DNA of 64,000 bases. Source: Saccharomonospora sp. NB11. Lineage in GTDB: Bacteria; Actinomycetota; Actinomycetes; Mycobacteriales; Pseudonocardiaceae. A program made the translations under genes and the position numbers. How positions within the stretch are numbered: the first letter of the stretch is position 1; every line of letters starts with the position of its first letter. Positions 1 to 64,000 of the stretch are shown in pieces. The stretch is from the NCBI RefSeq assembly GCF_015910535.1, contig NZ_JACBJG010000004.1:248001-312000 (forward strand), in the 5' to 3' direction. The notes below the pieces were generated by a model. That model ran no database searches, was not told where the DNA came from, and worked only from the letters and a program-made list of their open reading frames with translations.

Positions 1-100
1 GGCACGGCCCGCACCACGACGCCCAGAAGTCGACGAACACCGTTCCCGGTGCGCCGACGATGTCGTTGAAGTTCTCGCTGGTGAGTTCGACTGTCGCCAC
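1..100 (-). CDS. Thioredoxin, N-terminal part (cut by window start)
   Basis: The minus-strand reading from a GTG at 100 gives 33 residues beginning MATVELTSENF and ending FVDFWASWCGPC. WCGPC is the thioredoxin active-site CxxC, placed about 30 residues from the start as in the family. A GGAGA ribosome-binding site lies 5-6 bases upstream of the GTG. Thioredoxins are cytosolic disulfide reductases recycled by thioredoxin reductase. The rest of the gene lies outside the window, so it could be a thioredoxin-domain variant rather than the main TrxA. Confidence 0.85.
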   Translation of the reverse strand, partial: MATVELTSENFNDIVGAPGTVFVDFWASWCGPC

Positions 101-194
101 TGCTGTCTCCTGTCGTCGTGGGCGTCCATGGTCGGACACTGTCGTCAACAGCGCGGCACGGGCCACCATTCCGACCGGGCACACCCGCAGCGAG

Positions 195-210
195 TAGAAC
201 ATATGTTCGA
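195..210. promoter_or_regulatory. LexA/SOS box upstream of the alkB-like gene
   Basis: TAGAACATATGTTCGA differs at one position from the actinobacterial/Bacillus-type LexA consensus TCGAAC-N4-GTTCGA and has the common ATAT centre. The core GAACATATGTTC is a perfect 12-bp palindrome. It ends 19 bases before the ATG at 230, where a LexA repressor would block transcription of a DNA-repair gene. The match is seen directly; LexA binding is inferred. Confidence 0.85.
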
Positions 211-229
211 GTCAAGCTACGCTGGCGCC

Positions 230-868
230 ATGGACCGCGCACTACAGGGCTCGCTGTTCGACTCGCTCGCCCCGGGCGACGAGCCGTCGCTGCGCCCGCT
301 CGACGGCGTGCGACGGACCGAGCTCTCCCACGGCGCCTGGATCGACGTGATGCCCGGGTGGCTCTCGGGAGCAGACGTGCTCTTCGAACGCCTGGCGGAG
401 CGCGTGCCGTGGCGGGCAGAACGCCGCGTCATGTACGACCACCAGGTCGACGTCCCCCGACTGCTGTGCTTCTACGGCGAGAACGACACCCTGCCCGAGC
501 CTGTCTTGGAGGCGGCCCGCTCGGCGCTGACCGCCCGCTACGAGCGGGAACTCGGCGAGCCGTTCCGCACGGCGGGGCTGTGCTACTACCGCGACGGCCG
601 CGACAGTGTCGCCTGGCACGGCGACCGCATCGGCCGGGGGCGCCGGGAGGACACCATGGTGGCCATCCTGTCGGTCGGCGCCGCGCGGGCGCTGCTGCTG
701 CGGCCTCGCTTCGGCGGCGGGGGCACTCTGCGCTACCAGCTCGGGCACGGCGACCTGCTCGTGATGGGCGGGTCGTGTCAGCGCACGTGGGAGCACGCCG
801 TGCCCAAGACCGGCAAACCGACCGGACCGCGTATCAGCATCCAGTTCCGGCCCCGCGGCGTTCGCTAG
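230..868 (+). CDS. AlkB-like 2-oxoglutarate/Fe(II)-dependent dioxygenase
   Basis: A 212-residue protein of the AlkB family, which oxidatively removes alkyl groups from DNA or RNA bases. The double-stranded beta-helix iron ligands are visible as H130-x-D132 (WHGD) and H189 (WEHAVPK), with the 2-oxoglutarate-binding arginines in the RISIQFR stretch (R201, R207). The length matches short bacterial AlkB homologues. I chose the ATG at 230: an earlier in-frame ATG at 203 lies inside the LexA box at 195-210, which should sit upstream of the coding region. The SOS box implies induction by DNA damage. It could act on another nucleic acid or a protein, as some family members do. Confidence 0.9.
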   Translation: MDRALQGSLFDSLAPGDEPSLRPLDGVRRTELSHGAWIDVMPGWLSGADVLFERLAERVPWRAERRVMYDHQVDVPRLLCFYGENDTLPEPVLEAARSALTARYERELGEPFRTAGLCYYRDGRDSVAWHGDRIGRGRREDTMVAILSVGAARALLLRPRFGGGGTLRYQLGHGDLLVMGGSCQRTWEHAVPKTGKPTGPRISIQFRPRGVR

Positions 869-934
869 CCGTTTCACCAGAACCGCTGCCGGACACCCTG
901 AACGGGACGAGTCGCTGTCCGCGGGAGGTGGCCG

Positions 935-2209
935 GTGGCCGAGAACGTCTTCGTGCTGGGCCTCGACGAGGGCAACGCCGAGCTGCTGCACCGGCTCCCC
1001 GACGCCCGGAACCACCGGTTCCACACCGTCCTCGACGTCGCGGACCTGCGGATCGGCTACACCGACTTCCTCGGCTGCCTGCAGCAAGCTCGGACGGTAC
1101 TCGACGCCTTCGACGGTCCCGTCGACGCGGTCACCGGCTACTGGGACTTCCCGGTCACCTCGCTGGTCCCGGTGTTGTGCGAGCGCTACGGGCTGCCGAG
1201 CACCAGCCTGGAGTCGATCGTGAAGTGCGAGCACAAGTACTGGAGCAGGCTGGAGCAGGCGCAGGCCACCGACTCCTGTCCTCGATTCGGACTCGTCGAC
1301 CTCACCGCCGCACCTGCGCGGCTGCCCGACGGCCTGGAGTTCCCGGTGTGGCTCAAGCCGGTGAAGTCGACGTCGTCCAAACTCGCCTACCTGGCCCGCG
1401 ACGAGGCGGAACTCGCCGACGCGGTGGCCGCGATCCGCGACGGAGTCGATCGGGTCGGCGGGCCGTTCGACGCCGTGCTCCGGCGCGTCACCCTGCCGCC
1501 CGAGGTGGCCGACGTCGGCGCGCGGGCGTGTCTGGCGGAGGAAGCCGTCGGCGGCGCGCAGGTCACGGTCGAGGGTTACCGCCACCATCACCGACCGCAC
1601 GTGTACGGGATCGTCGACTCGGTGTGTTACCCGGGAACGTCGTGTTTCCTGCGCTACCAGTACCCGTCCACCCTCCCCGAACGACTACAGCGTCGGGTCT
1701 CCGACATCGCCGAGGCCGTCGTGGTCCGGCTGGGCCTGCGGTCGACGACCTTCGACATCGAGTTCTTCGTCGACACCACCACCGACCGGGTGTGGCTGTT
1801 GGAGGTCAATCCCCGGCTGTCGCAGTCGCACGCCCGCCTGTTCGAGGCGGTGGACGGCGTGACGAACCTGCACTGCATGGTGAGCCTCGCGCTCGGCCGG
1901 GCCCCGGACATGCCGCATCGGAAGGGACGCACGGCCGTGGCGGCGAAGTGGTTCCTGCGCCGCTTCACCGACGGGATCGTGCGCCGGGTTCCGAGCCCGG
2001 AGGAGATCGAGGCCGTCGAACGCGAGGTCGGCGACGTCGTCGTCGACCTCACCACGGAGAAGGGCGCCCGGTTGTCCGAGCAGTACGCCCGCGACAGCTA
2101 CAGCTACGAACTGGCCGACGTCCACGTGGCGGCCGGTGACCCGCAGGAGCTGACCGAGAAGTACGAACGCTGCGTCTCCGCGCTGCGCTTCGAGATCGAC
2201 GACGTCTGA
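935..2209 (+). CDS. ATP-grasp domain protein
   Basis: A 424-residue protein starting with GTG behind GGGAGGTGG. ATP-grasp features are the nucleotide-binding lysine region FPVWLKPVKS (137-145), FDIEF (273-277) and the Mg-binding WLLEVNPRLS (287-296). The first ~100 residues look like the pre-ATP-grasp domain. Such enzymes ligate a carboxylate to an amine or thiol through an acyl phosphate; the substrate cannot be read from sequence. It lies 12 bases upstream of the CocE/NonD hydrolase gene and is probably co-transcribed, so a pathway that makes and hydrolyses an amide or ester is possible but speculative. Confidence 0.75.
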   Translation: MAENVFVLGLDEGNAELLHRLPDARNHRFHTVLDVADLRIGYTDFLGCLQQARTVLDAFDGPVDAVTGYWDFPVTSLVPVLCERYGLPSTSLESIVKCEHKYWSRLEQAQATDSCPRFGLVDLTAAPARLPDGLEFPVWLKPVKSTSSKLAYLARDEAELADAVAAIRDGVDRVGGPFDAVLRRVTLPPEVADVGARACLAEEAVGGAQVTVEGYRHHHRPHVYGIVDSVCYPGTSCFLRYQYPSTLPERLQRRVSDIAEAVVVRLGLRSTTFDIEFFVDTTTDRVWLLEVNPRLSQSHARLFEAVDGVTNLHCMVSLALGRAPDMPHRKGRTAVAAKWFLRRFTDGIVRRVPSPEEIEAVEREVGDVVVDLTTEKGARLSEQYARDSYSYELADVHVAAGDPQELTEKYERCVSALRFEIDDV

Positions 2210-2221
2210 CGGAGGCCGGTC

Positions 2222-4267
2222 GTGCGCACAGTCACCTCGTTCCCGTACGACGTCCGCAGGGACGACCATGTGTGGATTCCCCTGTCGGACGGCACCCGGC
2301 TCGCGGCGAGGATCTGGCGCCCGGTGTCCTCCGACACCGAGCCTGTGCCCGCGATCCTGGAGTTCATCCCCTACCGGCTGAACGACCTGACCTTCCAGCG
2401 CGACTCGATCCATCACCCGTACCTCGCGGGCCACGGGTACGCGGGCGTGCGCGTGGATCTGCGTGGCAGCGGCAACAGCGACGGTGTCCTCGCCGACGAG
2501 TACCTCGACCGGGAGCTGCGCGACGGCGAGGAGGTGTTGGCGTGGCTCGCCGAGCAACCGTGGTGCGACGGCACCACGGCGATGATGGGCATCTCGTGGG
2601 GCGGGTTCAACGCCCTGCAGATCGCGGCCCGCCGCCCGCCCAGCCTGCGGGCCATCGCCACGCTGTCCTCCACCGACGACCGCTACGCCGACGACGTGCA
2701 CTACATGGGCGGGTGCCTGCTGTCGGACAACCTGTCGTGGGCGTCGACCATGTTCGCCTACAACTCCTGTCCACCGGACCCGGCCGTGGTGGGGCCGCGC
2801 TGGCGGGACATTTGGTGGGAGCGGCTGGAGCACTGCGAGCCGTGGCTGGTGGAGTGGCTGCGTCACCAGCGCCGCGACTCCTACTGGCGGCACGGCTCGG
2901 TGTGCGAGGACTACTCGGCCGTGAGATGCCCGGTGCTGGCCGTGAGCGGGTGGGCCGACGGGTACTCGAACTCCGTCTTCCGGCTGCTACAGCACCTCGA
3001 CGTGCCTCGCCGGGGCCTGATCGGCCCGTGGTCGCACAAGTACCCCCACCTCGGTCGCCCCGGCCCGGCGATCGGGTTCCTCCAGGAGCTGGTCCGCTGG
3101 TGGGACCACTGGCTCAAGGGCGTCGACACCGGCGTGATGGACGAGCCGATGCTGTACATCTGGATGCAGGAGAGCGCGAAACCCGCGACCGCCTACGAGC
3201 GGCGGCCGGGCCGGTGGATCGGCGAGCCGTCGTGGCCGTCGCCGACCGTCGAGCCCACCGACTTCGTGCTCCGGCGCAACCGGCTCGGACCACCGCGCGA
3301 TCCCGGCGACGAGGCGGGCGGCCGCGCCGAGGGCGGGGAGCCGCTCACCATCGAGTCGCCGCTGTCGGTGGGGCAGTTCGCGGGCAAGTGGTGTTCGTAC
3401 AACGCTCCCCCCGACCTGCCGTACGACCAGCGGGAGGAGGACGGCGGATCGCTGGTGTTCGACACCGACGTGCTCACCGAGCGCCACGAGATCCTGGGTT
3501 CCCCGGTGGTGCACCTGGAGCTGAGCAGCGACCGACCGGACGCGATGGTGACGGTGCGGTTGTCCGACGTCTCACCGGACGGACGCGCCACGCGGGTGAG
3601 CTACGGCCTGCTGAACCTCACGCACCGCACCGGCCACGACCAGCCCGAGAAGCTCGAACCCGAGCGGCGTTACCGGGTCGACGTGCCCCTGAACGGCGTG
3701 GCCCAGGCGTTCCCGGCCGGGCACCGCATCCGCCTCGCGGTGTCCACGTCCTACTGGCCGCTGGCGTGGCCGCCGCCGGAGCCGGTGCGGTTGACGGTGT
3801 TCGCCGAGCGCAGTTCGGTGACGCTGCCGATGAGGCCGATCCGGGAGGGCGAGAAGGATCTCGCACCGTTCGGTGAACCCGAGGGAGCCGCTCCCACCCC
3901 GGCCCGGCGGCGGCAGCCCGGTGAGGGCCGCTGGACGGTCTCCCGCGACCTGGTGGGCTACCACTCGGCGCTCGACGTCGTGAAGGACCTCGGGGTGCTG
4001 CACTTCGACGACATCGACCTCGACGTGCGGCGTCGCGCGGACGAACGCTACGAGTGGGTGGCCGACGACTTCGAGTCGGTGCGGGGCAGTGTGGACTGGA
4101 CGATGCGCTTCACCCGGGGCGAGTGGGATGCGGCCACGGTCACCCACACCACGCTCACGTGCACGCCGTCGGAGTTCGTCGTGCACGCCCGGCTCGACGC
4201 CTACGAAGGCGAGCAACGCGTGTTCTCCCGCAACTGGCACACGTCGGTGCCTCGCGATCACGTGTGA
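2222..4267 (+). CDS. CocE/NonD family serine hydrolase
   Basis: 681 residues, GTG start with GGAGG a few bases upstream. This is the CocE/NonD/X-Pro dipeptidyl-peptidase type alpha/beta hydrolase: nucleophile elbow GISWGG (Ser125), acid in GWADGYS (about Asp246) and His272 in GPWSHKYP, followed by the C-terminal jelly-roll domain of this family. RGSGNSDG (81-88) is the typical strand-turn before the nucleophile. Family members hydrolyse acyl esters, including cocaine, or N-terminal peptide bonds. There is no signal peptide, so it is probably cytosolic. The stop overlaps the end of the convergent selB gene by 10 bases. Substrate unknown. Confidence 0.88.
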   Translation: MRTVTSFPYDVRRDDHVWIPLSDGTRLAARIWRPVSSDTEPVPAILEFIPYRLNDLTFQRDSIHHPYLAGHGYAGVRVDLRGSGNSDGVLADEYLDRELRDGEEVLAWLAEQPWCDGTTAMMGISWGGFNALQIAARRPPSLRAIATLSSTDDRYADDVHYMGGCLLSDNLSWASTMFAYNSCPPDPAVVGPRWRDIWWERLEHCEPWLVEWLRHQRRDSYWRHGSVCEDYSAVRCPVLAVSGWADGYSNSVFRLLQHLDVPRRGLIGPWSHKYPHLGRPGPAIGFLQELVRWWDHWLKGVDTGVMDEPMLYIWMQESAKPATAYERRPGRWIGEPSWPSPTVEPTDFVLRRNRLGPPRDPGDEAGGRAEGGEPLTIESPLSVGQFAGKWCSYNAPPDLPYDQREEDGGSLVFDTDVLTERHEILGSPVVHLELSSDRPDAMVTVRLSDVSPDGRATRVSYGLLNLTHRTGHDQPEKLEPERRYRVDVPLNGVAQAFPAGHRIRLAVSTSYWPLAWPPPEPVRLTVFAERSSVTLPMRPIREGEKDLAPFGEPEGAAPTPARRRQPGEGRWTVSRDLVGYHSALDVVKDLGVLHFDDIDLDVRRRADERYEWVADDFESVRGSVDWTMRFTRGEWDAATVTHTTLTCTPSEFVVHARLDAYEGEQRVFSRNWHTSVPRDHV

Positions 4268-5997
4268 GGGCGCCGCAGCGTGCGGGTGCCGTCCGGTCCC
4301 CTGCGGGTCCGGCCCTCGGCGTCCAGTCGCTCCAACAGCGGGACGGCGACCCTCCGGGTGGTGCCGAGGGCACGCCGGGCCTCGCTGACGGTGAACGGCT
4401 CGGGCAGCTTCGCGAGCACCCGGACCGCCTCGTCGAGCGCTCGCGGACCGAGCACGACGCCGTCGGCGATCCGCAACAGTCTGCCCGCGCGTTCGGCGGC
4501 GGCGAGGTGCGCGGGACCGAGCCCGGCCTTCGCGAGGTCGTGTGCCTCGGGTGCGACGAACGGTTCGCGGGCGAACCGGCGTTCGAGCGTCCGCACCGCC
4601 GACTCGACGGACGCGGGCAGGGTGGCCGTGCGCGACGGGTCGACCACGACGCCGTCGCGGACCCGCAGTCCGGCGTCCCGGACGGCGGTGGCGACGAGGT
4701 CGTCGGGCACGTCGAGCGCACTGCGCAGCGACTCGACGGACAGTCCTGCCGACAGCGGATGCCGCTCATACCACGCAGCGACCCGTTCGCGGACCTGCGA
4801 GGCCAGTCGCTCGGGCAGGTCCTCGGCGACCGCCCATCGGCCCACGCACGTGCCCGGGACCTCCCACCCGAGCGCGCGCAGTTCGGCGACGGGCACGACG
4901 CCGTGTCGGCGGACGTGGGCGGCGGCGGGGTCGGCCAGCTCCACCGCCCGCGCCTTGGCCGCGCCTCGGCGCCGGAGCGCGGGCGGGCGCGGGTCGAGGA
5001 CGTCGAACCCCGCGGGCACGGCGTGTTCGCCGGGATCACGCAGCAGCCCGCGATCATCGGCACGCAACGGCAGCTCCCGCGAGAACGACAGCCGCGCCAG
5101 GTCGGTCCCCAGTGGACGGACTCGGCACGGCACGGCCGCCGAGCCGACGTGCGCGACCAGCTCCCGGTGCAGGCCCTCCGCCTTCTCGCCCCGCAGACGG
5201 ACATCGGCCTCGCGCGTGTGTCGCCACGCCCCCGGGGTGAGCAGGACGTCGCCGCGTCCCAGTTCGTGGTGGTCCACGCCGCGCAGGTTCACTGCCACCC
5301 TGGCCACCGCCCGCACCGTGTCGTGATCGGTTCCGAGGGACTGCAGACCTCGAACCACGCAGCGGCGGCCCGCGACGACCACCTCGTCCCCGATCTCGAT
5401 CGTGCCCGCCCCGAGCGTCCCGGTGACCACCGTCCCGGCACCACGGACGCTGAACGAGCGGTCGACCCACAGCCGGACGTCGGCGTGGTGGTCCGGCCGG
5501 GGCAGCCGCCCGCCGAGGGCGAGCAGCTCCGCGCGCAGCGCGGGCAGGCCCTCTCCCGTCCTGCCGCTCACCGCCACCGCGGGAACGCGTCCCAGGCTCG
5601 TGGCGGCGAGTCGGTCCAGCGCGTCGGCGAGCACCGGCTCGGGATCACTCCGGTCGGCCTTCGTCACGGCCAGCACACCGTGGCGGACGCCGAACGCGTC
5701 GAGTGCGGCGAGGTGCTCGCTCGACTGGTCCTGCCACCCCTCGTCGGCGGCCACCACGAACAACACGGCGGCGACGGGCCCGACACCGGCGAGCATCGTC
5801 GGGACGAAGCGCTGGTGTCCCGGGACGTCCACGAACGCGAACGCCTGCCCCGCCTCCCACATCCAGACGAACCCGAGATCGATGGTCAGGCCCCGACGGC
5901 GTTCCTCCGCCAGCCGGTCGGGCTCCATCCCCGTCAACGCGCGCACCAGCGTGGACTTGCCGTGATCGACGTGTCCCGCCGTGGCTACGACGTGCAT
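4258..5997 (-). CDS. selB: Selenocysteine-specific elongation factor SelB
   Basis: 579 residues from the ATG at 5997. SelB is the EF-Tu-like GTPase that delivers Sec-tRNA(Sec) to UGA codons carrying a SECIS hairpin. The N-terminus shows G1 GHVDHGKST, the switch-I region ERRRGLTIDLGF, G3 DVPGHQ and G4 TKAD, followed by EF-Tu-like domains. The C-terminal ~200 residues are winged-helix repeats that bind SECIS RNA. The reading frame extends 22 codons further upstream, but MHVVATAGHVDHGK is the normal SelB N-terminus, and this ATG overlaps the end of selA by 13 bases, indicating translational coupling. Confidence 0.96.
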   Translation of the reverse strand: MHVVATAGHVDHGKSTLVRALTGMEPDRLAEERRRGLTIDLGFVWMWEAGQAFAFVDVPGHQRFVPTMLAGVGPVAAVLFVVAADEGWQDQSSEHLAALDAFGVRHGVLAVTKADRSDPEPVLADALDRLAATSLGRVPAVAVSGRTGEGLPALRAELLALGGRLPRPDHHADVRLWVDRSFSVRGAGTVVTGTLGAGTIEIGDEVVVAGRRCVVRGLQSLGTDHDTVRAVARVAVNLRGVDHHELGRGDVLLTPGAWRHTREADVRLRGEKAEGLHRELVAHVGSAAVPCRVRPLGTDLARLSFSRELPLRADDRGLLRDPGEHAVPAGFDVLDPRPPALRRRGAAKARAVELADPAAAHVRRHGVVPVAELRALGWEVPGTCVGRWAVAEDLPERLASQVRERVAAWYERHPLSAGLSVESLRSALDVPDDLVATAVRDAGLRVRDGVVVDPSRTATLPASVESAVRTLERRFAREPFVAPEAHDLAKAGLGPAHLAAAERAGRLLRIADGVVLGPRALDEAVRVLAKLPEPFTVSEARRALGTTRRVAVPLLERLDAEGRTRRGPDGTRTLRRPHT

Positions 5998-7298
5998 CGC
6001 CGGACCGCCTCCACCAGACGTCCGTCCGCCTCGGGCGCGACCGCGAGGAGATCGAGCAGACACCGTCCCTGCTCGACGCGGCCCACGACCGCGGGCTCAC
6101 CGGTCCGCAGCCGCCGCGCGTACGACTCCGGCAGGCTCACCCCGGCGCTGGGCAGGTCGACGCCGGGTGCCCCTCCCCCGCCGACGGCGGCCGTGGTGGC
6201 GACGGCGACCGCGTCGACACCGTGACGACGCAACGCGCGGGCGAGCCGCTCGGCCCGCGCCCGCAGCGTCTTCGGGTCGGTGTCGAGGAACCGGCGCACC
6301 GGAGGCGTGGGGCCGCGCAGGGTGGCCTCCAGCGCGGCCAGCGTCAGCTTGTCCACCCGCAGCGCCCGCGCGGCCGGGTGCCGCCGCAGTCGGCGCACGA
6401 GCTCCGGCCTGCCGAACAGCAGCCCCGCCTGCGGGCCGCCGAGCAGCTTGTCACCGCTGGCGGTGACCATTGCCGCCCCGTCGGCGAGCGCGCTCGCGGC
6501 GTCGGGTTCGTCGGGCAGGCGTGGATGGGCCCGCAGCAGCCCCGAGCCGATGTCGGCCACCACGGGAACCCCGAGGTCGGCGAGGCGGGCCACCGGGACT
6601 TCGGAGGTGAAGCCGCTGAGGTGGAAGTTCGACGGATGCACCTTCAGCACGAACCCGGTGTCCGGGCCGATCGCGTCGGCGTAGTCGGCCAGGTGGGTGC
6701 GGTTGGTGGTGCCGACCTCCCGCAGTCGCGCCCCGGCCGAGGTGACGAGGTCGGGGATGCGGAACGAGTCGCCGATCTCCACCAGCTCGCCACGGCTGAT
6801 GACGATCTCTTTGCCCGGCGCGAGCACCAGCGCGCACAGCAGCAGCGCGGCGGCGTTGTTGTTCACGACGTGCACGCCGTCGACTCCCCCGGCCTCGGGC
6901 AGCGCCTCCGCCAGCGCCGCGAGCGCCCCCTGACCTCTCCGGGCGCGACGGCCGGTGGCGAGGTCGAACTCGACGTCCGTCCCACCCGCCGCGACGCTCA
7001 CCGCGCGCACCGCGGCGGGCGACAGCGGAGCCCGCCCCAGATTGGTGTGGACGAGCACGCCGGTGGCATTGAGGACCTCACGCAACGACGACGCCGTGGC
7101 CGGAAGCAGGGACACCGCCTCGTCGGCCACCGCCTCCGGGGCGATCCGTCCTTCCCTGGCGCGCTGCTGTGCCTCGGTGACCGCCCGCCGGACGAGGGAA
7201 CGACCGAGCTCGTCCACGGCCTTGGCCAACCGGGGCTCGGCGAGGAGCACGTCCGTGCGTGGGATGCGCCTGCGCGGGTCAGCGCCGGAATCCGCCAC
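5985..7298 (-). CDS. selA: L-seryl-tRNA(Sec) selenium transferase SelA
   Basis: 437 residues. SelA is the PLP enzyme that converts seryl-tRNA(Sec) to selenocysteyl-tRNA(Sec) using selenophosphate from SelD. The PLP lysine is K284 in TASGDKLLGGPQAG; LNATGVLVHTNLGRAPL (from about residue 76) is the family N-terminal signature. I start at the GTG at 7298, which has GGAGG about 6 bases upstream; the frame runs a further 26 codons but into the tRNA-Sec gene. It overlaps selB, follows selC on the same strand and diverges from selD. Confidence 0.96.
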   Translation of the reverse strand: MADSGADPRRRIPRTDVLLAEPRLAKAVDELGRSLVRRAVTEAQQRAREGRIAPEAVADEAVSLLPATASSLREVLNATGVLVHTNLGRAPLSPAAVRAVSVAAGGTDVEFDLATGRRARRGQGALAALAEALPEAGGVDGVHVVNNNAAALLLCALVLAPGKEIVISRGELVEIGDSFRIPDLVTSAGARLREVGTTNRTHLADYADAIGPDTGFVLKVHPSNFHLSGFTSEVPVARLADLGVPVVADIGSGLLRAHPRLPDEPDAASALADGAAMVTASGDKLLGGPQAGLLFGRPELVRRLRRHPAARALRVDKLTLAALEATLRGPTPPVRRFLDTDPKTLRARAERLARALRRHGVDAVAVATTAAVGGGGAPGVDLPSAGVSLPESYARRLRTGEPAVVGRVEQGRCLLDLLAVAPEADGRLVEAVRRCTS

Positions 7299-7327
7299 GG
7301 ACGCCTCCTCCCGAGCACCGGTCGTCG

Positions 7328-7419
7328 CGGAGGCGAACGGGAATCGAACCCGCCAACGACGGTGTCCGCCGTTCAACGGTTTTGAAGACCGTGCCGGTCA
7401 CCAGGCCGGAAGCGCCTCC
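7328..7419 (-). tRNA. selC: tRNA-Sec (anticodon UCA)
   Basis: Read on the minus strand, the acceptor arms GGAGGCG (5', 7419-7413) and CGCCTCC (3') pair perfectly, with discriminator G at 7328. The anticodon stem ACGGT/ACCGT closes a CTTCAAA loop with anticodon TCA. There is a long variable arm, AACGGCGG paired with CCGTCGTT, and a T-arm with TTCGATT. The 92-nt length and large variable arm are typical of tRNA-Sec. No CCA is encoded. Its position between selA and selD confirms the identity. Confidence 0.95.
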
Positions 7420-7482
7420 CTGGGACATACCGACATCGTGCCAGCAAGATTCACTCTGTGCAGTCCGACGATTCCGGGCAGC

Positions 7483-8484
7483 ATGGGCGGCATGGCACAC
7501 CGACTGACCCAGTACGCCCACGGCGGTGGGTGCGCGTGCAAGATCCCGCCCGGCGAGTTGGAGGACATCGTGCGCGGGCTGGCCGGGGCCGTGCCGAGCT
7601 CCCCGCCCGGGGAACTGCTGGTCGGCCTCGACGGCGGTGACGACGCGGCGGCGGTACGCCTCGACGGCGACCGTGCCGTCGTCGCCACCACGGACTTCTT
7701 CACGCCCGTGGTGGACGACCCGTACGACTGGGGCCGCATCGCCGCGACCAACGCCCTCTCCGACGTCTACGCGATGGGCGGGACGCCGCTGGTGGCGCTC
7801 AACCTGTTGTGCTGGCCTCGGGAGACGTTGCCGTTCGAGCTGGCGTCCGAGGTGCTGCGCGGTGGCGCGGAGGTCTGTGCCGCGGCGAACTGCCACCTCG
7901 CGGGCGGGCACAGCGTCGACGACCCGGAACCGAAGTACGGGCTCGCCGTCACCGGACTGGCCTCGGCGGAGACGTTGCTGCGCAACGACGCGGGGCGGCC
8001 CGGAATGCCGCTGTCGTTGACCAAACCGCTCGGGGTGGGCGTGCTCAACACCCGGCACAAGGCCACCGGCGAGGTGTTCGGCGAGGCGATCGAGGTGATG
8101 ACCACGCTGAACGCGGACGCGGCCCGGGCAGCCGTCGAGGCCGGGCATCGCTGTGCCACCGACGTCACCGGGTTCGGGTTCCTCGGGCACCTCTACAAGC
8201 TGGCACGCGCCAGCGGAGTCACGGCGGTGGTCGACTCCGCCGCGGTGCCGGTGCTGGACGCGGCCCGGGTGGCCGTGCGCGAGGGCTACGTCTCGGGCGG
8301 GACCCGCCGCAACCTCGACTGGGTGCGCCCGCACACCGACCTGTCGGCCGTGTCGGAGGACGTCGCCCTGTTGTTGGCCGACGCCCAGACCTCGGGCGGG
8401 CTGTTGGTCGCCGGTGAGATTCCGGGCGCGCCGGTGGTCGGCGAACTCGTGCCACGGGGCGAGCACGTCGTCGTCGTTCGTTGA
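7483..8484 (+). CDS. selD: Selenophosphate synthetase SelD
   Basis: 333 residues. SelD makes selenophosphate from selenide and ATP, the selenium donor for SelA. The N-terminal glycine-rich loop HGGGCACK contains Cys17 and Lys20; with the ATG at 7483 these fall at the same numbers as the catalytic Cys17/Lys20 of E. coli SelD, which supports this start over the ATG at 7492. The active-site residue is Cys, not Sec. TTDFFTPVVDD and the aminoimidazole-ribonucleotide-synthetase-like fold motifs ATNALSDVYAMGG and DVTGFGFLGHL follow. It diverges from selC-selA-selB. Confidence 0.96.
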   Translation: MGGMAHRLTQYAHGGGCACKIPPGELEDIVRGLAGAVPSSPPGELLVGLDGGDDAAAVRLDGDRAVVATTDFFTPVVDDPYDWGRIAATNALSDVYAMGGTPLVALNLLCWPRETLPFELASEVLRGGAEVCAAANCHLAGGHSVDDPEPKYGLAVTGLASAETLLRNDAGRPGMPLSLTKPLGVGVLNTRHKATGEVFGEAIEVMTTLNADAARAAVEAGHRCATDVTGFGFLGHLYKLARASGVTAVVDSAAVPVLDAARVAVREGYVSGGTRRNLDWVRPHTDLSAVSEDVALLLADAQTSGGLLVAGEIPGAPVVGELVPRGEHVVVVR

Positions 8485-8539
8485 GCGGTTTGCCCGCAGG
8501 GGAGCCGGGAACGCGGTGAGGCGAGGAGAGGAGTGCGAC

Positions 8540-9004
8540 ATGGCCGAGGCCGACCGCACCGACATCGAGCTGCACTCGCCCGCGTTCGACGACGGCACCG
8601 TCATCCCGGAGCGCTACTCGCGTCAGGGCGGCAACGAAGTGCCTCCGCTGCAGTGGACGCGGGTCCCCGAGGGCACGGAGGAACTCGTGCTGCTGTGCGA
8701 GGACCCCGACGCGCCGGGTGGGGTGTTCGTCCACTGGGTCGTCACGGCGATCCCGCCGGACGTGGGCAGCATCGAGGACGCCGCGCCGACCAACGCCGTG
8801 CTGGGGCGCAACAGCTTCGGCGAGCTGGGCTGGAGCGGTCCGCAGCCACCGGTGGGCGACGACGCCCACCGGTACTTCTTCCGGCTCTACGCGGTGGACC
8901 GCCCGCTGGGGCTCGGTGAGGGCGTCACGGCCGACGACGTGCACGCCGCCCTCGACGACCACGTGTTGGCCACGGGCACGCTCGTCGGCCTGTTCTCGCG
9001 CTGA
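8540..9004 (+). CDS. YbhB/YbcL family (PEBP, Raf-kinase-inhibitor-like) protein
   Basis: 154 residues from an ATG behind GAGGAGAGGAG. The PEBP fold signature is clear: SPAFDDGTVIPERYS, PPLQWTRVPEGTEELVLLCEDPDAP, the conserved WVV and GPQPP, and the C-terminal HRYFFRLYAVD. Members bind anionic ligands in a small pocket; the bacterial cellular role is poorly known. It is cytosolic (no signal peptide). It sits 55 bases after selD and may be read through from it, though no functional link to selenium is apparent. Confidence 0.9.
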   Translation: MAEADRTDIELHSPAFDDGTVIPERYSRQGGNEVPPLQWTRVPEGTEELVLLCEDPDAPGGVFVHWVVTAIPPDVGSIEDAAPTNAVLGRNSFGELGWSGPQPPVGDDAHRYFFRLYAVDRPLGLGEGVTADDVHAALDDHVLATGTLVGLFSR

Positions 9005-9041
9005 GTCCGGCACCCGGTGTGAACCGAGCGCCGGAGTGGGC

Positions 9042-10439
9042 TCAGGGCGCGGGTTCGACGTGCACGACCTTGGTCGTGGTGAGTTCGTCGAGCAGTTCCG
9101 GCCCGTACCCGTAGCCGTGCCCGCTGGCGCGACGTGGCTGGGCGGCGCCGCCCGGCGCACCTCCGAACACGGCGTTGACCTTCACCGTGCCCACGGGAAG
9201 AGCGCGCCACGCCTGCTGCGCGTGCTCCATCGACCGGGTAAGCACGGTGGCCGCAAGCCCGTAGGCGTCGTCACAGGCGAGGGCCAGTCCCTCGGCGAAG
9301 TCGTCCACCACGCACACGGGTGCCACCGGGCCGAACGTCTCCTCGCGCATCACGCGCAGGTTCGGATCGCAGTCGGTGAGCACCGTCGCGGGATAGAACG
9401 AGCCGGGACCCTCCGGTACGACACCGCCTACTCGGAGCCGCGCTCCCGCCACCACCGCGTCGGCCACGTGGGCGTGCACCGCGTCGCGGTGGCGGGTGTC
9501 CACCAGCGGCAACAGTCCCCGGGCGTCGGCGGCGGCCGTGAGGGCGTCGACGAACGGCGTCGCGACGGCACGGTGCACGAAGATGCGCTCCACGGCCACG
9601 CAGATCTGCCCGCTGTTGGCGAACGCGCCGAGGGCGGCCTGTTCGGCTGCCCACACTGGATCGACGTCCTCGTCGACGAGCAACGGGTCGTTGCCGCCGT
9701 TCTCCAGCAACACTTTCGCGCCGGTCCTGGCGGCGGCCGAGGCCAACCGTCGGCCGGTCGCGGTGCTGCCGACGTGGGCGATCACGTCGACGTCCGGGTT
9801 CTCGGCGAGCCACGAGCCGACCTCGCCGTCACCCACGAGGTGCTGCAGCACGCCTTCGGGGAAGACCGGCCGGAGGATCTCGCCGAACAGCAGGCCCGTG
9901 TGCGGGCAGCGTTCGCTCGGCTTGGCCACGACCGTGTTCCCCGTGACCAGGGCCGCCCCGAACAGACCGCACGCGACGGCGACCGGGTCGTTCCACGGCG
10001 TCAGCGCCACCACCACGCCTCGCGGCTCGGGCACCATCAGGTCGGTCGCCGTCGGTGCGCCCGCCAGCACCCGCCCCCGGTGCACCGGCCCCAGTTCGGC
10101 GTACTGGCGGAGCGTGCCCACGCCCGCGAACACTCCCTCTCGCGCCTCGGCCGCCGGGCGACCGGTCTCGGACTCGTTGACCTTGGCGAGATCGTCGGCG
10201 CGGTCGGCGAGGGCGTCGGCGGCCTCACGCAACGCTCGGGCACGCGTCTCGGCGGGCGTGGCGGCCCACTGGGCGAAGGCGGCTCGGGCACGGGCGACGG
10301 CGGCGGCCGCCTCGTCCTCGGTGGCCATGGCGAGTCGCCCGACCAGACTTCCGTCGACGGGACTGTCGACACGGATGCTGCGTCCGGCGGAGGGGTCGGC
10401 CGTCGGCAGGCCGAGCTGGAGAGCGAGGTCGGTCGTCAT
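9042..10439 (-). CDS. NAD(P)-dependent aldehyde dehydrogenase
   Basis: 465 residues. Aldehyde dehydrogenase superfamily: cofactor-binding TPWNDPVAVACG and KPSERCPHTG, the HVGSTATGR turn, the catalytic glutamate region LLENGGNDP and the catalytic cysteine in FANSGQICVAVERI. It oxidises an aldehyde to the acid via a thiohemiacetal; the substrate is not deducible. I prefer the ATG at 10439; a GTG six codons upstream (10457) is possible. Convergent with the PEBP gene across 37 bases. Confidence 0.92.
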   Translation of the reverse strand: MTTDLALQLGLPTADPSAGRSIRVDSPVDGSLVGRLAMATEDEAAAAVARARAAFAQWAATPAETRARALREAADALADRADDLAKVNESETGRPAAEAREGVFAGVGTLRQYAELGPVHRGRVLAGAPTATDLMVPEPRGVVVALTPWNDPVAVACGLFGAALVTGNTVVAKPSERCPHTGLLFGEILRPVFPEGVLQHLVGDGEVGSWLAENPDVDVIAHVGSTATGRRLASAAARTGAKVLLENGGNDPLLVDEDVDPVWAAEQAALGAFANSGQICVAVERIFVHRAVATPFVDALTAAADARGLLPLVDTRHRDAVHAHVADAVVAGARLRVGGVVPEGPGSFYPATVLTDCDPNLRVMREETFGPVAPVCVVDDFAEGLALACDDAYGLAATVLTRSMEHAQQAWRALPVGTVKVNAVFGGAPGGAAQPRRASGHGYGYGPELLDELTTTKVVHVEPAP

Positions 10440-10803
10440 GGATGGTCGGCACCTCACAGGGGTCGGCGTGACTCGGATCGATCAATGGGAGGACTCGGCG
10501 CTCACGGCGTTCGGGCCGTCGTGGGTGCGGTCGGGGATGTTCTCCACGTGCCGCCCGTCGTCGGCTCCGGTGTCCCGTGCTGGAGCAGGCCCTCATTGCC
10601 GCCCGGACAGTCCACACCGGACACGCGCAATCCGCAGCCGGACGGGCTCGGCTGGGACATGGTTCTCACCTCCGCGCCGGGCATACCCCGGTGCGAGCCG
10701 GGTAACCGACGACGGTGGAAGCCGAACCGGCCGAGTTGCGCCCCACGCCCCTTCTCCCCGCCCGACCGGCGGGCATGCCCGGCGTCGCAGTGGGAGGCCC
10801 CGC
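10440..10803. other. Intergenic region, divergent aldehyde dehydrogenase / small unknown gene
   Basis: 364 bases that should hold two divergent promoters. I find no tRNA, convincing promoter box or palindrome of note. A minus-strand frame gives a 52-residue peptide starting MSQPSPSGCGL (about 10660 to 10502), with no good ribosome-binding site and no family resemblance, so I do not call it. Confidence 0.5.
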
Positions 10804-11301
10804 ATGACCACCGCTCTGGTGTGGGAGGGGGAAGCCGACCTGCCGACCGTCCTCGTGTTCGACCCGGCTCCGGCATCCGGGCCGATCGAGCTGCCCACCG
10901 CGTGGCGCGCGCTCGCCGAGACCCGGCAGATCCTGTGGTGCCGGTTCGACACCGACGAGGCGCTGGCCGAGGTCGACCGGTTGCTCGCCGACGCCGACGC
11001 GTTCGGCAGGCCGATCGACGCCGTCGTCCACGGCGACCCCGCCGACGTGGTGGACGTGCTACGCCGCCACGCCGATCAGCTCCGCTCGATCGTCGTGGTC
11101 GACGCCGAACCCGATGCCACGCCGCAGGTGGCCGACGTCCGGATCCTCCCGGTGGGACGTCCCGCCACGCCGCCGCGCGCGATGACCGGCGACGCCGTGC
11201 GCGCGGAGGTGGCTGCCGCTCTCGACGCCCTGGACGCCGGCGACGTGGCCGGCCACGGTGAGGCGATGCGCTCGCAGCGCGAACGACACGGCGACGGCTG
11301 A
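10804..11301 (+). CDS. Small protein of unknown function
   Basis: 165 residues from an ATG preceded by GTGGGAGG. I do not recognise the family. The sequence alternates hydrophobic strands and helices (LPTVLVFDPA, IDAVVHGDPADVV, LRSIVVVDAEPDA), suggesting a Rossmann-like or degenerate alpha/beta-hydrolase fold, but no catalytic motif is visible. No signal peptide or membrane segment. Its stop is 7 bases from the end of the convergent kinase gene. Confidence 0.7.
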   Translation: MTTALVWEGEADLPTVLVFDPAPASGPIELPTAWRALAETRQILWCRFDTDEALAEVDRLLADADAFGRPIDAVVHGDPADVVDVLRRHADQLRSIVVVDAEPDATPQVADVRILPVGRPATPPRAMTGDAVRAEVAAALDALDAGDVAGHGEAMRSQRERHGDG

Positions 11302-11308
11302 AGGCCCG

Positions 11309-13021
11309 TCACTCGTCGCCGTCGTCGTCCTCGTCGTCGTCCTCGGGCGCGCCCAGGTCGGTGAGGTCGAGCAGCTCGTCGCTGTCGATGAGGGCCTTGC
11401 CGTCGCTGACCACCATGCCGAGGCGGTGCGTCTCGCGGACCACCGAGTCCTCCTTGGTGAACTCGACCTCGACCTCGACGACGTGGCCGCTCACGGCGGT
11501 GGGGCCGCCGACAACGCGCACGGCCTCGATGCCGTCCCAGAACTCGCGGTAGGCCTCCTCGCCCTGGGCCTGCAGGCCGGGCCCGAGCCGCTGCCAGCCC
11601 TGTTCGGCGTTGTCGGGCATCAGCGCGTAGTACTCGGCGACGGCACTTTCGAGTTCGGCCGGGCTCAGCACCTCCGGCTCCGGCGAGTCCGGCGTCTCGT
11701 CGGTCGTCTCCGGAGGCGGAGCCTCGCTCTCGGCGTCGGCCGGTGGCGAGGACACGGGCATGCTCACGCTGGTCCCGCCGGTGAGGCCCTGGGAGTCGCC
11801 GGGGTCCTCGTCCGCTCCGCCGCCGACCACCAGCTCGGCGATGAGGATGCCCACCGCCGCCGCGGCCAGCACGGCGACCGCGGTGGTCGCGATCCGGGCA
11901 CGCGACCAGCCTTCCGGCTCCGACGAGCGTGACGCTGCGGGCGCAGGCGTGGCGGGCCCCGTGGGCGGACGGGTGGGTGCGCGGTTGGGACCGCTGGCGT
12001 GTGGTCCGGTGGCCGGCCCCTGCTGTGGCCCGGCGGGCGGCAGTGCCGTCCCGGTCGGCGTCCGTGGCCCCGTCGGGTGCTGAAGCGGGACCGGGCCCGT
12101 GTTCGGGATCGCCGCCACGGCGGCCGGGTTGTGGTCGACGCGGGTACCGCCCCGCACCGGGTTCGGCGGCATCGTCGGGGCGTCCAGCCCGTCGGGTCGT
12201 CCCTCGGACACCGCCCGCAACGCGGCCTCGCACTGCTTCATCGTCGGGCGAGCGTTGGGCTCGGGGTGCAGCATCGCCCGCAACACGTTGTCCAACGTCC
12301 CGGCCTGCCGCGGCGGGATGATGGTTCCTGCCGCGACCACGTGCAACATCGCGATCTCGTTGCCGGGGTTCTCGAACGGCGGCCTGCCCTCCACCGCCGC
12401 GTACAACGTCGCGCCCAGGGAGAACACGTCGGCGGCGGGCCCGGGTTCGGCGCCGCGCGCCGTCTCGGGAGACAGGAACGCCGGGGTGCCCGCGAGCAGG
12501 CCCGTGCTGGTCACCGTGATGTCCCCGGCGGCACGGGAGATACCGAAGTCGGTGATCTTGGCGATGCCGTCGTCGGCGATCAGGATGTTCCCCGGCTTGA
12601 CGTCCCGGTGGATGACGCCCGCGTCGTGGGCCTTGACCAGCGCCGCCGCGACCTGCGCACCCACGCCCGCGATCTCGGCCGGTGGCAACACACCTCGCTC
12701 GGCGAGGATGTCGGAGAGACTGCGCGAGGGCAGGTACTCCATCACCAGCACCGGCTGACCCTCGTGCTCGGCGACGTTGTACACCGAGATGGCGTTGGGG
12801 TGTTGCAGGCGAGCTGCGATGCGGCCCTCGCGGAAGGCTCGCTGCCGGGCCTTCTCGGTCTCGGTCTCGTTCAGCCCGGGTGGCAGCAACAACTGCTTGA
12901 CGGCCACCGAACGGTCCAGCATGACGTCGACCGCGCGCCAGACGACGCCCATCGCACCGCTGCCGATCTGATGTTCCAGGCGATAACGCCCGGCGATCAG
13001 TGTCTCGTCGCCCTCACTCAC
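11309..13021 (-). CDS. Membrane Ser/Thr protein kinase (PknB-like)
   Basis: 570 residues. Hanks-type kinase domain (about 10-270): glycine loop IGSGAMGVVW, ATP lysine in VAVKQLL, catalytic loop HRDVKPGN, DFG and the HPEPNARPT end motif. A Pro/Thr/Gly-rich linker follows, then a single membrane helix (about 375-397, TTAVAVLAAAAVGILIAELV), a Ser/Pro/acidic stretch and an outer domain of about 110 residues ending in an Asp/Glu run. Topology is cytosolic kinase with extracellular sensor, as in PknB, but without PASTA repeats. The sensor resembles small NTF2/DUF-type folds but I cannot name it. Divergent from the gas-vesicle operon. Confidence 0.93.
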   Translation of the reverse strand: MSEGDETLIAGRYRLEHQIGSGAMGVVWRAVDVMLDRSVAVKQLLLPPGLNETETEKARQRAFREGRIAARLQHPNAISVYNVAEHEGQPVLVMEYLPSRSLSDILAERGVLPPAEIAGVGAQVAAALVKAHDAGVIHRDVKPGNILIADDGIAKITDFGISRAAGDITVTSTGLLAGTPAFLSPETARGAEPGPAADVFSLGATLYAAVEGRPPFENPGNEIAMLHVVAAGTIIPPRQAGTLDNVLRAMLHPEPNARPTMKQCEAALRAVSEGRPDGLDAPTMPPNPVRGGTRVDHNPAAVAAIPNTGPVPLQHPTGPRTPTGTALPPAGPQQGPATGPHASGPNRAPTRPPTGPATPAPAASRSSEPEGWSRARIATTAVAVLAAAAVGILIAELVVGGGADEDPGDSQGLTGGTSVSMPVSSPPADAESEAPPPETTDETPDSPEPEVLSPAELESAVAEYYALMPDNAEQGWQRLGPGLQAQGEEAYREFWDGIEAVRVVGGPTAVSGHVVEVEVEFTKEDSVVRETHRLGMVVSDGKALIDSDELLDLTDLGAPEDDDEDDDGDE

Positions 13022-13136
13022 TCGCGGCCCCTCCTGTCGACCACGGACAGACTAGAGCGTCACGATCACGGTCCCCGCCCAGGTCCGGCAACCTGCGCGC
13101 TCTCGAATCTTGGAAGCCCTCCGCGTCGCGCGCCGC

Positions 13137-13162
13137 GTTTCCCGTTCACCCCAACGGGGTAA
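13137..13162 (+). promoter_or_regulatory. Sigma-F/sigma-B-like promoter of the gas-vesicle operon
   Basis: GTTT (13137-13140), a 16-base spacer and GGGTAA (13157-13162) match the actinobacterial general-stress sigma pattern GGTTT-N15-17-GGGTA(T/C) in all but one of the core bases. It lies 38 bases upstream of the first operon ATG. Seen in sequence; sigma-factor use is inferred. Confidence 0.6.
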
Positions 13163-13199
13163 TTGCGTCGGGTCCGTGACTCCGATCGAGGAGACGTTC

Positions 13200-13829
13200 A
13201 TGAAACGCGGCGCGCAGACCGCCGCGGCCATCGTCGCAGGGTATTTCCTTGGCCGAACCAAGAAGATGCGCCTGGCTTTGATGATCGCCGCGGCAGGTGC
13301 CACGGGAAGGCACGGCACGAAGACCAGCGGGCTCCTGAAGTCGGGACTCGCCCAACTCGGCGACTCGGCCGAATTGGGCAAGCTCACCGAGAGCGTCCGA
13401 GGCGAGCTGCTGACGGCCGCTCGGGCTGCGGCCACGAAGGCGGCCACCTCGCGTATCGAGTCGGTGACCCGGAGGCTGTCCGACGACTCCGGCGGCTCCG
13501 ACGACGAGGCGTCCGGCGAGGAGACGTCCGACGAGGAGACGGAGGAACCGACATCCGAGTCGGCCGACGAGACCGAGGCCGCCGAGAAGCCCGCCCGCAG
13601 GTCGGCCTCACGGCGACCGTCCCGAGCGTCGGAGGACGACGAACCACCCTCCCGCTCGCGACCTCGACGTCGTCCCTCCTCGGGCGAGGGCAACCGGCGT
13701 CCGGTTCGACGCCGGCGTGACGACGCCGAGACCGATTCCTCGACCGACCACGACGACGGTGACGGCCGCCCACGGACTCGGGCCCGTTCGTCCGCCGGTC
13801 CGTCACCGGTACGCAGGCGCGGGAGGTGA
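13200..13829 (+). CDS. Gas-vesicle cluster protein with helical N-terminus and charged tail
   Basis: 209 residues from an ATG behind GAGGAG. The first ~100 residues (MKRGAQTAAAIVAGYFLGRTK onward) contain one hydrophobic helix, probably membrane-associated, and amphipathic segments. The rest is a low-complexity acidic block (DEASGEETSDEETEE) followed by an Arg/Ser/Pro-rich basic block. First gene of the gvp operon; Streptomyces gvp clusters carry comparable accessory genes (GvpY type), but I assign no role. Strong charge segregation suggests an intrinsically disordered tail. Confidence 0.75.
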   Translation: MKRGAQTAAAIVAGYFLGRTKKMRLALMIAAAGATGRHGTKTSGLLKSGLAQLGDSAELGKLTESVRGELLTAARAAATKAATSRIESVTRRLSDDSGGSDDEASGEETSDEETEEPTSESADETEAAEKPARRSASRRPSRASEDDEPPSRSRPRRRPSSGEGNRRPVRRRRDDAETDSSTDHDDGDGRPRTRARSSAGPSPVRRRGR

Positions 13830-13832
13830 CCG

Positions 13833-14972
13833 ATGACCAGGGCAGCACGCGCAGCAGCAGGGAAGGCGACGAGCACGGCCAAGGGCGCGGCGAGCGGCAC
13901 CCGCAAGGCGGCGGGCACGGCGAAGGACACGGCGAAGGACACAGCCGGGGACGCCGCGGACACGGTGAGCGACGCGGCGCCGGGCGGTGACCTGACGAGC
14001 GCGTTGAGCACGTTGGTGGGCGTGGCCGCGAAGAAGGCCGGGTCGATGGTCTCCGACAAGGTGAGCGAGTCGGCCGGTCGGCTCACCGACTACGCCTCGG
14101 GGCAGGGTGACGGCGGTTTGATGACCGCGCTGACGGGCGCGAAGAAGCTGGCCGAGGGCAAGAGTCCGGTGGGCGCCGCGTTGAGCACCGGCGCCTCGAA
14201 GGTCGGCGAGAAGATCAAGAAGGCGTTCGGCGGCGGTGGCAAGAAGGGCGGCGGGCTGAAGCTCACCAACATCGTCGAACACATCGACGTCGGCGTGCCG
14301 GTCGAGGTCGCCTACGACCAGTGGACCCGGTTCACCGATTTCCCGTCCTTCATGAAGAAGGTCGAGAACGTCGAGCAGGAGTCCGACGAGAAGCTGACGT
14401 GGAAAGCCCAGATCCTCTGGTCGCATCGGACGTGGGAGGCCACGATCACCGACCAGGTGCCGGACGAGCACATCGTGTGGCGGTCCAAGGGCGCGAAGGG
14501 CTACGTCGACGGCGTGGTGACCTTCCACGAGTTGGCCCCGCGCCTCACCCGCATCCTCGTGGTCCTGGAGTACCACCCGCAGGGCTTCTTCGAGCAGACC
14601 GGGAACTTGTGGCGCGCGCAGGGTCGGCGCGTCCGCCTGGAGCTGAAGCACTTCCGTCGGCACGTGATGACCCAGACCCTGCTGAACCCGGACGAGGTCG
14701 AGGGCTGGCACGGAACCATCCACGACGGCGAGGTCGTCGACGACGGCAGCGAGGGGCGGCCGCGGGATCGAGACGAGGACGAACGCGAGGACTACGACGA
14801 CGAGGACCTCGACTACGACGACGACTACGACGAGGAAGACGACGAAGAAGAAGACGACGACTACGACGACGACTTCGAGGACGACGAGGACGAGGACGAG
14901 CAGGAGTCCTCTTCGGACAGACAATCGAACGAGGCGGACGGCGACACGCGCGCTCGACGCCGTCGCCGCTGA
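13833..14972 (+). CDS. Gas-vesicle cluster SRPBCC-domain protein with acidic tail
   Basis: 379 residues; GGGAGG six bases before the ATG, 3 bases after the previous stop. An Ala/Thr/Lys-rich N-terminal helix region (1-140) is followed by a SRPBCC/polyketide-cyclase-like domain (about 145-300: VPVEVAYDQWTRFTDFPSFM, then WEATITDQVPDEHIVWRS) and a C-terminal tail of almost only Asp, Glu and Tyr (about 310-365). SRPBCC proteins bind hydrophobic ligands in a cleft, and Streptomyces gvp clusters contain a similar gene (GvpZ type). A chaperone or scaffold role for the very hydrophobic GvpA is plausible but unproven. Confidence 0.8.
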   Translation: MTRAARAAAGKATSTAKGAASGTRKAAGTAKDTAKDTAGDAADTVSDAAPGGDLTSALSTLVGVAAKKAGSMVSDKVSESAGRLTDYASGQGDGGLMTALTGAKKLAEGKSPVGAALSTGASKVGEKIKKAFGGGGKKGGGLKLTNIVEHIDVGVPVEVAYDQWTRFTDFPSFMKKVENVEQESDEKLTWKAQILWSHRTWEATITDQVPDEHIVWRSKGAKGYVDGVVTFHELAPRLTRILVVLEYHPQGFFEQTGNLWRAQGRRVRLELKHFRRHVMTQTLLNPDEVEGWHGTIHDGEVVDDGSEGRPRDRDEDEREDYDDEDLDYDDDYDEEDDEEEDDDYDDDFEDDEDEDEQESSSDRQSNEADGDTRARRRRR

Positions 14973-14990
14973 AGAAGAAGGGCTCACCAC

Positions 14991-15353
14991 GTGACCACTG
15001 CAGTTGCCGCCACCGGAGGCGGCGGAGGTCCCTCACCGTCCGGTTTGGCGGACGTGATCGACACGATCCTCGACAAGGGACTGGTGATCGACGCCTACGT
15101 GCGGGTGTCGCTGGTCGGGATCGAGTTGCTGACCATCGATGCGCGCATCGTCGTGGCCAGTGTGGACACCTACCTTCGGTTCGCCGAGGCCACCAACCGG
15201 TTGCAGGTGTCCGACGACGACAAGAAGGGACTTCCCGAGCTCATCGAGGACATGAACTCGGGTGCCGCGAAGTCACGGACCAAGGGCGCTCTCGAAGCGG
15301 CCGGGGACAAGCTGCGCGACGTGCTCGGTGAGACCGAGGAGGAGAAGTCCTGA
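14991..15353 (+). CDS. gvpA: Gas vesicle structural protein GvpA
   Basis: 120 residues, GTG start. GvpA forms the ribs of the gas vesicle wall. The conserved core is intact: [39 protein letters not shown] and [14 protein letters not shown]. The ~45-residue hydrophilic C-terminal extension is longer than in the ~70-residue classical GvpA, which is common in actinobacteria. The stop overlaps the gvpF ATG (TGATG). Confidence 0.93.
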
Positions 15354-16147
15354 TGGCGACCACAGCGACTCCCGAGGCCGAGACCACCGCCTCCGGCACC
15401 GCCGTCTACATCTACGGCATCGTCCCGTCCGACGTCGAACTCGACGGCGGGGACGTGACGGGGATCGGCGATCCGCCCGGAGCGATCGACACCGTGCGAC
15501 ACGGCGACATCGCCGCCCTCGTGAGCGAGATCAAGGTCGACCGGCCGCTCGGCACGCCGGACGACCTGAGGGCGCACGCACGCATCCTCGATGCCTCGGC
15601 CGCCGAGGTTCCCGTCCTGCCGCTGCGGTTCGGCGCGGTGGTCACCGACCGGGACGCGGTGACCGACGAGTTGCTGGCCCAGCACCACGACGAGTTCGCC
15701 GCCGCGCTCGACGAGCTGGAGGGCAAGGCGCAGTACCTCCTCAAGGGCCGCTATGACGAACGCGCCGTCATCAACGAGATTCTCGACGAGAACTCCGACG
15801 CCGCACGGCTGCGCGACGCGATCCGCGACAAGCCCGAGGAGGCCACGCGCAACGAACGCCTGGCGCTGGGAGAGCTCATCGCCAACACGATCGCCGCGAA
15901 ACGCGAGGCGGACACCGCCACCGCGGTGCGGGCGTTGGAGGACCTCGGCGTCGAGGTGTCCGTGCGCGAGGCCACCCACGAGCGGGATGCCGTGTACGTC
16001 GCGTGCCTCGCGACCGTGGCCGACCAGCGCGACCTGGAGGACGTGGTCGACGACCTCGCCCGCCAGTGGGACGAGCGGGTGGAGCTGAAACTGACGGGCC
16101 CGCTCGCGCCCTACGACTTCGTCCACACGACTCGACCGAGCGGTTGA
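15353..16147 (+). CDS. gvpF: Gas vesicle protein GvpF (GvpF/GvpL family)
   Basis: 264 residues. Family features: N-terminal TAVYIYGIVPSD, the HARILDASAAEVPVLPLRFGAVV segment and the C-terminal ELKLTGPLAPYDFV. GvpF/L proteins are minor shell or assembly factors that contact GvpA. Translationally coupled to gvpA. A second family member (gvpL) lies at 17175; the F/L split follows order in the operon. Confidence 0.92.
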   Translation: MATTATPEAETTASGTAVYIYGIVPSDVELDGGDVTGIGDPPGAIDTVRHGDIAALVSEIKVDRPLGTPDDLRAHARILDASAAEVPVLPLRFGAVVTDRDAVTDELLAQHHDEFAAALDELEGKAQYLLKGRYDERAVINEILDENSDAARLRDAIRDKPEEATRNERLALGELIANTIAAKREADTATAVRALEDLGVEVSVREATHERDAVYVACLATVADQRDLEDVVDDLARQWDERVELKLTGPLAPYDFVHTTRPSG

Positions 16148-16170
16148 GACCGACCGAAGGAGGCACCGAC

Positions 16171-16431
16171 GTGGGTGTGGTGACGGCGATCCTGGGGCTG
16201 CCTTTGGCCCCGGTCCGCGCGGTCGTGTCCCTGGCGGACGTGATCCGCGAGCAGGTGGACCACGAGCTCTACGACCCCGCGTCGGTGCGCCGGGAGCTGG
16301 AAGCCGCCGAGGAAGCGCGCGCCGCGGGCGAGATCACGGCCGAGGAGGAGGCCGAGATTCAGCAGCGTGTCCTCGGCAGGCTCACCGGTTACGACGGGAC
16401 GGACCCGGGCGACGACCCCGGGGGGCGGTGA
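16171..16431 (+). CDS. gvpG: Gas vesicle protein GvpG
   Basis: 86 residues from a GTG with GAAGGAGG about 8 bases upstream, which decides this start over longer in-frame options. LGLPLAPVRAVVSLADVIREQVDHELYDP is split here as LPLAPVRAVVSLADVI and EQVDHELYDP, both typical of GvpG, followed by a Glu/Ala-rich helix (AAEEARAAGEITAEEEAEI). An accessory assembly protein, placed directly after gvpF as in other clusters. Confidence 0.9.
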   Translation: MGVVTAILGLPLAPVRAVVSLADVIREQVDHELYDPASVRRELEAAEEARAAGEITAEEEAEIQQRVLGRLTGYDGTDPGDDPGGR

Positions 16432-16434
16432 CAC

Positions 16435-16704
16435 ATGGCATCGGACCTCGACGAGGTGACCGCCTCGGAGGCCGCCGAACTCGCCCTCGGCCACGTCGAA
16501 CGGCTCACCAAGCGCCAGCCGCTCGGGGTGACGTCCGTGCGCCCCACCGAGGAGGGCTGGTTGGCGGAGGTGGAGGTGATCGAGGAGAGCCGGGTGCCCT
16601 CCACCGCCAACATCCTCGGCCTCTACGAGGTCGATCTGGAACCGGACGGGGAGTTGGTCTCCTACCGCCGCACCCGCCGCTACGCCCGGGGTCACACCGA
16701 ATGA
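16435..16704 (+). CDS. gvpO: Gas vesicle protein GvpO
   Basis: 89 residues; starts 3 bases after the gvpG stop. Signature segments are GVTSVRPTEEGWLAEVEVIE, RVPSTANILGLYEVDLEPD and YRRTRRYARG. GvpO is required for vesicle formation in haloarchaea and is a conserved small accessory protein in actinomycete clusters. Here it sits within the operon rather than first. Confidence 0.9.
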   Translation: MASDLDEVTASEAAELALGHVERLTKRQPLGVTSVRPTEEGWLAEVEVIEESRVPSTANILGLYEVDLEPDGELVSYRRTRRYARGHTE

Positions 16705-16747
16705 GACCCCCACTCGCTTCGCACGTAAGGAAAGGCTCGACCCACAC

Positions 16748-17182
16748 ATGACCTCATCAGGACGCCCCGGTTCGGCGCTGACCTCGTCGACGGGGTCGGC
16801 GGCGAGCCACCAGCCCGGAAACCTCGGCGACATCCTGGAGCGAGTCCTCGACAAGGGTCTCGTCATCGCGGGCGACATCCAGGTGAACCTGCTCGACATC
16901 GAACTGCTGACCATCAAGCTGCGCCTCGTGGTCGCCTCGTTGGAGACGGCCAAGGAGGTGGGCATCAACTGGTGGGAGAACGATCCCTGGCTCACCGGGA
17001 ACAACGGTCGGAAGCAGACCGAGCAAGGACGCGAGCAGAGCGAGCTCGAACGCGAGAACCGGGAGCTGCGCCGACGGCTGGAGGCGTTGGAAGCCCGCAG
17101 TGCCGCGCCGCAGGTGGAGGACGGGTCACGCGTCGACGACGTGATCGACGCCGAGCCGGTGCCGGAGGAACGCGATGGCTGA
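16748..17182 (+). CDS. gvpJ: Gas vesicle protein GvpJ
   Basis: 144 residues. Its GvpA-like core (LGDILERVLDKGLVIAGDI, IELLTIKLRLVVASLETA) ends in KEVGINWW, the GvpJ hallmark. After residue ~75 there is a charged coiled coil (SELERENRELRRRLEALEAR) absent from GvpA. GvpJ is a minor wall or tip component. The 43-base gap before it contains GTAAGGAAAGG, a possible ribosome-binding region. Its stop overlaps gvpL by 8 bases. Confidence 0.92.
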   Translation: MTSSGRPGSALTSSTGSAASHQPGNLGDILERVLDKGLVIAGDIQVNLLDIELLTIKLRLVVASLETAKEVGINWWENDPWLTGNNGRKQTEQGREQSELERENRELRRRLEALEARSAAPQVEDGSRVDDVIDAEPVPEERDG

Positions 17183-18014
17183 CGACCCGACGACGGGACT
17201 CTGGCTGTACGCGGTGGCGCGCGGACTCGACGTGGCGTCGCTGGACGCGTTGCGGGGTGTCGGCGACGCCCCGGTGCGCGGCATCGCGGTCCCCACCCCG
17301 GAGAGCGAGCCGCTGACCGCCGTCGTCAGCCCGGTGTCGCTGGACGAGTTCGGCGAGCAGGCGTTGCGCCGTAACCTGGAGGACCTCGACTGGCTCGCCG
17401 CCACCGCCCGCGCCCACGACGCCGTCGTGGCGGCCGTGTCCGACGCCGCGTCGGCGGCCGTGCCGCTGCGGCTGGCCACCGTGTGCTTCGACGACGAGCG
17501 GGTGCGTCGCCTCGTGGAGGAAGGCAGGCGCGAGTTCGTCACCACGCTCGATGCCCTGACCGGCCGGACCGAGTGGGGTGTCAAGGTCTACGCCGATCTG
17601 ACCGCGCTCGCCGGCGCGGCCGAACCGGCGCGAGCCGCCTCGACGTCGACCTCCGGAGGTGGCGGAGCGGGAGCGGCCTACCTGCGGCGGCGCAAGGCCG
17701 CGTTGTCGGCGCGGGAGACCGGCGAGCAGATCGCCGCCGGACACGCCGAACGACTGCACGCCCGGCTGGCGGATTCGGCCGTGGCCAGCCGTCGCCACCC
17801 GCCGCAGGACCCGAAGCTGTCCGGCGAGCGGGCGCACATGGTGCTCAACGGCGCCTACCTCGTGGCCGACGACCGGGCGAGCGCGTTCGCCGAGCTGGTG
17901 CACGCGCTCGACGGCGAACACCCGGCCGTCCGCGTGGAACTCACCGGCCCGTGGCCGCCGTACTCCTTCGCCGCCGTGGGCCAGGACCAGCCTCGACGTT
18001 CGGAGCAACCGTGA
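17175..18014 (+). CDS. gvpL: Gas vesicle protein GvpL (GvpF/GvpL family)
   Basis: 279 residues. The same family as gvpF: LWLYAVARGLD at the N-terminus, VPLRLATVCFDDERV in the middle, VKVYADL and the C-terminal VELTGPWPPYSFA. A Ser/Gly-rich insert (STSTSGGGGAG, about residue 157) separates two domains. The ATG overlaps gvpJ and the stop overlaps the next GTG (GTGA). Confidence 0.92.
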   Translation: MADDPTTGLWLYAVARGLDVASLDALRGVGDAPVRGIAVPTPESEPLTAVVSPVSLDEFGEQALRRNLEDLDWLAATARAHDAVVAAVSDAASAAVPLRLATVCFDDERVRRLVEEGRREFVTTLDALTGRTEWGVKVYADLTALAGAAEPARAASTSTSGGGGAGAAYLRRRKAALSARETGEQIAAGHAERLHARLADSAVASRRHPPQDPKLSGERAHMVLNGAYLVADDRASAFAELVHALDGEHPAVRVELTGPWPPYSFAAVGQDQPRRSEQP

Positions 18015-18250
18015 CCCAGCCGCCCCGTCCCGACACCATGGACCTCCTCGAACCGGTCGCCGACGAGGTGAGCGTGAGTTCGCCCGAGCGCCGGATCGCC
18101 CTGGTGGACCTGCTCGACCGGGTCCTCGCCGGGGGCGTGGTGCTGACCGGCGAGGTGCGGTTGTGCATCGCCGACGTCGACCTGGTGCACGTCTCGTTGC
18201 GTGCCTTGATCACGTCGGTGGGAACGCTGAACCGAGGAGGTCGGCCGTGA
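18011..18250 (+). CDS. gvpS: Gas vesicle GvpA/J-family protein (GvpS/GvpM type)
   Basis: 79 residues from a GTG overlapping the gvpL stop. The short GvpA/J-like core (IALVDLLDRVLAGGVVLTGEV, VDLVHVSLRALITSVGTL) is more diverged than in GvpA or GvpJ. In Streptomyces-type clusters the third A/J-family member after gvpL is named GvpS, and GvpM is the equivalent elsewhere, so the symbol rests on gene order. Confidence 0.85.
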   Translation: MTQPPRPDTMDLLEPVADEVSVSSPERRIALVDLLDRVLAGGVVLTGEVRLCIADVDLVHVSLRALITSVGTLNRGGRP

Positions 18251-18558
18251 GCGACGCCACCGGTGACCCGCGTTACCGCAATCCCCTCGCGGAGCGCATC
18301 GACTCCGACCCCGAGAACGTCGAACACGGTTTGGCGAGCCTGGTCCTGACCATCATCGAGCTGTTGCGGCAGATCATGGAACGGCAGGCGTTGCGTCGCG
18401 TCGACGACGGTGATCTCACCGACGAGCAGGTGGAACGCATCGGCCAGACGCTGATGAAGCTGGAGGAGCGGATGGAGGAGCTGCGCGAGCACTTCGGGCT
18501 CGCGCCCGAAGACCTGAACATCGATCTGGGTCCGCTCGGTCCTCTGCTCGGCGACTGA
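18247..18558 (+). CDS. gvpK: Gas vesicle protein GvpK
   Basis: 103 residues from a GTG overlapping the previous stop (GTGA). Characteristic GvpK sequence: NVEHGLASLVLTIIELLRQI, MERQALRRVDDGDLTDEQVE and LGLMKLEE-like helices ending in LGPLGPLL. An accessory assembly protein and the last gene of the operon. Confidence 0.93.
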   Translation: MSDATGDPRYRNPLAERIDSDPENVEHGLASLVLTIIELLRQIMERQALRRVDDGDLTDEQVERIGQTLMKLEERMEELREHFGLAPEDLNIDLGPLGPLLGD

Positions 18559-18583
18559 GAGCGATTTCCTATGCTGTCGCGCC

Positions 18584-18961
18584 ATGAGTTCGTTGACCGG
18601 CGCGCAGCAGGTGGCCTTCGCCCGACGTGACCTGGACGCGCTCACGCGGCGGCTCCGCGCCGCCGGAGTGACGGCGTCGACACTGGGTCCGGCGCAGCTC
18701 GCAGGCGTGGACCAGCACGCGGCCGCCGTGCGCGACATCCTGTCGATCGAAAGCGCCACGTTCGGCGTCGTCGAGCTGGCCGCCTACGCCCAGGGGGTGC
18801 TCGACGGGGCGGCGGAGGCCGACTGGACGCCCGAGACGCACTTCCTCTCCTCGTGCCCGACCGGCGAGTGGATCGTGCTGCGGTTGCTCGCGGTGTGCGC
18901 GCTCGCCGACGCCCAGGCAGGCGACGACGTGCCGGACATCGACCCGCTGCTCTTCTCCTGA
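18584..18961 (+). CDS. Conserved small actinobacterial-type protein, unknown function
   Basis: 125 residues, mostly helical, no membrane segment. A VDQHAAAVRDIL motif and LRLLAVCALADAQAG near the C-terminus recall small actinobacterial DUF6401-like proteins; this is from memory and not searched. A TATGCT -10 box (18570-18575) ends 8 bases before the ATG, so the gene probably has its own promoter and a leaderless mRNA, separate from the gvp operon. Confidence 0.75.
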   Translation: MSSLTGAQQVAFARRDLDALTRRLRAAGVTASTLGPAQLAGVDQHAAAVRDILSIESATFGVVELAAYAQGVLDGAAEADWTPETHFLSSCPTGEWIVLRLLAVCALADAQAGDDVPDIDPLLFS

Positions 18962-18968
18962 CACGACG

Positions 18969-18996
18969 ACGCCGGGCCGCCGTGGCGACCCGGCGT
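18969..18996. terminator. Hairpin between convergent genes
   Basis: ACGCCGGG and CCCGGCGT form an 8-bp perfect stem around a 12-base loop in the 48-base gap between the gene ending at 18961 and the convergent one ending at 19010. No T-run follows, so it would be an intrinsic terminator of the GC-rich actinobacterial kind. Confidence 0.5.
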
Positions 18997-19009
18997 GTCC
19001 CGGCGGATC

Positions 19010-19789
19010 TCACGACGACGTCGGCGGCTGCGTGGTGCGCCGCGTCTGCTCCCCCTGTGCCTCGAACGGCTCGGTCTGCGCACGGCTGACGTCCTCCCGG
19101 CCGCGCTGGTAGGCCTCCGCCTGCGCCCGGGCGTTGGGCATCTCCTCCTCGGCGCGGTTGAGCCAGCGATCCCAGCGCTGCTGCATGGGCCGCATCAGGC
19201 CACCGCCGACCCCGATGGCGAGGATCGCCCCGATCGTCGCGAGCACCGCGATGAGCACCGGGGTCGTGACCGTCGTGGCGATGCCGATCTGGTTCAGGGC
19301 GGCGATCACACCGAGACCGACGATGATCACCTGCACTGCGGTGGCGACCGCGCGGCCGTAGCTCAGGCCGCTCATGACGCCCATCATGAGGTCCTTGACA
19401 CCGCTGGCGACGGCCGTGACCACGACGATGATCACGATGGCGACGATGGCCCTCGGCAGCCAGGCCACGATCGCGGCCAGCAGGTCGCTCACCGGGTTCG
19501 GCCCGAAGACCCCGAAGGCGAGCTGCAGCGCAATCAACAACACGGCGTAGAACACGATGGCCGCGACAAGACCGCTCGCGTCGTAGCGCGACCCCTCCAG
19601 CGCGCGCTTGATACCGCCGCGCTCCACCGCCCGGTCGAAGTTGAGCCGCTCCAACACGACGTCGACCAGCTTGCGCAGACCTTTGGCGATCAGCCACCCG
19701 ATGAGAAGGATGACCAGGAAGGCAGCGAACTTCGGCAGGAAGGTGATGACCGACCGAAGGGCTTCGTTGAACGATTCCGTGATGTTCAT
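19010..19789 (-). CDS. Membrane-helix protein, mechanosensitive-channel-like (no MscS domain)
   Basis: 259 residues from the ATG at 19789. The N-terminal ITESFNEALRSVITFLPKF and hydrophobic FLVILLIGWLIAKGLRKLV match the 'conserved TM helix' repeat found in small-conductance mechanosensitive channel relatives. About five membrane helices follow, and a charged ~70-residue cytosolic tail ends the protein. The beta-barrel MscS domain is not visible, so channel activity is uncertain. A stress-type promoter lies upstream at 19898-19920, compatible with a turgor or osmotic role. Confidence 0.8.
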   Translation of the reverse strand: MNITESFNEALRSVITFLPKFAAFLVILLIGWLIAKGLRKLVDVVLERLNFDRAVERGGIKRALEGSRYDASGLVAAIVFYAVLLIALQLAFGVFGPNPVSDLLAAIVAWLPRAIVAIVIIVVVTAVASGVKDLMMGVMSGLSYGRAVATAVQVIIVGLGVIAALNQIGIATTVTTPVLIAVLATIGAILAIGVGGGLMRPMQQRWDRWLNRAEEEMPNARAQAEAYQRGREDVSRAQTEPFEAQGEQTRRTTQPPTSS

Positions 19790-20097
19790 CGGGGGTTCAC
19801 ATCCTTTCCGTGGCCGGCCGGTCCTCGTCACGTCACTGGGCCGGACCACTCGGATCCGCCCGTGCCGGGCCACACGGTTCGTCGGCTGTGCCGGGGAGTA
19901 CCCGGTTTGCGCCCCGAAACTCACGAACCGTAGACACCCTTTCGGGAGCGCATCGCTCCACCCGGGTGACACTCAACGGTCGAAACCCCCGCAAACTCCC
20001 ATCAATAGCACACTCTGGGTGATCGTCTACACACAGGTCGTTGTCACCGTCGCGCGGTGGCACGCCATAGTGTGAGCGCCCGCGAGCGGAGGTGATC
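19790..20097. other. Divergent promoter region, membrane-helix protein / DnaJ-NERD
   Basis: 308 bases between two divergent genes. It contains the sigma-F/B-like promoter at 19898-19920 for the minus-strand gene. For the plus strand only a weak TTGTCA (20041) with TAGTGT (20068) is visible, at unusually wide spacing. No tRNA or riboswitch recognised. Confidence 0.5.
19898..19920 (-). promoter_or_regulatory. Sigma-F/sigma-B-like promoter for the membrane-helix gene
   Basis: On the minus strand GTTT (19920-19917), a 13-base spacer and GGGTAC (19903-19898) match the general-stress promoter pattern; the spacer is 2 bases shorter than usual. It lies 109 bases upstream of the ATG at 19789. Binding by a stress sigma factor is inferred. 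Confidence 0.5.
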
Positions 20098-21246
20098 GTG
20101 TCCGAGGTCGACTACTACGCGGTGCTGGGCGTCGAGCGCGACGCCTCCCCGGCCGAGATCAAGTCGGCGTACCGCACCCTCGCACGGAAGGCTCACCCTG
20201 ACGCGGGAGGGTCCGCGGAGGAGTTTCAACTGCTGCGGCAGGCCTACGAGACGCTGTCCGATCCGGTCCTGCGGGCGGCGTACGACCGTCGTGGTCGACG
20301 GCCGTCGCTGGCCCTCTCCGCGGAGACCCGCGCGAGCCGGTGGTCCCGACCTCGTCGCTTCGGCGAGGACCCCGATTTCGTGCCGTCCGCGCCGAGCATC
20401 GACGTCGACTCCCTCACCTGGTGGCACCTCGTCGGCGACGCCGCCCGGGTGCATTACGCACATCCCGGCTCCCCCGGGCACGCCACGGCCGCGGGTGCGG
20501 CGGGCGGCATGGTGCTGTTGCCGCTGCCGCTGCTCCTGCCGTTCGCGTTCTCCGCGTGGTTGACGGCGGTGTGGGCGCTGCTGATGGTGTCCGCGGCGGC
20601 CGCTGCCGCGCTGCTGGTGCGGCGGCACCTCGAATCGCTGCGCACGGTGCGGGCGTTCCGCAGCGAGTTCGGCGACCGTGTCGTGTTCGGCGCTCCGGGG
20701 TCGGAGGACGACGAGGCCGTCCAGCGACTGACCGCCGAGCTGTGCGAGCGCTACCTCACCCGCCTGCCCGGCGTCCGCATCTTCCACGGCCTCGCGTGGC
20801 CCGACTCGGTGTTCGCCGACATCCACCACGCCGTCCTGTGCGGGCGCAGGCTCGTCCTGGTCGAGTCGAAGTCGTGGCTGCCGGGGCACTACGGACTGGC
20901 CGACGACGGCACGCTCACCCGCAACGGCCGCCGGTTCCGCGGCGGCGGCTCCCAGCTCCCCACCGGCATCGAGGCGTTCCGCCGCCTGCTCCCCGACGTC
21001 GAGGTGCTCGGCGTTCTGGTGGTGTATCCCAGCCGGGACGGCGAGCTCACCGCCGACGAGCCGTACCTCGACGACCTCGTCGGGACCGACGAGGCGGTGC
21101 CGCTGACGCCCGAGCAGTTCGTGGAGCACGTCGGGGACTGGCTGGCCACCGAACCGGTCACCGTCGACCGGCACGTCTTCCGCACGGTGCTGCAACAGGT
21201 CGTCGACAGTTCCTCGAACACCGAATCCCCGGCCGCCGCCGGCTGA
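20098..21246 (+). CDS. DnaJ domain - membrane - NERD-like nuclease domain fusion
   Basis: 382 residues; GTG at 20098 chosen because GGAGG lies 5 bases before it (a GTG two codons upstream overlaps that site). A J-domain (about 1-65: DYYAVLGVERDASPAEIK, HPD in KAHPDAGGS, YETLSDPVLRAAYD) is followed by a linker, two membrane helices (about 140-175) and a C-terminal NERD-like domain (about 200-360). There, DSVFADIHHAVL and LVLVESKSWLPGHYG provide the D...E-x-K catalytic pattern. J-domains recruit DnaK; NERD domains are nuclease-related. The combination suggests a membrane-tethered nuclease or chaperone adaptor; function unknown. Confidence 0.85.
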   Translation: MSEVDYYAVLGVERDASPAEIKSAYRTLARKAHPDAGGSAEEFQLLRQAYETLSDPVLRAAYDRRGRRPSLALSAETRASRWSRPRRFGEDPDFVPSAPSIDVDSLTWWHLVGDAARVHYAHPGSPGHATAAGAAGGMVLLPLPLLLPFAFSAWLTAVWALLMVSAAAAAALLVRRHLESLRTVRAFRSEFGDRVVFGAPGSEDDEAVQRLTAELCERYLTRLPGVRIFHGLAWPDSVFADIHHAVLCGRRLVLVESKSWLPGHYGLADDGTLTRNGRRFRGGGSQLPTGIEAFRRLLPDVEVLGVLVVYPSRDGELTADEPYLDDLVGTDEAVPLTPEQFVEHVGDWLATEPVTVDRHVFRTVLQQVVDSSSNTESPAAAG

Positions 21247-21386
21247 GCCCGGCCAGGCCGCCGCCACGGCGGGAGAGGCGACCGCTGCGCCCGGGCCGCC
21301 CTGGTCACGTCGACGTACTACCGCCCCGTCACCTGGGGCGCGGGAACGATCACACCCCCGAATCGGCCGATCCCCTGGTACGGTAC

Positions 21387-21400
21387 TAAGCGCACGCTTA
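21387..21400. promoter_or_regulatory. TetR-type operator upstream of the SDR/MaoC genes
   Basis: TAAGCG-CA-CGCTTA is a perfect 6+6 inverted repeat, 77 bases before the GTG at 21478, next to a TACGGT -10-like box. The same palindrome occurs at 32871-32884 and, imperfectly, at 33579-33592, so one regulator may bind all three. Confidence 0.65.
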
Positions 21401-21477
21401 CCACTGCCCAACGACACTCGACGACGAGGAGCCCGACGGGCCGCCGTGCGTTCGAGCGTCCGAACGAAAGGACTGCT

Positions 21478-22239
21478 GTGACCGATTCCCCCTCTCGCGT
21501 CGCCATCGTCACCGGTGCCGGACGTGGCATCGGCTCCGCGATCGCCCAGCGTCTCGCCTCCGACGGCTTCGCCGTCGCCCTGCTCGACCTTGCCGAGGAC
21601 GCCGTGAAGGCCGGTGCCGACGCGATCAACGCCGACGGCGGCCGCGCGATCGGTGTCGCCGTGGACGTGTCCGACGCCGAGGCGGTGGACACGGCCGTGG
21701 CCACGGTGGTGGAGCAGCTCGGCGCACCGACCGTGCTGGTCAACAACGCGGGCATCACCCGCGACAACCTGCTCTTCAAGATGTCCGAGAGCGACTGGGA
21801 CTCGGTGATGAACGTGCACCTGCGGGGCTCCTTCCTGATGAGCCGGGCCGCGCAGAAGCACATGACCGAGCAGGGCTGGGGCCGGATCGTGAACCTCTCC
21901 AGCACCTCGGCCCTCGGCAACCGCGGACAGGCGAACTACGCCGCCGCGAAGGCGGGCCTGCAGGGCTTCACCAAGACCCTGGCGATCGAACTCGGCAAGT
22001 TCGGCGTCACCGTCAACGCCATCGCCCCTGGCTTCATCGAGACCGAGATGACGGCGGCGACGGCCGAGCGCGTCGGGGTGCCGTTCGAGGACTTCAAGAA
22101 GGCCGCCGCCGCGGAGATCCCGGTGCGCCGGGTGGGGCAGCCGTCCGACATCGCCGGTGTCGTGTCGTTCCTCGTCAGCGACGACGCGTCGTTCGTGTCC
22201 GGCCAGGTCATCTACGTGGCGGGTGGGCCGAAGGCATGA
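21478..22239 (+). CDS. SDR-family 3-oxoacyl-(ACP/CoA) reductase, FabG-like
   Basis: 253 residues, GTG start behind AAAGGA. NAD(P)-binding TGAGRGIG near the N-terminus, NNAG, and the Ser...Tyr-x3-Lys active site (SSTSALGN then YAAAKAG). The IPVRRVGQPSDIAGVVSFL and GQVIYVAGG ends are FabG-like. It reduces 3-oxoacyl groups or oxidises 3-hydroxyacyl-CoA. Its TGA overlaps the start of the MaoC hydratase gene (ATGA), pointing to a joint role in acyl-CoA turnover rather than housekeeping fatty-acid synthesis. Confidence 0.9.
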   Translation: MTDSPSRVAIVTGAGRGIGSAIAQRLASDGFAVALLDLAEDAVKAGADAINADGGRAIGVAVDVSDAEAVDTAVATVVEQLGAPTVLVNNAGITRDNLLFKMSESDWDSVMNVHLRGSFLMSRAAQKHMTEQGWGRIVNLSSTSALGNRGQANYAAAKAGLQGFTKTLAIELGKFGVTVNAIAPGFIETEMTAATAERVGVPFEDFKKAAAAEIPVRRVGQPSDIAGVVSFLVSDDASFVSGQVIYVAGGPKA

Positions 22240-22697
22240 GCGAGCCGCGCACCTTCGCCGACGTCGAGGAGTTCGCCGCCGCGGTCGGGCAGCCGCTCGG
22301 CACGGGCCCGTGGCACGAGATCACCCAGGAGCAGGTGAACCTCTTCGCCGACGCCACCGACGACCACCAGTGGATCCACGTCGACCTGGAGAAGGCTGCG
22401 GCGGGACCGTTCGGAGCCCCCATCGCGCACGGCTACCTGACGCTGTCGCTGATCCCCAGCCTCGGTGCGGACATCTACCGCATCGAGAACCTGCGGATGG
22501 GCATCAACTACGGGCTCAACAAGGTCCGCTTCCCGCAGCCGGTGACGGTGGGCTCCCGCATCAGGGCGCACGCCGAGCTGGTGTCGGTGACGCCCGGCGC
22601 GCAGGGCAGCCAGGCCGTCGTGAAGTGGACGATCGAGATCGAGGGCGTCGACAAGCCCGCCTGTGTCGCCGAGACCGTCGCGCTGCTGGTGGCGTAG
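22236..22697 (+). CDS. MaoC-like (R)-specific enoyl-CoA hydratase
   Basis: 153 residues, single hot-dog domain. The hydratase-2 motif is present: FADATDDHQWIHVD (catalytic Asp and His) followed by GAPIAHGYLTLSL. Such enzymes hydrate trans-2-enoyl-CoA to (R)-3-hydroxyacyl-CoA, a fitting partner for the coupled SDR reductase upstream. Cytosolic. Confidence 0.9.
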   Translation: MSEPRTFADVEEFAAAVGQPLGTGPWHEITQEQVNLFADATDDHQWIHVDLEKAAAGPFGAPIAHGYLTLSLIPSLGADIYRIENLRMGINYGLNKVRFPQPVTVGSRIRAHAELVSVTPGAQGSQAVVKWTIEIEGVDKPACVAETVALLVA

Positions 22698-22769
22698 CCC
22701 CGCACGGCCACGACGAGTCGGCCGCGAGACACACGAACCGTGCGGACGTGGTGCCGTTCGGCATCGGCC

Positions 22770-22787
22770 GTACCGACCGGTCGGTAC
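22770..22787. promoter_or_regulatory. 18-bp perfect palindrome upstream of the kinase/ACAD operon
   Basis: GTACCGACCGGTCGGTAC is a perfect palindrome in the 116-base gap before the ATG at 22814. ACCGACCGGTCGGT-type sequences are frequent TetR-family operators in actinobacteria. No regulator gene is adjacent, so the cognate repressor could be any of the TetR proteins here or one elsewhere. Confidence 0.7.
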
Positions 22788-22813
22788 CACGTCCGCCGTG
22801 ACGAGGAGGTCAC

Positions 22814-23833
22814 ATGAGCGCAGAGTCCCCACCCGGCCTCGATCTGACCCGGTTGCGAGCGCGGCTGGACGCCGACCGCCCGGGGCTGGTGACGGGAGCG
22901 CTGAACGCGCGGCTCGTCGAGGGCGGCCGGTCGAACCTCACCTACGTCGTCGACGACGGCACACACCGGTGGGTGGTCCGGCGGCCTCCGCTGGGACACG
23001 TGCTGCCCACCGCCCACGACATGGTGCGCGAGCACACGGTCATCAGCGCCCTCGGCCCCACGGACGTGCCCGTCCCGCCCACCGTGTTGTTGTGCACCGA
23101 CGAGTCGGTGATCGGCGCGCCGTTCTACGTCATGGACTTCGTCGAGGGCACGCCGTACCGGCGGCGCGACCAACTCGCCGCCCTCGGCGCCGAGCGCACC
23201 CGCGCGATCGCCGAGGCGATGATCGACACGCTCGCTCGCCTGCACGCCGTCGACCACACCGAGGTGGGGCTGGCGGAGTTCGGCAGGCCGGAGGGCTACC
23301 TGGAGCGGCAACTGCGGCGTTGGGGCAAGCAGCTCGACGCCTCCCGCAGCCGCGACATCCCGGGGATCGACACGTTGCGCGAGCGACTGTCGGCCCGACT
23401 GCCCAGCTCGCCGGAGCCGACCATCGTGCACGGCGACTACCGGCTGGACAACCTGCTCGTCGACGACCACGACCAGGTCACCGCCGTCCTGGACTGGGAG
23501 ATGTCCACGCTCGGCGACCCGCTCACCGACATCGCGTTGCTCATCGCCTACACCGAGGGAGAGGCGTTGGGTGACGAGATCTCCAGCGTGGCGACCGCTC
23601 CCGGCTTCCCACCCGTGCGTGACCTCGTCGCCCGGTACAGCGCCACGTCGGGACGCGACACCTCCGCCATGAACTGGTATCTCGGGTTCGCGTTCTTCAA
23701 GCTCGCCGTGATTCTGGAGGGTATCCACTTCCGGCACACCCAGGGCAAGACCGTCGGGGAAGGATTCGACCGCATCGGCGCGAGCGTCGCGCCGCTGGTG
23801 GCACGCGGCAACGCCACCCTGGAGGAGGACTGA
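22814..23833 (+). CDS. APH-family phosphotransferase of the ACAD10/11 type
   Basis: 339 residues; ATG with GAGGAGG 6 bases upstream. Aminoglycoside-phosphotransferase fold: VEGGRSNLTYVV, WVVRRPP, FYVMDFVEGTPY, catalytic HGDYRLDNLLVDD and the Mg-binding AVLDWEMSTLGDPLTDIALL. This is the kinase type found fused to acyl-CoA dehydrogenase in human ACAD10/11 and as LvaA in Pseudomonas levulinate degradation, where it phosphorylates 4-hydroxyacyl-CoA; antibiotic resistance is unlikely. Its stop overlaps the next gene, an acyl-CoA dehydrogenase (TGATG). Confidence 0.85.
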   Translation: MSAESPPGLDLTRLRARLDADRPGLVTGALNARLVEGGRSNLTYVVDDGTHRWVVRRPPLGHVLPTAHDMVREHTVISALGPTDVPVPPTVLLCTDESVIGAPFYVMDFVEGTPYRRRDQLAALGAERTRAIAEAMIDTLARLHAVDHTEVGLAEFGRPEGYLERQLRRWGKQLDASRSRDIPGIDTLRERLSARLPSSPEPTIVHGDYRLDNLLVDDHDQVTAVLDWEMSTLGDPLTDIALLIAYTEGEALGDEISSVATAPGFPPVRDLVARYSATSGRDTSAMNWYLGFAFFKLAVILEGIHFRHTQGKTVGEGFDRIGASVAPLVARGNATLEED

Positions 23834-25041
23834 TGGACTTCGCGTACGACGCCACCACCGAGCACTACCGCGAGCTGTTGCTCGCCTTCCTCGACGAGCA
23901 CGTCTACCCCGCCGAGGCCGTGCTGGCGGAGCAGACGAAGACGGCGGAGAACCCGTGGGACACGCTGCCGGTCGTCGAGGAGCTCAAGGCCGAGGCTCGG
24001 CGCCGGGGACTGTGGAACCTGTTCCTGCCCGGCGAGCGGGGCGCGGGACTCACCAACACCCAGTACGCGCCGCTGGCCGAGCTGATGGGACGCAGCCCGC
24101 ACCTGGCTCCCGTCGCCACCAACTGCGCGGCCCCGGACACGGGCAACATGGAGCTGCTGACCGAGTTCGGCACGCCGGAGCAGCAGAAGCAGTGGCTGGA
24201 ACCGTTGCTGGAGGGCGAGATCCGGTCGGCGTTCGCGATGACCGAGCCCGACGTCGCCTCGTCCGACGCCCGCAACGTGAGCACGCGCATCGAACGCGAC
24301 GGCGACGAGTACGTGATCACGGGTCGCAAGTGGTTCATCTCCGGGGCCATGAACCCGCGGTGCCAAATCTTCATCGTCATGGGCAAGACCGACCCCGACG
24401 CCGAACCCCACCGGCAGCAGAGCATGGTGCTCGTCCCCCGGGACACGCCCGGACTGGAGGTCCGGCGCCCGATGACCGTCTTCGGGTACGGCGACGAGGA
24501 GTCCGGCGGGCACGCCGAGGTGGTCTTCGACCGGGTCCGCGTCCCCGCGAGCAACCTCATCGGCGGTGAGGGCGACGGCTTCGCGATCGCCCAGGCCCGC
24601 CTCGGACCGGGCCGCATCCACCACTGCATGCGCGCCATCGGCATGGCGGAACGCGCGATCGAACTGATGTGTCGGCGCGCGGTCTCGCGGGTGGCGTTCG
24701 GCAAACCGCTCGCCGAGCAGGGCGTGGTGCAGGACTGGATCGCCGAGTCGCGGGTCCGGGTCGAGCAGCTCCGGCAACTGGTGCTCAAGACCGCCTGGCT
24801 CATGGACACCGTGGGCAACAAGGGCGCGCACACCGAGATCCAGGCCATCAAGATCGCCACGCCGCGCACGGTGGAGTGGATCCTCGACAAGGCCGTCCAG
24901 CTCCACGGCGCGGGCGGCGTCAGCCAGGACTTCCCGCTGGCGTCGCTGTGGGCGGGGGTACGCACGCTCCGGTTGGCCGACGGGCCGGACGAGGTGCACA
25001 AGCGCTCCCTCGCCCGGCGTGAGCTGAAGAGGTACCTGTGA
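23833..25041 (+). CDS. Acyl-CoA dehydrogenase (ACAD10/11-like)
   Basis: 402 residues. FAMTEPDVASSDA is the flavin/substrate loop, RKWFISGAMNPRC the next conserved strand, and VQLHGAGGVSQD with RLADGPDEVHKR the C-terminal FAD-binding part, the last resembling ACAD10/11. Flavoenzyme that alpha,beta-dehydrogenates acyl-CoA; with the coupled upstream kinase it could handle 4-hydroxy(phospho)acyl-CoA. Cytosolic. Confidence 0.9.
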   Translation: MDFAYDATTEHYRELLLAFLDEHVYPAEAVLAEQTKTAENPWDTLPVVEELKAEARRRGLWNLFLPGERGAGLTNTQYAPLAELMGRSPHLAPVATNCAAPDTGNMELLTEFGTPEQQKQWLEPLLEGEIRSAFAMTEPDVASSDARNVSTRIERDGDEYVITGRKWFISGAMNPRCQIFIVMGKTDPDAEPHRQQSMVLVPRDTPGLEVRRPMTVFGYGDEESGGHAEVVFDRVRVPASNLIGGEGDGFAIAQARLGPGRIHHCMRAIGMAERAIELMCRRAVSRVAFGKPLAEQGVVQDWIAESRVRVEQLRQLVLKTAWLMDTVGNKGAHTEIQAIKIATPRTVEWILDKAVQLHGAGGVSQDFPLASLWAGVRTLRLADGPDEVHKRSLARRELKRYL

Positions 25042-26237
25042 TGGACGAGGTGAACTCTCAGCAGCGTGACGAGCTGCGGGACCGGGTGGCGGCGCTGCTG
25101 GCCGACCACGATCCCGCCACCACCGACCGGCTGGACTTCCTGCGGGCCCGCTTCGACGCGGGACTGGCCTGGGTGCACTTCCCCGTCGGGCTCGGTGGTC
25201 TCGGCCTGGCCAGGGAGGCACAGGCCGTGGTCGACGCCGCGCTGGCCGCGGCGGGCGCGCCCGACAACGACCCTCGCCGCAACGGCATCGGGCTCGGCAT
25301 GGCGGCTCCGACGATCCTCGCCGTCGGCACCGAGGAGCAGAAACGCCGCTTCCTGCGTCCACTCTGGACCGGCGAGGAGATCTGGTGTCAGCTCTTCAGC
25401 GAGCCCGGCGCGGGCTCGGACCTGGCGGCACTGGCGACCCGAGCCGTGCGCGACGGGCAGGACTGGGTGGTGAACGGCCAGAAGGTGTGGACGTCCTCCG
25501 CCCACAACGCCCGCTGGGCGATCCTGCTGGCCCGCACCGACCCGGACGTGCCGAAGCATCGCGGCATCACGTACTTCGTCTGCGACATGACGGCCCCGGG
25601 CGTCGAGGTGCGTCCACTGCGGCAGATCACCGGTGAGGCGGAGTTCAACGAGGTGTTCCTCACCGACGTGCGCATTCCCGACGCCCACCGCCTCGGCGAT
25701 GTCGGTGAGGGCTGGCGGGTCGCGCAGACGACGCTCATGAACGAGCGCGTGGCCATCGGCGGCAACGTCGCGCCCCGCGAGAGCGGCATCCTCGGCCGGG
25801 TCACCGAGACGTGGCGGACCCGTCCCGAGCTGCGCACCGCCGAACTGCACGAACGCCTGCTGCGGTTGTGGGTCGAGCAGGAGGCGGTCCGGCTCGCGGG
25901 TGTGCGGCTGCGACAGCAGCTCGCCGCCGGGGCGCCCGGGCCGGAGGGGTCGGCGATGAAACTCGCGTTCGCCCGGCTCGCGCAGGCGTTGTCCGGCCTG
26001 GAGGTCGAGTTGTCGGGCGAGGACGGGCTGCGATACGACGACTGGTCGTTGCGTCGACCGGAGATCGTCGACTTCACCGGCCGCGAGGCCGGCTACCGGT
26101 ACCTGCGCGCGAAGGGCAACTCCATCGAGGGCGGGACCTCGGAGGTGCTGCGCAACATCATCGCCGAACGGGTCCTCGGGCTGCCCGCCGAACCCAGGAC
26201 GGACAAGGACGTCGCGTGGAAGGACCTGCCTCGATGA
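25041..26237 (+). CDS. Acyl-CoA dehydrogenase
   Basis: 398 residues. The ATG at 25041 overlaps the previous stop (TGATG); a GTG one codon upstream also exists. LFSEPGAGSDLAAL, GQKVWTSSAHNARW and the C-terminal GNSIEGGTSEVLRNIIAERVLG are classical. Together with the coupled next gene it may form an alpha2beta2 heterotetramer, as described for adjacent mycobacterial FadE pairs (FadE26/27, FadE28/29). Confidence 0.9.
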   Translation: MDEVNSQQRDELRDRVAALLADHDPATTDRLDFLRARFDAGLAWVHFPVGLGGLGLAREAQAVVDAALAAAGAPDNDPRRNGIGLGMAAPTILAVGTEEQKRRFLRPLWTGEEIWCQLFSEPGAGSDLAALATRAVRDGQDWVVNGQKVWTSSAHNARWAILLARTDPDVPKHRGITYFVCDMTAPGVEVRPLRQITGEAEFNEVFLTDVRIPDAHRLGDVGEGWRVAQTTLMNERVAIGGNVAPRESGILGRVTETWRTRPELRTAELHERLLRLWVEQEAVRLAGVRLRQQLAAGAPGPEGSAMKLAFARLAQALSGLEVELSGEDGLRYDDWSLRRPEIVDFTGREAGYRYLRAKGNSIEGGTSEVLRNIIAERVLGLPAEPRTDKDVAWKDLPR

Positions 26238-27373
26238 GCACACCCGACCTGCTCTACTCCGACGTCGAGACCGAGCTGAGGGCGACGGTGCGGGACGTGC
26301 TCACCGACCGCGGTCTGCCCGCCTCACTCGTGTCCGGAATGGACAGCGAACCGGCATACGACCCGGCGTTGTGGCGGACTCTGGCGAACGACCTCGGCCT
26401 GGCAGGACTCCCGGTGCCGGAGCACCTCGGCGGGCAGGGGGCGTCGTTCCGGGAGACGGCGCTCGTGCTGGAGGAACTCGGCCGCGCCGTCGCGCCCGTC
26501 CCGTTCCTCGGCAGCGCGGTGCTCGCGACGTCGGTGCTGCTGCACGCGGACCCGGACGCCGAGCCGGTGGCCGCTCTGCTGCGACGGCTCGCGACGGGCG
26601 AGGCCACGGGCGCGGTCGCCGTGACGTTCTCCACGCCCCCGCACGCGGAGTTCCCGACCACGGTGCGCACGGCGGACGGCCTGCTCGACGGCACGGTGAC
26701 CACAGTGGCCGACGCGTCCGTGGCCGACGTGCTCGTGGTGCCCGCCGCGACCACCGACGGGCCTGCCCTGTTCGCGGTGGAGGTCACGGCCGAGGGTGTC
26801 GACGTCGACGAGGTCATTTCGTTCGACCTGACCCGCCGCGTGGCCGACGTGCGACTGCGGCAGACTCCCGCGCGAGAACTCGTCCGGGGCGACGCCGCCG
26901 TCACCGCGCTCACCCGAGGACTGTGCTGCGCGGCCGGGTTGCTGGCCTCCGAACAGCTCGGGGTGGCGCAGTGGTGTCTGGACACGACCGTGGACTACGT
27001 GCGGCAGCGCCACCAGTTCGGTCGACCGGTCGGCTCGTTCCAGGCCCTCAAGCACCGGCTCGCCGACGTGTGGCTGGATCTGGTGACCGCCCGGGCCGCC
27101 GCCCGCTACGCCGCCGACGTCCTGTCCTCCCCCGAGGCGTTCGGCCCGGACTCCGACGTCGAGGTGGCGGTGGCCGTCGCACAGTCCGCGTGCTCCACGA
27201 CAGCCGTCCACGCGGCGGAGGAGGCGATCCAGCTCCACGGCGGCATCGGCATGACCTGGGAGCACCCGGCCCACCTGTACCTCAAGCGTGCCAAGGCCGA
27301 CGAACTCGCCCTCGGCACGCCGGGCCGCCATCGTGCGCGCCTGGCCGAGGTGGTCGACCTACCCCCGGCGTGA
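26234..27373 (+). CDS. Acyl-CoA dehydrogenase, diverged partner subunit
   Basis: 379 residues, ATG overlapping the preceding stop (ATGA). GLPVPEHLGGQGASFRETAL and FGRPVGSFQALKHRLADVWL place it in the family, as does AIQLHGGIGMTWEHPAHLYL. The middle region lacks a recognisable TEP/GSD flavin loop and the end lacks GGTSE, so it is probably the less active half of a heteromeric dehydrogenase with the gene at 25041. Last gene of the operon; a strong hairpin follows. Confidence 0.88.
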   Translation: MSTPDLLYSDVETELRATVRDVLTDRGLPASLVSGMDSEPAYDPALWRTLANDLGLAGLPVPEHLGGQGASFRETALVLEELGRAVAPVPFLGSAVLATSVLLHADPDAEPVAALLRRLATGEATGAVAVTFSTPPHAEFPTTVRTADGLLDGTVTTVADASVADVLVVPAATTDGPALFAVEVTAEGVDVDEVISFDLTRRVADVRLRQTPARELVRGDAAVTALTRGLCCAAGLLASEQLGVAQWCLDTTVDYVRQRHQFGRPVGSFQALKHRLADVWLDLVTARAAARYAADVLSSPEAFGPDSDVEVAVAVAQSACSTTAVHAAEEAIQLHGGIGMTWEHPAHLYLKRAKADELALGTPGRHRARLAEVVDLPPA

Positions 27374-27393
27374 TCGCGGGAGTGGTTCCCTCA

Positions 27394-27427
27394 GCGGGCG
27401 GCGTCGCGATCCGGTGACGCCGCCCGC
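27394..27427. terminator. Bidirectional terminator hairpin
   Basis: GCGGGCGGCGTC (27394-27405) and GACGCCGCCCGC (27416-27427) form a perfect 12-bp stem with a 10-base loop. It fills the 59-base gap between the convergent dehydrogenase gene and the small Cys-rich gene, so it can end transcripts from both sides. Confidence 0.75.
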
Positions 27428-27432
27428 CGCCG

Positions 27433-27690
27433 TCAGACTCCCCAGTGGGCGAAGCCCGGGTGACCGCAGCCGTCCGTCTCACACCGGTTCGCGCTGCCTT
27501 CCCAGTCCTCACACGCGCATTCGATGCAGGGGAAACGTTCCGTGGTGGGCGCGATCCACTCCGCTTCCGCCAGCCGCTCGCGGGCCGTCTGGTACACCTC
27601 GCGCAACCGCTGTTCGATCTCGTACAGCTCGCTGCGGTTGCGGGCGAACGCCCTCTTCTGCTCTCGGGTCAGTTCGGCCGTGTTCTTCAT
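27433..27690 (-). CDS. Small Cys-rich (zinc-ribbon-like) protein
   Basis: 85 residues from an ATG at 27690 with AAGGGA about 7 bases upstream. The N-terminal half is a charged helix (KNTAELTREQKRAFARNR). The C-terminal half holds CIECACEDWEG and CETDGCGHPGFAHWG, six cysteines plus a histidine in the spacing of a zinc site. I do not recognise a named family; a DNA- or protein-binding role is possible. Confidence 0.7.
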   Translation of the reverse strand: MKNTAELTREQKRAFARNRSELYEIEQRLREVYQTARERLAEAEWIAPTTERFPCIECACEDWEGSANRCETDGCGHPGFAHWGV

Positions 27691-27791
27691 GATCGATCCC
27701 TTGCCGTCGTTCGCCGATGTCGCGGCGAACGGCACCAGCATGGTCGGTGGCGACCCGCTGCCAGTAGGGCACGACGACCCGTCCTCGCCAC

Positions 27792-28694
27792 CTACCCGAC
27801 GAGCGTGCGAGCCAGCAGCTCCGCCGTGCGGGCAACCAGTTCGTCGTCCCAATCGGCGTCCTCGACCTCCTTGGTCGTCAGCACGGCCAACACCAGCGGG
27901 GTGCCGTCGTCCGTCCACGCCACGCCCACGTCGTTGGCCGTGCCGTACCCGCCCGACCCGGTCTTGTCCGCGACCCGCCAGTGGGAGGGCAGTCCGGCGC
28001 GGAACCGCGTATCGCTCGTGACGCTCTCGGTGAGCCACGTGACCAACCGATCCCGGTCGGCGTCGTCGAGCGCACGCCCGAGCAGCAGTCGGCGGTAGTC
28101 GGCGGCGAGGGCGGCGGGCGTGGTGGTGTCCCGCCGATCTCCGGGGACACCGTCGCTCAGGTCCGGCTCGTACCGGTCGAGCCGGGTGACGGAGTCACCG
28201 AGCGAGCGGCAGAAGCGCGTGATGCCACTCGGTCCCCCCAACGGCCGAAGCAGCAGGTTCGCCGCCGTGTTGTCGCTCTGCCGGATGGCCGCGGCACACA
28301 GGCCCTCGACCCGCATGCCCGTCCCGGCGTGCTGCTCGGTGACCGGCGATCCCGGCACCAGGTCGGCGTCCGTGTAGTGCACCCACCGGTCGAGATACGT
28401 GCCGTCGTGGTCGAGGTCGCGGAGCACGGCCGCGACCTCGAGGGTCTTGAACGTCGAGCACATCGGGAACAGCTCGTGGGCGCGGTAGGAGACGACGGCT
28501 CCCGAGCGAACGTTGAGCGCGAACACGCCGAGTCGGGCGGCGTGTCGTGACTCCAACGCCCGCAACTCCGCCGACACGGCCCGCGAGACCGTCGCCGAGC
28601 CGGTTGCGGGCACTGAGAGTCCCACGGTCGCGAGGCCCGCGGTGACCGCCAGACCGGTACGGAGCAACGAACGGCGGGAGAAGGTGACACTCAT
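27792..28694 (-). CDS. Class A beta-lactamase with Tat signal
   Basis: 300 residues. All class A motifs are present: S-x-x-K in CSTFK, SDN in RQSDNTAAN, the omega-loop glutamate in RYEPDLSD and KTG in DKTGSGGYG. The start SRRSLLRTGLAVTAGLATVG is a twin-arginine signal, so the enzyme is exported folded and hydrolyses beta-lactams outside the membrane. I use the ATG at 28694, about 8 bases behind ACGAGGA; an ATG two codons upstream sits on top of that site. Divergent from a LysR gene, as in AmpR-ampC pairs. Spectrum cannot be predicted. Confidence 0.93.
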   Translation of the reverse strand: MSVTFSRRSLLRTGLAVTAGLATVGLSVPATGSATVSRAVSAELRALESRHAARLGVFALNVRSGAVVSYRAHELFPMCSTFKTLEVAAVLRDLDHDGTYLDRWVHYTDADLVPGSPVTEQHAGTGMRVEGLCAAAIRQSDNTAANLLLRPLGGPSGITRFCRSLGDSVTRLDRYEPDLSDGVPGDRRDTTTPAALAADYRRLLLGRALDDADRDRLVTWLTESVTSDTRFRAGLPSHWRVADKTGSGGYGTANDVGVAWTDDGTPLVLAVLTTKEVEDADWDDELVARTAELLARTLVG

Positions 28695-28795
28695 CGACAT
28701 TCCTCGTCTTGTCGGGCAACGGGTTCGAGGCGAGCCAAGCAGCGCCACGCCTCCCATGTCCAAGAGCAATGTCCGCGACGGCCATAGCGTTCTGA

Positions 28796-28801
28796 TATAA
28801 C
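28796..28801 (+). promoter_or_regulatory. -10 box of the lysR gene (leaderless start likely)
   Basis: TATAAC ends 7 bases before the GTG at 28809, placing the transcription start at or next to the start codon. The 114-base divergent region also carries the beta-lactamase promoter and should contain the LysR-binding T-N11-A sites, which I cannot single out with confidence. Confidence 0.55.
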
Positions 28802-28808
28802 CGCAGGC

Positions 28809-29753
28809 GTGGACCTGCTGGCGCACCTCGAAGCGTTCGTCGCGATCGCCGAGCAGGGCAGTTTCTCCGCCGCCGCCGACACGCTCTACGTCGCGCAGCC
28901 GGTGTTGAGTCGGCGGATCAAGACTCTGGAGAAACACTTCGGCGGCGCGCTGTTCGACCGCGGCGGCCGTCGCGTGACCACGACCGATCTCGGGCAGTTG
29001 CTGCTGCCCCACGCGCGCGACGTGCTGGGCCGGGTCGAGCACCTGCGCCAGGTGGCCGCGACGGCGCTGGCCACCGCTCCCCACACGCTCGGCGTCCCAC
29101 CCGACACGGACCCGACGGGGCTCGCCCGCGTGATCCGGTCCGGCGCCGAGCGTGGCGTCACCGTGGCCGTGCGCGAGTTGTCCGCCGAGGACCGCGAACA
29201 CGGCCTCGCCGACGGGTCACTGACCTGCGCGGTGGTCCGCGTGGCACCGGAGACCGCGTCGGTGCGCGTGCCGCTCGGCCTCGCCACCGGCTCCCCCGGC
29301 CCCGGCCGTACCGTGCACCTGGAGGACCTGCGGCCCCGGCGTGGAAACGCGGACCGACCAGCGCCGATTCTCGTCACCGCCGAGGACGACGTGCCCTTCG
29401 CCGCCGACCGGCTCGCCAAGGCCGTCGCCCGGGCCGGGCTGGCCGAGAGTCGCCTCGTGCCCGCCACGTCGCTGTCCGCGGCCGTCGCCGACGCCCTCGC
29501 AGGCCCGTCGCTGCTGCTGTGTCCTGCGGAACTCGCCCGTCGGCACGGACTGTCGTGGCGCCCGCTCGCCGATGCTTCCCTGCATCGCGGGTACGAGGTG
29601 GCGTTCTCCCCTCGACGCACCGTGGGGCACGATGACCTCGCGTGGCTCACTCACCTGGTCGCGGCCGCGCTCGGCGCGACTCCACCCGACACCGAATCCA
29701 CATCGGACAGTCGACGTTCCGGTCGTGACAACCCATCGGCGGCGCGAGGATGA
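28809..29753 (+). CDS. LysR-family regulator, probable beta-lactamase activator
   Basis: 314 residues, GTG start. The N-terminal winged helix is typical: LLAHLEAFVAIAEQGSFSAA, VAQPVLSRRIKTLE and LFDRGGRRVTTTDLG. The C-terminal effector domain (about 95-290) is weakly conserved. Gene order (divergent beta-lactamase, overlapping downstream beta-lactamase-like gene) suggests it controls both, in the manner of AmpR. The stop overlaps the next ATG (ATGA). Confidence 0.9.
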   Translation: MDLLAHLEAFVAIAEQGSFSAAADTLYVAQPVLSRRIKTLEKHFGGALFDRGGRRVTTTDLGQLLLPHARDVLGRVEHLRQVAATALATAPHTLGVPPDTDPTGLARVIRSGAERGVTVAVRELSAEDREHGLADGSLTCAVVRVAPETASVRVPLGLATGSPGPGRTVHLEDLRPRRGNADRPAPILVTAEDDVPFAADRLAKAVARAGLAESRLVPATSLSAAVADALAGPSLLLCPAELARRHGLSWRPLADASLHRGYEVAFSPRRTVGHDDLAWLTHLVAAALGATPPDTESTSDSRRSGRDNPSAARG

Positions 29754-30673
29754 GTACCGAACCCACCTACGTGGCGACGTCGACGGAGCTGCTGCGCGTG
29801 GCCGAGTCGATCGCGGAGCACTGGCGCGAGGTCGGCGCGCTCGGACACCTGCTGGCCCGCAACCTCGACACCGGAGAGGAGCTGGGGTTCGACGCCGAGA
29901 CGCCCGTGCCGCTGGCGTCGGTCGTCAAGGTCCCGCTCGGCCTGGTGGTGCTCGACGAGATCGCGCACGGCCGCCTGGACGCCGCTCGACCCGTGACCAT
30001 CGAACCGGCGCAGCGCAGCGTGGGCCCCACGGGTGTGTCGGCGTTCCGGCATCCCGCGACCCTCGCGGTCGGCGACCTGCTCCACCAGACACTGTCCGTC
30101 AGCGACAACGCCAGCGGCGACGCCCTGTTCGACCTGGTGGGTGTGACGACGGTGGACGACCGCCTGCGCGAGTGGGGATGCTCCGGCATTCGAGTGCGGC
30201 ACCGACTCCAACGCATGTACGACTGCGCGGCGGGTGTCGCGGGCGACGACTTCCACCTCGCGTTGGAACTGGCGATCCGCGACGACACCACCCGCCAGTA
30301 CTCCATCGACACGCTCGATCCGGCCCACGGCAACGTGGCCTCGGCCGCCGCGCTGGTCGAACTGCTGCAGCGCATCTGGCTCGACCGCGTCGCCCACCCG
30401 TCGGCCACCGCGGAGCTACGACGGCTGATGGGACTACAGGTGTTCACCCACCGACTCTCGGCCGACCTGCGAACCGACACGGTGAAGGTCAGCGGCAAGA
30501 CGGGCTCGTTCCTGCACCTGCGGCACGAGATCGGGGTCGTCGAGTCGGAGTCCGGCGACCGGGTCGCCATCGCCGCGCTGACCCGCTCCCACCGACGCGC
30601 GATCGTCGCCCACGACGTCGATCTCGCCATCGGCGCCGCCGCCAGAGCGGCGTTCGAGAGTCTGCGGCGCTGA
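29750..30673 (+). CDS. Beta-lactamase-like serine hydrolase without signal peptide
   Basis: 307 residues, coupled to lysR. The penicilloyl-serine transferase motifs are SVVK (in ASVVKVPLG), SDN (in SVSDNASGD) and KTG (in VSGKTGSFLH), with class A spacing. There is no export signal and no obvious membrane segment, so it would work in the cytosol. Its natural substrate may not be a beta-lactam; a cytosolic esterase or peptidase role is equally possible. Confidence 0.88.
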   Translation: MSTEPTYVATSTELLRVAESIAEHWREVGALGHLLARNLDTGEELGFDAETPVPLASVVKVPLGLVVLDEIAHGRLDAARPVTIEPAQRSVGPTGVSAFRHPATLAVGDLLHQTLSVSDNASGDALFDLVGVTTVDDRLREWGCSGIRVRHRLQRMYDCAAGVAGDDFHLALELAIRDDTTRQYSIDTLDPAHGNVASAAALVELLQRIWLDRVAHPSATAELRRLMGLQVFTHRLSADLRTDTVKVSGKTGSFLHLRHEIGVVESESGDRVAIAALTRSHRRAIVAHDVDLAIGAAARAAFESLRR

Positions 30674-30675
30674 CG

Positions 30676-31266
30676 TCACCCAGCGGTCGGCCGCAGGGAG
30701 TCGAGCAACAGGTCGGCGAAGTGGTCACCGACCTCGCGGGCCGACAGCTCACCACTCGGTCGGTACCAGAAGCCGAGGTGGTGCACCGCGCCGAAGAAGA
30801 AGTCCACAATGACCTCCGCCGGTTTGTCCGCACGGAACTCGCCGGAGCGCTGCCCTTCCTCGATCAGCCCCCGGAACCGCTCGTGGTAGCGGCGACGTTG
30901 CCTGCGCACCGCGGCTCGCGTGTCGGGAGCGAGCCGGTGCATGGACTGGAAGAAGATCGTCGTGTCGTCGAGGTTGGCGATGGTGCTCACCACGACGTCG
31001 GCGGCGATCGCGTGCAACCGGTCGCCCACCGGTTCGTCGCTCGCGGCGAACGTCTCCATCCGCCGCGTCTGCTCGCGCAGCACCCGCGCGTAGACCTCGT
31101 ACAGCAGGTCGTCCTTGGAGCGGAAGTAGTGGTACATCGCGCCCTTGGTGACCCCGGCGGCCTCGACGATCTGGCTCACCGACGTGCGGTCGAAACCCTG
31201 CTCGGCGAACAGCCGGGTGGCCGCGGACAGCAGCCTCCGCTGCACGTCGGACTGCGAGGAACTCAT
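30676..31266 (-). CDS. TetR-family transcriptional regulator
   Basis: 196 residues. Helix-turn-helix: LLSAATRLFAEQGFDRTSV, QIVEAAGVTKGAMYHYF, RSKDDLLYEVY. The ligand domain has the FadR/KstR-like feel of regulators of acyl-CoA metabolism (FFFGAVHHLGFWYRPSGELS), but the ligand is unknown. It lies 56 bases downstream of the SDR pair on the same strand, separated by a terminator-like hairpin. Convergent with the beta-lactamase-like gene, 2 bases apart. Confidence 0.9.
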   Translation of the reverse strand: MSSSQSDVQRRLLSAATRLFAEQGFDRTSVSQIVEAAGVTKGAMYHYFRSKDDLLYEVYARVLREQTRRMETFAASDEPVGDRLHAIAADVVVSTIANLDDTTIFFQSMHRLAPDTRAAVRRQRRRYHERFRGLIEEGQRSGEFRADKPAEVIVDFFFGAVHHLGFWYRPSGELSAREVGDHFADLLLDSLRPTAG

Positions 31267-31294
31267 CGCGGCGAGCTTACTGGCCGCCGTGGTC

Positions 31295-31315
31295 GGGGCC
31301 CGGTCGCCGGGCCCC
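31295..31315 (-). terminator. Terminator hairpin after the SDR pair
   Basis: GGGGCCCGG-TCG-CCGGGCCCC is a perfect 9-bp stem with a 3-base loop, 7 bases after the stop of the SDR gene (31322) and 28 bases before the TetR start at 31266. No T-run. Confidence 0.6.
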
Positions 31316-31321
31316 CGGCCG

Positions 31322-32101
31322 TCACGACGCGTCCTCCAGCTTGCGCTGGAGCTTGTTCATCCCCGCGAGCCATCGGTCGGTCCGGGTGGCACGGTGTGCG
31401 TAGTACTCGGCCACCTCGGGGTGCGGGAGGATGAGGAACCGGCCGTCGCGGAGCCCGGCCACGGCAGCGTCGGCAACCTGTTCCGGCGTGATGGCATCCG
31501 CGGCCAACAGCGCCGCACCGGCCGGACCGGCGTCGGCGAGCATGTCCGTGCGCACGCCCTGCGGGCAGATCGCCTGCACCCGGATTCCCCGATGCCGGTA
31601 CGTCACCTCCAGCCACTCGGCGAACCCGAGCGAGGCGTGCTTGGTGACGGAGTAGGGCGCGGAACCGAGGTTGGTGAGCAGCCCGGCGGCCGACACGGTC
31701 GCGAGGAAGTGTCCCCGCCCTCGCTCCAGCCACCGCGGCAACAGCTCCCGCGCGGCGCGGACGTGGGCCATCACGTTGACCTCCCACACCCGCTCCCACA
31801 CGTCGTCGGCCACCTCGGGGCCGCCGGCCACGGCGATGCCCGCGTTGGCGCAGAACAGGTCGATCTCGCCCAGCGCCTCACGCGCCGCCGCGATCAGGGC
31901 GCGCACCCCGTCCTCCGACGCGGCGTCGCCGGGCACGGCCGTGCCCCCGATCCTGGCAGCCACCTCCGAGGCGGCCTCACCGTCGAGGTCGGCGACCACG
32001 ACGCGCGCCCCCTCCGCGGCCAACCGGGTGGCCAGCGCCGCACCGATGCCCCGGCCTCCGCCGGTGACGACGACACCCGCGCCGTCGAGTTCCACCGTCA
32101 C
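31322..32101 (-). CDS. SDR-family oxidoreductase
   Basis: 259 residues, GTG start overlapping the preceding stop (GTGA). TGGGRGIGAALATRL binds NAD(P); VVVADLD favours NAD(H). The active site is Ser...YSVTKHA. The C-terminus has an extended helical end (RATRTDRWLAGMNKLQRKL) unlike FabG. Probably acts in series with the coupled upstream SDR on a hydroxy or keto lipid or steroid-like compound; the substrate is unknown. Confidence 0.88.
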   Translation of the reverse strand: MTVELDGAGVVVTGGGRGIGAALATRLAAEGARVVVADLDGEAASEVAARIGGTAVPGDAASEDGVRALIAAAREALGEIDLFCANAGIAVAGGPEVADDVWERVWEVNVMAHVRAARELLPRWLERGRGHFLATVSAAGLLTNLGSAPYSVTKHASLGFAEWLEVTYRHRGIRVQAICPQGVRTDMLADAGPAGAALLAADAITPEQVADAAVAGLRDGRFLILPHPEVAEYYAHRATRTDRWLAGMNKLQRKLEDAS

Positions 32102-32850
32102 AGTCCACCGCCGAGGGTCACTCCGCCGTCGACGACGAGCGTCTGCCCGGTGATCCAGCCCGCCTGCTCCGACAGCAGGAACGTCACCGCACCGGCCACA
32201 TCGGACGGTACACCGAGCCGCTTCATCGGGTACGCGGAGGCGACCTCCTCCTCGCGGTCGGCGTACAGGGCGGTGGCGAACGCCGTCTTCACCACCGCGG
32301 GAGCCACCGCGTTCACCCGGATCGCGGGCGCGAGTTCGTGCGCGAGTTCGGTGGTGAGCCGAATTAGTGCCGCCTTGCTGACGCCGTACATGCCGATGCC
32401 GGGCGACGTGCGCAGCCCCGCGATAGATGCGACGTTGACGATGGCCCCGCCGTGCTCGCCCATCCACGCGTCGCGGACCTTGCGGGTCCACGCCAACGGC
32501 GACAGCACGTTGACACCGATGATCTTCGCCGCCGCGTCGGGTTCCACGTCGAGGATGGAGCCGTAGACGGGGTTGATGCCGGTGTTGTTGACGAGGAAGT
32601 CGATGCGCCCGAAGGTCTCCAGCGTCCGCTTCACCGCGTCGTCCTGATGCGCGGGGTCGTCGGCCTTGCCGGGAACACCGAGGGCGACCGCGTCGCCACC
32701 CAGTTTCTCGACGGCCTCGGCGAGCGGGTCCGGCTTGCGCGCCGTGATGGTGACCTTGGCACCCGCCTCGACCAGGGCCTGCGCCACCCCGAAGCCGATT
32801 CCCCGGCTGGCTCCTGTCACAATGGCGACCCGGTCTGTCAGTGCTCCCAC
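32098..32850 (-). CDS. SDR-family oxidoreductase, FabG-like
   Basis: 250 residues. TGASRGIGFGVAQAL, VNNTGINP, and SIAGLRTSPG with YGVSKAAL are the cofactor and catalytic motifs; GQTLVVDGGVTLGGGL is the usual C-terminus. I choose the GTG at 32850, six bases behind TTGGAGAA; a GTG at 32868 lies beside the operator at 32871-32884. Divergent from a TetR gene that presumably represses it. Confidence 0.88.
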   Translation of the reverse strand: MGALTDRVAIVTGASRGIGFGVAQALVEAGAKVTITARKPDPLAEAVEKLGGDAVALGVPGKADDPAHQDDAVKRTLETFGRIDFLVNNTGINPVYGSILDVEPDAAAKIIGVNVLSPLAWTRKVRDAWMGEHGGAIVNVASIAGLRTSPGIGMYGVSKAALIRLTTELAHELAPAIRVNAVAPAVVKTAFATALYADREEEVASAYPMKRLGVPSDVAGAVTFLLSEQAGWITGQTLVVDGGVTLGGGL

Positions 32851-32870
32851 GGCCGTTCTCCAATCCACGC

Positions 32871-32884
32871 TAAGCGCTCGCTTA
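32871..32884. promoter_or_regulatory. TetR operator between divergent SDR and TetR genes
   Basis: TAAGCG-CT-CGCTTA, a perfect 6+6 inverted repeat, overlaps the TACAAT -10 box (32883-32888) of the tetR gene, whose ATG is at 32895 (leaderless). Binding there would shut off both divergent promoters: the classic autoregulated TetR arrangement. Confidence 0.75.
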
Positions 32885-32894
32885 CAATTCGGGT

Positions 32895-33512
32895 ATGACG
32901 GAATCCCTGTCGGCCGAGCTGTGGCCGGATGTCCAACCGGACGCGGCCCGCCGCCTCATGCTGGCCGGGGTCGAGTCCTTCGCCCAACGGGGCTACCACG
33001 CCACCACCACCCGCGACATCGCAACCAAGGCCGGCATGAGCCCGGCCGCGCTGTACGTGCACTTTTCGTCGAAGGCCGCACTCCTCTTCGCGATCAGCCG
33101 CAGTGGGCACCAACAGGCACTCGACCTCGTCCGCACCGCCGCCGAGTCGGCCGACGCCCCGATCGACGCGATGCGCGAGATCGTGGAGCGATTCGCCGCC
33201 TGGCACGCGCGACGCCACACGATCGCGCGGGTGGTGCAGTACGAGATCGGAGCACTGCCGGAGCAGGAGTACCGGGTCGTCGCCGAGCTGCGCCGCGACA
33301 TCGAACGCATCGTGACCGACCTCGTGCTCGCGGGCCAGCGTTCGGGCGACTTCACCGTGTCCGACGCCCGCGTGGCCGCCCGCGCGGTGTTGTCCCTGGG
33401 CGTCGACGTGGCTCGCTGGTACACCGAACGGTCCCGCACCTCACCGGACGAGCTGGGCCGACTGTACGGCGAGCTCGCGCTGCGCATGCTGGGCGCCGAC
33501 CCCACGAGCTGA
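32895..33512 (+). CDS. TetR-family regulator, likely autorepressor
   Basis: 205 residues. DNA-binding part: LMLAGVESFAQRGYHATTT, DIATKAGMSPAALYVHFSSK. The ligand domain (VVQYEIGALPEQEYRVVAEL, ARWYTERSRTSPDELGRLY) is of the type often linked to acyl-CoA metabolism in actinobacteria. The operator at 32871-32884 sits in its own promoter. Related palindromes at 21387 and 33579 may belong to its regulon. Confidence 0.92.
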   Translation: MTESLSAELWPDVQPDAARRLMLAGVESFAQRGYHATTTRDIATKAGMSPAALYVHFSSKAALLFAISRSGHQQALDLVRTAAESADAPIDAMREIVERFAAWHARRHTIARVVQYEIGALPEQEYRVVAELRRDIERIVTDLVLAGQRSGDFTVSDARVAARAVLSLGVDVARWYTERSRTSPDELGRLYGELALRMLGADPTS

Positions 33513-33831
33513 CCGCCTCGCACACACACCTCCCGGCCTCGTCGCGACAGGGTGCTCTCCCTCGGATCAGCGACATACTAAGCGGTCGCTCACCCGCTGC
33601 GCCACCCCTCCCTCCCGAGCCTCAGCGGGTCGCACTCGACGTGTCGCGCCGCCCGGTCACGCCATCCGTCGACGAATTCATTGCAGCGCGTTAATTTCAC
33701 GGCGTTTCTTTCTCGACGCAACAATCACATTCTTCCCACTCCCTGAACGTCTCTTGCTGTCGTCCGCGATCGGCATTGACCATCGATTTCGCGCGAGACC
33801 GGTCGATGAACCCGGCAAGGGAAGGAAATCG
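33513..33831. other. Leader region upstream of the ABC/monooxygenase operon
   Basis: 319 bases. It holds the imperfect TetR palindrome at 33579-33592 and an AT-richer stretch around 33680-33790. I looked for a SAM-type riboswitch or a short Cys-containing leader peptide, as precedes some sulfur operons, and recognised neither. Confidence 0.5.
33579..33592. promoter_or_regulatory. Imperfect TetR-type palindrome upstream of the ABC operon
   Basis: TAAGCG-GT-CGCTCA matches 12 of 14 bases of the site at 32871 and, including flanks (TACTAAGCG...CGCT-ACC), is very close to the site at 21387. It lies about 240 bases before the lipoprotein start, downstream of the tetR gene. Confidence 0.5.
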
Positions 33832-34914
33832 ATGCTTCAACGTCAACGTCCGAGAGCGATGCTCGTCTCGATCGCCGCCGCCGTGGTCGCCGGGTTCGTG
33901 CTCACCGCCTGCGCACCAGCGCCGAACGCCGAGGTCGCCCGGCCCGGGAACGAGCCGCTGCCGACCGAGGTCCCGGCGGGCACGTCGCTCGTGGTCGCCG
34001 ATCAGAACGAGGCTCTCCAAACGCTGATGCGCGCATCGGGCGAGCACGACGCACTGAGCGCGTCGGTGGAGTACGCCAATTTCCTCGGCGGACCTGCCAT
34101 TCTCGAAGCAATTCGCGCGGACGCCGTCGACCTCGCCGTCGTCGGTGACACACCGCCCATTCAGGCCCATGCGTCGGGTGACGCCGTTCCCATCGTCGCG
34201 GCGAAGAAACAACAACTGCCGGACTACCGCATGGCGGTGGCTCCCGGGGTGACCGTGCGCACGCTGTCCGACCTGAAGGGCAAACGCATCACCTACGGCG
34301 AGGGCACGGGACGCCAACCGTACGTGTTGCGCGCACTGCGCCAGGCGGGGCTGACCAAGGACGACGTCGAACTCGTGCCGTTGAAGGCCTCGGACTTCCC
34401 GGACGCCATCCGCACCGGCCAGGTGGACGTCGCCGTGCTCAACGAGCCGCACTTCACGCGCTACCTCTCCGAGTACCGCGACGCCGGGGCTAGCGCGGTG
34501 CCGGACTCCGAGACCGACGGGGTCGCAAGCGGCCTGCAGTACCTCTACGCGAGTGCGACGGCGTTGAGCGATCCCGCGAAGGCGGCGGCCATCCGCGACT
34601 TCGTGCAGCACTGGGTCGCCGCGGCACAGTGGTCGCAGGAGAACGAGGACGCGTGGATCGACGCGTACTTCGTCGAGAACCAGCAGTTGAGCCCCGAGGA
34701 GGGCCGGTCGGTCGTCGAGTCGGAGGGCGACTTCTGGTTCCCACCGCTGGACGACGAGCTGATCGGCTTCCAGCAGGACACCATCGACCTGCTGCACGAC
34801 GCCGGTGACCTGCCCGAACGACTCGACGCCCGAGACGAGTTCGACACCCGCTTCGATCCGGTGATCGACGAGGCCGTGGCGAGCTCGGGTGCGCGCAGGA
34901 GCGAATCCCCATGA
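33832..34914 (+). CDS. ABC transporter substrate-binding lipoprotein (SsuA/NrtA/TauA type)
   Basis: 360 residues; ATG behind AAGGGAAGGA. A lipoprotein signal with lipobox LTAC (in AGFVLTACAPAP) anchors it to the outer membrane face. The mature part resembles sulfonate/nitrate/taurine binding proteins: AILEAIRADAVDLAVVGDTPP, LKGKRITYGEGTGRQPYVLR and TGQVDVAVLNEPH. Coupled to permease and ATPase genes (ATGA overlap). Together with the downstream flavin monooxygenase an organosulfur substrate is the best guess. Confidence 0.9.
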   Translation: MLQRQRPRAMLVSIAAAVVAGFVLTACAPAPNAEVARPGNEPLPTEVPAGTSLVVADQNEALQTLMRASGEHDALSASVEYANFLGGPAILEAIRADAVDLAVVGDTPPIQAHASGDAVPIVAAKKQQLPDYRMAVAPGVTVRTLSDLKGKRITYGEGTGRQPYVLRALRQAGLTKDDVELVPLKASDFPDAIRTGQVDVAVLNEPHFTRYLSEYRDAGASAVPDSETDGVASGLQYLYASATALSDPAKAAAIRDFVQHWVAAAQWSQENEDAWIDAYFVENQQLSPEEGRSVVESEGDFWFPPLDDELIGFQQDTIDLLHDAGDLPERLDARDEFDTRFDPVIDEAVASSGARRSESP

Positions 34915-35774
34915 CACAGATCCACGTCTCTCCGGCAGCCGAACGGCTCGCCGTTGCAGCGGACGACACGGTCGAGGACTCCCCGCGGCCGACCCGCGGG
35001 CCCCGCCTCGTGCCGCGTCCGCTGGGTCCGCTCGGCCTGCTGTTCGGCCCCGTCGTCCTGCTGACGGTCTGGGAGTTCGCGGCCACGGTCGGGTGGCTGT
35101 CGCCCCGCACGCTCGCGGGCCCGTCGGTGGCGGTGCGCACGGGTGTGGAGATGCTGCTCGGCGGAGAACTGCTGCCCCACCTCGCAGCGTCCGCGTACCG
35201 CGCCGGTCTGGGCCTGCTGATCGGAGTTGCCCTCGGTGTGGTGCTGGCCCTGCTCTCGGGACTCACCCGCCTCGGCGAGGCCTCGATCGACAGCCTGGTG
35301 CAGATCAAGCGCGCCATCCCGACGCTCGCCCTCATTCCGCTGGTCATCCTGTGGCTGGGCATCGGCGACGAGATGAAGATCGCGGTCATCGTGGGCGGCG
35401 TCGTCGTCCCGGTGTACCTGAACACGCACGCCGGCCTGCGCGGCATCGACGTCCGCTACGTCGAACTCGCGCGCACCACCGGACTGCGCCGTTCGGAGTT
35501 CGTGCGCCTGGTGGCGCTGCCCGGGGCGCTGCCCGGCTTCTTCACCGGGCTCCGGCTCGCGGTGACCATGTGCTGGACGGCGCTGGTCGTGCTGGAACAG
35601 ATCAACGCGACCGAAGGCATCGGCTACCTGATGACCCGGGCACGCGACTACGGACAGACCGACGTGATCGTCGTCGGCCTGGTGACGTACGCGACGCTCG
35701 GTCTGGTGTCGGACTTCGCGGTGCGGTTCGTCGAGCGGAAGGCGCTGTCGTGGCGACGGACGATCGGCTCATGA
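34911..35774 (+). CDS. ABC transporter permease (SsuC-like)
   Basis: 287 residues with about six membrane helices (starting at GLLFGPVVLLTVWEFAATVG). The cytosolic EAA loop, which docks on the ATPase, is visible in ELARTTGLRRSEFVRLVALP followed by PGFFTGLRL. Single permease of the family that imports sulfonates, taurine, nitrate or pyrimidine precursors. Starts inside the end of the lipoprotein gene and overlaps the ATPase gene by 4 bases. Confidence 0.92.
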   Translation: MTQIHVSPAAERLAVAADDTVEDSPRPTRGPRLVPRPLGPLGLLFGPVVLLTVWEFAATVGWLSPRTLAGPSVAVRTGVEMLLGGELLPHLAASAYRAGLGLLIGVALGVVLALLSGLTRLGEASIDSLVQIKRAIPTLALIPLVILWLGIGDEMKIAVIVGGVVVPVYLNTHAGLRGIDVRYVELARTTGLRRSEFVRLVALPGALPGFFTGLRLAVTMCWTALVVLEQINATEGIGYLMTRARDYGQTDVIVVGLVTYATLGLVSDFAVRFVERKALSWRRTIGS

Positions 35775-36601
35775 GCGCCCCGGTGGTGGCGACGCGCGAA
35801 CTGACCCGCCGCTACGGCGACCGCGTGATCCTCGACCGACTCTCCCTGCGGATCGCGCCCGGCGAGTTCGTCGCGTTGATCGGCCGCAGCGGGTCGGGCA
35901 AGAGCACCCTGCTGCGGGCACTCGCCGGGCTGGACGACGACGTGGCGGGCGAGGGCTGGGTGGTGGTGCCCGACAACCGCTCCGTGTTGTTCCAGGACTC
36001 CCGCCTGCTGCCATGGGCGCGGGTGTTGGACAACGTCACGCTCGGTCTCCGCCGTCCCGACGCCCGGGCACGAGGCGAGCGGGCACTCGCGGACGTCGGC
36101 CTCGGCGGCCGGGAGCGGGCCTGGCCGAACGCATTGTCGGGCGGTGAACAACAACGGGTCGCGCTGGCCCGGTCGCTCGTCCGGCAGCCCGCGCTGCTGC
36201 TGGCCGACGAACCCTTCGGGGCTCTCGACGCGTTGACGCGCATGCGGATGCACACGTTGCTGCTCGACCTCGTCGCGGCGCACCGGCCCGCCGTGTTGCT
36301 GGTGACGCACGACGTCGATGAGGCCGTGACACTCGCCGACCGCGTCCTGGTTCTCGACGCCGGGCGACTCGTGCTCGACCTCCCGGTGCCCCTCCCCCGC
36401 CCCCGCGACCCGCTCCGCCCGGACTTCGCCACGGCCCGGCAGCGCCTCCTCCACGCGCTCGGGGTCGACTCCGGCGCGACCCCGCACGACGACCCGCACG
36501 ACGACCCGCACGACGACCCGCACGACCGCTCCCACGACCCCGCCCACGACGACGACCAAGCCAACGACCAAGCCGACGACCAAGCCGACAAGGAACACTG
36601 A
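35771..36601 (+). CDS. ABC transporter ATP-binding protein (SsuB-like) with His/Asp-rich tail
   Basis: 276 residues. Walker A GRSGSGKST, Q-loop FQDSRLLPW, signature LSGGEQQR, Walker B LLLADEPFGALD and H-loop LVTHDVDEA are intact. After residue ~235 an unusual low-complexity tail follows: HDDP repeats, then DDQA/NDQA repeats, encoded by two sets of 12-base tandem repeats. Such His/Asp runs could bind metal ions or simply be slippage-derived. Energises the importer at 33832-35774. Confidence 0.92.
   Translation: MSAPVVATRELTRRYGDRVILDRLSLRIAPGEFVALIGRSGSGKSTLLRALAGLDDDVAGEGWVVVPDNRSVLFQDSRLLPWARVLDNVTLGLRRPDARARGERALADVGLGGRERAWPNALSGGEQQRVALARSLVRQPALLLADEPFGALDALTRMRMHTLLLDLVAAHRPAVLLVTHDVDEAVTLADRVLVLDAGRLVLDLPVPLPRPRDPLRPDFATARQRLLHALGVDSGATPHDDPHDDPHDDPHDRSHDPAHDDDQANDQADDQADKEH
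36482..36526 (+). repeat. 12-base tandem repeat (ccgcacgacgac, 3+ copies)
   Basis: Three exact copies starting at 36482, 36494 and 36506 and a partial fourth encode the HDDP repeats at the C-terminus of the ABC ATPase. Copy number may vary between strains by replication slippage. Confidence 0.85.
36551..36589 (+). repeat. 12-base tandem repeat (gacgaccaagcc, 3 near-exact copies)
   Basis: Copies at 36551, 36563 (one base differs) and 36575 encode DDQANDQADDQA in the same ATPase tail. Independent of the preceding repeat in sequence but of the same unit length, which keeps the reading frame. Confidence 0.8.
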
Positions 36602-37959
36602 TGTCTCGCACCCTGCACCTCAACGTCTTCATCCACGGTCGCGGCCACCATGAAGCGGCCTGGCGGCATCCCCGGGGCACCTCCGCCTCGCTCACCGACA
36701 TCGGCTACTACGAGGAGATCGCCCGGATCGCCGAACGCGGCACGTTCGACTCGGTCTTCTTCGCCGACCACCTCACCCTCGGCAAGGACGTGGCCCACTC
36801 CGCCCGAGGCGGCCTCGAACCGTTGACCACACTCGCCGCCCTCGCGCAGCGGACGGAGCACATCGGACTCATCGCGACCGCGTCGAGCACGTACACCGAG
36901 CCGTACAACCTGGCTCGCCAGTTCGCCTCGCTCGACCACATCAGCAACGGCCGCGTCGGCTGGAACATCGTCACGTCATGGCTCGAGGGCGCCGCCGCGA
37001 ACTACGGTGACACCGGGCAGATCGACCACGACGAGCGCTACCGACGCGCGTTCGAGTACCTCGACGTCGTGACCAAGCTGTGGGACAGCTGGGCCGACGA
37101 CGCCCGCGTGGACGACCCCGACTCGGGCGTGTACGTGGATTTCGACCGAATTCGGCCCACCGCACACCACGGCACCTACTACCACGTGGAGGGGGCCCTC
37201 AACGTTCCTCGCTCGCCGCAGGGCTACCCCGTCCTGGTGCAGGCGGGATCGTCGGACGCAGGCAGGCAGTTCGCGGCCACCTACGCCGAGGCGGTGTTCA
37301 CCGCGCACCTGGAGCAGGCCACGGCCGTGGAGTTCCGCACCGACCTCCGGCGACGCGCGAAAGCCCTCGGCCGGGACCCCGAACAGCTCGTCGTCCTACC
37401 GGGGCTGAGCCCCGCCATCGGCTCCACGGAGGCCGAGGCGAAGCGACTGTGGACCGAGCTGAACGAACTGACCGTGCCCGAGGTCGGGCTCGCCCACCTG
37501 TCAGCGAGGTTCGGGGGCGCCGACTTCTCCCACCTGCCGCTCGACGAACGCCTCTCCCCGGACGACCTGCCCGATCCCGCCACCGTGCAGGGGGCGCAGA
37601 GCCGCGCCGAACTGATCCACGGCCTGGTGCGGCGGGAACGACCGACGTTGCGGTCGTTGCTGCACACGCTCGCGGGCGGTCGCGGCCACTACATCACGGC
37701 GGGGACCCCCGAGCAGATCGCCGACGTCGTCGAGGACTGGTTCCGCAACGGCGCCGCGGACGGCTTCAACATCATGCCGCCGATCCTGCCCGCCGTGCTG
37801 GAGGACTTCGTCGACCAGGTCGTGCCCGAGCTGCGGCGGCGTGGCCTGTTCCGGCGGGAGTACACGGCCGACACGCTGCGCGGACACTACGGCCTCGCCC
37901 GCCCGGAGAACCGGTTCTTCGGCGCGAACGAGCCGTCCCGGGAGCCGGCGACGGTCTGA
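36601..37959 (+). CDS. LLM-class FMN-dependent monooxygenase (NtaA/SnaA/DszA family)
   Basis: 452 residues, ATG overlapping the ATPase stop (TGATG). Family signatures: LHLNVFIHGRGHHEAAWRHP, FFADHLTLG, TASSTYTEPYNLARQFASLD and NGRVGWNIVTSW, with SPQGYPVLVQAGSSDAGR in the second half. Relatives oxidise nitrilotriacetate, dibenzothiophene sulfone or similar compounds using FMNH2 from a separate reductase (none seen here). Coupling to an SsuABC-like importer suggests import and oxidative cleavage of an organosulfur or amino-carboxylate compound. Confidence 0.9.
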   Translation: MSRTLHLNVFIHGRGHHEAAWRHPRGTSASLTDIGYYEEIARIAERGTFDSVFFADHLTLGKDVAHSARGGLEPLTTLAALAQRTEHIGLIATASSTYTEPYNLARQFASLDHISNGRVGWNIVTSWLEGAAANYGDTGQIDHDERYRRAFEYLDVVTKLWDSWADDARVDDPDSGVYVDFDRIRPTAHHGTYYHVEGALNVPRSPQGYPVLVQAGSSDAGRQFAATYAEAVFTAHLEQATAVEFRTDLRRRAKALGRDPEQLVVLPGLSPAIGSTEAEAKRLWTELNELTVPEVGLAHLSARFGGADFSHLPLDERLSPDDLPDPATVQGAQSRAELIHGLVRRERPTLRSLLHTLAGGRGHYITAGTPEQIADVVEDWFRNGAADGFNIMPPILPAVLEDFVDQVVPELRRRGLFRREYTADTLRGHYGLARPENRFFGANEPSREPATV

Positions 37960-37962
37960 GAC

Positions 37963-38003
37963 GTTCTCGCCTCGGCCGGTCCAGGCCCCGGCGAGGCGAG
38001 AAC
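37963..38003. terminator. Hairpin 1 of 3 in the convergent gap
   Basis: GTTCTCGCCTCG pairs perfectly with CGAGGCGAGAAC (12 bp) around a 17-base loop, 3 bases after the monooxygenase stop. Probable terminator for the ABC/monooxygenase operon. Confidence 0.7.
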
Positions 38004-38006
38004 CCG

Positions 38007-38030
38007 GAGCAGGTCCTTCGCGACCTGCTC
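38007..38030. terminator. Hairpin 2 of 3 in the convergent gap
   Basis: GAGCAGGTC pairs with GACCTGCTC (9 bp) with the 6-base loop CTTCGC. It begins 3 bases after the first hairpin. Confidence 0.6.
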
Positions 38031-38040
38031 GGCGAGGATG

Positions 38041-38073
38041 CCGGGAGGGCGTGGCCGAGTCCCGCCCTCCCGG
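38041..38073. terminator. Hairpin 3 of 3 in the convergent gap
   Basis: CCGGGAGGGC pairs with GCCCTCCCGG (10 bp, perfect) around a 13-base loop. It directly abuts the stop of the minus-strand TetR gene (38074) and probably ends the carboxylase operon. Confidence 0.7.
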
Positions 38074-38667
38074 TCACTCGCCGATGATCGGTTCCACCAT
38101 CCTCGCCCACTGCCGCACGAGACGCTCCCGGCGTTTCGAGTCGTCGCTGAGCAGATCGGCCAACCCGAGGCCCCGGGCGAGGTCGAGGGTCGCCTGGACG
38201 GTCTCGCGCACGCCGGGGCGGGACTCGTCCGCGTCGAGGAGGTCGACAGCCACCCGGTGGGCCTCCCGACCCACCTTCGCCTCCAACGGAGCGAGCACCG
38301 CGCGCAGGGCGTCGTCGGTGGACGCGGCCACCCACAGGTGCAGTGCAGCGCGGAACTTCGGCCCGGTGTAGGTGTTCAACAGCAACCGCGCCACCGGCTC
38401 GGCCCGGCGTCGGCCGGGCGGGAGGGTGTCGGCCCGCCGCCGCAGTTCGGCGATCTGCTGCTCGGCGAGGTACTCCACGGTGGCCACCACCAGGTCCTCC
38501 CGCGTCGGGAAGTGGTGCTGCGCCGCGCCGCGCGACACCCCGGCCCGCTCGGCGACGACGCCCACCGTGGTGCCCGTCCAACCGAACTCGGCCAGGCAGT
38601 CGACGGCGGCCTCCATCAAACGCAGCCGCGTGGTGCGGCTGCGTTCCTGGCGCGGCTCACGCACCAT
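38074..38667 (-). CDS. TetR-family regulator of the carboxylase operon
   Basis: 197 residues from the ATG at 38667, overlapping the end of the SDR gene by 11 bases. Helix-turn-helix: LMEAAVDCLAEFGWTGTTV, VAERAGVSRGAAQHHFPTR. Last gene of an eight-gene coupled operon; by position comparable to AtuR/LiuR-type regulators. Its likely target is the palindrome at 47972-47983 upstream of the operon, which is an inference. Confidence 0.88.
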   Translation of the reverse strand: MVREPRQERSRTTRLRLMEAAVDCLAEFGWTGTTVGVVAERAGVSRGAAQHHFPTREDLVVATVEYLAEQQIAELRRRADTLPPGRRRAEPVARLLLNTYTGPKFRAALHLWVAASTDDALRAVLAPLEAKVGREAHRVAVDLLDADESRPGVRETVQATLDLARGLGLADLLSDDSKRRERLVRQWARMVEPIIGE

Positions 38668-39499
38668 CGGCAGGCTCGACCCAGAAGTCGAGTTGGAGGT
38701 CCTCCTCGCGCTCGGCGAGGCGGTACCGCGAGAAGTCGGTGACACCCTCGGCGGCGAGCACCTCGTCGTCGATGAGGAACTGCCCCGTGCGCTCCCGGCT
38801 GGGCTTGGTCAGCACCGCGTACGCCGCGTCGGCCATGATCTCCGGCGTGCGCGACTTGCTCACCAGCGCCGCCCCGACCACGTTGCGGATCGCGGCGGTG
38901 TCGATGGTGGTGCGCGGCCACAGCGAGTTGACCGCCACGCCGTCGTTCTTCAGCTCCGCGGCCAGTCCCACGGTCACGAGACTCATCGAGTACTTGGCGA
39001 TGCTGTAGGCGAGGTGCCCGCCGGTGAACCACTTCTCCTCCAACCGGATCGGCGGGGAGAGCGTGAGGATGTGCGGGTTGTCCGAGCGCCGCAGGTGGGG
39101 AATCGCGGAGCGCGACAACAGGAACGACCCTCGCGCGTTGATGTCCTGCATGAGGTCGTAGCGCTTCATGGGGATCGACTCGGACGGCGTGAGGTCGATC
39201 GCGCTCGCGTTGTTCACCACGATGTCGAGGCCGCCGAACTGCTCCACGGTCTGCTCGACCGCGCGCAGCACCGTCTCGTCGTCGCGGATGTCACCGACGA
39301 TCGGCAGCGCGTTGCCGCCCGCGTCCTCGATCGCCTTGGCGGCGGTGTGGATCGTGCCGGGCAACTTCGGGTGCGGTTCGGCGGTCTTGGCGAGCAGCGC
39401 CACGTTCGCACCGTCGCGCGCCGCGCGCACGGCGATGGCCTCGCCGATGCCACGGCTGCCGCCGGACATGATGATCGTCTTCCCGGACAGATCGCTCAA
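38657..39499 (-). CDS. SDR oxidoreductase, HSDL2/AtuB-like
   Basis: 280 residues. The best start is the TTG at 39499 (LSDLSGKTIIMSGGSRGIG), 7 bases behind CAGGAG; no ATG or GTG fits. Cofactor loop SGGSRGIGEA, NNASAIDL, catalytic YSIAKYSM, and the long C-terminal end of hydroxysteroid-dehydrogenase-like-2 proteins (VNSLWPRTTIDTAAI). The P. aeruginosa atu cluster has an SDR of this general kind (AtuB). Lies 20 bases after the dehydrogenase gene. Confidence 0.85.
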   Translation of the reverse strand: MSDLSGKTIIMSGGSRGIGEAIAVRAARDGANVALLAKTAEPHPKLPGTIHTAAKAIEDAGGNALPIVGDIRDDETVLRAVEQTVEQFGGLDIVVNNASAIDLTPSESIPMKRYDLMQDINARGSFLLSRSAIPHLRRSDNPHILTLSPPIRLEEKWFTGGHLAYSIAKYSMSLVTVGLAAELKNDGVAVNSLWPRTTIDTAAIRNVVGAALVSKSRTPEIMADAAYAVLTKPSRERTGQFLIDDEVLAAEGVTDFSRYRLAEREEDLQLDFWVEPADGA

Positions 39500-39519
39500 C
39501 GGACAACTCCTGGTTCTCG

Positions 39520-40677
39520 TCAGTACGACTTGGGCAGGCCGAGGCTGTGCTGGGCCACGTAGTTGAGGATCATCTCCCGGCTCACCGGGGCGATCCGACC
39601 CACCCGGACCGCGGCCACCATCGTTCCCAGACCGTACTCGGACGCCAGGCCGTTGCCGCCGTGCACCTGGACGGCCTGGTCCACCGCGCGCACCGCGACC
39701 TCCGCGGCCGCGTACTTCGCCATGTTGGCGGCCTCCCCCGCGGCGGCGTCGTCGCCCGAGTCGTAGATCGCGGCGGCTTTCTGCGTCATGAGCTTCGCCA
39801 GCTCCAGCTCGATCTTGATCTCCGCGAGCGGGTGGGCGAGCCCCTGATGAGCGCCGATCGGACTGCCGAACACGCTGCGCTCGCGCGCGTACCGCACCGC
39901 CTTGTCCAACGCGTACCGGGCGATGCCGAGGGAGAACGACGCCCCCATGATCCGCTCGGGGTTCAGTCCCGCGAACAACTGCGCGATGGCCGCGTCCTCG
40001 TCCCCCACCAGCGCGTCGGCGGGCAGCCGCACGTCGTCGAGCAGCAGCTCGAACTGCTTGTCCGCCGACACGAGGTCCATGGGGATCGCGCGGTACTCCA
40101 GGCCCGGCGTGTCGGTGGGCACCACGAACAGCGCGGGCTTGAGCCGCCCGGTGCGGGCGTCGGAGGTGCGGCCGACCACGAGCACCGCGTCGGCCTCGTC
40201 GACGCCCGAGATGAAGACCTTGCGTCCGCTCAGCACCCAGTCGCCACCGTCGCGGCGCGCGGTGGTGGTGATGCGATGGGAATTCGACCCGGCGTCGGGT
40301 TCGGTGATCGCGAACGACATCCGCACCTGGCCGCTCGCGAAACCGGGCAACCACCGTGCCTTCTGGTCGTCGGTGCCGAAGCGTGCGATCACCGTGGCAC
40401 AGATCGCGGGAGACACCACCATGAGCAGCATCGGGGTCCCCGCCGCGCAGAACTCCTCGCACACCGCGGCCAGGTCGCCGATGCCCGCGCCGCCGCCCCC
40501 GTAGGCCTCGGGCACCGCGACGCCGAGGTAACCGAGCCTGCCCGCCTCGTCCCACAGCTCGCTGGTGTGGCCGCCTCCTCGGGCCTTGTCGAGGTAGTAC
40601 TCATGGCCGTACTTGGCCGCGAGTTCGGCCACGGCGTCGCGTAGCTGGCGGCGTTCGGGCGATTCGGTGAAGGTCAC
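39520..40677 (-). CDS. Acyl-CoA dehydrogenase
   Basis: 385 residues, GTG overlapping the stop of the biotin carboxylase gene (GTGA) with AAGGAG upstream. FAITEPDAGSNSHRITTTA, GRKVFISGVDEADAV, and VQVHGGNGLASEYG with SREMILNYVAQHSLGLPKSY mark the family; the end has SREM in place of the usual GTSE. Within this operon it should dehydrogenate a branched or terpenoid acyl-CoA. Confidence 0.92.
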   Translation of the reverse strand: MTFTESPERRQLRDAVAELAAKYGHEYYLDKARGGGHTSELWDEAGRLGYLGVAVPEAYGGGGAGIGDLAAVCEEFCAAGTPMLLMVVSPAICATVIARFGTDDQKARWLPGFASGQVRMSFAITEPDAGSNSHRITTTARRDGGDWVLSGRKVFISGVDEADAVLVVGRTSDARTGRLKPALFVVPTDTPGLEYRAIPMDLVSADKQFELLLDDVRLPADALVGDEDAAIAQLFAGLNPERIMGASFSLGIARYALDKAVRYARERSVFGSPIGAHQGLAHPLAEIKIELELAKLMTQKAAAIYDSGDDAAAGEAANMAKYAAAEVAVRAVDQAVQVHGGNGLASEYGLGTMVAAVRVGRIAPVSREMILNYVAQHSLGLPKSY

Positions 40678-42662
40678 GCTGACTCCTTCGCTGGGTCGAC
40701 GGCGTCGTCGGTGCTCGGTGTCGGGGTGATCACGGCGAGAACGGCGCCCTGTTCCACCTGGGCGCCCTCGGTCACGGGAAGCTCGGTCACCACGCCGTCG
40801 GCGGGCGCGGCCACGCGGTGCTCCATCTTCATCGCCTCCAGCGACAGCAGGGGCTGACCGGCGCTGACCACGTCGCCGACCGCCACGGCCACGCGCGTGA
40901 CGGCGCCGGGCATGGGAGCCACCAACGACCCCTCGGCCAACTCGGTGGTGCTGTCGCCGAACCGCGGTACGGGAGTCAGACTCACCGACCCGAGCGGGGA
41001 ATCCACTGTGACCGACCCGGGATAACGACACACGTCGAAGTGCCGACGCACTCCTGCCACGGACAACGCCACGCGCTCCGGCGTGACGGACTCGACGGTG
41101 ACGTCCGGGTGATCGGACAGCATCGGCCCCGAGCGGGTGCTGTGGTAGCGGACGACGTGTTCGGCCTCCCCGTGCCGGTACGTCTTGACGTGCGGGGCCG
41201 ACGGCACGTTGCGCCAGCCCGACGGCAGGGACGCGAGCACGCGGGCCCGCGCCCAATTGTGGGCGGCGTCGGCAAGCGCTGCCGCCGCGAGGGACAGGCG
41301 CACGGTGTCGTCGTCCGGCCCCGCGTCGAGCAGTTCGGCGTGACGAGTGAGGAAGTCGGTGTGGGTGTCGCCCGCGAGGAACGCGGGATGGCGCAGGACG
41401 GCCGCGAGCAGGTCGCGGTTGGTGACCAGGCCGTGCAGCCGGGCCGTGGACAGCGCACCGGCCAGCATGCGGGCGGCGGCCGACCGGTCGGGTGCCCAGG
41501 CGACGACCTTCGCGAGCATCGGGTCGTAGTGCACGCTCACCGTGGAGCCGTCCACCACACCGCTGTCGAGCCGGATGCCGTGACGGTCGGGAACCGTGAA
41601 CTCCGCCCGTACGTCACGGATCGCGACGCGGTGCAGGATGCCGCTTCCGGGTCGCCAGTCGGCGCGTGGGTCCTCCGCGTAGAGGCGGGCCTCGATCGCA
41701 TGGCCGCGCACCGCGGGCGGCTCGGGCGGCAGCGCCTCCCCCTCGGCGATGCGCAGTTGCCACGCCACCAGGTCGAGGCCGGTGACGCACTCGGTGACCG
41801 GGTGCTCGACCTGCAACCGGGTGTTCATCTCCAGGAAGAAGAACTCGCCGTCGTCGGTGACGAGGAACTCGACCGTGCCCGCGCCCACGTAGTCCACGGC
41901 GGCGCACACCGCCCTCGCCGCGGAGAAGAGGGCCTGCCGCAGTTCGTCGTCCACACCGGACGGTGATTCCTCGATCACCTTCTGGTGCCGACGCTGGATG
42001 GAGCACTCCCGCTCGCCGACCGCCCACACGGTGCCGGTGCCGTCGGCGAGCACCTGCACCTCGATGTGCCGACCGCGTTCGACATAGCGTTCGCAGAACA
42101 CCGTAGGGTCACCGAACGCGGAGGCGGCCTCGGCCCGAGCCGCCGCCACCGCGTCGAGCAGCTCGTCGAGGTGGCGGACCACCCGCATCCCGCGTCCTCC
42201 GCCACCGGCCGAGGCCTTCACGAGCACGGGCAGCTCGTCGTCGGTGAGGTGGTCGGGGTCGAGTTCGGACAGCACGGGCACACCGGCCTCGGCCACGATG
42301 CGTTTGGACTCGACCTTCGAGCCCATGACGGCGATGCTCTCCGGTGACGGCCCCACCCACGTCAGTCCCGCATCGAGCACCGCGCGGGCGAACTCCGCGC
42401 TCTCGGACAGGAAGCCGTATCCGGGGTGCACGGCGTCCGCACCGGCGGCCGACGCCGCCGCGATCACCGCGTCACCGCGAAGGTAGGTGTCGGAGGGCGC
42501 ATCGCCCGGCAGCCGCACCGCCGCGTCGGCCGCCTGGGTGTGCACGGCGTGCGTGTCGGCGTCGGAGTGCACCGCGACCGTGCGCACGCCGAGTTCCCGG
42601 CACGTCCGGAAGATCCGCAACGCGATCTCGCCTCGATTGGCGACCAGCAGATTCGTGATCAC
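40674..42662 (-). CDS. Acyl-CoA carboxylase alpha subunit (biotin carboxylase + BCCP)
   Basis: 662 residues; GTG at 42662, about 5 bases behind GAGGT and 7 after the upstream stop. Biotin carboxylase part (1-445): LLVANRGEIALRIFRT, HPGYGFLSE, ATP-grasp KASAGGGGRGMR, ERECSIQRRHQK, EMNTRLQVEHPVTE. The C-terminus carries the biotinyl domain with EAMKMEHRV, biotinylated on the central Lys. It carboxylates biotin for the beta subunit encoded immediately upstream. Methylcrotonyl- and geranyl-CoA carboxylases share this architecture. Confidence 0.95.
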   Translation of the reverse strand: MITNLLVANRGEIALRIFRTCRELGVRTVAVHSDADTHAVHTQAADAAVRLPGDAPSDTYLRGDAVIAAASAAGADAVHPGYGFLSESAEFARAVLDAGLTWVGPSPESIAVMGSKVESKRIVAEAGVPVLSELDPDHLTDDELPVLVKASAGGGGRGMRVVRHLDELLDAVAAARAEAASAFGDPTVFCERYVERGRHIEVQVLADGTGTVWAVGERECSIQRRHQKVIEESPSGVDDELRQALFSAARAVCAAVDYVGAGTVEFLVTDDGEFFFLEMNTRLQVEHPVTECVTGLDLVAWQLRIAEGEALPPEPPAVRGHAIEARLYAEDPRADWRPGSGILHRVAIRDVRAEFTVPDRHGIRLDSGVVDGSTVSVHYDPMLAKVVAWAPDRSAAARMLAGALSTARLHGLVTNRDLLAAVLRHPAFLAGDTHTDFLTRHAELLDAGPDDDTVRLSLAAAALADAAHNWARARVLASLPSGWRNVPSAPHVKTYRHGEAEHVVRYHSTRSGPMLSDHPDVTVESVTPERVALSVAGVRRHFDVCRYPGSVTVDSPLGSVSLTPVPRFGDSTTELAEGSLVAPMPGAVTRVAVAVGDVVSAGQPLLSLEAMKMEHRVAAPADGVVTELPVTEGAQVEQGAVLAVITPTPSTDDAVDPAKESA

Positions 42663-42669
42663 AGTGACC

Positions 42670-44277
42670 TCACATCCGGAAGACACCGAAACCGGTGCCG
42701 TCGAAGGAACTCCCGGCCACGGTCTGGGAGTGCACGGCCGACAGGCACAGCCCGAGCACGGTGCGCGTGTCACGCGGGTCGATCACGCCGTCGTCGTAGA
42801 GCCGCCCCGACAAAAACAGCGGCAGCGACTCGGCCTCGACCTGCGCCTCGACCGCCGCGCGCAGTGCCGCGTCGGCCTCGTCGTCGTAGTCCTGCCCCCG
42901 CGCCTTCGCGGCGTTACGGGCCACGATGGACAGCACCCCGGCGAGCTGTTGCGGCCCCATCACCGCCGACTTCGCGCTCGGCCACGCGAACAGGAACCTC
43001 GGGTCGTACGCCCGCCCGCACATGCCGTAGTGCCCGGCGCCGTACGACGCTCCCATGAGGACGGACAGATGCGGCACGCGACTGTTGGACACCGCGTTGA
43101 TCATCATCGCGCCGTGCTTGATGATGCCGCCCTGCTCGTAGTCCTTGCCGACCATGTAGCCGGTGGTGTTGTGCAGGAACACCAGTGGCGTGTCGGTCTG
43201 GTTCGCAAGCTGGATGAACTGCGCCGCCTTCTGGGACTCCTCGCTGAACAGCACACCCCTGGCGTTGGCGAGGATGCCGACGGGATAGCCGTGGATGCGC
43301 GCCCAACCCGTCACGAGACTGCTGCCGTAGAGCGGTTTGACCTCGTCGAAGTCCGAGTCGTCCACGATGCGGGCGAGCACGTCCCTCGGGTCGAACGGCA
43401 CCTTCAGGTCCGAGGGCACGATGCCCAGCAGGTCCTCGGGGTCGTAGCGCGGTGGGACGGATTCGCGAGGCTCGGGTCCGCGTTTGCGCCAGTTCAGCCG
43501 TTTGACGATGTCACGCCCGATCCGCAGCGCGTCGTACTCGTCTCGGGCGAGGTGATCGGCCAGGCCGGAGGTGCGCGCGTGCATGGCCGCACCGCCGAGC
43601 GACTCGTCGTCGGACTCCTCCCCGGTGGCCATCTTCACCAGCGGTGGACCACCGAGGAACACCTTCGACCGCTCCTCGATCATCACCACGTGGTCGGACA
43701 GGCCGGGCACGTACGCGCCACCGGCCGTGGAGTTGCCGAAAACGAGCGCGATCGTCGGGATTCCCGCTGCGGACAAGCGCGTCAGGTCGCGGAACAGTCG
43801 CCCGCCCGGGATGAAGATTTCCTTCTGGCTCGGCAGGTCCGCGCCGCCGGACTCCACGAGGTTGATCACGGGGAGTCGGTTCTCCAGCGCGATGTCGCAG
43901 GCCCGGAAGATCTTGCGGACCGTCCACGGGTTGCTCGCCCCGCCGCGCACGGTGGGGTCGTTGCCGACGATCAGGCACTCCACGCCCTCGACGACCCCGA
44001 TGCCGGTGACGACGCTCGCCCCGACCGGGTAGTCGCTGCCCCAGCCCGCGAGCGGCGAGAGTTCCAGGAACGGCGAGTCCTCGTCGAGCAGCAGTTCGAT
44101 GCGTTCGCGCACGAGGAGCTTGCCCCGGCGGCGGTGCCGGTCGACATATTTCTGTCCCCCACCGGCGACGGCCTTGGCGTGCTCGGCCTCGATCTCGGCG
44201 AGTTTGGCGAGCATCGCGTCCCGGTTGGCGACGTGGTCGGGTGCCGTGACGTCGACGGCCGAGGTGAGGATCGTCAT
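42670..44277 (-). CDS. Acyl-CoA carboxylase beta subunit (carboxyltransferase)
   Basis: 535 residues, ATG overlapping the previous stop (ATGA). Crotonase-fold carboxyltransferase halves are seen: VVTGIGVVEGVECLIVGNDPTVRGG, LVESGGADLP, GNSTAGGAYVPG; then GFLF-like NTTGYMVGKDYEQGGIIKHG and MGASYGAGHYGMCGRAYDPRF. The sequence is of the methylcrotonyl/geranyl-CoA carboxylase type rather than propionyl-CoA type (LPSQKEIFIPGG is an MCC-like stretch). Which acyl-CoA it takes is open. Confidence 0.94.
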   Translation of the reverse strand: MTILTSAVDVTAPDHVANRDAMLAKLAEIEAEHAKAVAGGGQKYVDRHRRRGKLLVRERIELLLDEDSPFLELSPLAGWGSDYPVGASVVTGIGVVEGVECLIVGNDPTVRGGASNPWTVRKIFRACDIALENRLPVINLVESGGADLPSQKEIFIPGGRLFRDLTRLSAAGIPTIALVFGNSTAGGAYVPGLSDHVVMIEERSKVFLGGPPLVKMATGEESDDESLGGAAMHARTSGLADHLARDEYDALRIGRDIVKRLNWRKRGPEPRESVPPRYDPEDLLGIVPSDLKVPFDPRDVLARIVDDSDFDEVKPLYGSSLVTGWARIHGYPVGILANARGVLFSEESQKAAQFIQLANQTDTPLVFLHNTTGYMVGKDYEQGGIIKHGAMMINAVSNSRVPHLSVLMGASYGAGHYGMCGRAYDPRFLFAWPSAKSAVMGPQQLAGVLSIVARNAAKARGQDYDDEADAALRAAVEAQVEAESLPLFLSGRLYDDGVIDPRDTRTVLGLCLSAVHSQTVAGSSFDGTGFGVFRM

Positions 44278-45422
44278 GAGGTGTACCCCAGTCGTTTCGC
44301 CGCGAGTTGGGTCATGATCTCGGACGTGCCGCCCCCGATGCCGAGGATGCGCATGTCCCGGTAGTGACGTTCCACTTCGGACTCTCGGAGGTAGCCGAGT
44401 CCGCCGTGCAGTTGCACGGCCTTGTCGACCACCCACATCCCGGCCTCGACGGCCGAGTTCTTCGCGAAGCAGGTCTGCGCCAGCACGTCCTCGCCCGCGG
44501 CGTGTCGCACGGCCACCTGCCGGACGTAGGTGCGGGCGACGTCGACCTTCCTCGCCATCTCGGCGAGCGTGTGCTGCACGGTCTGTCGCGAGATCAGCGG
44601 TCGGCCGAACGTGTGCCGCAGTCGGCACCACTCGACCGTGCGCTCCAAGGCCCGCGCCGCCGTCGCGTACGCCTGCACCGCCAGGGTGAGCCGCTCGGTG
44701 ACGAACTGCGTCGCGATCTGGGCGAATGCGCTGTTCTCGGGGCCGACCCGATGCGAGACAGGCACTCGGACGTCGGAGAACGACAGCTCGGCGGTGTCGG
44801 AGCAGTGCCAGCCCATCTTCTCCAGCGCCCGGCTCACGGTGAACCCCGGTGTGCCCTTCTCGATCACGAGCAGGGACAGCCCGCCCGCGCCGGGCTCGCC
44901 GGTGCGCACGGCGGTGGTGACGAAGTCGGCGCGACACCCCGAGGTGATGAACGTCTTCGCGCCGTTGACGACGTAGTGGTCGCCGTCGCGCACCGCGGTG
45001 GTGCGCAGGCCCGCGACGTCCGATCCGCCGTCGGGCTCGGTGATCGCGAGTGCACCGATGGCCCGACCGGCGAGCGTCGGCCTCACCCAACGGTCGATCT
45101 GCCACCGGTCCCCCGCGGCGACGATGTGGGGCAGGGCGATGCCTCCGGTGAACAACGACGCGACGACGCCACCCGACGCGCCCGCGTAGTGGGTCTCCTC
45201 GATCACCGTGACGACGTCGAGCACGTCGCCGCCGGACCCGCCCGCACTCTCCGGGAACGAGACCCCGAGCAGGCCCAGTTCCGCCGCCTTCGCGTGCAGG
45301 TCCCGAGGCAGCGCGCCCTGGCGTTCCCACTCGTCCAGGTGCGGCAGGATCTCGCTCGTCACGAAGTCGCGCACGGTGCGCCGCAGCAGTCGCCGCTCGG
45401 GGGTCTCGAACGGGTCGGTCAC
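44274..45422 (-). CDS. Acyl-CoA dehydrogenase (AtuD/isovaleryl-CoA-type position)
   Basis: 382 residues; GTG at 45422 overlaps the AtuA stop (GTGA) and GGAGGTG lies 9 bases upstream. LAITEPDGGSDVAGLRTTA, GAKTFITSGCRADFVTTAV, VQLHGGLGYLRESEVERHYRD and GIGGGTSEIMTQL are textbook motifs. In atu/liu clusters this position is held by citronellyl-CoA or isovaleryl-CoA dehydrogenase, which feeds the carboxylase. Confidence 0.93.
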   Translation of the reverse strand: MTDPFETPERRLLRRTVRDFVTSEILPHLDEWERQGALPRDLHAKAAELGLLGVSFPESAGGSGGDVLDVVTVIEETHYAGASGGVVASLFTGGIALPHIVAAGDRWQIDRWVRPTLAGRAIGALAITEPDGGSDVAGLRTTAVRDGDHYVVNGAKTFITSGCRADFVTTAVRTGEPGAGGLSLLVIEKGTPGFTVSRALEKMGWHCSDTAELSFSDVRVPVSHRVGPENSAFAQIATQFVTERLTLAVQAYATAARALERTVEWCRLRHTFGRPLISRQTVQHTLAEMARKVDVARTYVRQVAVRHAAGEDVLAQTCFAKNSAVEAGMWVVDKAVQLHGGLGYLRESEVERHYRDMRILGIGGGTSEIMTQLAAKRLGYTS

Positions 45423-47104
45423 AGCAGCACCTCCGGAACGTCCACGACCCGGCTGCGCAACCACTCACCGAGCGCTTTGCCCTGCGGATCGAACCGCGCC
45501 TGCGACGCCACGCCCTCCCCGAGCACGCCGTCGACGACGACGTTCACCGCCCACAAATTGGGCAGCAGGTATCGGCGCACAGGCAGGTCGGCCACCTCGG
45601 GCAACAACGCGCGGACGGCGTCGACGGTGAGGGTGTGCGCGAGCCACCGCCACGCCGGTTCGGAACGCACCCACAACCCGATGTTGGCGCTGCCGCCCTT
45701 GTCACCGCTGCGTGCGCCCACCACCGTGCCCAGCGGCACCCGGCGCGTCGGCCCCTCCGGCAGCGCCGGGGGAAGCGGGGGCTCCGGGAGGTCGACCGGC
45801 TCGCGAGTGGTCTCGGGCGCGGCCACGTCGACCCGGGTGCCGTCGGGCAGGACGGCGACGTGCGGCACGGTCGTCGCGGGTACGAACGCGTCGTGGAACA
45901 CCCCGTACGGCGCGCCCTTCTGGGGCGGAGCCGTCAGGTGGAAACCGGGATAGCTGGCCAGTCCCAGCTCGACCGCGGCACCGCTGAACGCGCGCCCGAC
46001 CGTGTCCGGGTCCGGATCGCTCACCGCGCAGTGCAGCAACGCGCTCGCCGCCTCCTGCTCGTCGGCGTCGGCGTGGTCGGTGCGCGCCAACGTCCATCGC
46101 ACCGATCTCGGTGGACGGCGCTCCAGTGCCTCGGTGAGCTGCCGCCGCACCCAGTCCGCCTTCGCCTCGATGTCGAGTCCCGTGAGGACGAACGTCACCT
46201 CGTTGCGGAACCCGCCGAGCGTCGTGCAGCCCACCTTCAATCGTGACGGTGGCGGCTCGCCCCGCACACCGCTCACGCGCACCCGGTCGGGTCCCTCCTG
46301 TTCCAGGTGGATGGTGTCGAACCGGGCCGTCACGTCCGGACCGACGTAACGGGGGTCGGCGATCTCGTAGAGCAGTTGTGCGGTCACCGTCCCGACGGTC
46401 ACCGCACCGCCCGTGCCGTCGTGCTTGGTGATCACACTCGACCCGTCGGCGCGAACCTCGGCCACGGGAAAACCCGGCAGTCCCAGCTCGTGCTCGGTGA
46501 AGAAGGCGTAGTTGCCGCCCGTGGCCTGCGCGCCGCACTCCAGGACGTGGCCCGCCACCACCGCCCCGGCGAGGGCGTCGTGATCGTCGGGAGTCCAGCC
46601 GAAGTGGGCGGCGGCCGGACCGACGACCAGCGAGGCGTCGGTGACGCGTCCCGTCACCACCACGTCGGCCCCGGCGTTCAGGCACTCGGCGATCCCGAAG
46701 GCGCCCAGGTACGCGTTGGCCGTCACGGGTGTGCCCAGCCCCAGCTCGTCGGCGCGCGAGGAGAGGTCGTCGCCTTCGACGTGCGCCACAGTCACGTCCA
46801 CACCGACCCGCCGGGCCAGTGCCCGCAGCGCGTCCGCCAGACCGGCGGGATTGAGGCCGCCCGCGTTGGTCACCACGCGCACTCCCCGGTCGGCGATGAG
46901 CCCGAGGCACTCCTCGAACTGCCGCAGGAAGGTGGTGGCGTAGCCGCGGGACGGGTCCTTCAGCCGGTCCCGCCCGAGGATGAGCATCGTGAGTTCGGCC
47001 AGGTAGTCGCCGGTCAACACGTCGAGCGGACCGCCGGTGAGCATCTCGCGCACGGCGGAGAACCGGTCGCCGTAGAAGCCGGAGGCATTGCCGATGCGGA
47101 TCAC
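45419..47104 (-). CDS. atuA: AtuA-family protein (DUF1446)
   Basis: 561 residues; GTG at 47104 with GAGAGGAG about 6 bases upstream. The N-terminal DUF1446 part has IGNASGFYGDRFSAVREML, TGDYLAELTMLILGRDR, VVTNAGGLNP and VVTGRVTDASL; the C-terminal AtuA-like domain has VVGARSGDKGGSANIGLWV. AtuA is essential for acyclic terpene use in Pseudomonas but its reaction is not settled. It is the marker that suggests a terpenoid or branched-chain route for this operon. Actinobacterial homologues may serve other acyl-CoA pathways. Confidence 0.88.
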   Translation of the reverse strand: MIRIGNASGFYGDRFSAVREMLTGGPLDVLTGDYLAELTMLILGRDRLKDPSRGYATTFLRQFEECLGLIADRGVRVVTNAGGLNPAGLADALRALARRVGVDVTVAHVEGDDLSSRADELGLGTPVTANAYLGAFGIAECLNAGADVVVTGRVTDASLVVGPAAAHFGWTPDDHDALAGAVVAGHVLECGAQATGGNYAFFTEHELGLPGFPVAEVRADGSSVITKHDGTGGAVTVGTVTAQLLYEIADPRYVGPDVTARFDTIHLEQEGPDRVRVSGVRGEPPPSRLKVGCTTLGGFRNEVTFVLTGLDIEAKADWVRRQLTEALERRPPRSVRWTLARTDHADADEQEAASALLHCAVSDPDPDTVGRAFSGAAVELGLASYPGFHLTAPPQKGAPYGVFHDAFVPATTVPHVAVLPDGTRVDVAAPETTREPVDLPEPPLPPALPEGPTRRVPLGTVVGARSGDKGGSANIGLWVRSEPAWRWLAHTLTVDAVRALLPEVADLPVRRYLLPNLWAVNVVVDGVLGEGVASQARFDPQGKALGEWLRSRVVDVPEVLL

Positions 47105-47901
47105 GAACAGCTCCTCTCCGCTTGTGGGGGCCTGCCGGGGCCCGGTGGTCCCGCGAACGCCTGCGCCACCTCCAGCCACCGTGCGGCCTGTTCGCCGTCG
47201 GCGCGCACGTCCGCGTCGTCCGGGTGTCGGCGTTGTGTGACGAGCAGGCAGAAGTCGTGCGCGTCGCCGGTCACCCGCTCGGGGGCGTCCTCCGGTCCGA
47301 AGGCCCACACCGTGCCGTCGGGCGCGGTCAGCTCGACGCGGAACTCCACGGTGGGTGGCGTGAGCCCGTGCACGACGAAGGCGAAATCCCGGGTACGGAC
47401 TCCGAGGCGCGCGACGTGCCACAGTCGGCTGGTCGGACGTCGCACGACCCCGAGCGTGTCGGCGATGTCCTGCCCGTGCGCCCACGTCTCCATCAGGCGG
47501 GCCGAGGCCATCGACGCCGCGCTCATCGGCGGCCCGTACCAGGGCAATCGCGTGCCGTCCGGCACCGCGCGCAGTGCCGTGGCGAGGTCGTCGCGGCCGC
47601 GCCGCCACAACGCGAGCAGCCGCGAGGGCGGCAGTGTCGCGCCGTCGGCCGCGCCCCGGTCGACGTAGTCCAGGCCGCCCTCCAGTGCGGAGGCGATCTC
47701 GGCGTCGAACCGCTCCGGGGTTCGCGCGGCGACGAGCGCCTTGTCGTCGGTCCACGCGAGATGCGCGATCTGGTGGGCGATCGTCCACCCCTCCGCGGGA
47801 GTGGGCAGTGCCCAGCGCGCGGGGTCGAGGTCCGCGACCAGGTCGTCGACCTCCTGACTCTCCGCCTCAAGGTCCCGCACGATCGCACTCACGTCCGCCA
47901 C
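47101..47901 (-). CDS. TIGR03084-type metal-binding DinB/MDMPI-like protein
   Basis: 266 residues from the GTG at 47901, six bases behind GAGGAGG. DLDPARWALPTPAEGWTIAHQIAHLAWTD is split across the maleylpyruvate-isomerase N-terminal fold (GWTIAHQIAHL), with METWAHGQDIADTLG supplying the second set of metal-binding histidines. A thiol-dependent isomerase or transferase role using mycothiol is common for this fold, but not shown here. First gene of the coupled operon (GTGA overlap with atuA). Confidence 0.82.
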   Translation of the reverse strand: MADVSAIVRDLEAESQEVDDLVADLDPARWALPTPAEGWTIAHQIAHLAWTDDKALVAARTPERFDAEIASALEGGLDYVDRGAADGATLPPSRLLALWRRGRDDLATALRAVPDGTRLPWYGPPMSAASMASARLMETWAHGQDIADTLGVVRRPTSRLWHVARLGVRTRDFAFVVHGLTPPTVEFRVELTAPDGTVWAFGPEDAPERVTGDAHDFCLLVTQRRHPDDADVRADGEQAARWLEVAQAFAGPPGPGRPPQAERSCS

Positions 47902-47971
47902 GTGCCACCTCCTCGGGGCGGCCTCGACGCCGCCCGGCGGCATCAGGCTGACAGCTCCCGACCAGAAAAAG

Positions 47972-47983
47972 CAAGCACGCTTG
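47972..47983. promoter_or_regulatory. Palindrome between divergent carboxylase and hydratase operons
   Basis: CAAGC-AC-GCTTG lies in the 166-base gap between the minus-strand operon (start 47901) and the plus-strand crotonase gene (start 48068), in an unusually A-rich context. It is a good candidate operator for the TetR at the end of the operon (38074-38667), which could control both directions. Confidence 0.6.
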
Positions 47984-48067
47984 ATTGTTTCCCTCTGTCG
48001 GAGGCATGCCGGTGTGTGCTGCAATAGCGGTCACCGACGACGACGCGGACGGCAGATGGGGGCGCCC

Positions 48068-48922
48068 ATGACGGAGGCCGCAGCCGACTACACCCAGATC
48101 GCGTACACGGTCGCCGAGCGCATCGCGACCATCACCCTCGACCGCCCGCACGCCCGCAACGGCTACACGATCACCATGGCCGACGAACTGGCCGACGCGG
48201 TCGCCCGGGCGGACGCCGACCGTGACGTGCGGGTCGTCGTACTCACCGGCCGGGGCCGCGACTTCTGCGTCGGGGCGGATCTGTCGGGGGGCGGGTTCGA
48301 GGCCGACGGTGTGATCGGGGACGACTGGCAGGAGCCCGCGGGCCGGGTGTCGCGCCGCATCTTCGCGGCCGACAAGCCCGTCGTCGCCGCGCTCCGCGGG
48401 GCCGCCGTCGGCGCGGGACTCACGATCACCCTCGCGGCCGACTACCGGCTCGCAGCCACCGACTCGCGGTTCGGTTTCGTGTTCACCCGTCGCGGCATCT
48501 ACCCCGAGGGCGCGTCGGTGTGGTTCCTACCGCGCCTCGTCGGCCTGGGCCGTGCGCTCGACTGGATGATCAGTGGCCGGGTGTTCGACGCCGACGAGGC
48601 ACTGCGGTCGGGGCTCGTGCACAGCGTGCACGCACCCGACGACGTGCTCCCCGCCGCCTACGCCCTGGCCAGGGAACTCGTCGCCACGACGGCTCCCGTG
48701 TCCGTGGCCGTCACCCGGCGGATGCTCTACCGCATGTCCGGAGTCGACTCACCGGACCCCGTGCACCGCCTCGACTCCCGGCTGATCGCCAGCGTGGCCG
48801 ACAACCCGGACACGGTCGAGGGAGTGCTGTCGTTCCTACAGAAGCGGCCACCCGAGTTCGTCGGCATCGTCCCCGACGACGTGCCGGACTTCCTGCCTTC
48901 GAATCGGAAAGGCAACCCGTGA
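48068..48922 (+). CDS. Enoyl-CoA hydratase/isomerase (crotonase family)
   Basis: 284 residues. IATITLDRPHARNGYTITM and VVLTGRGRDFCVGADLSGGG form the CoA-binding start; the oxyanion-hole glycine is in ALRGAAVGAGLTITLAADYR, and FTRRGIYPEGASVWFLPRLVG follows. I choose the ATG at 48068; one at 48056 is also in frame. In atu/liu-type pathways the carboxylase product is hydrated by such an enzyme, which fits this divergent position. The stop overlaps the next GTG. Confidence 0.9.
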   Translation: MTEAAADYTQIAYTVAERIATITLDRPHARNGYTITMADELADAVARADADRDVRVVVLTGRGRDFCVGADLSGGGFEADGVIGDDWQEPAGRVSRRIFAADKPVVAALRGAAVGAGLTITLAADYRLAATDSRFGFVFTRRGIYPEGASVWFLPRLVGLGRALDWMISGRVFDADEALRSGLVHSVHAPDDVLPAAYALARELVATTAPVSVAVTRRMLYRMSGVDSPDPVHRLDSRLIASVADNPDTVEGVLSFLQKRPPEFVGIVPDDVPDFLPSNRKGNP

Positions 48923-49533
48923 GCACCGACTATCCCGACGAGCCGTGGCGCCTGACGGGCGAGGCGTTCCTGTCGGTCTGGTCCGTCCCGCTGCGGGACC
49001 TGCCGAGAGTCGACGACGTCGTCACTCCGCTCACCGTCGGCGGTCGAGCCGTGGTCGTCACCGCGTGGATCGACTACACGCCACCCGGCCAGTTGAGCTA
49101 CCACGAACTGCTCGCCACAGTGGCCGTGCGGTCGGGGCGGGGTGTCGGAAGCAGCATCACCGAGATCTGGGTCGACAACGAGACTGCCCTGGTCGGAGGC
49201 CGCGAACTGTGGGGCATTCCGAAGGATTTCGCGACGTTCGACCGCGCGGATCGGCTCACGGCCTCGGCCGCCACCGACCGGGACTGGATCGCCACCACGA
49301 CGTTCTCCCCCTGCGGACCGTCGGGCCCTACCACCCGCGTGCGGTTCCGCGTCGTCCAGTCGGTCGACGGTCGGCAGAAATCCAGCCCGATCCGAGCCCG
49401 GCTCCGCCCTCGACCGGCCTCGGCGACGTGGGAGGTGAACCCACGCGGGCCCCTCGGCTACCTCGCGGGACGACGCCCGTGGCTGACCGTCCAGCTCACC
49501 GACGTCCGCCTGATCTTCGGGCACACGCAGTGA
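48919..49533 (+). CDS. Acetoacetate-decarboxylase-like protein
   Basis: 204 residues, GTG overlapping the hydratase stop (GTGA). VGGRELWGIPKDFATF and YTPPGQLSYHELLATVAV are characteristic of the acetoacetate decarboxylase superfamily, as is the ITEIWVDNETALVGGR lead-in to the substrate pocket. I cannot identify an equivalent of the Schiff-base lysine environment (the usual E-K-K), so decarboxylation is uncertain and it may be a hydratase or aldolase-like relative. Confidence 0.8.
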   Translation: MSTDYPDEPWRLTGEAFLSVWSVPLRDLPRVDDVVTPLTVGGRAVVVTAWIDYTPPGQLSYHELLATVAVRSGRGVGSSITEIWVDNETALVGGRELWGIPKDFATFDRADRLTASAATDRDWIATTTFSPCGPSGPTTRVRFRVVQSVDGRQKSSPIRARLRPRPASATWEVNPRGPLGYLAGRRPWLTVQLTDVRLIFGHTQ

Positions 49534-49540
49534 GCCGCCG

Positions 49541-49807
49541 TCACCACGTCAGTACGAGCAGGGCGGCGGCGAGCACGACCACGACCCCGGCCCCCAGCAC
49601 CAGCAGTGTCCTGCGACGGGCTTGCGTGGCCTCGTCGGCCCGAGGCAACGACCGCCGCCGGTTGCGCACCGCGCCGTAGACGAGAACGCCCACCGGGGTC
49701 GCGGCGACCACCATGGCGAGGACTCCCAGAGCCACGTTGCCGTGGTGGAAGAACCTCACGGCGAACACCACGCCGAAGAAGAGAGCGAGTCCCCAGAGCG
49801 CACCCAC
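49541..49807 (-). CDS. Small membrane protein, three predicted helices
   Basis: 88 residues from a GTG at 49807, seven bases behind AGGGGAT. Hydrophobic segments at about 3-20, 28-48 and 68-87 are separated by a basic loop (VRNRRRSLPRADEATQARRR). No family recognised. It converges with the decarboxylase-like gene 7 bases away. A 264-base region with no evident gene separates it from the NACHT gene. Confidence 0.65.
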   Translation of the reverse strand: MGALWGLALFFGVVFAVRFFHHGNVALGVLAMVVAATPVGVLVYGAVRNRRRSLPRADEATQARRRTLLVLGAGVVVVLAAALLVLTW

Positions 49808-50071
49808 GGTGGCATCCCCTCTGTGTGAGTCGATCGGATCGGGTCGGACGAGGCCGTGCCACTCGGCGCACGCCCCCGTCCGGGCGAGTCGGTGGGTGTT
49901 CCTGCCGGTCGCCTCAGCGAGGGTCGAACCACGACAGGCTCGGGACATGCCGGAACGTCGGCATCGTGCTGCCCTCCCCGGAGTCGCCCCGCACCCACTG
50001 CGGTGGGCGCGAGCCCATTCGTCCTGATGGGACAGTAGAGAGGAGCCGTGAAATCCGGATGAACAGCCCTT

Positions 50072-52567
50072 TCAGCCCTTGTCGCGCTCCTCGAAGACCC
50101 GTGCGAGGTGGTCGTGCAGCCGCGCGTGCCGGAACTGGTAGACGGCACCCGCCTGCCGCAGGACACCCCGCCGGTAGGCGTCCTCCAGGAAGTCGGCCAC
50201 CGACCACGGCAGCCGACCGGTCAGGGGCAACCAGAACCGCGCGAAGACGACCCACTGTCCCCAGGCCGTCATGCACAACGTGTAGCCGAGGCCACCGCCG
50301 ACCATGCCGACGGCACCCCACAACACCGCGTCGCCCACCCCGAACAGCATGGGGCCGAGGAAGTTCTGCAACAGCAGCACCAACGGGCCGCTCGCGAAGC
50401 CGACGACGAGGCCGAACATCGGGGCGAACATGCCGACCTGGGCGAGCACCGTTCTCCGGTTCAGCCGCAGCAGGTCGCCGGGCCGGCTGATCGAGCGAAT
50501 GTCCAGGGACGTCTCGAAGACGCCCACGAGGCCGTACGAGAGACCAGCCGCCGGGCCGAACACGGTCACCAAGACACACGCATTGATGAGGTTCGGAATC
50601 CACACGCTCACGTCGCCGGTCAACAGCCAGGACACCGCGCCCCAGATGATGCCGCTCAACAGGCCGAACACCACGCCGCCGAGCAGCCCGATCCGAAACC
50701 GTGACGCGAACGTGCGGGGTAGTTCGACCCGTCTTCGCCGTAGTCCGATGCGAGCCCGTGACGGCTCCAACGTGGCTCGCCCGAACATCAGGACGAGCCC
50801 GTGGACGAGCGCGAACGCGACTCCCGAGGCGAGCGCGACGTGCATCATGTCGAGCAGCCCCAAGCCGAACATCACGTCGAGCGCCTGCTCCTCACCGAAC
50901 ATCGACGCGCGCACCACGGAGTAGCCCAGCCACTGCACGAATCCGATGATCACGCCCGTCACCACCCCGACGACGAGCATCCGGATCGACATGCCGATCG
51001 TGTCGCCCAGTTGCCACCAGGCGAGATCGCGGGTGCCGAGCCGATTCAGGTGACGAGCCAGGTACCCGAGCCAGTACGGGACCCGCCGGACGTCCCACCG
51101 GCTGCGGGAGGCCCCGGGCCGGTCCTCGTACGCGGTGGGGACGAAGTTGTCGAAGAGGTGCGCCTCCACGGCCTCGGCGGTCGGGAACCGCTCGCCGTCG
51201 AGCAGCTCGCCGGGATCACGGCCCGGCCGGTCGCTGTAGACGGCCCTGGCCAGCCCGACCATCAGCGGGTTGGCCAGCACGGTGGCGAGATTCGCGCAGG
51301 CCGGGTCCTCCGGTTCGGCGGCCACCTTCGCCAACACCGGGTCCCACACGGTCGTCTGTCGTCCCCCGGACCTCGTCCTGCGCGCCGTACGCGGGAGGTA
51401 CCGGGCCAGGTCCTCGACCGTGAGATCGCACAGTTCGATGACGGCAGCGGAGGTGAGCACGTCGATCGCCTCGACAGCAGCCCGGTACTCGGCCGGACGG
51501 CTGGTGAGCACCAAAGGCAGGGCAGTGCCATTCAATTCCCGCAGAGCGGCCTGGCGCAGCCCGTCGGCGATCTCGTCGAACCCGTCGAGCACGGGCAGGA
51601 CCAGACCGGACTCCACCAGGGCCGTGGCGAGCGAGACCGTGTCGTAGGCGACCGCCGCCAGCCCCGGGAAGTCCCGTTCGAGCTGTCCGGCCAGCCAGTC
51701 GCGCAACGACACGTCCGCGGGGTTCCAGGGGCCGAGGTCGACGATCACCGGCACCGGGTCGTCGCGTCGCCGCCGCAGTTGGTCCAATGCGAACCGCAGC
51801 GTGAGCACCGTCTTGCCCGAGCCCGCACGCCCCAACACGACGAGTCGGCCGGAGGGGAGCTGTCGATAGGTGTCCACGACGTCGTCGAGGCTGCCCCGCA
51901 GCTCGCGAGTCGACGGCGGTGAGTCCTGGTCCGGGTCGAGACCGTAGACGTTGGCGTCGTGGTCGGCCATGTCGTCGTGAGCCGGCCGCCAGCTCACGGG
52001 CAGCGGGAAGGGGTCGTGGACCTGTCGCTGTTCCTCCTCCCGCAGCCAGCGGCTGCGGGCCGCCTGGGCGAGCTGCTCCGCGGCGTCGAGCAGGTAGTCG
52101 GGATAGCTCGGACGTTCCGGCGCGTCGTCGGGGGCCGGCTCGGCCGCCTGCGTCGGCTCGGCGCGTGATGCGGTGTCGGAAACGTCGGCGGGCGCTTCGG
52201 CCGTGGCCACGGTTTCGCCCACGCCGTCCGGCTGCCCGGCCGATGCCGTCGTGGCCGACGTGCTCGCCCCGTTCCCGGTGTCCGGACTCGACACGGACGT
52301 CGGCTGCGCGTCCGTCACAGGCTCGACCTTCGGCGTCGGAGTGCTCGTGCCCACGGCCGCCGCCACCAGAGCGTCACGCTCGTCGGGTGAGAGCTGCAGA
52401 GCCTCGGCCAGCAGCCTGACCGTGGCCATTCGCGGCGCGGCCCGCTCCCCGGTCTCGAACCCTCGGATGGTGCGAACACCCACACCCGACCGTTCCGCCA
52501 ACTGATCCTGGGTCAGCCCCGCCTCGCGTCGCCGCCGTCGAAGCTGAGCACCGAACTCGCTGGTCAC
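50072..52567 (-). CDS. XRE HTH - NACHT NTPase - multi-helix membrane protein
   Basis: 831 residues from a GTG six bases behind AAAGG. XRE-type helix-turn-helix (1-68: FGAQLRRRRREAGLTQDQLA, GVGVRTIRGFETGERAAP); a ~90-residue Ser/Thr/Ala/Pro linker; a NACHT NTPase with Walker A GRAGSGKT (246-253), Walker B LPVLDGFDE (324-332) and sensor LVLTSRPAEY; then roughly seven membrane helices from about residue 490 to 780. It ends in a short charged cytosolic helix. NACHT proteins are STAND switches; some bacterial ones are antiphage effectors. Here the HTH may tether it to DNA or a partner, and the membrane part could be the effector. Role unknown. Confidence 0.9.
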   Translation of the reverse strand: MTSEFGAQLRRRRREAGLTQDQLAERSGVGVRTIRGFETGERAAPRMATVRLLAEALQLSPDERDALVAAAVGTSTPTPKVEPVTDAQPTSVSSPDTGNGASTSATTASAGQPDGVGETVATAEAPADVSDTASRAEPTQAAEPAPDDAPERPSYPDYLLDAAEQLAQAARSRWLREEEQRQVHDPFPLPVSWRPAHDDMADHDANVYGLDPDQDSPPSTRELRGSLDDVVDTYRQLPSGRLVVLGRAGSGKTVLTLRFALDQLRRRRDDPVPVIVDLGPWNPADVSLRDWLAGQLERDFPGLAAVAYDTVSLATALVESGLVLPVLDGFDEIADGLRQAALRELNGTALPLVLTSRPAEYRAAVEAIDVLTSAAVIELCDLTVEDLARYLPRTARRTRSGGRQTTVWDPVLAKVAAEPEDPACANLATVLANPLMVGLARAVYSDRPGRDPGELLDGERFPTAEAVEAHLFDNFVPTAYEDRPGASRSRWDVRRVPYWLGYLARHLNRLGTRDLAWWQLGDTIGMSIRMLVVGVVTGVIIGFVQWLGYSVVRASMFGEEQALDVMFGLGLLDMMHVALASGVAFALVHGLVLMFGRATLEPSRARIGLRRRRVELPRTFASRFRIGLLGGVVFGLLSGIIWGAVSWLLTGDVSVWIPNLINACVLVTVFGPAAGLSYGLVGVFETSLDIRSISRPGDLLRLNRRTVLAQVGMFAPMFGLVVGFASGPLVLLLQNFLGPMLFGVGDAVLWGAVGMVGGGLGYTLCMTAWGQWVVFARFWLPLTGRLPWSVADFLEDAYRRGVLRQAGAVYQFRHARLHDHLARVFEERDKG

Positions 52568-52705
52568 GGCCGCCTTTCGTCCGAAGCACCTGGAGATCGA
52601 AAAGCTTACCGTGGCACCGGCAACAAATGGCCGGTTGCTGGCCTGTTCCTTCGGCCGGTGCAGACAGCACCATGCGAAGCGTCGAACGCCGAAGAAGGGA
52701 CAGAC

Positions 52706-53791
52706 ATGGCGACCACCGTTCCGGAGCCGCCGCTCGCCGCCCCGGACCCCGTGGCGCCGCGCCTCACCGTCGAGGATCTGAGCGTCGAGGAACGCGCCGT
52801 GCTCCGCGCCGTCGGTCGTGGTCTGAACGACACCGAGATCGCCGCGAAGCTGGGCCTGCCCCTCCCCGCCGTCCGGAGCTGTGTGACGCGGCTGCAGAGC
52901 GGGTTGGGCCAGCGTGACCGATGCGCTCTCATCGTGTACGCGTTCGATCACGGCGTCGTGTCCCCCGCCACGCCGGCGTCCGCGCGTCGTCGAACCCGGA
53001 CGGTCACCGAACGTGTCCGGCCCCGCCTGCGGATCGCGGCACTCGGTCCGCTGCGCGCCTGGTCCGACGGCACGCTCCTCAACCTGGGCCCGGTGCAGCA
53101 GCAGGCGGTGCTCGCCGCGCTCGCCCTGCGGCCGGACGTCACCGTGAGCCGACAGGAGCTGTTGCACGACGGGTGGGGTCTGGAGGCTCCGCAGGGCAAC
53201 GTGGTGCAGGTCTACGTGTATCGGCTGCGCAAGTGCCTGCAGTCGGGCGGCGGCGAGACCGTGATCAGCCGGGACCGACTCGGCTACCGCTTCGTCGGCC
53301 AGAGCGCAGAGCTGGACGTGACCCGGCTCGACGCACTCGGCGTGGAGGCCGAGACCGCGTGGCACGACGGGGACCTGGCGTCGGCGGTCGAGGCGCACCG
53401 GCGCGCACTGGAGCTGTTCGACGGTGAGCCACTGGCAGGGCTGCCCGGCCCGTTCGCCGAGATGGAGCGGGTCCGCCTCACGGAGCGTCGCCTCTCCCTG
53501 ACCACTCGCCGCGCGGAGGGACTGCTCCGGTTGAGCCGCCACGCACAGGCCATCGACGAGTTGTGGACTGCCTCGGTGGTCCACCCGCACAGCGAGGCCG
53601 TGGCCGCCCTCCTGATGCGTGCCCTGCACGAGTCAGGACGCCGCGCCGACGCGCTGGCGGTGTTCACCCGAGTCCGCAGGCTGTTGGTCGACGATCTCGG
53701 TGTGGAGCCGAGCGAACGGCTCCGCCGCCTGCACTACGCCGTCCTCCGCGACGAACGGCCGAGGCCGACGTTGGCCCTGCGTTCCGCCTGA
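52706..53791 (+). CDS. Hybrid regulator: LuxR-type HTH + OmpR-like HTH + BTAD (SARP)
   Basis: 361 residues. An N-terminal LuxR/GerE-like helix-turn-helix (about 22-85: LSVEERAVLRAVGRGLNDTE, IAAKLGLPLPAVRSCVTRL) precedes a SARP core: winged helix (ALGPLRAWSDGTLLNLGPVQ, LLHDGWGLEAPQGNVVQVYV) and bacterial transcriptional activation domain (about 190-350, ending VFTRVRRLLVDDLGVEPSE). SARPs activate secondary-metabolite or adaptive operons. Divergent from the NACHT gene with 138 bases between, so it may be its partner regulator. Confidence 0.88.
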   Translation: MATTVPEPPLAAPDPVAPRLTVEDLSVEERAVLRAVGRGLNDTEIAAKLGLPLPAVRSCVTRLQSGLGQRDRCALIVYAFDHGVVSPATPASARRRTRTVTERVRPRLRIAALGPLRAWSDGTLLNLGPVQQQAVLAALALRPDVTVSRQELLHDGWGLEAPQGNVVQVYVYRLRKCLQSGGGETVISRDRLGYRFVGQSAELDVTRLDALGVEAETAWHDGDLASAVEAHRRALELFDGEPLAGLPGPFAEMERVRLTERRLSLTTRRAEGLLRLSRHAQAIDELWTASVVHPHSEAVAALLMRALHESGRRADALAVFTRVRRLLVDDLGVEPSERLRRLHYAVLRDERPRPTLALRSA

Positions 53792-53849
53792 CCCGACCAC
53801 GCCCGAGGTGGCCGTCCCGGCCTGTCGGAACCCGGCCTAGCTGGGCCGA

Positions 53850-53855
53850 TACACT
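53850..53855 (+). promoter_or_regulatory. -10 box of lysS, leaderless start likely
   Basis: TACACT ends 7 bases before the GTG at 53863, so transcription should begin at the start codon. No ribosome-binding site is visible upstream of that GTG, which fits leaderless translation, common in actinobacteria. Confidence 0.6.
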
Positions 53856-53862
53856 CGTCGCT

Positions 53863-55365
<1,503 letters not shown>

Positions 55366-55381
55366 CGTAGCCGACGCAAGA

Positions 55382-55414
55382 CCCCCGGCGGTGTCCGCAC
55401 CGTCGGGGGCTTTT
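55382..55414 (+). terminator. Intrinsic terminator of lysS
   Basis: CCCCCGGCGGTG pairs with CACCGTCGGGGG (12 bp, one G-U) around TCCG, followed by CTTTT. It starts 17 bases after the lysS stop. One of the few classical terminators with a T-run in the window. Confidence 0.85.
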
Positions 55415-55767
55415 CGTGTTCCCGCTCATTTCCACAGTGGACCACCCATCTCGAACGGCCCATTCCTGGACTAGCCAGGTTCCGTTCCACTGAGCAAGAT
55501 TTCCTTCTTTTGACCACAGTAGACAGTCCTGTCACGACACACGATCGACTGTCGCAGCCATCGACTCCGTGACGCTCGCCCGCGCTTGAGCATCGACCTC
55601 ATGTCCGCCCCTCGACGCACCCGTGCGGCACGCCGAGGCTCACCCTCGACACCTCCCTCATCCCGAGACGTCGACCAGCCCTGTCGCGCCGCCCACATCA
55701 CTCGACATCCCCTCGGCCGCTCACCTCGGCCCATCACGGACCGTTCGAACCCTCTCACCCTCAGCCA

Positions 55768-55792
55768 CAACACGCCCATATATTGGGTGTTG
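55768..55792. promoter_or_regulatory. NrdR-like box upstream of nrdA
   Basis: CAACAC and GTGTTG arms (55768-55773 and 55787-55792) flank an inner CCCATATATTGGG. The AT core within ACAC...GTGT half-sites resembles NrdR boxes, which repress ribonucleotide reductase genes when dNTPs are plentiful. It abuts the candidate -35 region. NrdR normally binds a pair of boxes; only one is clear here. Confidence 0.55.
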
Positions 55793-55915
55793 CGGAGCCT
55801 GACACCACCACATGTAGGATTCGGCCACCAAGACCTCAACACAACCGAAGATCGACCGAACTCGCGGGCAACCCGGCTCGCGAGGCGGTCGACCACACCC
55901 TCATGGAGTCGCCGC

Positions 55916-58378
55916 ATGTCAGTGCAAGCTGCCCCGGAGACCGCGTCCGCCCGCTCACGGCGGGCCGCCGGAGTGCCGTGGGAGCGAGTCGAGAAGGTGG
56001 TACGCGAAGCCGTCGCAGGGCTTCCCGACACCTCGGCCGACGCGGTTCTCGCGGAGCTGGAGCGCAACGTCTACGACGGCATCAGCGCCGCCGACCTCGC
56101 CCTCGCCCAGGTGATGGCCGCCCGCACCCTCGTGGAGCGGGAACCCGACTACTCCTTCGTCGCCGCCCGGCTGCTGCTGCACTCGCTGCGCGGCGAGGCC
56201 GTCGGCTACCTCGCCGGAGCGCCGCGCAACCCGGACTACCCCGAGATGGCCGCCGCCTACGGCGACTACTTCCGCGACTACGTGCGTCGCGGCGTCGAAC
56301 TCCAGTTGCTCGCCGAGGACCTCGCCGGGTTCGACCTCGACATCCTCGCCGCTGCGTTGCGCCCCGAGCGCGATCTCGACCTCGGTCTGCTCGGCCTGCA
56401 GACGCTGTACGACCGCTACCTGCTGCGCGATCCCCACGCCGGGACCCGGTTCGAGCTGCCGCAGGCGTTCTTCATGCGGGTGGCGATGGGCCTGGCCGTC
56501 GCCGAGCCCGACCGGGAGGCCAGGGCCGTCGAGTTCTACGAGCTGCTGTCCTCGCTGCGGTTCATGACCTCCACCCCGACGCTGTTCAACGCAGGCACCC
56601 GCAGGCCGCAGCTCTCGTCGTGCTTCCTCACCACCGTGTCCGACAACCTCGCTTCGATCTTCAGCGGATACCGCAACAACGCGTTGCTCGCGAAGTACTC
56701 CGGGGGCCTCGGCAACGACTGGACGCCCGTGCGCGGCCTGGGCGCGCACATCCGGGGCACCGGCGGAAAGTCGCAGGGCGTGGTGCCGTTCCTCAAGATC
56801 GCCAACGACACCACGGTGGCGGTCAACCAGGGCGGCAAGCGCAAGGGCGCGGCGTGCGCGTACCTGGAGACGTGGCACATCGACGTCGAGGAGTTCCTCG
56901 ACCTGCGCAAGAACACCGGTGACGACCGCAGGCGCACCCACGACATGAACACCGCCAACTGGGTGCCCGACGAGTTCCTGCGCCGCGTGGAAGCCGACGA
57001 GGAGTGGACCCTCTTCTCCCCCGACGAGGTGCCCGACCTGCACGACCTCTACGGCACGGCCTTCGCCGAGCGCTACCGCGCGTACGAGAAGGCCGCCGAC
57101 GCGGGCGAGATCCGGGTCTTCCGTCGCGTCGCCGCGAAGCAGTTGTGGCGGCGCATGCTCACCATGCTGTTCGAGACCGGACACCCGTGGATCACCTTCA
57201 AGGACCCGTGCAACCTGCGGTCACCGCAGCAGCACGCGGGCGTGGTGCACTCGTCGAACCTGTGCACGGAGATCACGCTCAACACCAGTTCCGACGAGAT
57301 CGCCGTGTGCAACCTCGGCTCGGTCAACCTCGCCCGGCACGTGGGCGAGGACGGCCTGGACGTCGAGCTGCTGCGGCGCACCGTGACCACGGCCGTGCGC
57401 ATGCTCGACAACGTCATCGACATCAACTTCTACACGGTGCCGGAGGCCGAACGATCGAACCTGCGGCACCGCCCGGTGGGGCTGGGCCTGATGGGATTCG
57501 CGGACGCGCTGTTCACACTGGGCATTCCGCAGGCCTCCGAGGAGGCCGTCGAGTTCGCCGACCGGAGCATGGAGGTGCTGAGCTACCACGCCATCAGCGC
57601 CTCGGCCGATCTCGCCGCCGAACGCGGCGCGTACTCGTCGTTCGACGGCTCGCTGTGGAGCCGCGGCATTCTGCCGATCGACTCGATGCGACTGTTGGCC
57701 GAGGCGCGCGGTGAAGATGAGCTCGACGTCGACACCAGCGCCACGCTCGACTGGGAGTCGCTGCGCGAACGCGTCCGCACCGTCGGGATGCGCAACTCCA
57801 ACGTGCTGGCCATCGCCCCCACGGCCACGATCTCCAACATCTGCGGCGTGGGGCAGTCGATCGAGCCGCTGTTCTCCAACCTCTTCGTCAAGTCGAACAT
57901 GTCCGGGGAGTTCACCGTCGTGAACCCGCACCTCGTGCGCGCGTTGAAGCAGCGAGGGCTGTGGGACGACGACATGGTCGCGGAGCTGAAGCGCCACGAC
58001 GGCGTGCTCACCTCGATCGATCGCGTCCCCGACGACCTCAAGGCGCTGTACGCGACGGCGTTCGAGATCGACAGCCGGTGGCTGGTCGACGCGGCGTCGC
58101 GGCGGCAGAAGTGGATCGACCAGGCCCAGTCACTCAACCTCTACCTCGCCGAGCCGAGCGGGAAGGCACTGGACGCGCTCTACCGGCACGCGTGGCGTCG
58201 GGGTCTCAAGACGACCTACTACCTGCGCTCGCGTGCCGCGACCCAGGTGGAGAAGAGCACCCTGCGCGGGACGGACGGCCGGCTCAACGCCGTGACTCCC
58301 ACCGTGCCCGTCGCCGCGACGGAGACCACCGCGGCGGCCTGCCGCATCGACGACCCCGACTGCGAAGCCTGCCAGTGA
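55916..58378 (+). CDS. nrdA: Ribonucleoside-diphosphate reductase large subunit
   Basis: 820 residues; ATG with GGAG seven bases upstream. Catalytic subunit reducing NDPs to dNDPs. [20 protein letters not shown] and [12 protein letters not shown] line the active site; the thiyl cysteine region is [11 protein letters not shown] with NLGSVNLA, and [15 protein letters not shown] follows. The flexible C-terminus ends CEACQ, the redox pair reloaded by thioredoxin or glutaredoxin. The N-terminal ATP-cone is incomplete: its C-terminal half ([24 protein letters not shown]) is present but the usual basic V-x-KRDG start is missing, so allosteric activity control may be altered. Forms an operon with nrdB. 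Confidence 0.94.
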
Positions 58379-58407
58379 GCACCGGACTCCGACCGAAAGG
58401 ACACTCG

Positions 58408-59457
58408 TTGACCCGACACCTCACCCTCGACTTCGGTGCCGCGCGCGTGGACGTGGACGACAAGGCCATGATCAACGCGCGGGCCGACGTGAACCAGTTG
58501 CTTCCGATGAAGTACGGCTGGGCGTGGGAGAAGTACCTCGCGGGCTGTGACAACCACTGGATGCCCACCGAGGTCGCGATGCAGGCCGACATCGCGCTGT
58601 GGAAGTCGCCGGACGGCCTGACCGACGACGAGCGTTTGATGCTCATTCGCAATCTCGGGTTCTTCGCCACCGCCGAGTCGCTGGTGGCGAACAACCTCGT
58701 GCTCGCCGTCTACCGGCACCTCACGAACCCGGAGTGTCGGCAGTACCTGCTCCGCCAGGCGTTCGAGGAGGCCGTGCACACCCACACGTTCCAGTACGTG
58801 TGCGAGAGCCTCGGCCTCGACGAGGGCGAGTTGTTCAACGCCTACCGCGAGGTGCCGTCGATCGCGGACAAGGACTCGTGGGCGCTTCGGTACACCCGCG
58901 CGCTGGAGGACCCGAACTTCCGCACGGGCACCGTCGAGGCCGACCAGGAGTTCCTGCGGGACCTCGTCGCGTTCTACGTCGTGTTCGAGGGCATGTGGTT
59001 CTACACCGGGTTCGCGCAGGTCCTGTCGCTGGGGCGGCGCAACAAGATGGTCGGCATCGCCGAGCAGTACCAGTACATCCTGCGTGACGAGTCGATCCAC
59101 TTGAACTTCGGTATCGACTGCATCAACCAGATCAAGGCGGAGAACCCGCACCTGTGGACGCCGGAGTTCCAGCAGGAGGTGCGTGGCATGCTCGCGGAGG
59201 CGTGCGAGCTGGAGGTCGCCTACGCCCGTGACACGATGCCGAGGCCGATGCTCGGGTTGTCGGCGGAGTCGTGCGAGCAGTACATGCACTTCATCACCGA
59301 CCGCAGGGCCGCCCAGCTCGGCCTCGACCCGGTCTTCGGGGAGACGGAGAACCCGTTCCCCTGGATGTCGGAGGCCATGGATCTGCGCAAGGAGAAGAAC
59401 TTCTTCGAGACGCGGGTCACCGACTACCGCAGCGGCGCGGCCCTGGAGTGGGACTGA
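58408..59457 (+). CDS. nrdB: Ribonucleotide reductase small subunit, class Ic-like
   Basis: 349 residues from a TTG seven bases behind AAAGGA; a GTG at 58375 overlapping the nrdA stop is the alternative. Metal ligands are E90 ([10 protein letters not shown]), E121 and H124 (EEAVHTH), E194 (FEGMW), E228 and H231 (RDESIH). The residue four after H124, where class Ia has the tyrosyl radical, is F128, with Y130 two further on. In Chlamydia class Ic R2 the set is E89, E120, H123, F127, Y129, E193, E227, H230: the same with an offset of one. A Mn/Fe cofactor without tyrosyl radical is therefore expected. Confidence 0.94.
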
Positions 59458-59463
59458 CGGGCC

Positions 59464-59494
59464 GGGGAGCCGTCGTCGTCGGCGGCGGCTCCCC
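59464..59494 (+). terminator. Probable terminator hairpin after nrdB
   Basis: GGGGAGCCG pairs with CGGCTCCCC (9 bp) around a 13-base GTC-rich loop, 6 bases after the nrdB stop. No T-run follows. Confidence 0.6.
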
Positions 59495-59688
59495 ACCATG
59501 CCGGTTCGAGCGGTTCGCCCCTGTCGGCGGCCCTCGCTCGGGGCCAGGACCGACCGTTGTGTTTTCGAGTAGCCGAACGGTGCGCGACCGAGCACCATGG
59601 GCGTGCCACCGCAGTGACCCGGTGGAGTGGTCGATCCACCCTTCCAGGCGGTAGACAAGATGCTTATTGCATGATGCGGTTGCAGAGT

Positions 59689-59706
59689 TCCGGACCACGG
59701 TCCGGA
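59689..59706. promoter_or_regulatory. Operator-like inverted repeat in the promoter of the GGDEF/EAL gene
   Basis: TCCGGACC-AC-GGTCCGGA is a perfect 8+8 repeat located between the expected -35 and the TATGCT -10 box (59710-59715). A dimeric regulator bound there would block RNA polymerase. No regulator gene is adjacent. Confidence 0.65.
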
Positions 59707-59763
59707 CACTATGCTGGGCGGATTCCAGTGTTCGTTGATCGACGATGCTGTGCGAGGTGAAGC

Positions 59764-61659
59764 GTGCCGGAACCTGGTGACGCACCAGGCCTGGAGGCCA
59801 TCGCGCGCCGCTGGGCGGCGCGACTTGCCGAGGTCGACGGAGTGTCGGTGACCGCGGAGAGCCTGCAGCCCACGCTGCTCGCCGTCGCGCGGGAAGCTCA
59901 GGCGGAGGCGCAGGCGGCCCGAGACGCCGCAGTCCGCCGCTTCACCGACCTCTACAGCGCCGCGCCGGTCGGCGTGGTCCTCGGCGACGCCGACAACAAC
60001 ATCCACGACGTCAACCCGGCGTTCGTCGAACTGCTGCACCTCTCCCGCGAAGACCTGCTCGGGCAACCGCTCACGACACTCGCCGCCACGCCCCACGACG
60101 CGAAGGTCCTGGCCGCCGTCGTCGAGAGCGCCTTGCTGCCCGCCCGAAGACCCAGGCAGGAGCAGATCACCCTCACGCACGGCAGGGACGGCACGCTCCG
60201 GACCCGCGTCACCGCCGCCACGATCACCGCGGACGGGCCCGGCTTCCCCCACCCGCTCCTGCTGGTCGAGGATGTGCAGGAGCTGGCCCTGCTGAGCGAG
60301 CAGTTGCGCAGGCAGAACGTCCAGGACTCCCTCACGGGACTGCCGAACTCGTATCACTTCGAGAACCAGTTGGACACGGCGCTCGCCGCGGCATCGGCCT
60401 CCGGCGGTCAACTCGCGCTCATCTACCTGGACATCGACGGCTTCCGGGTCGTCAACGACGGGCTCGGTCCGGGCGCGGGCGACGAGGTGCTGCGTCAGGT
60501 CGCGCGTCGGCTCGAACTGCACTTCACCACCCAACCGTCCTACGACGCGGTGGTGGCGCGGTTGTCCGGTGACGGCTTCGCCGTGCTGCTGCGCGACGCC
60601 CACGACGGCGACATCGACACCACGGTCGTGGTCGACCTCGTCGAGGAGGCGATGCGCGACCTCGCCGAACCCGTGTACGTCGACGGTGTCGGTGTGGCCA
60701 CCAACGTCAGCGTCGGCATCGTCGTCGCGGGTGCCACCGGTCAGACCCGCGAGGAACTGCACCGCGCCGCCGAGATCACGCTGCACCGGGCCAAGGAGAA
60801 CGGCAAGGCGCAGTGGATGCTGTTCGAGCGGGACCTCCACGGGGAGGACCGGCGACGCTTCCACATCGGCGCGGCCCTCGGCGGCGGGCTGGAGAACGGC
60901 CAGTTCAGCGTCGACTACGAACCCACCGTGACCCTCGACGACGCGCGGCGGGTCGCCGTGGTGAACGCCCAGCTCCGCTGGGACCACCCCGAGCACGGTG
61001 TCCTGCGTGCCCCCGACTTCTTCCCACTCGCCGACGCCACGGGCATGACGCCCGCGTTGGGCGAGCAACTGCTCGCCCAGTCCATGCTCGACGCCGCCGC
61101 GTGGCAGCGGGAGTTCGACCACGCACCGGATCTGTGCGTGCGGATCCCGACCCGGCTCGCCGTCGACTCCAATCTCGTCCGACTCGTGCGCACCGAACTC
61201 GCACGCACCGGCCTGCCTCCGCAGAAGCTGCGCATCTGCAGCGACTCCACCGCGTTGACCGATCCTCGTGGCGAGGTCCTGGAGAACCTGGCGATCCTCG
61301 CCGAGTTGAACGTCAAGATCACGCTGGCCGTGTCCGGGGTCGCCGACCTGGAGCTGGTCCACCGGCACCGCTTGCCCGTCGGGTTCGTGATCGTGTCCGG
61401 CCCGCTCGTCGAGGCCCTCGCCGGGGACGACGACGCCCAGGCCCAGGGCGCCCACCGACACTTCGAGATGCTGATGCACCGGGCCCGGGAACTCGGCATC
61501 AAGCGCATCGGCGTCGACGGGGTGCGCGACGCCGCCCACGCCGAGCGGCTCGCCGAACTCGGTGTCGTCGCGGGGCGCGGCGCGCTCTTCGGTGAGGAAA
61601 TCGACGCGGACGAAGTCCGAACGATGCTCGCGAAGTCGGCGGAGCGCGTGCAACCATAG
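59764..61659 (+). CDS. PAS - degenerate GGDEF - degenerate EAL protein
   Basis: 631 residues, GTG start behind GTGAAGC. PAS domain (about 60-185: RFTDLYSAAPVGVVLGDADN), GGDEF fold (about 190-350: DSLTGLPNSYHFENQL, LIYLDIDGFRVVND) and EAL fold (about 365-620). The GGDEF signature reads SGDGF, losing the second G and the catalytic E; the EAL motif reads NAQLRWDHP where EALLRW is expected. Both cyclic-di-GMP synthesis and hydrolysis are therefore unlikely. It may bind c-di-GMP or act as a signalling scaffold. Soluble: no membrane helices. Confidence 0.9.
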   Translation: MPEPGDAPGLEAIARRWAARLAEVDGVSVTAESLQPTLLAVAREAQAEAQAARDAAVRRFTDLYSAAPVGVVLGDADNNIHDVNPAFVELLHLSREDLLGQPLTTLAATPHDAKVLAAVVESALLPARRPRQEQITLTHGRDGTLRTRVTAATITADGPGFPHPLLLVEDVQELALLSEQLRRQNVQDSLTGLPNSYHFENQLDTALAAASASGGQLALIYLDIDGFRVVNDGLGPGAGDEVLRQVARRLELHFTTQPSYDAVVARLSGDGFAVLLRDAHDGDIDTTVVVDLVEEAMRDLAEPVYVDGVGVATNVSVGIVVAGATGQTREELHRAAEITLHRAKENGKAQWMLFERDLHGEDRRRFHIGAALGGGLENGQFSVDYEPTVTLDDARRVAVVNAQLRWDHPEHGVLRAPDFFPLADATGMTPALGEQLLAQSMLDAAAWQREFDHAPDLCVRIPTRLAVDSNLVRLVRTELARTGLPPQKLRICSDSTALTDPRGEVLENLAILAELNVKITLAVSGVADLELVHRHRLPVGFVIVSGPLVEALAGDDDAQAQGAHRHFEMLMHRARELGIKRIGVDGVRDAAHAERLAELGVVAGRGALFGEEIDADEVRTMLAKSAERVQP

Positions 61660-61664
61660 CCGCC

Positions 61665-62123
61665 ATGAAACAGGCAGAGCGCGTGCCGGACTTCACGTTG
61701 CCCGACGAGACGGGCACTCCCCGGCGGCTGACCGAGTTCCTCGCCAAGGGGCCCGTCGTGTTGTTCTTCTACCCCGCGGCGATGAGCCCGGGGTGCACGG
61801 CCGAGAGCTGCCACTTCCGCGACCTCTCCGCCGAGTTCGCCGAGCTGGGCGCTCAGCCGATCGGGGTGAGCCGGGACAGCGTCGAGAAGCAGAAGCAGTT
61901 CTCCGAGGCCAACCGGCTCGGGTTCCCGCTGCTGTCGGACACCGACGGCACGGTCGCCGAGCTGTTCGGCGTCCGGCGCAACCTCGGCCCCCTGGCGACC
62001 AAACGCCACACCTTCGTGATCGGCACCGACAGCACGGTGCTCGCCGTCATCAGAAGCGAACTCCGCATGTCGGTTCACGCCGACAGAGCACTCGAGGCCC
62101 TGCGCGCTCACCGCACAAGCTGA
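61665..62123 (+). CDS. Peroxiredoxin, BCP/PrxQ type
   Basis: 152 residues, ATG 5 bases after the previous stop. PAAMSPGCTAESCHFRDL contains the peroxidatic cysteine (in PGCT) and a resolving cysteine five residues later, the usual PrxQ arrangement. Thioredoxin-fold start FTLPDETGTPRRLTEFL. Reduces H2O2 and organic peroxides with thioredoxin as donor. Cytosolic; may be co-transcribed with the PAS-GGDEF-EAL gene. Confidence 0.92.
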   Translation: MKQAERVPDFTLPDETGTPRRLTEFLAKGPVVLFFYPAAMSPGCTAESCHFRDLSAEFAELGAQPIGVSRDSVEKQKQFSEANRLGFPLLSDTDGTVAELFGVRRNLGPLATKRHTFVIGTDSTVLAVIRSELRMSVHADRALEALRAHRTS

Positions 62124-62141
62124 CCACCGCGGAGGTGCCGA

Positions 62142-64000
62142 GTGGCCGAGATCCGCTTTCACCTCCTGGGTCCGCTCGCCGTCGAGATCGACGGCAGAGA
62201 AGTGTCGCTGGGCGGTCGGAAACCCCGCCTGCTGCTCGCGGCACTCCTTCTCGAATCCGGCACCCTGGTCTCGACGGACTCGCTGATCGACGTCGTGTGG
62301 CCCGAGGACCCGCCCCGCTCCGCGGCGGCCAATCTCCGCACGTACGTCCACTCGCTGCGGCGCGTGCTCACCGAAGAGCGGATCCACCGGGGACCGGCGG
62401 GTTACCGGATCGCGGTGGCCCGGGAGGAACTCGACACCACGGCCTTCGCCGACCACGTGACGGCCGCTCGACGAGCCATGGCCGAGGATCGCCCCGCCGA
62501 CGCGTTGGCCGAGTTGGCAGCCGCGGAACCACACTGGCGGGGTGCCCCGCTGGCCGACGTCCCCCACCATCACTCCTGGGGTCCGGTGCTCGCCCGCCTC
62601 GACGAACTGCGCCTGGCCGCCGACGAACTGCGTGTCCGGGCTCGGCTGGCGTGTGGCGAGCATCGCGACGTCGTGCCGGAACTGCGGGAGATGCTCGGAC
62701 GCGACCCGTTGCGCGAGGAACTGTGGGCGCACCTCATCGTCGCGCTCGACCGATGTGGCCGCCGCGCGGAGGCCCGGGAGGCCTACGACGAGGTCGAACG
62801 ACTGCTCCGCGAGGAGATGAACGCAGCGCCGGGACCGCAGCTCCGGGGTCTTCGGGCGCGGCTCGCGACCCCGGTGGTGACGGCCGCGCCCCGCACCCCG
62901 CAGCGTCCGCCACGCCGTGCCCGAGCGGTGTGTCAGCTCCCGCTCGACGTTCCGGACCTCACCGGTCGCGAGGAGCACGTGGCCGAGGTGATCGCGCTCG
63001 TCCGCCGCCGCCAGGCCTCCGGCGACCCGACGGTGATCGTCCTATCGGGACCACCAGGCGTCGGCAAGTCCAGTTTGGCGATCCACATCGCTCACCGACT
63101 GCGGCGGAACGTCGACGACGACCACCTGCACGTCGGGCTCGCGGGAACCACGCCGGCCCCTCGCGAGCCCTCCGACGTCCTCGGTGAGGTGCTCCGCTCG
63201 CTCGGTGCGTCCGACAAGACCCTGCCTGCCGGTGAGGCCGAACGTGCCGCGGCTCTGCGGTCGGCTCTGGCCCACCGCTGTGCGTGTCTGGTCCTCGACG
63301 ACGCCGCATCGGCCGCCCAGGTGCGTCCTCTACTGCCCGGTGCGGGCACCTCGGTGGTGCTGGTGACCTCCCGCACCCGCATGCCCGAACTCACCGCCGC
63401 CGTCCACCTCGATCTGGACGTACTCGACCACGCGTCCGCGGTGCGGTTATTGGCGGGCATCGTCGGTCAGGCGCGGATCGACGCCGAGCCCGACGACGTC
63501 GCACGCATCGTCGACTCCTGTGGTCGGCTGCCGTTGGCCCTGCGGGTGGCGGGCGCGCGGATAGCCGGACGCCGTCGCCTGTCGCTGTCGTACTTCGCCG
63601 ACCTGCTCACCGACGAACGGCGTCGGCTCGACGAACTCCGCGTCGGCGACCTCGCGGTGCGGGCGAGCCTGGAGTTGAGCTACGCGCGGCTGCCCCAGGA
63701 GGCCGCCACAGTCTTCCGCGCACTCGGGACACTCGGTCCCATCACGTTTCCCGGGTGGACGGTGGGCGCGATCCTGGGCGAGACCGACGACGCGAGCCCC
63801 GTGCTCGACCTGCTCGTCGACGCGCACCTGGTGGACCTCGTCGGCGAGGACGCGACCGGCGCTCCCCGCTACCGCTTGCACGACCTGCTCCGCTGCTACG
63901 CCGCCGAACGCGCCGACGAGACCGACCGGCATCGCATCCGGAGGGTCGTCGAGGGCTACTACGCCACCGCCAGCAGCGCAGTGGAACGCATGCCCGTGCG
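62142..64000 (+). CDS. SARP-STAND regulator (AfsR/DnrI-like), cut by window end
   Basis: At least 619 residues, open at 64000; GTG at 62142 with GGAGG six bases upstream. OmpR-type winged helix (FHLLGPLAVEIDGREVSLGG, LLLAALLLESGTLVSTDSLI), bacterial activation domain (about 95-245), then an NB-ARC-type NTPase: Walker A LSGPPGVGKSSLA, Walker B region CLVLDDAASAAQV, VVLVTSRTRM and LPLALRVAGARI. C-terminal sensor repeats probably follow outside the window. AfsR-like proteins activate secondary metabolism or development; the target here is unknown. Confidence 0.9.
   Translation, partial: MAEIRFHLLGPLAVEIDGREVSLGGRKPRLLLAALLLESGTLVSTDSLIDVVWPEDPPRSAAANLRTYVHSLRRVLTEERIHRGPAGYRIAVAREELDTTAFADHVTAARRAMAEDRPADALAELAAAEPHWRGAPLADVPHHHSWGPVLARLDELRLAADELRVRARLACGEHRDVVPELREMLGRDPLREELWAHLIVALDRCGRRAEAREAYDEVERLLREEMNAAPGPQLRGLRARLATPVVTAAPRTPQRPPRRARAVCQLPLDVPDLTGREEHVAEVIALVRRRQASGDPTVIVLSGPPGVGKSSLAIHIAHRLRRNVDDDHLHVGLAGTTPAPREPSDVLGEVLRSLGASDKTLPAGEAERAAALRSALAHRCACLVLDDAASAAQVRPLLPGAGTSVVLVTSRTRMPELTAAVHLDLDVLDHASAVRLLAGIVGQARIDAEPDDVARIVDSCGRLPLALRVAGARIAGRRRLSLSYFADLLTDERRRLDELRVGDLAVRASLELSYARLPQEAATVFRALGTLGPITFPGWTVGAILGETDDASPVLDLLVDAHLVDLVGEDATGAPRYRLHDLLRCYAAERADETDRHRIRRVVEGYYATASSAVERMPV

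Follow-up and report, generated by a model that had tools for sequence, protein, structure and literature searches.

A class Ic-type ribonucleotide reductase and its predicted Mn/Fe cofactor in Saccharomonospora sp. NB11

Does a ribonucleotide reductase (RNR) beta subunit in which phenylalanine replaces the radical tyrosine belong to class Ic, and what would this mean for its metals, its inhibitors and its regulation? The question was raised by the nrdB gene in the window, that is, the whole stretch of 64,000 nucleotides analyzed here, in which an earlier note had recognized a class Ic-type enzyme. The reading frame of nrdB (Table 1) is open from its TTG codon to the stop codon at 59455-59457, and a GAAAGGAC stretch was found by eye just 5' of the TTG, at 58395-58402. 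The Pfam search of NrdB returned a single domain, Ribonuc_red_sm (E = 1.1e-89), and the NCBIfam model NF005550, whose cut-off is 309 bits, was matched with 654 bits. The best solved relatives were 6Y2N (phmmer, E = 1.3e-206) and the R2 entries of C. trachomatis, 1SYY, 4D8F, and 2ANI (E = 3e-140 to 8e-140; 3.1e-140 for 1SYY by phmmer), all of them far better than chance matches. The 2ANI chain has Tyr where C. trachomatis has F127.

Table 1. Features of the reductase locus, in positions of the window, and the R2lox gene of the same genome, in positions of its own records.
Feature	Position	Strand	Remarks
NrdR-box-like site 1	55773..55788	+	11/16 to consensus
NrdR-box-like site 2	55805..55820	+	10/16 to consensus; 32 bases past site 1
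nrdA, catalytic alpha subunit	55916..58378	+	820 aa; start ATG 55916 picked by eye, mechanical ORF start 55586
nrdB, beta subunit (class Ic type) of a class I ribonucleotide reductase	58408..59457	+	349 aa; TTG start
Phe128 codon TTC, at the radical-tyrosine position (F127 in C. trachomatis)	58789..58791	+	
R2lox of the same genome	C14:366993-367739; L002:1408-2376		NF006199, 620.9 bits

The residues E90, E121, H124, F128, Y130, E194, E228, and H231 were read directly from the translated NrdB, and they correspond to E89, E120, H123, F127, Y129, E193, E227, and H230 of the Chlamydia protein in the pairwise alignment with 1SYY as well as in the multiple alignments. The replacement of the radical tyrosine by F128, as the earlier note had proposed, was thus confirmed by the translation and by the alignment with F127, and the six ligands and Y130 of the Chlamydia set were all found. 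The constant offset of one between the two numberings is true for every residue named in that note; going by the gaps in the pairwise alignment, W51 has an offset of 0 and Y340/Y338 one of 2. In the multiple alignment NrdB also carries W51, F198, Y223, and Y340, the equivalents of W51, F197, Y222, and Y338 in C. trachomatis. NrdB therefore has the features by which class Ic is recognized: the radical tyrosine is replaced, the first of the six ligands is Glu and not Asp, the relay residues (W51 and Y223) and the Phe between the metal sites (F198) are present, and a C-terminal tyrosine goes together with a gene for an alpha subunit. Class Ia and Ib proteins have Tyr four residues past the first His ligand, where NrdB has Phe, and in a 174-row alignment every one of the 35 rows that resemble class Ia or Ib has Tyr at the radical place. 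The alignment with class Ia, Ib, and Ic sequences, which had been suggested as a check, placed NrdB on the side of class Ic in its residues. Together with the NF005550 score, the C-terminal tyrosine and the nrdA partner, these residues bear out the class Ic-type assignment, and on sequence grounds NrdB is a well-supported class Ic beta subunit. In the tree the clade of the window joined the Chlamydia protein at 85/84, which is below the 95/80 mark, and the Chlamydia branch was long. We estimate a probability of about 90% for the whole explanation, namely that nrdA and nrdB encode an aerobic class Ic RNR of the C. trachomatis kind, with a predicted Mn/Fe cofactor and control by NrdR.

The Phe at position 128 could be misleading in two ways. 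Tyr and Phe codons differ by one base, and codon 128 would also read Phe if a class Ia gene carried a point mutation there or had been misread in sequencing. All 80 named relatives (the closest 80) and 6Y2N have Phe here, while position 90 is Glu in NrdB and Asp in all 35 Tyr-type rows, and an error or mutation at this codon, which the relatives rule out, is extremely improbable. A Phe that appeared in the class Ib-like row L134 was an artifact of dropped insertions, and the multiple alignment gives Tyr for it.

The second way is that NrdB is no reductase subunit at all and instead an R2lox (R2-like ligand-binding oxidase), since in R2lox, too, Phe replaces the radical tyrosine, and one such protein is encoded in this genome. 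The R2lox of the genome shares with NrdB the ferritin-like family, the Phe at the radical site, and the six ligands; unlike NrdB, it has Ala and Arg at the positions of F198 and Y223, and its whole frame lacks a C-terminal tyrosine. The Ala at the first of these discriminating positions was given by the finer alignments, whereas a cruder alignment gave Leu. According to published comparisons, Y222 is conserved in R2c and not in R2lox, F197 is Ala in R2lox (PMC4118035), and the C-terminal tyrosine is common to R2c and standard R2 (PMC3824934). NrdB has F198 where R2lox would have Ala near the metal site, it ends with Y340, it scored at most 48.1 bits to the R2lox models compared with 654 bits to NF005550, and nrdA adjoins its gene. 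The discriminating residues and the operon thus rule out an R2lox identity, to which we assign a negligible probability.

To NrdB as a reductase subunit, the genome adds one further reductase. The search with PF00268 (E up to 0.001) found two places, nrdB and the R2lox gene, and the search with PF02867 also found two, nrdA and the gene of the B12-dependent NrdJ; the completeness of the assembly is listed as 99.98%. Among these matches, the class Ic enzyme is the single class I reductase, next to the class II enzyme NrdJ. Such a genome is a setting in which to test why the Mn/Fe type is kept beside a B12-dependent enzyme. In addition, NrdB and R2lox make two candidate proteins of the Mn/Fe type in the same genome.

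The nrdA gene lies directly upstream of nrdB in the window, and it was present at 76 of the 80 loci of the relatives; at the other four, the contig ends close to nrdB and cuts the locus. NrdA scored 1426 bits to the alpha-subunit model NF005544, which was matched only from model position 161. Its match to the ATP-cone profile (window 55916-56200) reached 15.7 bits, below the cut-off of 25.8, and started at profile position 18, and at the 76 of 80 loci with nrdA the similarity to the relatives began at NrdA residue 1 to 24, mostly 22. Because the cone match starts at profile position 18 and the similarity starts near residue 22, the N-terminal part of the cone seems to be missing. At L010 and L075 there is no start codon between the aligned NrdA region and a nearby upstream in-frame stop; at most other loci in-frame starts are present further upstream, so longer NrdA N-termini are possible there. 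The actinomycete class Ic enzymes may have lost the dATP off-switch, with a cone remnant in NrdA and none in NrdB, and may be controlled instead by NrdR repression shared with NrdJ, a proposal for which we see even odds.

From the conserved residues we infer the metals and the chemistry of this system by analogy with C. trachomatis. NrdB would take one Mn in site 1 and one Fe in site 2 through E90, E121, H124, E194, E228, and H231. These metals would be oxidized by O2 (or peroxide), with the electron coming in through W51 and Y223; in R2c, W51 and Y222 are reported to carry the extra electron into the cofactor (PMC4118035). The resulting stable Mn(IV)/Fe(III) cofactor would stand in for the tyrosyl radical of class Ia and Ib, and the hole would then move through W51 and the C-terminal Y340 into NrdA to give the active-site thiyl radical. 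The metals are not fixed by the ligands alone, as R2c is described to accept Fe at each site and Mn at either one (PMC4118035), and according to this 2014 review, Mn/Fe binding in vivo had at that time been shown for no R2c. An NrdB of class Ic appearance that uses Fe/Fe or Mn/Mn as the oxidant in the cell is still unlikely, considering that the mixed-metal form is required for high activity of the C. trachomatis R2c (PMC4118035) and that every primary ligand as well as F198 and Y223 is kept in NrdB. The Mn/Fe cofactor is the best inference for NrdB. In the accessible texts of the literature searched, we found neither metal analyses nor EPR or activity measurements of any class Ic member from actinomycetes.

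The absence of a radical tyrosine had also led to the expectation of hydroxyurea resistance, which is not supported, since published work on the class Ic enzyme of Chlamydia reports inactivation by hydroxyurea. A paper of Jiang et al. from 2010, cited in PMC8463856, reportedly speaks in its title of inactivation by this compound. Hydroxyurea reduces the Mn(IV)/Fe(III) cofactor of class Ic (PMC8463856; PMC11883743), and the reduction was described as proceeding in two phases, a fast one in which a pathway tyrosyl radical is intercepted and a slow one in which hydroxyurea reacts directly with Mn(IV)Fe(III) (PMC8463856). As the cofactor is reduced, resistance does not follow from membership in class Ic, and the assumption that the lack of a tyrosyl radical equals hydroxyurea resistance needs to be corrected. 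Moreover, the NrdJ of this genome could mask a hydroxyurea phenotype by carrying growth, so that resistance of a strain would not be evidence on NrdB. As for the other stresses, a lower NO sensitivity of class Ic stands in print as a hypothesis, and stability of class Ic to H2O2 in vitro was reported (PMC4118035).

The region upstream of nrdA contains two NrdR-box-like sites (Table 1), which were scored against 16 consensus letters, the last of them an assumption of ours. The published consensus is acaCwAtATaTwGtg (PMC4009431). Single sites are weak by this measure, as the best site in 76 shuffled upstreams of relatives scored 11 once and 10 nine times. The sum of the site pair in the window was 21, compared with a maximum of 19 among the 76 shuffled upstreams (single-base shuffles of upstreams of up to 500 bases, with nine spacings allowed for real and shuffled sequences alike). 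A pair score of at least 19 was reached by 26 of 76 real upstreams and by 1 of 76 shuffled ones, and 50 of the 76 relatives stayed below 19 within 500 bases. The core of site 2, which lies at 55811 in the window, occurred in 48 of 75 upstreams of the relatives (up to 800 bases; a further locus was omitted because its upstream was short) vs. 0.52 expected, for a core picked after the pair scan and for relatives that are not independent of each other. Furthermore, the NrdR gene adjoins nrdJ in the same genome, and inspection by eye showed a similar site pair ahead of nrdR, near L085:1318-1365. It is likely that NrdR represses nrdAB and nrdRJ jointly: acting through the paired upstream sites, it would probably repress nrdAB together with the NrdJ encoded elsewhere. 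In the nrdABS of Streptomyces, a B12 riboswitch lies upstream of nrdA. No B12 riboswitch was found upstream of nrdA in the window with Rfam (55000-59900, E up to 5), and the only two matches of this search were unrelated and far below their cut-offs.

The other genes around the operon were read by eye from their translations. Downstream of nrdB, a PAS-GGDEF-EAL-like protein is encoded at 59764-61659 and is followed by a peroxiredoxin-like protein at 61665-62123. On the opposite strand, a long open frame at 50072-53629 (-) contains a helix-turn-helix, an NTPase P-loop (GRAGSGKT) and then membrane segments.

In a second clade of actinomycete beta subunits, Phe also occupies the radical site, the first ligand is Glu, and Trp stands in place of Y223 (14/14, L136-L149). 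Identity to the NrdB of the window, determined for nine members (L107-L115), was 37 to 38%, and two tested members scored best to NF007186. The alpha gene lies beside nrdB at 13 of the 14 loci, and the remaining one (L141) is cut by a contig end. Six members were placed in the tree with the Tyr-type class Ia clade and apart from the clade of the window, at 90/74, below the mark. This placement hints that, within the class, the radical tyrosine may have been lost a second time independently. A gene for a metal-binding protein of an Mn/Fe-type ABC transporter stands beside nrdB at 2 of the 14 loci (L139 and L140), and a match to such a gene was found at 1 of 81 loci of the window clade (L082); with these counts, a link between a manganese-uptake gene and the second clade was dropped. 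Three more distant beta subunits from Actinomycetota (L162, L163, and L164) share the class Ic residue set except for a Leu at the radical site.

How common the NrdB type is was estimated from sampled genomes and from the alignment. Scores above the NF005550 cut-off were obtained in 91 of 150 genomes sampled from the family, including 7 of 7 from the genus, in 21 of 394 sampled from the class, and in 15 of 296 sampled from the phylum, three of the last 15 having Leu at the radical place. A scan of the genome collection confirmed at least 585 relatives, of which the best 80 were kept; we take the genera of these 80 to be all Actinomycetota. The 11-position residue set (without F198) was identical in 80 of these 80, which are by design the closest ones, and the nearest named relative among them was Prauserella shujinwangii (90%). 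In the 174-row alignment, 111 rows agree with the NrdB of the window at all 12 positions, F198 included. The other 63 rows are other R2 types, comprising 33 rows with Tyr, Asp at 90 and Trp at 223, 24 rows with Phe and Trp at 223, three rows with Leu, two more Tyr rows, and one R2lox; some of these are the same gene fetched twice, and L001, L003, and L106 (the window itself) were left out. The idea that Phe is common to Streptomyces-like genomes was rejected, as the rows from what is presumably the genus Streptomyces have Tyr and Asp, the class Ia type.

The rarity of class Ic in actinomycetes that the earlier note had implied is incorrect, since the type is frequent in the family and an actinomycete R2 of this kind has already been solved. 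This R2, from Saccharopolyspora erythraea (6Y2N), is identical to NrdB at 288 of 338 residues (85%), has the same ligands, Phe, Trp, and Tyr residues, and differs from it only by substitutions. The available text of the structure report names neither class Ic nor metals or activity for it (PMC7467353). A group with the change of Tyr to Phe was described in Chlamydia, haloarchaea, and other bacteria (PMC3019208). With 6Y2N carrying Phe and the full set, with this group described, and with a class Ic listing for Tropheryma whipplei, an actinomycete enzyme of the class Ic type is already known, and NrdB is an ordinary member of a known, common family. Tropheryma whipplei itself belongs to the Actinomycetota. 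Its listing as class Ic is found in the table of a 2014 review (PMC4009431). A Mn/Fe-type reductase would be widespread in one actinomycete family.

The NrdA of the window, with 820 aa and a weak, shortened ATP-cone match, is unlike the full NCBIfam alpha model of 1046 positions, which we take to be the chlamydial one and which it matched only from position 256. The class Ic R2 of C. trachomatis (1SYY and 4D8F) is identical to NrdB at 202 of 340 residues (59%), and the 12 functional positions compared are the same in both proteins (12/12).
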